Below are positions 1 through 23,124 of a DNA stretch of 23,124 nucleotides, one piece after another; the stretch's first letter is position 1; the number at the start of each line of letters is the position of its first letter. The position numbers and the translations under genes were made by a program. Origin of the DNA: a virus; the IMG/VR virus record IMGVR_UViG_3300037827_000598, positions 1-23,124 of that record; one strand, given 5' to 3'. The notes beneath the pieces were generated by a model, which was not told where the DNA came from, ran no database searches, and saw only the letters and a program-made list of their open reading frames with translations.

Positions 1-454
1 TCGTCTGTTCTTCAGATTCTTTTTCGACGAGCTCTAATTTCTTGGCTTTCCTGTCCATAGCTTTTTCACCATCATCGTCTTCTTGGCAAACTCCCACGAG
101 TGCAGATAGAGCATATCGCCTTGCATACGTTATAGCTGATCCAACTCCTTGGGGATCTTGTTTGGCAATTAGAAGAGGAAGTCTACTCTTGATCCATTGA
201 CCAGAAGAGTGACCAAGCCATGTTACTAGGAACATGTCAGATTTCGTTCCTTCGACTGTTTGTATCACTGACAATCCATTTGATGATAGAGGATCTCTAC
301 ATACTTCCCATATGCTGCTTAAATCTGCATATGAAGATTTAAAGAATGGGTTCTTCTTATCTTTAAGTGCTGTTTCAATCCTTCCTTGAGCTTTTGCTAA
401 AGCTGAAAAAAGTTCATTTATTTGCTGACTATGATTTTGTTCTGTGCATTCCAT
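1..454 (-). CDS. erf: ERF-family single-strand annealing protein (C-terminus cut by window edge)
   Basis: Reading leftward from an ATG at 454 gives 151 residues, open to the window edge, so the C-terminus is missing. Two stretches are characteristic of the ERF superfamily of phage annealing proteins: KNPFFKSSYADLSSIWEVC near residues 34-52, and GVGSAITYARRYALSALVGV followed by an acidic DDDGEKA near residues 103-130. ERF proteins coat single-stranded DNA and pair complementary strands during phage recombination or genome circularisation. The start is supported by AAGGA seven to eight bases upstream. The gene lies 13 bp downstream of an exonuclease gene on the same strand, the usual exonuclease plus annealing protein pairing. 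Family assignment is strong; the role in this phage is inferred. Confidence 0.92.
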   Translation of the reverse strand, partial: MECTEQNHSQQINELFSALAKAQGRIETALKDKKNPFFKSSYADLSSIWEVCRDPLSSNGLSVIQTVEGTKSDMFLVTWLGHSSGQWIKSRLPLLIAKQDPQGVGSAITYARRYALSALVGVCQEDDDGEKAMDRKAKKLELVEKESEEQT

Positions 455-467
455 AAATTGTTCCTTT

Positions 468-1082
468 TTAAATTATATCTAAATATTCTTCTGCAAATTT
501 CTCCATACCTCTAAAATACCTGGTATAGACGGATCTGAGTCTCAAGAACTCATCGAAATCGGGATAGTAGTAGAAAAGTTTCGGATTATCCCCGTTCCTA
601 TCAAGCTTGACGAAGCATATCTCTTGACAAGGCGTATTATCTTCACCAAATCCAATATCTCTCATCATTTCAAAGTAAGCTGATCCCTGGAGAGTCCATG
701 TCTTACCTTCTTTTGCTGATGTCTTAAGATCAAACAACACCATGTTTCCATCTTCATCTTGGTAAATACCATCGCATTCCCCAGTTATCATGTACTTTTC
801 ATCATAAAGTCTTCCTGGGTTCTTAAAGAACTTCTTGCCAGGAATCCATTTCTTGAAGCTTTCCATGTATCCATTCCATTTTTCTTCGATGGGTTCATCA
901 CCCATTCCAGAAATAATGGCATCACAATGTTTGTGAACTGCAGACCCACGATCTGCAGCCTTTCTTAGAATCTCCTTATCAACGTGAGCTATTCCAGAGA
1001 AAGGAAACAGAACTTCAGTTACCCTATCGTAACCTGGTTTGATCTCATGCATAGTTGTCACTCTCGTGATAGTCCCTTCCAT
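468..1082 (-). CDS. PD-(D/E)XK (RecB/Cas4-like) phage exonuclease
   Basis: About 204 residues. Visible core motifs are RGSAVH (R45, H50), E95 followed by GECD (D104), DLKTS (D118, K120), and QGSAY (Q132, Y136). This is the H / E..G..D / D-x-K / Q...Y pattern of RecB- and Cas4-like nucleases. Such enzymes resect double-stranded ends to make the single strands that an annealing protein uses, which fits the ERF gene immediately downstream. ATG at 1082 lies 10 bases after AAGGAG; a TTG at 1085 lies 7 bases after it and is an alternative start. A third option is the ATG at 1052. The 5' end overlaps the upstream small gene by about 40 bp, indicating one operon. No iron-sulphur cysteine cluster is evident, so it resembles the phage exonuclease type more than true Cas4. 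Confidence 0.85.
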   Translation of the reverse strand: MEGTITRVTTMHEIKPGYDRVTEVLFPFSGIAHVDKEILRKAADRGSAVHKHCDAIISGMGDEPIEEKWNGYMESFKKWIPGKKFFKNPGRLYDEKYMITGECDGIYQDEDGNMVLFDLKTSAKEGKTWTLQGSAYFEMMRDIGFGEDNTPCQEICFVKLDRNGDNPKLFYYYPDFDEFLRLRSVYTRYFRGMEKFAEEYLDII

Positions 1083-1371
1083 CAATGAAAATCTCCTTGA
1101 AAAGAGAGACGTTATTATCTATTGCAGCAAAATGTATTTCCTCTAAATGCAAGTCATCTGATATCTTATGCGCATTGGTTTCTCCTTCAAACCATGAGCA
1201 AGAAAGAATGCTTAAGAATTGATCCAGAAGAGATGGGACAACAAATAAGCTTAACCTTTGGCGAGCTTCAGCTTTTAGTTTTTCCATCTCATCTTCAATA
1301 TACTTCTCGTACATTGCTTTTCTTTCTGAGTAATCGTCATCGACGAATGAGTACCTATCTTCCAAATACAT
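1045..1371 (-). CDS. hypothetical protein in recombination operon (108 aa)
   Basis: Function not recognised. The protein begins with an acidic, charged segment (MYLEDRYSFVDDDYSERK), then a predicted helical stretch rich in K/E/A, then a hydrophobic section around FVVPSLLDQFLSILSCSWF, and an acidic tail. It does not look like a classical membrane protein. ATG at 1371 is preceded by GGAGG six bases upstream, which supports the start strongly. Its 3' end overlaps the exonuclease start and its 5' end overlaps the preceding 64-residue gene, so it is probably co-translated with the recombination genes. A role as an accessory to the exonuclease/ERF pair is only inferred from position. Confidence 0.7.
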   Translation of the reverse strand: MYLEDRYSFVDDDYSERKAMYEKYIEDEMEKLKAEARQRLSLFVVPSLLDQFLSILSCSWFEGETNAHKISDDLHLEEIHFAAIDNNVSLFKEIFIDGRDYHESDNYA

Positions 1372-1549
1372 TTGCTACCTCCACTTGGTTTAATATTTCT
1401 GCTAATCTAGACCTTTCATGTCTTAGGTCTCTTTCCATAAGCTCTAGCGCGAACTGAGACTTATTGTCAAAAGATTTATTGTATGACAAATCACCAATCA
1501 TATTTATCAGGTAGTCCATTCTCTTTAAGATGAATTCTGTGCTTTCCAT
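1355..1549 (-). CDS. small hypothetical protein, first gene of recombination operon (64 aa)
   Basis: The reading frame is open further upstream, but ATG at 1549 (MESTEFILKRMDYLIN) is the best start because AAGGAG stands four bases before it. The product is a small, highly charged and mostly helical protein with heptad-like leucine/isoleucine spacing (RMDYLINMIGDL, ELMERDLRHERSRLAEIL), so a short coiled coil or helical hairpin is likely. It overlaps the next gene by 17 bp. No family is recognised. As the promoter-proximal gene it should be among the first translated from the minus-strand early transcript. Confidence 0.6.
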   Translation of the reverse strand: MESTEFILKRMDYLINMIGDLSYNKSFDNKSQFALELMERDLRHERSRLAEILNQVEVANVFGR

Positions 1550-1561
1550 ATTTCTCCTTGG

Positions 1562-1590
1562 TTGACAATTATTCCACGAAAGGTTATCGT
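1562..1590 (+). promoter_or_regulatory. candidate sigma70 promoter for the HTH gene
   Basis: TTGACA at 1562-1567 matches the -35 consensus exactly. A 17-base spacer leads to TATCGT at 1585-1590, which matches four of six -10 positions. Transcription would start near 1597 and run into the HTH gene at 1661. The site overlaps the leader of the divergent minus-strand recombination operon, so the two directions may compete. The -10 is weak and there is no experimental support. Confidence 0.4.
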
Positions 1591-1660
1591 AGACATATGA
1601 CAATATTCGCATAACGTACAATTTCATGCAACAAGAAAATAAAAAAAAGGACGTAAAACA

Positions 1661-1930
1661 TTGGAACTCATAGATTATCTTGAAAAATTCGATATCAACA
1701 AAATGAAGTTTATTAAGAGAGTGAAAATAGCTCCATCAACCTTCTACAAGGTATTGTACAAGGAAACAGAGCCTTCACTTTCTCAAGCGCTTAAGATTGT
1801 AGAGCTAACGCAAGGAGAAGTAACATGCAAAGACTTATCACTATCATCTGAAACATCGGCTCAGGTGGTGGTTTCGAAGAAGAAGAAGAAGTCATTACGC
1901 CCCCTTAAAAGAATTGACACTCAAACTTAG
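1661..1930 (+). CDS. Cro/CI-like helix-turn-helix regulator (89 aa)
   Basis: The first 60 residues read as a small XRE/Cro-type DNA-binding domain: a first helix (LIDYLEKF), a turn region, a recognition-like segment IAPSTFYKVLYKETEPSLSQALKIVELTQGEVTCKDL, and then a basic low-complexity tail with five consecutive lysines near residue 73. EPSLSQALKIVELTQGEVT is typical of the third to fifth helices of YdaS/Cro-like proteins. It starts with TTG at 1661; AAGG lies ten bases upstream. The next internal ATG (1703) would cut off the first helix. It is divergent from the recombination operon and heads the replication block, the usual place for a phage early switch protein. No partner repressor is visible, so repressor versus Cro role cannot be decided. 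Confidence 0.7.
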   Translation: MELIDYLEKFDINKMKFIKRVKIAPSTFYKVLYKETEPSLSQALKIVELTQGEVTCKDLSLSSETSAQVVVSKKKKKSLRPLKRIDTQT

Positions 1931-2008
1931 ATATACTAATTCTTTTAATTCAGGGCAATGATTTTCTCTTGTAGTTTTTGTTGTGAAAAAATATAGATGG
2001 GAATGAAC

Positions 2009-2046
2009 AAAAAAAACCCCGGCCTATCGTTTGGGGATAAGCCGGG
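2009..2046 (-). terminator. Rho-independent terminator facing minus strand (H1)
   Basis: Read on the minus strand, CCCGGC (2046-2041) pairs with GCCGGG (2023-2018) across a 17-base loop and is followed by eight consecutive T residues (complement of the A tract at 2009-2016). On the plus strand there is no T tract after the stem, so it cannot serve as a normal terminator for the HTH gene just upstream. No minus-strand gene is evident to its right, so it probably ends an antisense or non-coding transcript. Confidence 0.65.
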
Positions 2047-2155
2047 TAAAGATTGAAACGGAGTGAGCTATACACTCTGAAACAATGCGAAACAATTTAA
2101 CCATATCACATCAATCGAATTAACATCAACATCTTTCACAAATGGCTCTTGGCAT

Positions 2156-2503
2156 ATGTATACGTTGTTATTTTGCGAATCTTGCTCTAATAAAATAAAA
2201 AAGCTTGGTGAACATAAATTACCGGAAATTTATAATTTCTATGCATGGTATCATAATATTTGCTCAGTATACGTGATCACTAAAAAGCCTGTTTTATACT
2301 CCGAAGATAGCACATGGGGTAAGGTTGTTTCATTGTTAGAGAAAGAAGGTTATGTGATATCAACTGATTTAGGAGTTGATTTAAGTGAGGATACCTGTTC
2401 AGTAGTGCCAAAAGGTCATTGGCATTTTGAAGATGGCTCAACTCATGGTTTGGATAGGTTTTGTCATGCTGAAAATATTTCAGATCATTTTGGAATTGAC
2501 TGA
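2156..2503 (+). CDS. hypothetical protein (115 aa)
   Basis: No family recognised. The protein is soluble-looking, with an N-terminal CESC motif (residues 7-10), an aromatic central region (YNFYAWYHNICSVYVITKK), and a C-terminal part rich in H/W/D (GHWHFEDGSTHGLDRFCHAEN). Several Cys and His residues could bind metal, but they do not form a recognisable zinc-finger spacing. The ATG at 2156 has no convincing ribosome binding site, which is unusual here. The gene stands alone between two intergenic regions that each hold a minus-facing terminator, so its expression may be influenced by antisense transcription. Confidence 0.6.
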   Translation: MYTLLFCESCSNKIKKLGEHKLPEIYNFYAWYHNICSVYVITKKPVLYSEDSTWGKVVSLLEKEGYVISTDLGVDLSEDTCSVVPKGHWHFEDGSTHGLDRFCHAENISDHFGID

Positions 2504-2528
2504 GAAATATTTTAGATGATAGGATTTT

Positions 2529-2560
2529 AAAAAAGACAAGCCGGGTTAGGACGCCCGGCT
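2529..2560 (-). terminator. Rho-independent terminator facing minus strand (H2)
   Basis: AGCCGGG (2539-2545) and CCCGGCT (2554-2560) form a perfect seven-base-pair stem with an eight-base loop. On the minus strand it is followed by TGTC and six T residues (A tract 2529-2534). The plus-strand side has no T tract. It lies just after the stop of the 115-residue gene and just before the tandem hairpin repeats, which a minus-strand transcript would cross before terminating here. Confidence 0.72.
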
Positions 2561-2569
2561 CTCAACTTA

Positions 2570-2680
2570 GGAAACGTTCAGAGCATTTCCAAGCTTATTA
2601 ACTCAAGGAACCATTGGGCGGTTCCCAGAGCTTATTAACTCAAGGAACCATCAGGGGGTTCCCAGAGCTTATCTAATGAT
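2570..2680. repeat. three tandem 37-bp hairpin repeats
   Basis: Units begin at 2570, 2607 and 2644, exactly 37 bp apart. Each starts with an inverted repeat: GGAAA/TTTCC in unit 1 and GGAACC/GGTTCC in units 2 and 3, with 7-11-base loops. A shared linker AGCTTATTAACTCAA follows units 1 and 2, and unit 3 degenerates after AGCTTAT. Unit 1 differs in its stem but keeps pairing, which suggests selection on structure. There are only three units and no spacers, so this is not a CRISPR array. Confidence 0.8.
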
Positions 2681-2718
2681 AGCTCCCCACCTGATTTTTC
2701 CGCAACATAAAAGGTTTT

Positions 2719-3225
2719 ATGAAGAGGGATTATCCTTTACATCCAGAATTTGACAAAGAGATCAAAGAAGAACTATTCAACTCAGAAAAATGGCAAAATT
2801 TGTCAATTTTGGCTAAAGAGTTGGGGGAAAATATTATTGAAATGTCTTTTCATCATCGACATGACTATAGGTTTGGAGAATTTTATGCGACCTTCGGATC
2901 CGGAAAATTTACTGCAACTCGAGTTGAACTTTACGACTCTCCCAGGCATTGGAGAGATAATCCTTTTAATAGATTTGAGGAAAATGGCGAAGAGGCCTCA
3001 GATAAACAGTTATGGGAGGCTTTGCTTGAACTTTTCAATATAGAATTATGTTCGTGCTCTGTATATAAGGGCGATTATTTTATACAAATTTTAGATGAAG
3101 AAATACTCAAAGAATCCATAGATTGCGTCAAGAGATATGATGATTTCGAAAAAGAAAGAAAACGAATTAAAAGGGAACTTAGAGAAATGAACAAGAAGGA
3201 GAAAAAAAATGAAAATCCCACATAA
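2719..3225 (+). CDS. hypothetical protein, early region (168 aa)
   Basis: Function not recognised. The protein is soluble and charged. The middle part (HHRHDYRFGEFYATFGSGKFTATRVELYDSPRHW, residues about 45-78) looks like a beta-rich segment with a His-rich motif. Residues 140-168 are strongly basic and helical (KERKRIKRELREMNKKEKKNE), suggesting nucleic-acid contact or a coiled coil. ATG at 2719 has AAGG five bases upstream. The last 17 bp overlap the following winged-helix gene, whose ribosome binding site lies within this gene, so the two are probably translationally coupled. Placement ahead of replication genes suggests an early function, which is inference only. Confidence 0.65.
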   Translation: MKRDYPLHPEFDKEIKEELFNSEKWQNLSILAKELGENIIEMSFHHRHDYRFGEFYATFGSGKFTATRVELYDSPRHWRDNPFNRFEENGEEASDKQLWEALLELFNIELCSCSVYKGDYFIQILDEEILKESIDCVKRYDDFEKERKRIKRELREMNKKEKKNENPT

Positions 3226-3430
3226 TTTAGGTTATACAAATATTCCTAATGAAGTGCTTAATGATGAAAGATTATCATTTGAGGCTATAGGCGTATATTG
3301 TGCCTGTTGCACCTTTCCACCAGGGAAAGAAATTGATATAAAGGAATTAAAGAAAATGTCTTCTGATGACATTCAAATATTAGAAAAGGCTATTGAAGAA
3401 TTGAAAAAATTTGGGTATTTAAAAGAATAA
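3209..3430 (+). CDS. small winged-helix protein (73 aa)
   Basis: The sequence follows the N-terminal winged-helix pattern of phage replication-organiser proteins: NIPNEVLNDERLSFEAIGVY (helix 1-2), then EIDIKELKKMSSDDIQILEKAIEELKKFGYLKE, that is, a recognition helix and a short wing ending in GYL. Such domains bind DNA near phage origins or act as small regulators. Here only the domain is present, without the C-terminal part of full initiators (usually over 200 residues), so it is either a stand-alone DNA-binding protein or a helper of the initiator encoded next. AAGGAG stands seven bases before the ATG. The stop codon is embedded in the A tract of terminator H3. Confidence 0.65.
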   Translation: MKIPHNLGYTNIPNEVLNDERLSFEAIGVYCACCTFPPGKEIDIKELKKMSSDDIQILEKAIEELKKFGYLKE

Positions 3431-3455
3431 AAAAAAAGACCGGGACGAATCCCGG
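3429..3455 (-). terminator. Rho-independent terminator facing minus strand (H3)
   Basis: CCGGG (3440-3444) pairs with CCCGG (3451-3455) over a six-base loop. On the minus strand it is followed by TCT and then nine T residues (A tract 3429-3437, which overlaps the TAA stop of the winged-helix gene). It has the same CCGGG core and the same wrong-way orientation as H1 and H2, and shares with H2 a CCCGGC...AACTTA flank. Confidence 0.68.
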
Positions 3456-3545
3456 CCTAAACTTAACTGTGATTCCCAGGCAGGAAGCAGTTACATTATG
3501 TCTTTGTGCATCTAATGTAACATTTCTGCCGATTTCACGTCAACA
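3429..3545 (-). ncRNA. candidate antisense small RNA upstream of the replication gene (OOP-like position)
   Basis: On the minus strand this intergenic stretch gives a long imperfect hairpin at 3530-3479: GGCAG/CTGCC at the base and a perfect nine-base-pair GTTACATTA/TAATGTAAC stem at 3513-3521 and 3490-3498. A short linker and terminator H3 follow. A possible -35 TTGACG lies at the right-hand end. Position and direction match phage lambda OOP RNA, which starts just before gene O and runs back towards cII. The hairpin could equally act on the plus strand as a leader or operator for the replication gene. No RNA family is recognised. Confidence 0.4.
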
Positions 3546-3563
3546 TGAAAAAGGAAAAATGTT

Positions 3564-4634
3564 ATGTCACAAGAAAAAAACCCCTACTTGACAGCAGAAA
3601 GCGGAAGATTATTGGTGGCATTCGATGCCGATTTGGCAAGAGAATTGAAATCTGTCGCTTCCGCGGTTATTTATAATAATATAATCTATAACTTAAGAAT
3701 CCATAAATATGACGTTTACGATATAGATGGAGAAACGTACTATTGCCAATCAATCAAGGAAATAGCAAGATATCTCGGTTGTTATACTGAAAAACAAGTT
3801 CGAACTGCTTTAGAAAATCTTGTTAAGAGAAAAAAATTGATTACCGCCGATCTTAGTCCGGATAGATTAGACAGACCTCATTATTATCGCCTTCCTAGAC
3901 AAAATGAGATAGAAAATTCAAAAAATTCTTGCGTCGTGCCCAAAAAGGCACATCGTAGAAATAATTTAAATCCAGGAGAAAAAAACGAGGAAAATGAACA
4001 TTTAAAAAAATCTTTACGTCGTGCCCCACAGGGCAACACGTTATGCCCTCCAGGGCAACACGGTCCTTATATATACACAATAGATAAACACATAAATAGA
4101 GAAGAAAGAGCGGCGGATTCTGACGAATCGCGCCTATCTTACTTTTTATTTGAAAAGATGAATTCTTTTTCTGAGTTTAAGAGCAAACCAAACATCAAGA
4201 CTTGGGAGAAAGATATTCGTTTGATGCTTGCAAAAGATAAAATTTCCGAAAATGAAATTGTAGATATGATCACTTGGTTGTTTGGACCCGATGGTGACCC
4301 TTTTTGGCAAAGCAACATTCAATCAGCTAAAAAGCTTCGTGATAAATGGAGGACGATTTCATTGCAGAGAAGCTCTAAAAACAAGAAACAGGAACCAAAG
4401 ATCGGAAATAGAGAAAAAGTCCAAAAATGGTTCAAACATGGAGCGATTTATTCAGGAAAAAGAAATGGTGTCCCTGATAAATTAGAATGCTTGATCAGCG
4501 ATGAAAGTATCGCTTTCCAAAGCTATGAAAATTATCAATGTAAGCCGTTTTCGTTAAAATTTCTTGAAAGAGGTTTTGATTCACAATTTGATAATCTTTT
4601 GAGGAAGTTGGGTTTGGAACATAACAAGAAGTAG
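3564..4634 (+). CDS. O-like phage replication initiator / replisome organiser
   Basis: 356 residues. The N-terminal winged-helix domain spans about residues 35-110, with the helix-turn-helix QSIKEIARYLGCYTEKQVRT and a following ALENLVKRKKLI wing. A variable basic linker runs over about 111-185. The C-terminal segment WEKDIRLMLAKDKISENEIV then DPFWQSNIQSAKKLRDKW is typical of the DnaD-like or O-like C-terminus that recruits the host helicase. Such proteins bind repeated sites at the phage origin. The linker DNA carries three TGCCC-N4-GGGCA-type palindromes followed by an AT-rich tract, the arrangement seen in lambda gene O. ATG at 3564 has AAGGA eight bases upstream. No helicase or polymerase gene is in the window, so host replication proteins are presumably used. 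Confidence 0.75.
   Translation: MSQEKNPYLTAESGRLLVAFDADLARELKSVASAVIYNNIIYNLRIHKYDVYDIDGETYYCQSIKEIARYLGCYTEKQVRTALENLVKRKKLITADLSPDRLDRPHYYRLPRQNEIENSKNSCVVPKKAHRRNNLNPGEKNEENEHLKKSLRRAPQGNTLCPPGQHGPYIYTIDKHINREERAADSDESRLSYFLFEKMNSFSEFKSKPNIKTWEKDIRLMLAKDKISENEIVDMITWLFGPDGDPFWQSNIQSAKKLRDKWRTISLQRSSKNKKQEPKIGNREKVQKWFKHGAIYSGKRNGVPDKLECLISDESIAFQSYENYQCKPFSLKFLERGFDSQFDNLLRKLGLEHNKK
3931..4110. other. candidate phage replication origin (iterons plus AT-rich tract) inside the replication gene
   Basis: Three 14-bp near-palindromes of form TGCCC-N4-GGGCA lie at 3937-3950 (one arm base differs), 4022-4035 and 4044-4057. The first two share the left flank CGTCG and the last two the right flank ACACG. 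They are followed at 4067-4110 by an AT-rich tract (TTATATATACACAATAGA and on) suited to strand opening. The order of iterons then AT-rich DNA within the initiator gene's linker region is the lambda-type origin layout. Binding is inferred. Confidence 0.5.
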
Positions 4635-4860
4635 GCAAGAAGGCCTCTAGTTTTGAATACAACGAAATGAAATCATGAGAGGTATGACAACATACTGGTT
4701 TGACAAAACACATCAACCAATTCAAAATATGAAGGTTTTTGGATCTTGCACACAAAAATGAGATTTCTTGTGCACGTTTGAATCTCATGCACAAAAATAT
4801 TGCATCAAAAGATTAAATATCTTATATGCATATTAAGCGTAAAAATACAAAAAGAGAATT
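4635..4860. promoter_or_regulatory. gene-free region with clustered inverted repeats
   Basis: These 226 bp between the replication gene and the RusA-like gene hold no convincing gene. They contain GTATG/CATAC (4682-4686, 4691-4695), the motif TGCACA in alternating orientation at 4747-4752, 4769-4774 (as TGTGCA) and 4788-4793, an ATGAGATT/AATCTCAT inverted repeat overlapping these, and the run CACAAAAAT twice. Operators, a promoter or a secondary origin element are all possible; no clear -35/-10 pair is seen. Confidence 0.4.
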
Positions 4861-5229
4861 ATGTTACTAATTCATGAGTTTACAGTTCCCATTCAGTTAG
4901 TTTCTGAAATGAATGTACAACAACATTGGACTAAGAGGTATAAACGTTCAAAGTCACAGAAGATGCAGATATTTGTAGAAATGCGAAATGGGCCATCGAT
5001 TCCTCTTCCTTGCCACATTCTACTGACTCGATATCACCTCGATGGAAAGGCTATGGATTTCGATAATCTTGTTCCATCATTCAAATTCATAAGAGATGAG
5101 ATTGCTAATGCTCTGATACCAGGTCTTCTTCCTGGGCGAGCAGACGATGACGCAAGACTTTCTTGGGGATATGATCAGCAGGTTGACAAAAAGTATTCTG
5201 TGAAGGTTTCGTTCTTTGGAGATTATTAA
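4861..5229 (+). CDS. RusA-like Holliday junction resolvase candidate (122 aa)
   Basis: The length (122 residues) and the C-terminal acidic pattern match RusA-type resolvases: MDFDNLVPSFKFIRDEIANAL contains the conserved D-x-DN-L and following D, and PGRADDDARLSWG supplies the later DD pair. RusA enzymes cut Holliday junctions as dimers and are common in phage replication and recombination blocks, which fits the neighbouring initiator and the ERF/exonuclease operon. The N-terminal half (FTVPIQLVSEMNVQQHW) is compatible but not diagnostic. AGAG lies four bases before the ATG. The assignment rests on the spacing of acidic residues, so it is moderate; a structure prediction showing the RusA fold would settle it. 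Confidence 0.5.
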   Translation: MLLIHEFTVPIQLVSEMNVQQHWTKRYKRSKSQKMQIFVEMRNGPSIPLPCHILLTRYHLDGKAMDFDNLVPSFKFIRDEIANALIPGLLPGRADDDARLSWGYDQQVDKKYSVKVSFFGDY

Positions 5230-5302
5230 AAAATTTGTTTGATGGTTTAACTTCCGATTCAATCATTTTTCGGATCTTTTCTTTTTGGGAATCAGTTATC
5301 AT
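5105..5302 (-). CDS. possible small gene overlapping the RusA-like gene tail to tail (65 aa)
   Basis: The frame begins inside the stop region of the 96-residue gene upstream (11-bp overlap, a coupling-type arrangement) and encodes MITDSQKEKIRKMIESEVKP..., a plausible helical start. However, its last 125 bp are antisense to the RusA-like gene and encode a less protein-like sequence. It could be a real last gene of the minus-strand block or a chance extension. Low confidence. Confidence 0.28.
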   Translation of the reverse strand: MITDSQKEKIRKMIESEVKPSNKFFNNLQRTKPSQNTFCQPADHIPKKVLRHRLLAQEEDLVSEH

Positions 5303-5582
5303 TCAAATCTCCTGCATCAAACAGTGCTTTAGCTGTGTATAATCTCCGAATCAGACCGTGGAAGTTTTCATTGGATGAATACAGCAAACGTTCTATTTGT
5401 CGATAATTCAAGTTATTTTTCTCCTTGAACTTTTCGACTAATGCTTTTGCATCTTGTCGTAGATGAAACAAGTTTCTTTCGCCGTTCATGAAATTATATA
5501 CTTCACGTCGAAACTCACTTTTGATCTCATCGGAGATCAGGACCTTTTCCATCATCAACTCTTTCGTCTTGCCTTTTGTCAT
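5292..5582 (-). CDS. hypothetical helical protein (96 aa)
   Basis: Not recognised. Predominantly helical and charged, with regular hydrophobic spacing (ISDEIKSEFRREVYNFMNGERNLFHLRQDAKALVEKFKEKNNLNYRQIERLLYSSNENF). NLNYRQIERLLYSSNENFHGLIRRL resembles a small helix-turn-helix, where NYRQIERLL would be the first helix, so DNA binding is possible. ATG at 5582 overlaps the preceding gene's stop (ATGA), which indicates translational coupling inside the six-gene minus-strand block; an AGGA lies 11 bases upstream. Function unassigned. Confidence 0.6.
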   Translation of the reverse strand: MTKGKTKELMMEKVLISDEIKSEFRREVYNFMNGERNLFHLRQDAKALVEKFKEKNNLNYRQIERLLYSSNENFHGLIRRLYTAKALFDAGDLNDN

Positions 5583-5770
5583 ACCGGCATATTTCCTATC
5601 AGGTGATCTTCATTCGCAATATCCTCGCGATCTAGTTTTTTTACCACAAGTCTGCAAATCCAATTTTCATTCAAAATAACTGGCTTTGTTCCATAGATCC
5701 ACGGAACACTTATAGGATCGAAAAAATATAAATCTATCTCATAGACTTCAGAGTATTTATAGTTTTCCAT
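5579..5770 (-). CDS. hypothetical protein (63 aa)
   Basis: Not recognised. Small, rich in aromatic residues and isoleucine (MENYKYSEVYEIDLYFFDPISVPWIYGTKPVILNENW), giving a beta-strand-like pattern, and ending with a charged tail. It overlaps the following gene by four bases (ATGA) and the preceding gene by 14 bases, so it belongs to the chained minus-strand operon. A GGAAG element lies very close to the ATG. The dense overlaps and in-frame continuity support that it is coding; nothing supports a particular function. Confidence 0.55.
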   Translation of the reverse strand: MENYKYSEVYEIDLYFFDPISVPWIYGTKPVILNENWICRLVVKKLDREDIANEDHLIGNMPV

Positions 5771-5936
5771 TTCTTCCCAATTCCAGTTTTGCTCTCACAT
5801 GAATCGTGTAATCGATATCCCATTTCGTGAGATCACGTTTATGTTTCTTTTTCTTAAAACAATCATACCAATGCACAACAGGAATTGGCTGGGTTTGGCC
5901 GTCGTAAAATTCTTTCTTATTTGTAATTGGAAGCAT
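5757..5936 (-). CDS. conserved small protein, paralogue of the gene at 10099 (59 aa)
   Basis: Encodes MLPITNKKEFYDGQTQPIPV followed by a central HWYDCFKKKKHKR and TKWDIDYT motif. A second gene on the opposite strand at 10099-10272 encodes almost the same protein: 44 of 53 aligned residues are identical, and nucleotide differences in the conserved centre fall mostly at third codon positions. This shows both copies are under selection as proteins. The frame is open upstream to a GTG at 5948 and has ATGs at 5939 and 5936; the paralogue alignment favours 5936. A strong AAGGAG lies farther upstream, in front of a separate 13-codon frame (ATG at 5957). The basic KKKKHKR stretch could contact nucleic acid. 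No family recognised. Confidence 0.7.
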   Translation of the reverse strand: MLPITNKKEFYDGQTQPIPVVHWYDCFKKKKHKRDLTKWDIDYTIHVRAKLELGRNGKL

Positions 5937-5985
5937 CATCTGTTTCACAAAATGCCATGTTTACTCCTTATTTATTTTTCCTCGT

Positions 5986-6393
5986 CTACCAAAACTTCCA
6001 CCATTTCTTTTTAGGCTTAGTGTCCCAATTGCATGTTTTAACATCGGGAGAATGTAAATAGCATTCAGGGTCTCTATTTGCTAACTTGTATTGATATTTT
6101 CTGACATTCTCTTCGTTTTTCTTAACGATATCTATCTTTTCTCGATCATCTCTAAAAGCTGGATACATTTGAGAGTAGTATTCATCGCTGAGTTTAGTCA
6201 TGTCTTTTATCTCTTCTTCGGTTCTAGATAGCCTTGGGTTCAAATGCGACATAAAGTCGTAATGGAATTTAAGCAAATGATAAGCAACGTCAATGTCAAC
6301 TTGGCATAACCTAAGTTCTCTTGCTAAATCCTCTATCAATCCATGCAACTTGCCTTTATCTTCTTCTTCCAGCAAGTCAAAGGGCATTCCCAT
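5986..6393 (-). CDS. hypothetical helical protein (135 aa)
   Basis: Not recognised. The largest product of this minus-strand block. Residues about 8-50 form an amphipathic helical region (LLEEEDKGKLHGLIEDLARE...), followed by more charged helix (RLSRTEEEIKDMTKLSDEYYSQM), and it ends in an unusual basic-aromatic tail KPKKKWWKFW. Such a tail may contact membrane or another protein. AGGAG stands seven bases before ATG at 6393, a well-supported start. It is separated from the next gene by about 50 bp, longer than the other gaps in the block. Confidence 0.65.
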   Translation of the reverse strand: MGMPFDLLEEEDKGKLHGLIEDLARELRLCQVDIDVAYHLLKFHYDFMSHLNPRLSRTEEEIKDMTKLSDEYYSQMYPAFRDDREKIDIVKKNEENVRKYQYKLANRDPECYLHSPDVKTCNWDTKPKKKWWKFW

Positions 6394-6406
6394 AAATCTT
6401 CTCCTC

Positions 6407-6601
6407 TCATTTCAATTCCTTCTTTCCAAATCCATGTTCCCTCAGCATTGCAATGATCTCTTCTTTAGAGCATTCCCGATCCGTCATATCACAAATCGTC
6501 GCATTTAGTTCAGAAACATATTTCATTGACTTTTCATGCTCTTCCTGCGTCTGATTTTCTTTTGGATAGTATTTAACTCTAATTCTAATTTTATGATTCA
6601 T
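6407..6601 (-). CDS. small hypothetical protein (64 aa)
   Basis: Not recognised. Begins with a basic beta-like strand (MNHKIRIRVKYYPKENQ) followed by two charged helices (EEHEKSMKYVSELN; SKEEIIAMLREHGFGKKELK). It overlaps the upstream gene by 11 bp and lies 13 bp before the next, as expected for an operon member. The ribosome binding site is weak (AGGA about 12 bases upstream), so translation may depend on coupling to the upstream gene. Confidence 0.55.
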   Translation of the reverse strand: MNHKIRIRVKYYPKENQTQEEHEKSMKYVSELNATICDMTDRECSKEEIIAMLREHGFGKKELK

Positions 6602-6770
6602 TCTTACAAATATTCCTCACCAATATATCCAGAAGCTCATTTGCTTCCCTTTGTTTCTTCTCCAACGCATTCAAGCGCGCATAAGTGCCCTTACGAACTC
6701 TTGTGAGAGAATCTTTTAATTCCACAATTTGTGGATTTTCAAATAAATCATATTGTATTTGTGCTGACAT
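6591..6770 (-). CDS. small hypothetical protein, first gene of the minus-strand block (59 aa)
   Basis: ATG at 6770 (MSAQIQYDLFENPQIVELKD) is preceded by AAGGAG with an eight-base gap; a GTG at 6776 is in frame but only two bases from that site and is rejected. The protein has a short N-terminal segment and then a long charged helix (SLTRVRKGTYARLNALEKKQREANELLDIL), probably a coiled coil. It is the first gene after the candidate minus-strand promoter at 6800-6827, divergent from the terminase operon. No function is recognised. Confidence 0.62.
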   Translation of the reverse strand: MSAQIQYDLFENPQIVELKDSLTRVRKGTYARLNALEKKQREANELLDILVRNICKNES

Positions 6771-6799
6771 TATCACAACTCCTTCTTGTCCGCAAAGAA

Positions 6800-6827
6800 A
6801 ATATCACGTTTGTATTTTTTTGCTCAA
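6800..6827 (-). promoter_or_regulatory. candidate promoter for the 5292-6770 block
   Basis: On the minus strand, TTGAGC (6827-6822) is followed by a 16-base AT-rich spacer and GATATT (6805-6800), matching four of six positions in each box. It lies 30 bp before the first gene's start. The same AT-rich intergenic DNA includes a GAAAAA-A-TTTTTC palindrome and partly related TTGCTCAA and TTGCTTGAG half-sites in the divergent gap, which might bind a regulator. Confidence 0.4.
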
Positions 6828-6896
6828 TGAAAAAATTTTTCTTGACTTAATTTTTTTTCTCAAGCAAAGACTTAAGAAGAAATTAAAAAGGTATTT

Positions 6897-7277
6897 ATGG
6901 GTGTTGGTGGAGTCACAGTAAGTAGAAAGAAGATCATTGAAGCATTGAACAAGCACAATGGTATCATTGCAAGAGCTGCAAAAGAATTGGGTATCGAAAG
7001 AAATACAATTTACAATGCAAAAGCAGAAGATCCAGCGGTTAACGAAGCTATCATTCAAGGCAGATTAAAAATCATCTCTGACGAAGAAGATAGAGATTAC
7101 GATGTAAGATCGCTTGCATATGAATCTATCATTGCACTGCTTGCCAAATTTGATGTGACAGCAACAATCTTTGCTTTAAAGACAAAATGTAAGTGGGAGC
7201 AACCATCCAATATAGGATCTTCTGTTCATATCTCGATAGATGATAAAGGTTCAATGGATGCAGCCAACAAAACTTAA
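6897..7277 (+). CDS. terS: terminase small subunit candidate (126 aa)
   Basis: The N-terminal half is a Fis-like helix-turn-helix, VSRKKIIEALNKHNGIIARA then AKELGIERNTIYNAKAEDP (residues about 8-46), the form common in phage small terminases and other DNA-recognising adaptors. The rest (DYDVRSLAYESIIALLAKFDVTATIFALKTKCKWEQ) is helical and could oligomerise. Small terminases select phage DNA and activate the large subunit. The gene directly precedes and overlaps the large terminase by about 20 bp, which is the strongest support. AAGG lies five bases before ATG at 6897. Divergent transcription from the minus-strand block begins about 120 bp upstream. Confidence 0.75.
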   Translation: MGVGGVTVSRKKIIEALNKHNGIIARAAKELGIERNTIYNAKAEDPAVNEAIIQGRLKIISDEEDRDYDVRSLAYESIIALLAKFDVTATIFALKTKCKWEQPSNIGSSVHISIDDKGSMDAANKT

Positions 7278-8586
7278 GTTCCTAGAAGACTACAAACCTC
7301 GTTGGTATCAACAAGAGTTTGAGAAAGCAATGTTCGGAGGATATAGACGTGCATTTCTCTTATATCACAGGCGTGCCGGGAAAGACTTTTCATGTTGGAT
7401 GTTCATGCTGTATTGCGCTGTTGTGGATGATCCTGGTGTTTACTACTATATTTTGCCTACATATTCTCAAGGCAAGAAAGTGATATGGGACAACATAGAC
7501 GAAGCGGGGAAGAGATTGATAGACTATGTTCCGAAAGAATTGCTAGATGGCAAGATGAATCAAAGCGAAATGAAAATAAGGATAAAGACAAAATGTGGCG
7601 GGACATCTCTAATACAAGTGGTAGGGTCAGAAAACCCCGACTCATTGAGGGGGACAAATCTTAAAGGTGCTGTGTTCTCAGAGTTTGCCATGCAAGATCC
7701 AAGGGGTTGGACTGATGTTATATCGCCCATCTTAATAAAAACAAACGGATGGGCGATATTTAACACCACACCACAAGGTCGAAACCATGCATATGATCTG
7801 TGGGATGGTATTCAAGACTCGCCTTTTTGGTATAAGCAAAAGCTAACGATTGAGGATACAAAGCTCTTCACTAGGGAACAAATCGAAGCCGAAGAGCCAA
7901 AGAAATCAGAAGAGATAATAGAGCAAGAATTTTATGTCAGCTTTAGCAGGGGGATAGATGGTACCTTTTACGGACGGCTTATTAATAAAGCTAGAATTGA
8001 TAATCGCATCACGAACGTTCCTTACGAACCAAGAAGTCAAGTTAATACAGCATGGGATCTTGGATACGGCGACTCTACAGCCATCACGTTTTGGCAGAAT
8101 GTCAACTCCGAAATCAGAATTATTGATTATTACGAGAACCACGGAGAATCCTTGGCCCATTATGTTAAAAAGTTGCAGGAAAAACCTTATGTGTATGGCC
8201 AACATTATTTACCTCATGATGCTGGCAGTGGTTCGCTACAGACCGGCCAATCACTTGCACAAACAGCAAGAGATCTTGGTTTGAATGTGACTGTCTTGGG
8301 GCGGGATGATTTGGAAGTTGGAATAGAAGCAACCCGCTCGCTTCTTTCAGTTTGTTACATAGATGAAAAGAACTGCAAGCAACTCGTCAAATGCCTAGAG
8401 AACTACCATAAGAAGTTCAATGAGAAGACACAGGTATATAGTGACACTCCACAACACGATTGGACAAGTCATGGAGCGGATAGTATCAGATATCTAGCGA
8501 TAGCCAGAAATTCATTTGGTAAAGGAACAAACAATCTATCTCCTGACAAGATAAAAGAAATGAGACAAAGAAATTTGGGGTATTGA
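7258..8586 (+). CDS. terL: terminase large subunit (ATPase and nuclease)
   Basis: 442 residues with this start. The ATPase domain shows a Walker A-type motif HRRAGKD (residues 37-43), a Walker B GAVFSE (137-142) and the coupling motif NTTPQGR (169-175). The nuclease domain has WDLGYGDSTA starting with D267 and later LPHDAGSG near residue 318, followed near the C-terminus by HGADSIRYLA. All motor and RNase H-like nuclease elements seem intact. The enzyme cuts concatemeric DNA and pumps it into the prohead through the portal. The open frame extends to an ATG at 7240, but ATG 7258 has AAGG eight to nine bases upstream and begins MQPTKLKF, so it is preferred. It overlaps the small subunit gene by 20 bp. 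Confidence 0.95.
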   Translation: MQPTKLKFLEDYKPRWYQQEFEKAMFGGYRRAFLLYHRRAGKDFSCWMFMLYCAVVDDPGVYYYILPTYSQGKKVIWDNIDEAGKRLIDYVPKELLDGKMNQSEMKIRIKTKCGGTSLIQVVGSENPDSLRGTNLKGAVFSEFAMQDPRGWTDVISPILIKTNGWAIFNTTPQGRNHAYDLWDGIQDSPFWYKQKLTIEDTKLFTREQIEAEEPKKSEEIIEQEFYVSFSRGIDGTFYGRLINKARIDNRITNVPYEPRSQVNTAWDLGYGDSTAITFWQNVNSEIRIIDYYENHGESLAHYVKKLQEKPYVYGQHYLPHDAGSGSLQTGQSLAQTARDLGLNVTVLGRDDLEVGIEATRSLLSVCYIDEKNCKQLVKCLENYHKKFNEKTQVYSDTPQHDWTSHGADSIRYLAIARNSFGKGTNNLSPDKIKEMRQRNLGY

Positions 8587-8862
8587 ATGATTGCAATTAT
8601 GAACTATTTCAAAAATGGCATACGTTGGATGTTCAGAAATGAAAATGAAATGCTGATAAAGAAGCCTAAAAGTTTAAATCCTAAGGAAAGACTGAGCATA
8701 TGCAAGTTGTATGCCTCTCATGGGTTCAAGGTCATGGATCTATCAAGACAATTCAATGTGCATGAATCAACCATAAGAAGAATCTTAAAAAAAGGATGTG
8801 GATATGAATCTAAAGTTAAAGGCATTAGCCCAAGTAGAAAAAGAAATTGTGAAAATGTTTAA
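8587..8862 (+). CDS. helix-turn-helix protein downstream of terminase (91 aa)
   Basis: Residues about 33-70 read NPKERLSICKLYASHGFKVM then DLSRQFNVHESTIRRILKKG, a clear resolvase/transposase-type helix-turn-helix. There is no catalytic domain, so this is not a transposase. ATG at 8587 begins one base after the terminase stop with a GGGG element six to seven bases upstream; an ATG at 8599 is an alternative. A second helix-turn-helix gene overlaps its 3' end. Function is unknown: a regulator of late genes or a second DNA-recognition factor for packaging are both plausible. Confidence 0.65.
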   Translation: MIAIMNYFKNGIRWMFRNENEMLIKKPKSLNPKERLSICKLYASHGFKVMDLSRQFNVHESTIRRILKKGCGYESKVKGISPSRKRNCENV

Positions 8863-8983
8863 AGATGGTTTGCACATAGACAAAATTGTTAAGCTCAGTG
8901 GCTATAGTCCCACAAGTGCATACACCATCTTAAGAAAACACAAGAATCTTAAGAGAATGAAGAATGCTCAGGAGGCAATTTAA
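8804..8983 (+). CDS. small helix-turn-helix protein (59 aa)
   Basis: ATG at 8804 is preceded by AAGGA seven bases upstream; an in-frame GTG at 8798 is too close to that site. KDGLHIDKIVKLSGYSPTSA then YTILRKHKNLK (residues about 21-51) forms a helix-turn-helix. The gene overlaps the preceding helix-turn-helix gene by 59 bp in another frame. The two recognition helices are not clearly similar, so this does not look like a simple duplication. DNA binding is likely, target unknown. Confidence 0.6.
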   Translation: MNLKLKALAQVEKEIVKMFKDGLHIDKIVKLSGYSPTSAYTILRKHKNLKRMKNAQEAI

Positions 8984-9084
8984 TGAGTCGAGAAAATTGG
9001 GAAGTCATGTGTTTGGCATTAGGTGATTTCTTAAGGATGATTGGATTTATTTTTCTTTTTAAATATATTATGGAGAATTTTTAA
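8983..9084 (+). CDS. 33-residue peptide with hydrophobic segment
   Basis: ATG at 8983 overlaps the previous TAA and has GGAGG seven bases upstream, an excellent start. The product MSRENWEVMCLALGDFLRMI... has one hydrophobic stretch (DFLRMIGFIFLFKYIM) long enough for a marginal transmembrane helix. Its stop overlaps the start of the next mini-gene (TAATG). It was recovered by direct reading as it is too short for ordinary gene calling. Function unknown. Confidence 0.5.
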   Translation: MSRENWEVMCLALGDFLRMIGFIFLFKYIMENF

Positions 9085-9176
9085 TGGATGTTTTACAAGG
9101 TTTAATGATGGTTTCATCTACATTCTTTCATATTCTTGGTGCTGTACTAATGACTTATGTTATTTGGAAATGGTGA
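9084..9176 (+). CDS. 30-residue single-span membrane peptide
   Basis: ATG at 9084 overlaps the preceding stop. The peptide MDVLQGLMMVSSTFFHILGA and a following VLMTYVIWKW form one continuous hydrophobic helix ending in charged/aromatic residues, so a single-pass membrane peptide is likely. Tiny membrane peptides in phage operons sometimes act as holin-like or small inhibitor proteins, but nothing specific is recognised. The tight TAATG coupling on both sides supports translation. Confidence 0.45.
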   Translation: MDVLQGLMMVSSTFFHILGAVLMTYVIWKW

Positions 9177-9179
9177 ATT

Positions 9180-9347
9180 ATGAGACTTACTCCTAGAAAA
9201 TGGACACCATTGCAAGTAGCTAGGGATATTTTAAAGGCAAATAAGCCACTATCTAAATCCCCGGAAGCATTCAGAATAATCATTGAAGAATTGGTTGAAT
9301 TGAAGAAAGAAGTCAAAAAAATTAAAGACAAGTTGGATAAATCATGA
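9180..9347 (+). CDS. small coiled-coil protein (55 aa)
   Basis: Encodes MRLTPRKWTPLQVARDILKA..., with a C-terminal charged helix (IIEELVELKKEVKKIKDKLDKS) that has regular leucine/isoleucine/valine heptads and is probably a coiled coil. It begins three bases after the previous stop and its TGA overlaps the next ATG (ATGA). No ribosome binding site is clear, so coupling is likely. Function not recognised. Confidence 0.5.
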   Translation: MRLTPRKWTPLQVARDILKANKPLSKSPEAFRIIIEELVELKKEVKKIKDKLDKS

Positions 9348-9664
9348 TGGATTTTTTAATTATTACGGGAGTTGTTGTCGTTTGCTTTGGTTTCTTTGGA
9401 TTTTTTGTATGGGTGTTTGACGGGTTATTTCCTGGAAAACCTAATCCAGAAAAGTTGTCAAAATGGTTTTTAATTCAGAATAAGCCAGGTTTTTATGCTT
9501 GGTATTGCGTGGATCACATCAAGTATATCACTTGGGATAATGAAAATAACATGTTATTTATCTATTATGTGGATGGATCTTACACAAAAATATTTGAAGA
9601 TGACCCAAATAGCACATTATCCCATGAGGCGTATGTTAAATTCCTCAGACACATAGGAGAATGA
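9344..9664 (+). CDS. membrane-anchored hypothetical protein (106 aa)
   Basis: Residues 4-28 (FLIITGVVVVCFGFFGFFVW...) make one strong transmembrane helix or uncleaved signal anchor, followed by FDGLFPGKPNPEKLSKWF and a beta-like soluble domain (FYAWYCVDHIKYITWDNENNMLFIYYVDGSYTKIFED). This is a single-pass membrane protein with a small domain of about 75 residues, topology not determined. It overlaps the genes on both sides by ATGA junctions. A role in lysis or superinfection control is possible, but no lysis protein family is recognised. Confidence 0.6.
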   Translation: MMDFLIITGVVVVCFGFFGFFVWVFDGLFPGKPNPEKLSKWFLIQNKPGFYAWYCVDHIKYITWDNENNMLFIYYVDGSYTKIFEDDPNSTLSHEAYVKFLRHIGE

Positions 9665-10098
9665 TGACAGATATCATACCATCGATTGAAAGACTCCGAC
9701 TGGAGTTGGACTTTGCACCATTTCAGGGGAAACTTCTATATTTTCTCCAATCTTTAGTCGATGAGTTGGAGTTATTACATTTTAAGAAAAAAGACAAAAA
9801 ACAACTTATGGATCTAGAACCTTTAGCCACTGAAAATTCAGATCCAAAAAGAGTCTGGAAGGTCAAGATGGAACCAAAGGTATTAAGTAGCAATTGGAGT
9901 GTAAATCAAACAGAATTAAATGGAAAATTAAACAATAAACCAACAAAGGAGAACAAAATGGACAAAAAAATCAAGAAAACAGAAAAAACTGTTGCAAAAG
10001 CTGGAAAAGAATTGAAAAGTTTGGAGAAGGCTGACCATAAACGTGATAAGGTTTGCGATTATGGAAAAAAAGAAATGGCAAAAAACAAGAAGAAATAA
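9661..10098 (+). CDS. hypothetical protein with very basic C-terminus and internal start (145 aa)
   Basis: Residues 1-40 form helices (SIERLRLELDFAPFQGKLLYFLQSLVDELELL); the central part is polar; the last 46 residues are a lysine-rich helix (MDKKIKKTEKTVAKAGKELK...). An in-frame ATG at 9958 is preceded by AAGGAG with a six-base gap, much stronger than the site at 9661. This suggests a second, shorter product of 46 residues from the same frame. Alternatively two ancestral genes have become fused in frame. No family recognised. The gene ends directly at the start of the conserved small gene at 10099 (TAAATG). Confidence 0.55.
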   Translation: MMTDIIPSIERLRLELDFAPFQGKLLYFLQSLVDELELLHFKKKDKKQLMDLEPLATENSDPKRVWKVKMEPKVLSSNWSVNQTELNGKLNNKPTKENKMDKKIKKTEKTVAKAGKELKSLEKADHKRDKVCDYGKKEMAKNKKK

Positions 10099-10272
10099 AT
10101 GATCCCAGTTACATCTAAATATGAATTTTTTGATGGACACACTCAGCCAGTGCCGGTTGTGCACTGGTATGATTGTTTTAAGAAGAAGAAACACAAACGC
10201 GAACTAACAAAATGGGATATCGATTACACGGTACATGTCAGAGCAAAGTTAGAACTAGTAAAAAAGATTTAA
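10099..10272 (+). CDS. conserved small protein, paralogue of the gene at 5757 (57 aa)
   Basis: Begins ATGATCCCAGTTACATC directly after the previous TAA and encodes MIPVTSKYEFFDGHTQPVPV, then HWYDCFKKKKHKRELTKWDI and DYTVHVRAKLELVKKI. It is 83 percent identical over 53 residues (44/53) to the minus-strand protein at 5757-5936. Synonymous changes dominate in the central block, evidence for purifying selection on the protein. The conserved W-Y-D-C, KKKKHKR and KWDIDYT segments are the parts to examine. Function is unknown; the basic stretch suggests nucleic-acid or phosphate contact. The copies lie in opposite orientation about 4.2 kb apart. Confidence 0.75.
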   Translation: MIPVTSKYEFFDGHTQPVPVVHWYDCFKKKKHKRELTKWDIDYTVHVRAKLELVKKI

Positions 10273-10283
10273 GGCAATTGGTC

Positions 10284-10499
10284 ATGAAGTTTAAGGAATT
10301 ACCAGATGAAAGATTTGTCTGTTGTCTGGAATGTGGTTCAACTATTTTTTTAAAAGATCTTGTGGAGATTGAGGATGGATATGTCTCTATTAAATGTGAA
10401 GCTTGGGTTTGTGAAAGTTGCGGAGATTTTGTTATGGATCACAAGCAAATGGATAAGTGTCTTCAATTATATCGTAAATCTCGTGAAAAAAGATACTAG
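10284..10499 (+). CDS. small zinc-ribbon protein (71 aa)
   Basis: ATG at 10284 (MKFKELPDERFVCCLECGST) has AAGG nine bases upstream; the longer open frame from 10212 would overlap the conserved gene and is not needed. Two Cys pairs, CLEC near residue 14 and CESC near residue 47, are spaced as in a zinc ribbon, with beta-like segments between. It may bind DNA, RNA or RNA polymerase; specific function is unknown. It is the last gene before the portal promoter region. Confidence 0.6.
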   Translation: MKFKELPDERFVCCLECGSTIFLKDLVEIEDGYVSIKCEAWVCESCGDFVMDHKQMDKCLQLYRKSREKRY

Positions 10500-10525
10500 A
10501 CAATAAAAAAAATTTTGTATACGGT

Positions 10526-10545
10526 GTCAAGTAAAATGTTCAGTT
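10526..10545 (+). promoter_or_regulatory. 17-bp palindromic motif upstream of portal (copy 1)
   Basis: GTCAAGTAAAATGTT at 10526-10540 recurs exactly at 18263-18277. The full motif AAGTAAA-ATG-TTTACTT is a palindrome with a three-base centre; this copy keeps the left arm and five of seven right-arm bases (AAGTAAAATGTTCAGTT, 10529-10545). It sits 20 bp before the portal start. TAAAAT within it could double as a -10 box, but no properly spaced -35 is evident. Confidence 0.6.
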
Positions 10546-10564
10546 GTCAAAAAAGGACGCTCGG

Positions 10565-12655
10565 GTGACCCATTCCATAATCAAAGAATTAGACGATCGC
10601 TGCAAAGAAAGCCAGTCCTTGATGCAACAATGGTGGGTAGAGGCCAACAACGACACCAACATGGCGATAGGTCGCCAGGATTTCTACAACAACTATAATT
10701 TCACCAATACATACCGCAATCAAAGACTCCTACAATTCAACAAGATCCTTCGCATGTGCAACATGATTGAGGGATATCAGATCGACAATAGGCTTATGTC
10801 AGTCATGCAAGCTGGTGATAACGATCCTGATGCCGGAGAAACTGCGGATCAACGCACGACTGCAATAAATTGGGCCATGCGACAGGATAATACCTATGAA
10901 AAAATATCCGGAGCGTTTTCCGGTGCTGTTCGTGTTGGTTTGAATCTATTAAATGTGTGGATGGACTTTAGAGAAGATCCAGAGAATGGGGACATTAAGA
11001 CCGAAAAGATGTATTACTCCTCTTTCCTAATGGATCCATTTTGGACGAAGATGGATTTCTCCGATTGCGATTGGATATGGACACGAAGATACTTAAGTAG
11101 AGTACAGCTTAATAGTCTGATTCCCAATTTCGAAAGAGACCATCCTAATCTTGGAAAAGGTTACACCTCTAAAGATGGAAAATTCCAATACCTTCCTCAG
11201 AACTGGTATCAATATTCTGATATTCAAAACTTCTACGCCTATAACGAATATTGGAAGAGAGATTATAAGACCGTCAGAAAGATATTGGATAAATCCACCG
11301 GAGAAGTCGCTCCTTGGAATGGGACCAGAGAACAATTCCAATTGATGAGACGATTCAATCCAAACATTGAACTCATTAAAGCGCAAGTTCCCACAGTTAA
11401 GCTTCATATAGTGGTCAATAATACATTGGTGTATGAAGAGAAATCTCCTTATGGAGTGGATAAATATCCCTTCATTCCTTTCTTGGGATACCATAATACT
11501 GAGGTTCAAAACTACTCAGACAGATACTTTGGCATCGTCAGAAATATACGGGATTCGCAACGCGAACTCAATATTCGTCGTAATAGGCTACTCGATATCA
11601 TGGATGCGCAAGTTCAATCTGGACTTATGGTAAAGGAGGATTCTCTGGTTAATCCAGAAGATGCTTTCTTACAAGGCCCTGGCAAAGTTCTATATTTCAA
11701 ACAAAGCTCTAATTTAGCAACAGATGTCGCACCAATACCCCCACCTCCTGTTGCTCAAGGATGGATGGAGCTCATTCAGTCTATCGAAAAAGAGATCATG
11801 GACATTGTCGGTCCTGAAGAATTATTTGCCCAGAATCTTGGCGCTAAGGAAATGTCTGGTATCCTCATGAAGCTAAAGATGGGTGCTGGATTGACTGGGC
11901 TTAGAGGAATATTTGACAACTTAAATCTATCTCAAAAGCTGGTGGGAGAGCTGTTTGATGATATGATTGCTGCTAACTGGTCAGAAGGAAAGATGACACA
12001 AATCCTAGGGCATGCTCCATCTGAACATTTCTTCGATCCATATTATAGCAAATATCATTGCACCGTGGAAGAGGGCGAACTCACTGCATCACAAAGACAA
12101 TTTAAGTTGTTGCAGGCACTTCAATTCAAACAGATCAGCCCTGAAGCCATATCTGATGATTACATCTTGCGTATGTCTAATCTTCAAGATAAAAAGGAAC
12201 TTATTCAACAAGCACAACAACGACAAAAACAAGCTCAAGAGGCGCAGGAAATGCAGTTCTTGGCTGAGATGGACCAGAAACAAATGCTTGCTAGGTCAAT
12301 GGAAGCAAAGTCTCAAAATGATTTTGCAGCAGCCCAAGAAAGAATCACTCGTGCCGCAGCAGATCTGGGTCTTGCAAAAGAAAGATCCGCGCAAGCTATG
12401 CAAGATAGGGCAATGGCAGCTCTCGATAATGCCAAAGCACTAAAAGAAATAGAGCACATGGATGATGATAGGCTTATAAAGTTAGCAGAATTCATTATGA
12501 CTATGCAATTACACCAAAGAGATATTTCAGGTGGTGAAGAAAACGACTCCATAGCAGAGTCTGAAGGTCTTGGAGCTAATGTTAAGGCTGCGGAACAATC
12601 TACAAGAGTTCAAAGCCAACAACCGCAGCAACAGCCGCAAATGCAAAATCAATAA
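10565..12655 (+). CDS. portal protein
   Basis: About 696 residues, typical of large portals of short-tailed phages (P22-like class, roughly 700). Near the start, ARQDFYNNYN-type and NMIEGYQIDNRLMSVMQAGD segments are followed by TADQRTTAINWAMRQ, then a wing/crown region with YNEYWKRDYKT and the long-stem part PYPFIPFLGY-like YPFIPFLGYHNTEVQNYSDR. The C-terminus from about residue 535 is a Q/A-rich coiled coil (ELIQQAQQRQKQAQEAQEMQ) ending in a Gln-rich tail, as in P22-type barrel extensions. Portals form the dodecameric channel for DNA entry. GTG at 10565 is preferred, since AAAAAAGGA stands seven bases upstream; a TTG at 10544 is in frame but has no site. Confidence 0.85.
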   Translation: MTHSIIKELDDRCKESQSLMQQWWVEANNDTNMAIGRQDFYNNYNFTNTYRNQRLLQFNKILRMCNMIEGYQIDNRLMSVMQAGDNDPDAGETADQRTTAINWAMRQDNTYEKISGAFSGAVRVGLNLLNVWMDFREDPENGDIKTEKMYYSSFLMDPFWTKMDFSDCDWIWTRRYLSRVQLNSLIPNFERDHPNLGKGYTSKDGKFQYLPQNWYQYSDIQNFYAYNEYWKRDYKTVRKILDKSTGEVAPWNGTREQFQLMRRFNPNIELIKAQVPTVKLHIVVNNTLVYEEKSPYGVDKYPFIPFLGYHNTEVQNYSDRYFGIVRNIRDSQRELNIRRNRLLDIMDAQVQSGLMVKEDSLVNPEDAFLQGPGKVLYFKQSSNLATDVAPIPPPPVAQGWMELIQSIEKEIMDIVGPEELFAQNLGAKEMSGILMKLKMGAGLTGLRGIFDNLNLSQKLVGELFDDMIAANWSEGKMTQILGHAPSEHFFDPYYSKYHCTVEEGELTASQRQFKLLQALQFKQISPEAISDDYILRMSNLQDKKELIQQAQQRQKQAQEAQEMQFLAEMDQKQMLARSMEAKSQNDFAAAQERITRAAADLGLAKERSAQAMQDRAMAALDNAKALKEIEHMDDDRLIKLAEFIMTMQLHQRDISGGEENDSIAESEGLGANVKAAEQSTRVQSQQPQQQPQMQNQ

Positions 12656-12663
12656 CTTTTTTC

Positions 12664-12693
12664 TTGCCACAAAATTTACCCACAATATATAAC
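12664..12693 (+). promoter_or_regulatory. candidate promoter for the small-gene operon 12726-15640
   Basis: TTGCCA (12664-12669) and TATAAC (12688-12693), 18 bases apart, each match five of six consensus positions. They lie in the 70-bp gap after the portal and before the first small gene, so this operon could be expressed separately from the structural genes. Confidence 0.4.
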
Positions 12694-12725
12694 TCCCATA
12701 TTCACAATGCGTTTGGGAGCATTTC

Positions 12726-13025
12726 ATGTCCGATCAATCCGATATCGATGAATTCAACAAATTCACACATCTTGCGAAAATATTTCTTCGTCACTGCGAC
12801 GAATTTTGGAAAAAAAATGATGTCTCGGAAAGATGTGCTCTTTCGGCAATACTTTCATATGCCGTTATGTCTATCTCTAAGATCTCAAAAAGTGAAGAGG
12901 CCTTCAAGACTAAACTGGACCAGTTTTCGAAGCTTGCAGAATTGACCCTTGAAGAAATTACCAAATCAGGACACTGGAAAAAAATAAAAAATAACAGAGA
13001 AGAAGATAATGATCGGCGAATTTGA
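12726..13025 (+). CDS. small helical protein, family A member 1 (99 aa)
   Basis: Acidic and almost entirely helical: FNKFTHLAKIFLRHCDEFWK, then KNDVSERCALSAILSYAVMS, then KSEEAFKTKLDQFSKLAELT and a terminal EITKSGHWKKIK. It shares length, helix pattern and the closing (E/D)..FK..G.WK-like signature with the next gene, so the two look like diverged duplicates. GGGAG six bases before ATG supports the start. It is the first of many tiny genes after the portal. No known family; the general layout is shared with several other genes in the window. Confidence 0.65.
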   Translation: MSDQSDIDEFNKFTHLAKIFLRHCDEFWKKNDVSERCALSAILSYAVMSISKISKSEEAFKTKLDQFSKLAELTLEEITKSGHWKKIKNNREEDNDRRI

Positions 13026-13272
13026 TGATTTCAAGCAGCAGACAAAAATTTATATATCTGAATATTCAATATTAACTTCTGATTTTTTCTTGCGCAATGA
13101 GTTGTCTCAAGGGGTAACTATTTGCATTAAATATACTGACTTGATCGGCTATCTAGCTCAAATTACTGAAACTGAAGAAGAATATAAAGCATTATGTTAT
13201 GCGTTCCTAAAAGAATCTCAAGGGTGCTTGGAAGATTTCAAAAAAATTGGATTGTGGAAGGATAAAGAATGA
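13009..13272 (+). CDS. small helical protein, family A member 2 (87 aa)
   Basis: Helical, acidic protein: FDDFKQQTKIYISEYSILTS, then NELSQGVTICIKYTDLIGYL, then TETEEEYKALCYAFLKESQG and DFKKIGLWK at the end. Alignable by eye with its upstream neighbour in order and spacing of helices, though identity is low. It overlaps the upstream gene by 17 bp and the next by four (ATGA). Not recognised; a diverged paralogue of 12726-13025 is the best description. Confidence 0.65.
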   Translation: MIGEFDDFKQQTKIYISEYSILTSDFFLRNELSQGVTICIKYTDLIGYLAQITETEEEYKALCYAFLKESQGCLEDFKKIGLWKDKE

Positions 13273-13559
13273 TCAGTGAATTTCGAGATAGTGTTAAGTT
13301 ATGCGGAATTTGTGGTGAAAAACAAACAAATCCTTTTCTCACCGTTTTCTATTCAAAAACAAATGTTAAAATTATTTGTTGTTCGAAAAAATGCGTTGAT
13401 TTCTATTTGATAGGAATGTTGAAAGTGAAAAAAAATAGGAATGTTACTTTCATCGGTTTAAGTAACAAAACAAATATATCTGCGCCAAAACCTAAACGAA
13501 TGGCGGATTTAGAAAGAGTTAAGCAGTTGATCAGGTCTTCTCTACAGGACGATGTATGA
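13269..13559 (+). CDS. small Cys-rich, zinc-binding-like protein (96 aa)
   Basis: CGICGEKQTNPFLTVFYSKT followed by KIICCSKKCVDFYL provides CxxC (residues 12-15) and CCxxxC (about 37-42), spaced as a treble-clef or FCS-type zinc site. The C-terminal half is basic and polar, ending in a helix (MADLERVKQLIRSSLQDDV). ATG overlaps the previous stop (ATGA). Metal binding is likely from the spacing; target and role are unknown. Confidence 0.6.
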   Translation: MISEFRDSVKLCGICGEKQTNPFLTVFYSKTNVKIICCSKKCVDFYLIGMLKVKKNRNVTFIGLSNKTNISAPKPKRMADLERVKQLIRSSLQDDV

Positions 13560-13732
13560 ATTTCCAACTACAACAAGACAAATACTTCAAATTTTCCTCT
13601 AATGAAGAGAGGAGAAAAATGAAGATGGAACTCATGCAGGAAATGAGAGTGATCAGAAGGGAGATAAAAAAACTGCGTGAGAAGGAATGTGAGATTCAAT
13701 TGATGCTAGAAGGTGATTGGGTTTTGAAATGA
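13556..13732 (+). CDS. small coiled-coil protein (58 aa)
   Basis: Found by direct reading: ATG at 13556 overlaps the previous TGA and the frame runs MNFQLQQDKYFKFSSNEERR then a long charged helix KMKMELMQEMRVIRREIKKL, ending GDWVLK. Heptad-like methionine/leucine/isoleucine spacing over residues 22-52 suggests a coiled coil. Its TGA overlaps the next ATG (ATGA). The chain of overlaps supports that it is translated. Function unknown. Confidence 0.6.
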   Translation: MNFQLQQDKYFKFSSNEERRKMKMELMQEMRVIRREIKKLREKECEIQLMLEGDWVLK

Positions 13733-14025
13733 GCAATAGGGACGTAAAGTTAAGAGAAAGAGTTGTTGAATGCATTCATAAAATTAGTTCAACACTTGAC
13801 GTTGACTTCTTTAAAATGTGCAAAGATTTCAATTTAAATGAGAACGACCAAAAAGTTTTTTTAGTAGAAATATTGGGAACATTTGTCTTTTATGAATTGG
13901 CTAATGGTTGCAAAGAAATATCTTACGTAGAGGAAATCGTGGGTGTTTTCGCCGACGAATTGAAGAGAAATGCGAATGATTTCAAAAAACGATACGAAGA
14001 AATGGCAAAATTGAATGGATGGTAG
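13729..14025 (+). CDS. small helical protein, family B member 1 (98 aa)
   Basis: ATG at 13729 (MSNRDVKLRERVVECIHKIS) overlaps the previous stop and is preferred to an in-frame upstream start at 13717. The protein is all-helical: a first helix, then DFFKMCKDFNLNENDQKVFL, then VEILGTFVFYELANGCKEIS, and YVEEIVGVFADELKRNANDF. The middle pattern F..(L/M)C..F.(L/I)...(D/E) is shared with the next gene (EFINLCRKFEITDRTVRDST), pointing to common ancestry. No family recognised. Confidence 0.62.
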   Translation: MSNRDVKLRERVVECIHKISSTLDVDFFKMCKDFNLNENDQKVFLVEILGTFVFYELANGCKEISYVEEIVGVFADELKRNANDFKKRYEEMAKLNGW

Positions 14026-14320
14026 GCAACTCCAGCAATGTCAGGAGATTCTAGAAAATAGCAACGATTTGTTGAAGTCTTTGAATAGTTTATATAATCA
14101 GGAATTCATTAATTTATGCAGAAAATTTGAAATCACGGATAGGACAGTGCGGGACAGTACGTATGTGACTTTATTGGTTGTTTTCCTCACCGGAATGTTG
14201 GCGGGTAGATGTAACACCAAAGAATCATTTGATAAGATAATATCTACAGTGCACAATTTGATCGACTCATCCGCTGCAAATTTTCCAGCTTATATACAAT
14301 GGATAGAAGAAAGTGAATGA
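14015..14320 (+). CDS. small helical protein, family B member 2 (101 aa)
   Basis: Helical protein with SLYNQEFINLCRKFEITDRT, a hydrophobic helix YVTLLVVFLTGMLAGRC and a third helix after NTKESFDKIISTVHNLIDSS. Its order matches the gene upstream: F-x-x-(L/M)-C-x-x-F, a hydrophobic helix, a Cys/Gly turn, then KE/(Y/F)..(I/E)(I/V). It overlaps the upstream gene by 11 bp. The hydrophobic helix is not long enough to claim membrane insertion with confidence. Function unknown. Confidence 0.62.
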   Translation: MDGRQLQQCQEILENSNDLLKSLNSLYNQEFINLCRKFEITDRTVRDSTYVTLLVVFLTGMLAGRCNTKESFDKIISTVHNLIDSSAANFPAYIQWIEESE

Positions 14321-14356
14321 ATGTATAACTAAAAAAATATCTAATTAGTGTGAAAG

Positions 14357-14539
14357 ATGAACAAAAAAGAAATCGAAGAAAGAGTTGATTCTTTCATTCA
14401 AATTAGTCAAGAAGAGCCTGAAGATTGGAAAGAAAAGTATCTTTGTAAAGAATGTTTGTTGCGTGAATTAGAGAAATATGTTATAAAGGGTGGAAGTAAG
14501 GAATTATTCACTTTAACTAAATGCGAGTGTGATAAATGA
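14357..14539 (+). CDS. small Cys-containing protein (60 aa)
   Basis: Acidic N-terminal helix (MNKKEIEERVDSFIQISQEE), then YLCKECLLRELEKYV with a CxxC pair (30 and 33) and a terminal TLTKCECDK with C-x-C. The four Cys could make one zinc site. A short leader of 36 bp separates it from the preceding gene and its TGA overlaps the next ATG. Not recognised. Confidence 0.55.
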   Translation: MNKKEIEERVDSFIQISQEEPEDWKEKYLCKECLLRELEKYVIKGGSKELFTLTKCECDK

Positions 14540-14700
14540 ATGGAAAATTAGAAAAACAAATTAACATGATTATATCAACTTGCATCCATGATTTGGAAGA
14601 TCTTGGATTAAGCATGGATGAAATAACTAGAAGAATTGGTGAATATTTACTAGAATGTTGCGAAGATGATGAAGATAACGAGGAATGGGAAGATGAATAA
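14536..14700 (+). CDS. small acidic protein (54 aa)
   Basis: Found by direct reading from ATG 14536 (ATGA overlap). MNGKLEKQINMIISTCIHDL and EDLGLSMDEITRRIGEYLLE form two helices, followed by CCEDDEDNEEWEDE, a very acidic tail. The pattern MIISTCIHDLEDLGLSMDEI resembles a helix-loop-helix with acidic surface, such as small phage proteins that mimic or bind basic partners. No family recognised. Its last 8 bp overlap the next gene. Confidence 0.55.
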   Translation: MNGKLEKQINMIISTCIHDLEDLGLSMDEITRRIGEYLLECCEDDEDNEEWEDE

Positions 14701-14854
14701 TATTGACAGTTCAATTATGGGAATGAATTATTTTGAAATAAAATATACAACACCAGATGGTAAACCTGAATTATATTCAGATGAAAAAGAGAGAGAAGTG
14801 TTATTAGCAGAACAATTTCCAGATCAAAAGTTTGAATTCACTTGGAATGAGTAA
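14693..14854 (+). CDS. small hypothetical protein (53 aa)
   Basis: ATG at 14693 (MNNIDSSIMGMNYFEIKYTT) lies after GGAATGGGAAG and inside the previous gene's end; an in-frame start at 14666 would be antisense-free but overlaps more and lacks a site. The rest, TPDGKPELYSDEKEREVLLAE..., reads as a beta strand plus charged helix. The stop overlaps the next start (TAATG). Function not recognised. Confidence 0.52.
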   Translation: MNNIDSSIMGMNYFEIKYTTPDGKPELYSDEKEREVLLAEQFPDQKFEFTWNE

Positions 14855-15201
14855 TGGAAGATGAAGACATTGTGTACTTTTACACGTTGCTTGGAGTTTT
14901 ATTGAAAAATTTCAAAGAAACAAGCAAAATGACTGACGAAGATTTTATAAAAATTTTTCAAGCTCATTTGTCTTCAAATTTCTATTTTAAATCTGATTCA
15001 AAAGAAGATTTTAAAAAATTTATATCAAGATTTGTCGAAGTTTGTGAAGTTTTATGGAAGGAACGAATTAAAGCAAAACATGAAAATGACAAATCTTTCG
15101 ATGCCTCCACAAGCATGCCTGAAGGCACAGAAAATTTGAAAAATGGCGAAAAAGATGAAAAAGCACCTACAATGCCATGTGGGCCATATAGGTTCTCTTA
15201 A
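14854..15201 (+). CDS. small helical protein (115 aa)
   Basis: Helical: DIVYFYTLLGVLLKNFKETS, then KMTDEDFIKIFQAHLSSNFY, then DSKEDFKKFISRFVEVCEVL and a polar low-complexity tail of about 40 residues. The three-helix order and the T/S-x-E-(D/E)-F-x-(K)-x-(I/F) signature resemble family A and B proteins in this operon, though identity is low. Starts with TAATG coupling. The tail (DASTSMPEGTENLKNGEKDE) is probably disordered. Function unknown. Confidence 0.62.
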   Translation: MEDEDIVYFYTLLGVLLKNFKETSKMTDEDFIKIFQAHLSSNFYFKSDSKEDFKKFISRFVEVCEVLWKERIKAKHENDKSFDASTSMPEGTENLKNGEKDEKAPTMPCGPYRFS

Positions 15202-15233
15202 TTTGTTTACATAATTACCATTATCGGACGTTT

Positions 15234-15347
15234 ATGGAAATTTATCGGTATGTTTGTCCAAATTGCCTTCGCACTTTTATTGATTACGTTAAAGAAGACA
15301 AGTTTTGCTGGAAATGTGGACAAAAGTTAGAGTGTATTGGAAAATGA
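15234..15347 (+). CDS. 37-residue zinc-ribbon peptide
   Basis: Found by direct reading: ATG at 15234 gives MEIYRYVCPNCLRTFIDYVK then EDKFCWKCGQKLECIGK. CPNC and CWKC are spaced as a compact zinc ribbon with knuckles of the C-P-x-C / C-x-x-C-G type, so zinc binding is likely. Its TGA overlaps the next ATG (ATGA). Such mini-ribbons occur in phages as transcription or translation modulators, but nothing specific can be assigned. Confidence 0.62.
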   Translation: MEIYRYVCPNCLRTFIDYVKEDKFCWKCGQKLECIGK

Positions 15348-15640
15348 ACGATAAATGCTCGATATGCAAACTTTCCTTCGAAGAATCCACAACGCAATTC
15401 TATAAGCGTTTAAAGAATGAATCTCCTAAAATATGTGCTGATTGCAACCGATTAGAGAAAGCTGAAGAAAGAGCTATCGTTCGCGCAAATGCCCGCGATC
15501 TATCACCTGAACAATCTATTTTGGTCGAATTGCGTTCATTAAATAGAAAAAACAAAGGCTTGTCTGTCCCATATCTCATGAGAAAGCTTAAAGTTTCGAA
15601 TCAAGAAGCACAAGAATTATATTCAAATTTTCTTAGTTGA
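15344..15640 (+). CDS. zinc-finger protein, last gene of operon (98 aa)
   Basis: ATG at 15344 (MNDKCSICKLSFEESTTQFY) overlaps the previous TGA; the longer frame from 15305 would overlap the zinc-ribbon peptide. CSIC (5-8) and CADC (about 31-34) form a four-Cys site of the kind seen in small HNH-like or RING-like folds, but no HNH histidines are present. The C-terminal half, LSPEQSILVELRSLNRKNKG and LSVPYLMRKLKVSNQEAQEL, is a winged-helix-like segment, so the protein may bind nucleic acid. A strong terminator follows. Confidence 0.62.
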   Translation: MNDKCSICKLSFEESTTQFYKRLKNESPKICADCNRLEKAEERAIVRANARDLSPEQSILVELRSLNRKNKGLSVPYLMRKLKVSNQEAQELYSNFLS

Positions 15641-15661
15641 AGTGTACGGATGCACTTCTAG

Positions 15662-15693
15662 CGCGCAATGTTAGCAGCTTGCGCGTTTTTTTT
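15662..15693 (+). terminator. strong Rho-independent terminator of the small-gene operon
   Basis: CGCGCAA (15662-15668) and TTGCGCG (15679-15685) form a perfect seven-base-pair GC-rich stem with a ten-base loop, followed by eight T residues. A second small hairpin, GAAGTG/CACTTC, lies just before it. The T tract runs into the stop codon of the convergent toxin gene. Confidence 0.85.
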
Positions 15694-15964
15694 ACTCATA
15701 CACATCTTTTCTGTGATCGATTTCTATGATCAAAACTGTGATGATACCTTGATCTACTTTGTAGATGACACGATGATCTCCAATTCTAAGTCTTCTATGG
15801 TTTTTCAAATCTCCCTTAAGAGGTTTTCCAAATTCCAAAGGATGAGTCGATAATTTTTCACCAATTGATCGTAATATTCTTTCTCTCATCGATTTTGTAA
15901 TGGAAGGAAGTTGATTTTTCAAAACTTTTGGCAAATAGATTATTTTATACCGAATATCTGACAT
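15692..15964 (-). CDS. RelE/ParE-family toxin
   Basis: 90 residues, normal RelE length. The core signature is clear: EFGKPLKGDL (residues 44-53), HRRLRIGDHRVIYKV (56-70) and the C-terminal IDHRKDVYE (82-90). RelE-type proteins cleave ribosome-bound mRNA; ParE-type poison gyrase. The HRKDVYE ending and the RRLR/DHRVIY core fit the RelE branch. The gene lies after, and overlaps by 25 bp, an RHH antitoxin gene. ATG at 15964 has GAGGA four to five bases upstream. Located between virion genes, it may stabilise a prophage or plasmid form, or defend against competing phages; both are inferences. Confidence 0.88.
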   Translation of the reverse strand: MSDIRYKIIYLPKVLKNQLPSITKSMRERILRSIGEKLSTHPLEFGKPLKGDLKNHRRLRIGDHRVIYKVDQGIITVLIIEIDHRKDVYE

Positions 15965-16176
15965 ACTTCCTCATGAGTATAAGTATCCTGACCAACAGAT
16001 TCCAATTCAGCTTCATCGGATCTGATAGATAAAAGATAATCCTCATAGTCTTCAAGCCAATTCTCAACCATTTTTTTTACCATTGAAGACATACTCATTT
16101 TCTTTTTTTCGCTTAATATCAATAGAACCTCAAAATCACTAGGATTTAGACTTACATTTACTCTAGGACTTTTCAT
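15940..16176 (-). CDS. ribbon-helix-helix antitoxin
   Basis: ATG at 16176 (MKSPRVNVSLNPSDFEVLLI) has GGAGG four bases upstream; the open frame continues upstream to 16206 without a site. Residues 4-45 form a ribbon-helix-helix: RVNVSL strand, NPSDFEVLLILSEKKKM helix, then SMSSMVKKMVENWLEDYEDY helix. The acidic C-terminal part (SDEAELESVGQDTYTHEEVC) would wrap the toxin. Such antitoxins neutralise the toxin and repress their own promoter. The overlap with the toxin start favours coupled translation, antitoxin first. Confidence 0.85.
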   Translation of the reverse strand: MKSPRVNVSLNPSDFEVLLILSEKKKMSMSSMVKKMVENWLEDYEDYLLSIRSDEAELESVGQDTYTHEEVCQIFGIK

Positions 16177-16196
16177 AAAACCTCCATTTGACATTA

Positions 16197-16225
16197 AGTG
16201 TATCATATATGTTCCATCGAGTCAA
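16197..16225 (-). promoter_or_regulatory. toxin-antitoxin promoter with overlapping palindrome
   Basis: On the minus strand TTGACT (16225-16220), a 17-base spacer and TACACT (16202-16197) form a good promoter pair just upstream of the antitoxin. The spacer contains the self-complementary CATATATG, a plausible binding site for the RHH antitoxin and so for autoregulation. Confidence 0.5.
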
Positions 16226-16240
16226 TGAAGTTTAGATTCG

Positions 16241-16269
16241 TTTACAATAAAATAATTCTTTGATATACA
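16241..16269 (+). promoter_or_regulatory. candidate promoter for the membrane-protein gene
   Basis: TTTACA (16241-16246), a 17-base AT-rich spacer and TATACA (16264-16269) match five and four of six consensus bases. It is divergent from the toxin-antitoxin promoter and about 45 bp before the ATG at 16315. The gene thus looks independently transcribed. Confidence 0.5.
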
Positions 16270-16314
16270 GAAATATGTTTCACCTATCATATCTAATCAT
16301 AACCGGAGAAATGT

Positions 16315-17145
16315 ATGGCAATAACTTTAAGTCATGTCGCGAAATACTCTGCCGAAATTCTGGCAGCTGCACCAATGGTAATACCTTTTGGATTATCCTT
16401 GGGTTCTAATATCATAGAATACCATGCCGAATGTAGACCTGTTCGAGAAATAGGAAAACTTACTGGAAGAATATTTTCGATTCTAACTTTGATTTCTTCT
16501 GTGCCATTGCTGGTTATCTCAATATCTAAATTTGCTGCGACTTTCTTCATGGTTTGCTGGACTTTCGGAGAAATCAAGCCCATCATAGATTTACATGAAT
16601 TTGTCTACAAACAGCTTCAGCAATCTATTGCCTTTACAGCAATTACAATTGTTTATCTCACAACGATGGATTCTATAAGGACGGGATTGACTTTATATGG
16701 TCACAACAAAGGCACCATCAGCACAAAAGTTACTTTCGATTGCATTGTGGGAGAACTAGATCAATCCTTAGATACTTTTGGTTGGTCTGCGCATGAGAAG
16801 GAAAGAGCAATCGAGTCAGTTAGGACTTTCATGTTTTATAGGAAAGAAGGAGAAAATCCCGTCGACCCAGATTTCGAGGTTTCTGAAAATGGAGAAGATA
16901 TTCCCAAAGTAGATAGTCCAAAGATTTCTGATCCAAAGACTCCTGAAGAAATGGATAAACCAAAACTTTTGATAGAAAAGCCTCCAAGTCCAGAGAATGT
17001 TCCGGAAGGGAAACCTCACACACCACCAAAAGAATATAAATCGCCAAGTCCTCATAAAGATGAAGATGGGGAATTACTCGTTCCCGAGCAAGCTAAGCCA
17101 ATTCCGGCGCAAGTTCCGAAGAAAATCTACTGGCCATTTGGCTAG
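16315..17145 (+). CDS. membrane protein with proline-rich charged tail (276 aa)
   Basis: The N-terminal third is hydrophobic: a moderately hydrophobic segment at 13-34, a long segment at about 53-82 (IFSILTLISSVPLLVISISK and on, long enough for a helical hairpin), and another at about 104-118. Residues 120-180 are soluble, and 181-276 form a proline-, lysine- and acid-rich tail (KPPSPENVPEGKPHTPPKEY) with no predicted fold. It sits alone between two minus-strand operons, with its own promoter and terminator. A single-gene accessory (moron-like) function is likely, perhaps at the host envelope. A bilobed hydrophobic domain plus disordered tail could also suit an effector, but no family is recognised. 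Confidence 0.6.
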   Translation: MAITLSHVAKYSAEILAAAPMVIPFGLSLGSNIIEYHAECRPVREIGKLTGRIFSILTLISSVPLLVISISKFAATFFMVCWTFGEIKPIIDLHEFVYKQLQQSIAFTAITIVYLTTMDSIRTGLTLYGHNKGTISTKVTFDCIVGELDQSLDTFGWSAHEKERAIESVRTFMFYRKEGENPVDPDFEVSENGEDIPKVDSPKISDPKTPEEMDKPKLLIEKPPSPENVPEGKPHTPPKEYKSPSPHKDEDGELLVPEQAKPIPAQVPKKIYWPFG

Positions 17146-17164
17146 TAGATTAGGAAAAAGTGAA

Positions 17165-17198
17165 ACTAAGCATTATTTTCTTAGTCTATATTTTTTTT
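17165..17198 (+). terminator. Rho-independent terminator after membrane protein
   Basis: ACTAAG (17165-17170) pairs with CTTAGT (17180-17185) over a nine-base loop, followed by CTATA and eight T residues (17191-17198). The stem is AT-containing and only moderately strong. It overlaps the 3' end of the convergent minus-strand gene. Confidence 0.55.
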
Positions 17199-17461
17199 AA
17201 TTTAACATATCCTTCATTTCTAGATTTTTCAATAAACATCTTTATCATGTCATTGAACATTTGATGGTCTGTAGACATTGAAGAAGTGAGCATTATTAAG
17301 CGGGTAGCAAGCACATCCCATGCCTGGTTGTCAGATAATCCATTTTTTTCACAAAATTTCTTGTAAATATCGAAAAATTCATCCCAACATCCAAGGGCAA
17401 AATCTAACTCTTTTAAACTTTTAAAACCGAAATCACTACTTTTTAATCCTGGATCAGACAT
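17186..17461 (-). CDS. small helical protein (91 aa)
   Basis: ATG at 17461 (MSDPGLKSSDFGFKSLKELD) has GGGAGG eight bases upstream. Helical body: FALGCWDEFFDIYKKFCEKN, then GLSDNQAWDVLATRLIMLTS, then MSTDHQMFNDMIKMFIEKSR. The last helices (F.. I.K F/L, LSDN-type loop, L..L helix, F.(D/E)(M/L)) match the layout of the minus-strand protein at 17743-17994, whose start MIDPVLKCGDLDVKKLKEID is clearly related to SDPGLKSSDFGFKSLKELDF, a shared (I/S)DP-x-LK-x-x-D motif. The two are diverged paralogues. Last gene of the minus-strand operon; function unknown. Confidence 0.65.
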   Translation of the reverse strand: MSDPGLKSSDFGFKSLKELDFALGCWDEFFDIYKKFCEKNGLSDNQAWDVLATRLIMLTSSMSTDHQMFNDMIKMFIEKSRNEGYVKLKKI

Positions 17462-17465
17462 TTTT

Positions 17466-17750
17466 TTATCCTCCCAAGATCCGATCAACCTTCTTTAGGA
17501 TTTTAAATTTACAAGGAAATCCTTCAGAGTCTATAAATTCATTTACATAATTGTGTTTCAACATTAAACCATGCAACTTGAATATCGGCAAAGACGCACA
17601 TTCGGCACACATACATACCATTGCATAATTAAATGGATTGTCTACCAAAATCAAACCATTTTTTATTCCAAAATCGCAATTGCAACATTTTTCTAAATTC
17701 GATATATCATCCATAAATTTTTTGCATTTTTCTAACACTGAATCAGTCAT
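17466..17750 (-). CDS. Cys-rich protein (94 aa)
   Basis: CNLEKCCNCDFG-type and VCMCAECASL segments hold CCxC near 22-25 and CxCxxC near 46-51, a likely zinc-binding pair. The rest is partly helical (MLKHNYVNEFIDSEGFPCKF). AGGAG lies about four to five bases before ATG at 17750; the gene overlaps the upstream one by eight bases. It sits between the two paralogous helical genes, an arrangement of alternating helical and zinc-type genes like that at 13009-13732. Function not recognised. Confidence 0.6.
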   Translation of the reverse strand: MTDSVLEKCKKFMDDISNLEKCCNCDFGIKNGLILVDNPFNYAMVCMCAECASLPIFKLHGLMLKHNYVNEFIDSEGFPCKFKILKKVDRILGG

Positions 17751-17994
17751 TTTTCTCCTGATTGTAATATGAAAAAATATCCACGTAAGACTCTTTTAGT
17801 CCTTCCGCCAATTCATTAAAAAGTTCGGGAGGAATTTTATGTCGGCCAATCTCATTGAGCAATTTTCCAATCAGAATATGTAAAAATTCATCGTCTGAAC
17901 ATCCATTTGTCACCTTCCACCAACCAAGAATTGAGTCGATCTCCTTTAATTTTTTAACATCCAAATCTCCGCATTTTAATACTGGATCAATCAT
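17743..17994 (-). CDS. small helical protein, paralogue of 17186-17461 (83 aa)
   Basis: MIDPVLKCGDLDVKKLKEID resembles the N-terminus of the protein at 17186-17461 in sequence, and both continue with ILGWW/ALGCW, a C-S-D-D-E / G-L-S-D-N loop, an amphipathic helix and a final F-N-(E/D)-(L/M) helix. It is shorter by about eight residues between the tryptophans and the loop. AAGGA precedes ATG at 17994 and the gene overlaps its upstream neighbour by four bases. Function unknown. Confidence 0.65.
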   Translation of the reverse strand: MIDPVLKCGDLDVKKLKEIDSILGWWKVTNGCSDDEFLHILIGKLLNEIGRHKIPPELFNELAEGLKESYVDIFSYYNQEKND

Positions 17995-18194
17995 TTTTTT
18001 CCTTCCTTCAAAAGATCGATGAACATTTGGTAAAGCTGATCTGTCCTTTGCATTTGCAAACGAATATCAGCATCTAGTTTATTTATGAAATAAAAGAGCA
18101 TACCACCTAATGTTCCGACTATAAAAATAACTTGTATCCAATCCACAAAATCCCCTTTTCCATCCAGCTTATCATTTCCCCTATTTCCAGTCAT
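17991..18194 (-). CDS. single-span membrane protein (67 aa)
   Basis: A charged N-terminus (MTGNRGNDKLDGKGDFVDWI), one transmembrane helix at about 19-37 (QVIFIVGTLGGMLFYFI) and a charged coiled-coil-like C-terminus (NKLDADIRLQMQRTDQLYQM). This topology occurs in small phage proteins including some holin- or Rz-like accessories, but no lysozyme or spanin partner is nearby, so the function stays open. AGGA lies eight bases before ATG at 18194. It is the first gene of the minus-strand operon and follows the palindromic motif copy at 18213-18229. Confidence 0.6.
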   Translation of the reverse strand: MTGNRGNDKLDGKGDFVDWIQVIFIVGTLGGMLFYFINKLDADIRLQMQRTDQLYQMFIDLLKEGKK

Positions 18195-18212
18195 TACGTT
18201 TTCCTAAAGAAC

Positions 18213-18282
18213 TAATAAACATTTTACTTGATGAAATCTAAAGAATGTTCTATATGTTGGGAGTCAAGTAAAATGTTTACTT
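18213..18282. promoter_or_regulatory. divergent pair of the 17-bp palindromic motif (copies 2 and 3)
   Basis: Copy 2, on the minus strand at 18229-18213, reads AAGTAAAATGTTTATTA and precedes the minus-strand operon by 19 bp. Copy 3, plus strand at 18266-18282, is the perfect palindrome AAGTAAA-ATG-TTTACTT and precedes the gene at 18304 by 21 bp. Copies 2 and 3 share the 16-mer TCAAGTAAAATGTTTA, and copy 3 shares a 15-mer with the motif before the portal. The symmetric layout around a divergent intergenic region suggests a regulator-binding site. Confidence 0.7.
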
Positions 18283-18303
18283 AACCATATATGGAGATAA
18301 GTT

Positions 18304-18624
18304 ATGAAGTACAAAGGTGAAATGAAGGAAAAGGCGGATCCTAGACCTTCAAAAAAAATGGCAAATAATAATTCACTATCCAAAGACATGAGCGGTGGAG
18401 AATCTGCCAGAAGAATGCGTAGCAATCCTGACACGGGACCAGAAGTAAAAATGGGTGCCCATCATTGGGATAAAGGTTACATGGCTGATGAAGATGTTTT
18501 CGATAGAGATGAAACATATCCAGATGACACGCAACGTGGTAATGAATATGTGAAAATGGCTAAAGAAATTGTGAAACGCGATTCAACAAAACTGAAACGC
18601 TCACCTTTTTCAAAGATTCATTAA
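18304..18624 (+). CDS. hydrophilic hypothetical protein (106 aa)
   Basis: Strongly hydrophilic with many K, D, E, R, S and N, and few hydrophobic residues; segments such as MKYKGEMKEKADPRPSKKMA and HHWDKGYMADEDVFDRDETY suggest a largely disordered protein. GGAG lies seven bases before the ATG. The stop overlaps the next start (TAATG). First gene of the capsid operon. Disordered, charged proteins at this position can be internal head or scaffold accessory proteins, but no family is recognised. Confidence 0.62.
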   Translation: MKYKGEMKEKADPRPSKKMANNNSLSKDMSGGESARRMRSNPDTGPEVKMGAHHWDKGYMADEDVFDRDETYPDDTQRGNEYVKMAKEIVKRDSTKLKRSPFSKIH

Positions 18625-19016
18625 TGATTATTCCTTACGCGACCAAGGGTCAGGAGTTAGGTGAGACTCGTCAAGCAATGACTAAAACGTTAATGCAAGA
18701 CATAGAAAAAGTCATCAACAAATACAAAGATAAGAAGGGTAAATACTACCTTCTCGTACATGCCAAGCCATTTCCTGATCACAACCAAGTGATCAAGATT
18801 AAGATGGTAGCAATGAACATTAAACCATCCATGATGCTTTCTTGCTTGTTGTTTGGCATCGACAACGATACAGGGACCCTTACTTTAGAGTGGGCCCTTC
18901 CTGGAGATTGGCCAACATGGGCCGTAGGAGGTTCTAACGAGCCAGTCCCAGAGGTAATCGCCTCCATAAACCAGTGTGGAGTAAGATACCATTACGACGA
19001 TTTATTACCAAGCTAG
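18624..19016 (+). CDS. hypothetical protein in capsid operon (130 aa)
   Basis: Mixed alpha/beta soluble protein: a charged helix (ALGETRQAMTKT-type, then LMQDIEKVINKYKDKKGKYY), then a beta region (YLLVHAKPFPDHNQVIKIKM, SCLLFGIDNDTGTLTLEWAL, PGDWPTWAV). Its regular alternation of strands suggests a compact fold. Coupled to the gene before it by TAATG. Located two genes before the capsid; it could be a head or scaffold accessory. Not recognised. Confidence 0.65.
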   Translation: MIIPYATKGQELGETRQAMTKTLMQDIEKVINKYKDKKGKYYLLVHAKPFPDHNQVIKIKMVAMNIKPSMMLSCLLFGIDNDTGTLTLEWALPGDWPTWAVGGSNEPVPEVIASINQCGVRYHYDDLLPS

Positions 19017-19104
19017 ATCGGCTTAAAGATCAATGTGGAGCCGACATGAACGGGCTATAAACTTTTTAGGGCGTATAAGCATTGTCGCCAAATGCGAGGA
19101 AAAT

Positions 19105-19812
19105 ATGACAGAAGAAACTGAAGTGCAAGAAGAAGAAATTCAAGTTGCACAAGAGCCGCAAGAAGTTGCAGAGACAGAATCTAAAGCAGTGCCTGAAAAA
19201 CCTGCTACAAACGAACAACAGATAAACTGGCAGAAGGCCAATGAAGTCCTCAAATATCAGCAACAAAGAATTGCTGAACTTGAAGCTCGTCAAGCCGAAA
19301 TGCAAAGACCTGTTGAGCCTGAGAAAGACGAGTTTGCAGATTTAGAACCCGACGATTACATGCCTGTTGGTAAAGCTAAGCTATACGCAGAAAGAATCGC
19401 CGAGAAGAAAGCTAAAGAAGCCGTAAAGGTTGCTTTGGATGAGTATTCTAGAAAAAGCAACATCGATACAGATGAAGCTAGGATGCGTTCTAAATATGAA
19501 GATTATGACTATGTAATTGAAAACTTTGCAGCTCCCCAATTTAAAAACGATCCTGCGCTCAAGCATAAGATACAAAACTCCAAAAATCCCGCAGAGACCG
19601 CTTACAAGCTAGGAAAATTATCGGAAGACTATGAAGGAGTAACAATGCCACAAAAAACAAGCCCCAAGGCTGAGAGGATCCTAAAAAATGCCTCTAGACC
19701 TGTTAGTGGGAATGCAGTAGGCGCACCGCTCAAAGGACAAGCCGATGAGTTTTCCAAAATGTCTAAAGAGGAAGTTTGGAGAATGTCACAAAAATATGCG
19801 AGCCAGGGCTAA
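19105..19812 (+). CDS. phage scaffolding-like protein
   Basis: The real start is probably ATG at 19105 (MTEETEVQEEEIQVAQEPQE) with GAGGA four bases upstream; the frame is open from 19033 without a ribosome site. The protein (235 aa) is acidic at the N-terminus, Q/E/A-rich with a coiled coil at about 40-70 (NWQKANEVLKYQQQRIAELE), a charged middle with AERIAEKKAKEAVKVALDEY, and a basic C-terminal helix (EEVWRMSQKYASQG) that commonly binds the capsid. It precedes the major capsid gene by 13 bp. This composition and placement are typical for scaffolds that guide prohead assembly and are later removed; no protease gene is seen in the window. Confidence 0.7.
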   Translation: MTEETEVQEEEIQVAQEPQEVAETESKAVPEKPATNEQQINWQKANEVLKYQQQRIAELEARQAEMQRPVEPEKDEFADLEPDDYMPVGKAKLYAERIAEKKAKEAVKVALDEYSRKSNIDTDEARMRSKYEDYDYVIENFAAPQFKNDPALKHKIQNSKNPAETAYKLGKLSEDYEGVTMPQKTSPKAERILKNASRPVSGNAVGAPLKGQADEFSKMSKEEVWRMSQKYASQG

Positions 19813-19825
19813 AAAGAGGCTCTAA

Positions 19826-20776
19826 ATGACAATTACAACAACCAACGCATTGCCAGCTCCGATTCAGCAATGGTTCGACAACGTGCTTTTGTCACGTCCG
19901 ATGCCAAAATTGATTCACAAGCAAATGGCGATGAAGAAGGAATTACCCACAAATAGTGGGCGTATAGCTCGGTATCGAAGATACACGAACTTAGCAACGG
20001 CAACAGTGCCGCTACCTGATTCAGGAATAACGCCTCCAGGGCAAGTTCTGAACTCGATTGATATTGATGCAAGATTGGATTTTTACGGAACATACGTAAC
20101 AATCACGGATCAAGTCATGTTTATCAACCAAGATCCTGTTTTGAATCAAACTGTAAGCTTATTAGCGCAGTCAATGAGAGAAACAGAAGACGAGTTAATT
20201 CGTAATATGCTTGCATCGACAGCTACAGTTCTTAACTGTACTGGTGGTGTGAACGGGGATAACCCAACAGAATTGGCCCGTAGTGATATTGACTTAACGA
20301 TCAAAACATTGCTCGGTAACGATGCGATGATGATCTCTGACAATATCGAAGGTAGCTTGAAATTTGGTACAGCTCCAATTCGAGAATCTTTCTGGGGTAT
20401 GTTAAATACTTTTGTCTTGGATGACTTAGAAGCCGTAACAGGTTTCATTTCCCAGGCTCAGTATCCAAATAATATGAACGTATTGAATGCAGAATGGGGT
20501 TCAGTTTCGAACGTCCGCTTCTTGTATAGCTCTAAAGGCTCTACAAGCCCTAGCGCTTCATTGAACGGCAACACGATTTATAACATTTTCGTGGCTGCTC
20601 AAGAAGCTTATGCGGTGATCGAATTGACTTCAGCTACAGCGTCGTTCATTTACACACCTCCTGGTGGACCTACCGATCCACTTCGCAGGTTGCAATTAGG
20701 TGCATGGAAAATGGCACAGGTACCGCGTCTATTGAATGATGCGTGGCTTGTAAACTTACGCGCTACACACTCATAG
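19826..20776 (+). CDS. major capsid protein, N4-gp56 family
   Basis: 316 residues. The opening MTITTTNALPAPIQQWFDNV then LLSRPMPKLIHKQMAMKKEL, the GRIARYRRYTNLATATVPLP segment and the domain DARLDFYGTYVTITDQVMFI followed by LLAQSMRETEDELIRNMLAS are characteristic of the N4-gp56-type HK97-fold major capsid proteins. The C-terminal QEAYAVIELTSATASFIYTP and PLRRLQLGAWKMAQVPRLLND fit the end of the fold. It builds the shell on the scaffold encoded upstream. GAGG is six bases before the ATG. A short 10-bp gap to the next gene indicates one operon. Assigned from sequence memory of the family, without a search. Confidence 0.88.
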   Translation: MTITTTNALPAPIQQWFDNVLLSRPMPKLIHKQMAMKKELPTNSGRIARYRRYTNLATATVPLPDSGITPPGQVLNSIDIDARLDFYGTYVTITDQVMFINQDPVLNQTVSLLAQSMRETEDELIRNMLASTATVLNCTGGVNGDNPTELARSDIDLTIKTLLGNDAMMISDNIEGSLKFGTAPIRESFWGMLNTFVLDDLEAVTGFISQAQYPNNMNVLNAEWGSVSNVRFLYSSKGSTSPSASLNGNTIYNIFVAAQEAYAVIELTSATASFIYTPPGGPTDPLRRLQLGAWKMAQVPRLLNDAWLVNLRATHS

Positions 20777-20786
20777 GAGGTATATT

Positions 20787-21803
20787 ATGCCATTTGCTGA
20801 ACATTTTATGATTAGTGGTGTTACTACTGCTGCTCAGACTGCAACTTTGCCAGCGTCTATCAACATCAACTGTGGTTTTCTTCCAACGAAGATCATGGTT
20901 TATGACGAGACACAATGGGGTGCATCAGGGACCGGCTTTGAAGTGATTCAATCCATGTTTTGGGATTCATCTTTCCCAACACAGACTAAAGTCACTTATT
21001 ACAACGCTGCTGGTACTGCTTTATTGAACTCTGCTGTTACTACAAACGCGATTTCACAATACGATGGACATAACTCCGTTCTATTAGGAACTCCTGTCAC
21101 TGGTACGACCATCACTAAAGCAAACCCTGCCGTAGCTACTGCTACAGCGCATGGTTTCCAAACTGGCCAACAAGTAATTATCACAAATAACGTTGTGATG
21201 AAACAATTGGGTGGAATTATTTTCACTGTTACGGTAACAGGTGCAAACACTTTCACAATTCCAATTAATACAAACACAGCTAACTTCACTGCAGAAACTG
21301 GCTTTACAGTAACTCCAGTGTCAGTTGGACCTCTGTTTTATCCACAAAGAACAACCATCACTGGTATCACTGCTGCTAACCCTATGGTTATCACTACAGC
21401 TACCAACCATGGTTTGACAGTGGGTCAGCAAGTTCGTTTAAGCATTCCATCAGTATTTGGAATGCAGCAGGCTAACTTCCTAACATCTGTAATTACAGCA
21501 ACAACTGCTACCACAATCACACTTGGTAACTTGAACTCAGCTGCATTTACAGCGTTTGCGTGGCCTGCAGCGACTGCTATTCCTTTCACAGATGCTCAAG
21601 TCATTCCAATTGGATCGGGACCGGCTCCCTTTACTTTTGGAAACATCACATACAACATGGATGTATTGGATGATGCGACTTTGAACCAACAATTCCAAGG
21701 TTTCACTATTGGAGCTGGTTTACTTCAAACTGCTTCCTCTAGCGTAATCGGTATTGTAGCTTCTGACGTTCTATCGTGGACGGCATGGAGAGGTGACGTT
21801 TAA
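20787..21803 (+). CDS. virion protein with two FCCH-like repeats (338 aa)
   Basis: Residues 1-100 form an N-terminal domain (MPFAEHFMISGVTTAAQTAT ... TQWGASGTGFEVIQSMFWDS). Two related modules follow: 107-172 (GTTITKANPAVATATAHGFQ, TGQQVIITN, NTFTIPI, FTAETGF) and 190-260 (TITGITAANPMVITTATNHG, TVGQQVRLSI, TITLGNL, FTAFAW). The pattern I-x-x-A-x-P-x-V-x-T-x-x-x-H-G-(F/L)-x-x-G-Q-x-V matches the ubiquitin-activating-enzyme FCCH-like domain found in many phage structural proteins. Its position right after the capsid gene suggests a capsid decoration or head protein. GGAGG precedes the ATG. The same module reappears in the next gene. Confidence 0.7.
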   Translation: MPFAEHFMISGVTTAAQTATLPASININCGFLPTKIMVYDETQWGASGTGFEVIQSMFWDSSFPTQTKVTYYNAAGTALLNSAVTTNAISQYDGHNSVLLGTPVTGTTITKANPAVATATAHGFQTGQQVIITNNVVMKQLGGIIFTVTVTGANTFTIPINTNTANFTAETGFTVTPVSVGPLFYPQRTTITGITAANPMVITTATNHGLTVGQQVRLSIPSVFGMQQANFLTSVITATTATTITLGNLNSAAFTAFAWPAATAIPFTDAQVIPIGSGPAPFTFGNITYNMDVLDDATLNQQFQGFTIGAGLLQTASSSVIGIVASDVLSWTAWRGDV

Positions 21804-21823
21804 TAGTGGATTAAAACCCATTA

Positions 21824-21853
21824 GACCTGCGGGAGAATATTTTCTCGCAGGTC
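21824..21853 (+). terminator. long hairpin between capsid-adjacent genes (weak terminator or attenuator)
   Basis: The 30 bases form an almost continuous inverted repeat: a perfect eight-base-pair base (GACCTGCG with CGCAGGTC), then further pairs with two G-U wobbles up to a tiny loop. Only ACATTTT follows, so the T tract is short and termination would be partial. It probably sets the ratio of capsid-type proteins to downstream connector proteins or protects the 3' end of the upstream mRNA. Confidence 0.6.
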
Positions 21854-21868
21854 ACATTTTAGGAGATT

Positions 21869-22273
21869 ATGGTATTTAGTCCGGCTTTGATGACAGTCAC
21901 AAATATTACCCAAGCATTGCCTGCGGTTGCAACTACTGCTTTGGCTCATGGACTAACTACGGGTCAAGTTGTTAGATTTTTCGTTCCCAAAGCTTATGGA
22001 ATGACACAGATCGCAGGAATTCCATTACAAGTGAGCGTGCTTAGTTCTATAACTTTCAGCTTACAATATAGCCAAGTGCCATTTGTTAATGTAGATTCAA
22101 GACACTTTACTGCTTTTGTCAATGCAGGAACCGGAACTCCATGCACGGCAAACGCAATTGGATCTGCTCCAACGCCAGTAACAAATACGGCACCACAATT
22201 ACAGAACAACATCGCTGATTCGCTCCTAGGTGATGCGACAGCAAATATATCAACGGTAGAAATACCATTTTAG
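21869..22273 (+). CDS. virion protein with one FCCH-like module (134 aa)
   Basis: ATG at 21869 with AGGAG three bases upstream. Residues about 9-75 (VTNITQALPAVATTALAHGL, TTGQVVRFFVPKAYGMTQIA, ITFSLQYS, HFTAFV) repeat the module seen twice in the upstream protein, including HGL-x-x-GQ-V and GM-(T/Q)Q. The C-terminal 50 residues are polar and A/T/N-rich. Probably a head or head-tail joining structural protein derived by duplication of the same domain. Confidence 0.65.
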   Translation: MVFSPALMTVTNITQALPAVATTALAHGLTTGQVVRFFVPKAYGMTQIAGIPLQVSVLSSITFSLQYSQVPFVNVDSRHFTAFVNAGTGTPCTANAIGSAPTPVTNTAPQLQNNIADSLLGDATANISTVEIPF

Positions 22274-22282
22274 AGAGGTCAT

Positions 22283-22660
22283 ATGGCAGAAACAAAAGCA
22301 TACAAAAGAAGAGAAACGATTCATCCTCCAATCAACATGTCTGCGGTGAATAAAGATTCCATCGAAGCGATTACAAAAGAAACCGACAGGATGGTTACGG
22401 GAACATTTGTGAACGTGGAGTGTCCAGGTCAAACTGCAATGATCAACTGCAAATATTACAAAGGTCAACAAGTTTTCAAGCAGCTTATGTTTGATAACGA
22501 AAAGTACACAGTCCCATTGTCTGTTGCTCGACATATTAACGAGAGATGCTTCTACCAGCAACACAAGAACGTGTTAGATGCTAATGGGCTAAATATAAAA
22601 GGTGATGGACCTAAGATTGCAAGATATAAATTTGTTGTTGATGGTTATTTAAATAACTAA
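22283..22660 (+). CDS. hypothetical structural-region protein (125 aa)
   Basis: A basic N-terminus (MAETKAYKRRETIHPPINMS), a charged middle (AVNKDSIEAITKETDRMVTG) and a beta-rich, Cys-containing section (TFVNVECPGQTAMINCKYYK, FKQLMFDNEKYTVPLSVARH). RHINERCFYQQHKNVLDANG and the closing strand KIARYKFVVDGYLNN follow. GAGAGG lies five bases before the ATG. The order capsid, FCCH proteins, this gene, connector candidate suggests a head protein; no family is recognised. Confidence 0.62.
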   Translation: MAETKAYKRRETIHPPINMSAVNKDSIEAITKETDRMVTGTFVNVECPGQTAMINCKYYKGQQVFKQLMFDNEKYTVPLSVARHINERCFYQQHKNVLDANGLNIKGDGPKIARYKFVVDGYLNN

Positions 22661-22672
22661 AAAAGGCTTGAA

Positions 22673-23124
22673 ATGACTACGTGGGACCTAAATAGACTAC
22701 GTTATACGATAAGGAAGTTGACTGGTAAATATGATGCCACTCAACTTCCCGATACTTCTACAGGTGAAGTTTCTATCTCCAACCCCTCAGGAATCGATGA
22801 TTATATAAACGATTACTATTTATATGACTTCCCACAGGTATGTAGAACGCTGAAATTGAGGGATTTCTTCTATTTCAACACAGTACCAAATTGTGGAACA
22901 TACTCTCTTGGGCAGAATATAGAACAGATCTATGACCCAGTTTACGTTGATAACTATCAACAGGCTTGGTATCAGTTTCCTGATCAATTTTATAACATTT
23001 GGCCAGAGCTTGATTTTATCGATAGAAATCTTTGGTCCGGCAATGGCGCTCAAACAATATTCTCGGGCATACTCACTCAATTTCCAGTTCAACAGGGGAC
23101 TGTCGTTATTGGTATGACTCCAAA
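22673..23124 (+). CDS. head-tail connector-type protein candidate (3' end cut by window)
   Basis: ATG at 22673, with AAAAAAGG six bases upstream, opens a frame that is uninterrupted to the window edge (150 residues seen). It begins MTTWDLNRLRYTIRKLTGKY, then a region with DDYINDYYLYDFPQVCRTLK, DFFYFNTVPNCGTYSLGQNI and EQIYDPVYVDNYQQAWYQFP. The helical start followed by (D/N)YIN..YLYDFP and an aromatic beta region resembles gp4-like head completion or adaptor proteins of short-tailed phages, which join portal and tail. Recognition is by general pattern only. Confidence 0.5.
   Translation, partial: MTTWDLNRLRYTIRKLTGKYDATQLPDTSTGEVSISNPSGIDDYINDYYLYDFPQVCRTLKLRDFFYFNTVPNCGTYSLGQNIEQIYDPVYVDNYQQAWYQFPDQFYNIWPELDFIDRNLWSGNGAQTIFSGILTQFPVQQGTVVIGMTP

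Follow-up and report, generated by a model that had tools for sequence, protein, structure and literature searches.

The window, i.e., the whole stretch of DNA that was analysed, is an IMG/VR virus record of 23,124 nt and is probably a fragment of a virus genome. Its other genes include those for an Erf-like annealing protein, a P22-like portal and a capsid-family major head protein (Pfam and PHROG matches). The gene of interest encodes an O-like replication initiator with three parts: an N-terminal domain predicted to bind DNA, a disordered linker and a C-terminal domain of the O/DnaD type (Table 1). Its PHROG matches are phrog_2514, phrog_391 (E 3.5e-17) and phrog_277, which concern the C-terminal half and represent O-like/DnaD-like phage initiators, and it also matches phrog_11233 (E 4e-5).

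The initial annotation called this gene O-like, which fits one end of the protein better than the other. Homology to lambda O lies in the C-domain, with 27% identity over aa 174-286 (pairwise BLASTP, E 3e-12), and a tblastn search of phages with the C-domain as query recovered lambda O (E 1e-6). The N-domain, however, does not match the Phage_rep_O N-terminal domain (PF04492/TIGR01610), of which lambda O itself is a strong match. Pfam RepA_N (PF06970) is likewise absent among the Pfam matches of the whole initiator and of the N-domain alone. Pattern and tblastn searches of viral and bacterial contigs turned up no close homologue of the full-length protein, and tblastn found no relative of it in the fetched stretches of contigs with the same terminase or portal. 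PDB sequence searches with the window initiator, lambda O and the N-domain profile gave nothing significant, and an alignment made across the full range of O-like proteins proved too diverse as a search query.

Structure prediction points elsewhere for the N-domain. The full-length AlphaFold model was too weak for this region (mean pLDDT 60.6), so we built a second model using 47 N-domains, which gave a winged helix with pLDDT 84. The best PDB matches of that model in Foldseek are the N-domains of RepA initiators (4pql, 4pt7, 5kbj and 4pta), and 4ro3, the RepA of the Vibrio cholerae PLE, is also among the matches. These fold matches are modest (probability 1.0, E 7.5e-4 to 2e-2, TM about 0.5), and on this prediction the nearest fold is the N-domain of staphylococcal plasmid RepA. 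Between the two domains, aa 120-184 have pLDDT below 50 in the full-length model and are predicted to be disordered, and it is the DNA for this stretch of linker that carries the repeats described below.

Table 1. Features of the initiator locus (window coordinates)
Feature	Position	Strand	Basis or detail
O-like replication initiator gene	3564..4634	+	ORF, 356 aa; disordered linker between winged-helix N-domain and O/DnaD-like C-domain
N-domain, aa 20-108, predicted winged-helix DNA-binding	3621..3887	+	family profile match; AlphaFold pLDDT 84; Foldseek RepA N-domains
Predicted recognition helix, aa 76-88 (Lys77 codon 3792-3794, Arg80 codon 3801-3803)	3789..3827	+	AlphaFold N-domain model
Iteron 1, imperfect: CGTCG-TGCCC-AAAA-AGGCA-CATCG	3932..3955		motif scan
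Iteron 2: CGTCG-TGCCC-CACA-GGGCA-ACACG	4017..4040		motif scan
Iteron 3: CGTTA-TGCCC-TCCA-GGGCA-ACACG, 22 bp after iteron 2	4039..4062		motif scan
Candidate DNA-unwinding tract adjoining iteron 3	4066..4108		nearest-neighbour energies
O/DnaD-like C-domain, aa 187-275, motif FWxxNIxSxxKLRxKW	4122..4388	+	lambda O homology; AlphaFold pLDDT about 90

The linker carries three dyads of the form TGCCC-N4-(G/A)GGCA, and all three lie where they had been reported, at 3937 (TGCCCAAAAAGGCA, one mismatch), 4022 (TGCCCCACAGGGCA, exact) and 4044 (TGCCCTCCAGGGCA, exact). With outer arms included, the dyad reads CGT-N2-TGCCC-N4-GGGCA-N2-ACG, and the 23 kb window contains no further TGCCC-N4-GGGCA match when up to 1 mismatch is allowed. 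Iterons 2 and 3 follow each other with a 22 bp period and have 2 bp in common, while iteron 1 is less perfect and lies 85 bp upstream of iteron 2. The copies are read in three different codon frames (encoding V-P-K-K-A, A-P-Q-G-N and C-P-P-G-Q), so selection at the protein level cannot explain the repeat.

Randomisation puts the dyads beyond chance. Three copies were seen in 0/100 dinucleotide shuffles and, when the named TGCCC motif was counted, in 1/2000 and 0/2000 synonymous-codon permutations. A generic palindrome-family score is less discriminating, with values as high in 7/2000 and 3/2000 runs. The repeat score of the initiator gene was equalled in 1/100 synonymous permutations. As a positive control, the same scripts recovered exactly the four annotated iterons of lambda O, for which 0/100 permutations scored as high.

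The AT-rich tract said to follow the palindromes is real but short. Nearest-neighbour energies make it less stable than 99.5% of 42-bp windows, compared with 99.7% for the lambda tract in its own locus, and a 60-bp GC bin covering the same region looks average. The least stable stretch of the whole initiator gene is 3668-3710, which lies within the N-domain and away from the iterons. Relatives with TGCCC iterons show the same arrangement: in 31/34 genes the DNA immediately following the last iteron ranks within the top 5% for instability (median 99.7%), compared with 8/34 for the DNA ahead of the first iteron. The order of iterons and then tract is therefore a property of the family. GC skew, which had been suggested as another check, was rejected as origin evidence; its sign changes with gene direction and is uninformative about the origin.

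The initial annotation supposed that the initiator binds the palindromes, and a search made with DNA alone ties the two together. We ran the protein-blind pattern TGCCC-N4-GGGCA-N8-TGCCC-N4-GGGCA on a viral collection and obtained 36 contigs, in 35 of which the tandem pattern falls within the linker of genes that have one N-domain in common; the 36th (L194) is cut at its edge and begins inside such a linker. A profile of this N-domain, made from TGCCC-iteron genes with the window left out, matches aa 20-108 of the window initiator with 50.5 bits (E 5e-16) and does not match O-like proteins that have other iterons (lambda, PHB10, L016 and L062). The C-domains of TGCCC-family genes are mostly of other types, and one contig (L196) has the window's N-domain and iterons together with an O-type C-domain. 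That contig and the phages of phrog_11233 ("replication initiation protein") have the N-domain family and the 22-bp TGCCC linker dyads in common with the window. The N-domains of the phrog_11233 phages are nonetheless divergent from that of the window (about 16-34% identity), and the flank next to the dyads, which is CGT in the window, is mostly CGA/GGA and then TT in the family.

Bacterial genomes gave 17 matches to the tandem pattern, 7 of them in genes of this N-domain family. The other 10 lie outside the family, several in GC-rich DNA, and were not counted. Among the seven is a Mycolicibacterium locus (L211, Mycolicibacterium sphagni, 6721-6786); this locus and one in an Actinomycetota MAG (L212, 459-516) each have a winged-helix gene with TGCCC dyads in tandem at 22 bp and are probably prophages or satellites.

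The converse search started from the protein and was blind to iterons. From 548 genes found by the N-domain alone, 80 were sampled, and 45 of these were non-redundant. At least two TGCCC-type repeats occur in 22 of the 45, the gap between repeats is 22 bp in 30/31 cases, and 20 exact dyads were counted where 1.3 were expected (maximum 5 in 200 synonymous resamplings).

Whether a gene has TGCCC repeats goes with one residue of its predicted recognition helix. In the window the KQ(I/V)R motif reads Lys77-Gln-Val-Arg80 and stands at the start of this helix; its first and fourth residues are Lys and Arg in 42/42 tandem-TGCCC genes. In the iteron-blind sample, a TGCCC repeat is present in 50/55 Lys genes and 0/8 non-Lys genes (Fisher p 3e-7), an association which after thinning gives p 5e-5 at 80% identity and 0.007 at 70%. 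Another 35 N-domains, all distinct and new, behave in the same way, with TGCCC in 9/14 Lys genes and 0/21 non-Lys genes (p 3e-5; 0.0012 at 80%). Several non-Lys genes have TTTGTC- or TTTGTT-like dyads instead, often 22 bp apart too. Vibrio phage 1.247 (L069) has the same N-domain and an O-type C-domain but Gln at the Lys77 position, and it has no TGCCC repeats. Homologues that keep the protein and lose the repeats had been named as evidence against an origin; at the family level, Lys homologues mostly keep TGCCC and Lys-less ones carry other dyads. Since thinning controls only partly for relatedness, we regard the link between a Lys77-type residue and TGCCC iterons as a strong lead and not as proof.

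Repeats are also found in O-type genes more generally. Among 31 non-redundant O-type genes of viral contigs, 10 scored above all 200 synonymous permutations and 20 had p <= 0.05. The strongest arrays are mostly at nt 250-490 of the gene, often spaced at 20-24 bp and spread over two or three frames, and the iteron sequence differs from one gene to the next in this set. Two contigs sharing the window phage's terminase or portal have in-gene repeats of their own, GGTGC-N7-GCACC at 23 bp (L016) and GCGGA-N2-TCCGC at 22 bp (L057). Annotated O relatives were considered as a source of the same TGCCC dyad and rejected, as their iterons differ. Two O-like genes have conspicuous arrays: L160 has four TAAGTCAGAAYCGACTTA-type dyads at 2335-2421, 22 bp apart and in all three frames, and L117 has near-perfect 21-bp palindromes (ACGGTGAACCTGGTTCACCGT) at 2336-2476 in three frames.

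An origin inside the initiator's own linker is textbook biology for lambda and for RepA_N plasmids. An origin of this kind is thus already known, and the window matches the anatomy of both systems while failing the sequence definition of each (PF04492/TIGR01610 and RepA_N). The lambda-type layout described in the initial annotation, with iterons in the initiator linker and then a melted tract, holds: as in the window, the lambda origin is inside the initiator gene between the N-domain and a homologous C-domain (PMC5043065), its dyad iterons recur every 20-24 bp or so and occupy several codon frames, and an easily melted tract of ~40 bp comes directly after them. The window differs from lambda in that its N-domain is not recognisably homologous, its iteron sequence is different, it has three copies with one distant, and no P gene was recognised beside the initiator. 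In lambda, O dimers on the iterons open the adjacent 40-bp A+T tract (PMC5043065), and two AT-proximal iterons plus the tract are enough for unwinding and in vitro replication, according to the work of Dodson 1986 and Wickner and McKenney 1987 as cited in PMC7466680.

RepA_N initiators (pSK41, pTZ2162 and relatives) resemble the window initiator in having an N-terminal winged helix, which in the window is predicted, boxes centrally in the rep gene and an origin-encoded linker (PMC5703833). Their C-domain is likewise DnaD-like; in pSK41 the RepA N-domain binds four Rep boxes centrally inside rep, and the linker that the origin encodes can be dispensed with, while pPR9 shows joint replacement of N-domain and origin (PMC5703833). 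In contrast to these plasmids, the window has no Pfam RepA_N match, its dyads are GC-rich TGCCC dyads, its C-domain is of the lambda O type and it belongs to a phage. The Vibrio cholerae PLE RepA also has a RepA_N-fold N-domain that binds semi-palindromic repeats (PMC7145576), but those repeats are in a non-coding region and not in the initiator gene. The N-domain and origin of the window appear to be one module, joined to the C-domain of another lineage. Neither the TGCCC-iteron family nor the lysine signature was found in the literature searched, whose coverage leaves out most subscription journals.

We propose that the phage carries a theta-type origin inside its initiator gene (3564-4634), a reading to which we assign a probability of about 0.86. 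Dimers of the winged-helix N-domain would bind the three dyads, the TGCCC half-sites being read by the recognition helix that has Lys77/Arg80 at its start, and the core would be the two AT-proximal dyads, which are two helical turns apart. Binding would strain the DNA such that the adjacent tract at 4066-4108 opens, and the C-domain, held on the disordered linker, would then recruit the host replicative helicase, either directly or via a loader. Being disordered, the linker may be free in sequence to encode the origin. Binding, opening and helicase recruitment are carried over to the window from lambda.

Four other explanations deserve consideration. Dyads are typical targets of winged-helix dimers, and these could be operators for the initiator's own gene, whose transcription would be under the control of the initiator or of some other regulator, with replication starting elsewhere. 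An operator role would not exclude an origin role, but the dyads are about 370-500 nt inside the gene, which is no promoter position, two or more of them keep a 22-bp phase, 31/34 relatives have easily melted DNA directly after them, and the same position serves as an origin in lambda and RepA_N plasmids (PMC5043065, PMC5703833). We therefore consider operators unlikely, albeit the least unlikely of the four. Somewhat less probable is that the site is origin-like but inactive or secondary, i.e., a relic in a phage which mainly replicates from another origin. Such decay would fit the degenerate copy 1, which leaves only two strong dyads, and the window is fragmentary with no loader recognised; against this, two AT-proximal iterons with the AT tract suffice in lambda (work cited in PMC7466680), and the exact arms of two copies point to selection that is still acting.

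The palindromes might instead work at the RNA level, as hairpins in the initiator mRNA, which we rate as more doubtful again. RNA from 3925-4070 does fold better than 200/200 shuffles (z -3.7), as would be expected of any such palindromes. Pairing would not account for arm sequence and flanks recurring across genes, for a spacing fixed at 22 bp (two DNA turns) or for a dyad sequence that tracks a recognition-helix residue, and the AT-rich dyads of relatives would pair weakly. Chance or low-complexity repeats can be given almost no weight: repeats are tolerated in disordered linkers, and p is only about 0.002-0.004 by the generic palindrome score alone, but the same motif with the same 22-bp period in the linker of N-domain genes in 35/36 viral contigs already contradicts this reading.

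On a broader idea we would offer even odds: that there is a large and as yet unnamed family of phage initiators in which the N-domain and in-gene origin form an exchangeable module placed on different C-domains, and in which the first residue of the recognition helix sets the iteron (TGCCC for Lys, TGTC/TGTT-like for others), usually with a 22-bp period. If true, this would be a readable protein-DNA code, from which origins and replication compatibility of uncultivated phages could be predicted by sequence alone. Phages known through metagenomes alone mostly come with neither an assigned origin nor an assigned initiator specificity, and in this case a single motif search gives both. The link between residue and dyad also makes the exchange of origin/initiator partners a bench question that needs two proteins and two probes. 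Moreover, the modular junction, where an N-domain and its origin sit on a lambda-O-type C-domain, suggests that phages can swap replication specificity and keep the part that meets the host.

Several smaller features surround the initiator gene. No P or DnaC helicase loader was recognised among the window ORFs scanned, the contig being a fragment. Rfam and tRNA scans were empty. Just 5' of the gene, a 73-aa ORF (3209-3430) is similar to the N-terminal portion of a different initiator family (phrog_4707, E 6e-11) and may be a stand-alone or truncated initiator N-domain. On the 3' side, a small ORF at 4861-5229 looks RusA-like by eye (DFDNLVPSFKFIRDEI) and has no Pfam or PHROG match. GC-rich hairpins of the CCGGGC/GCCGGG type occur at 2016-2046, 2538-2561 and 3437-3458, ahead of successive + strand genes. 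Each is directly preceded by an A run on the + strand, so they are terminator-like for the minus strand.
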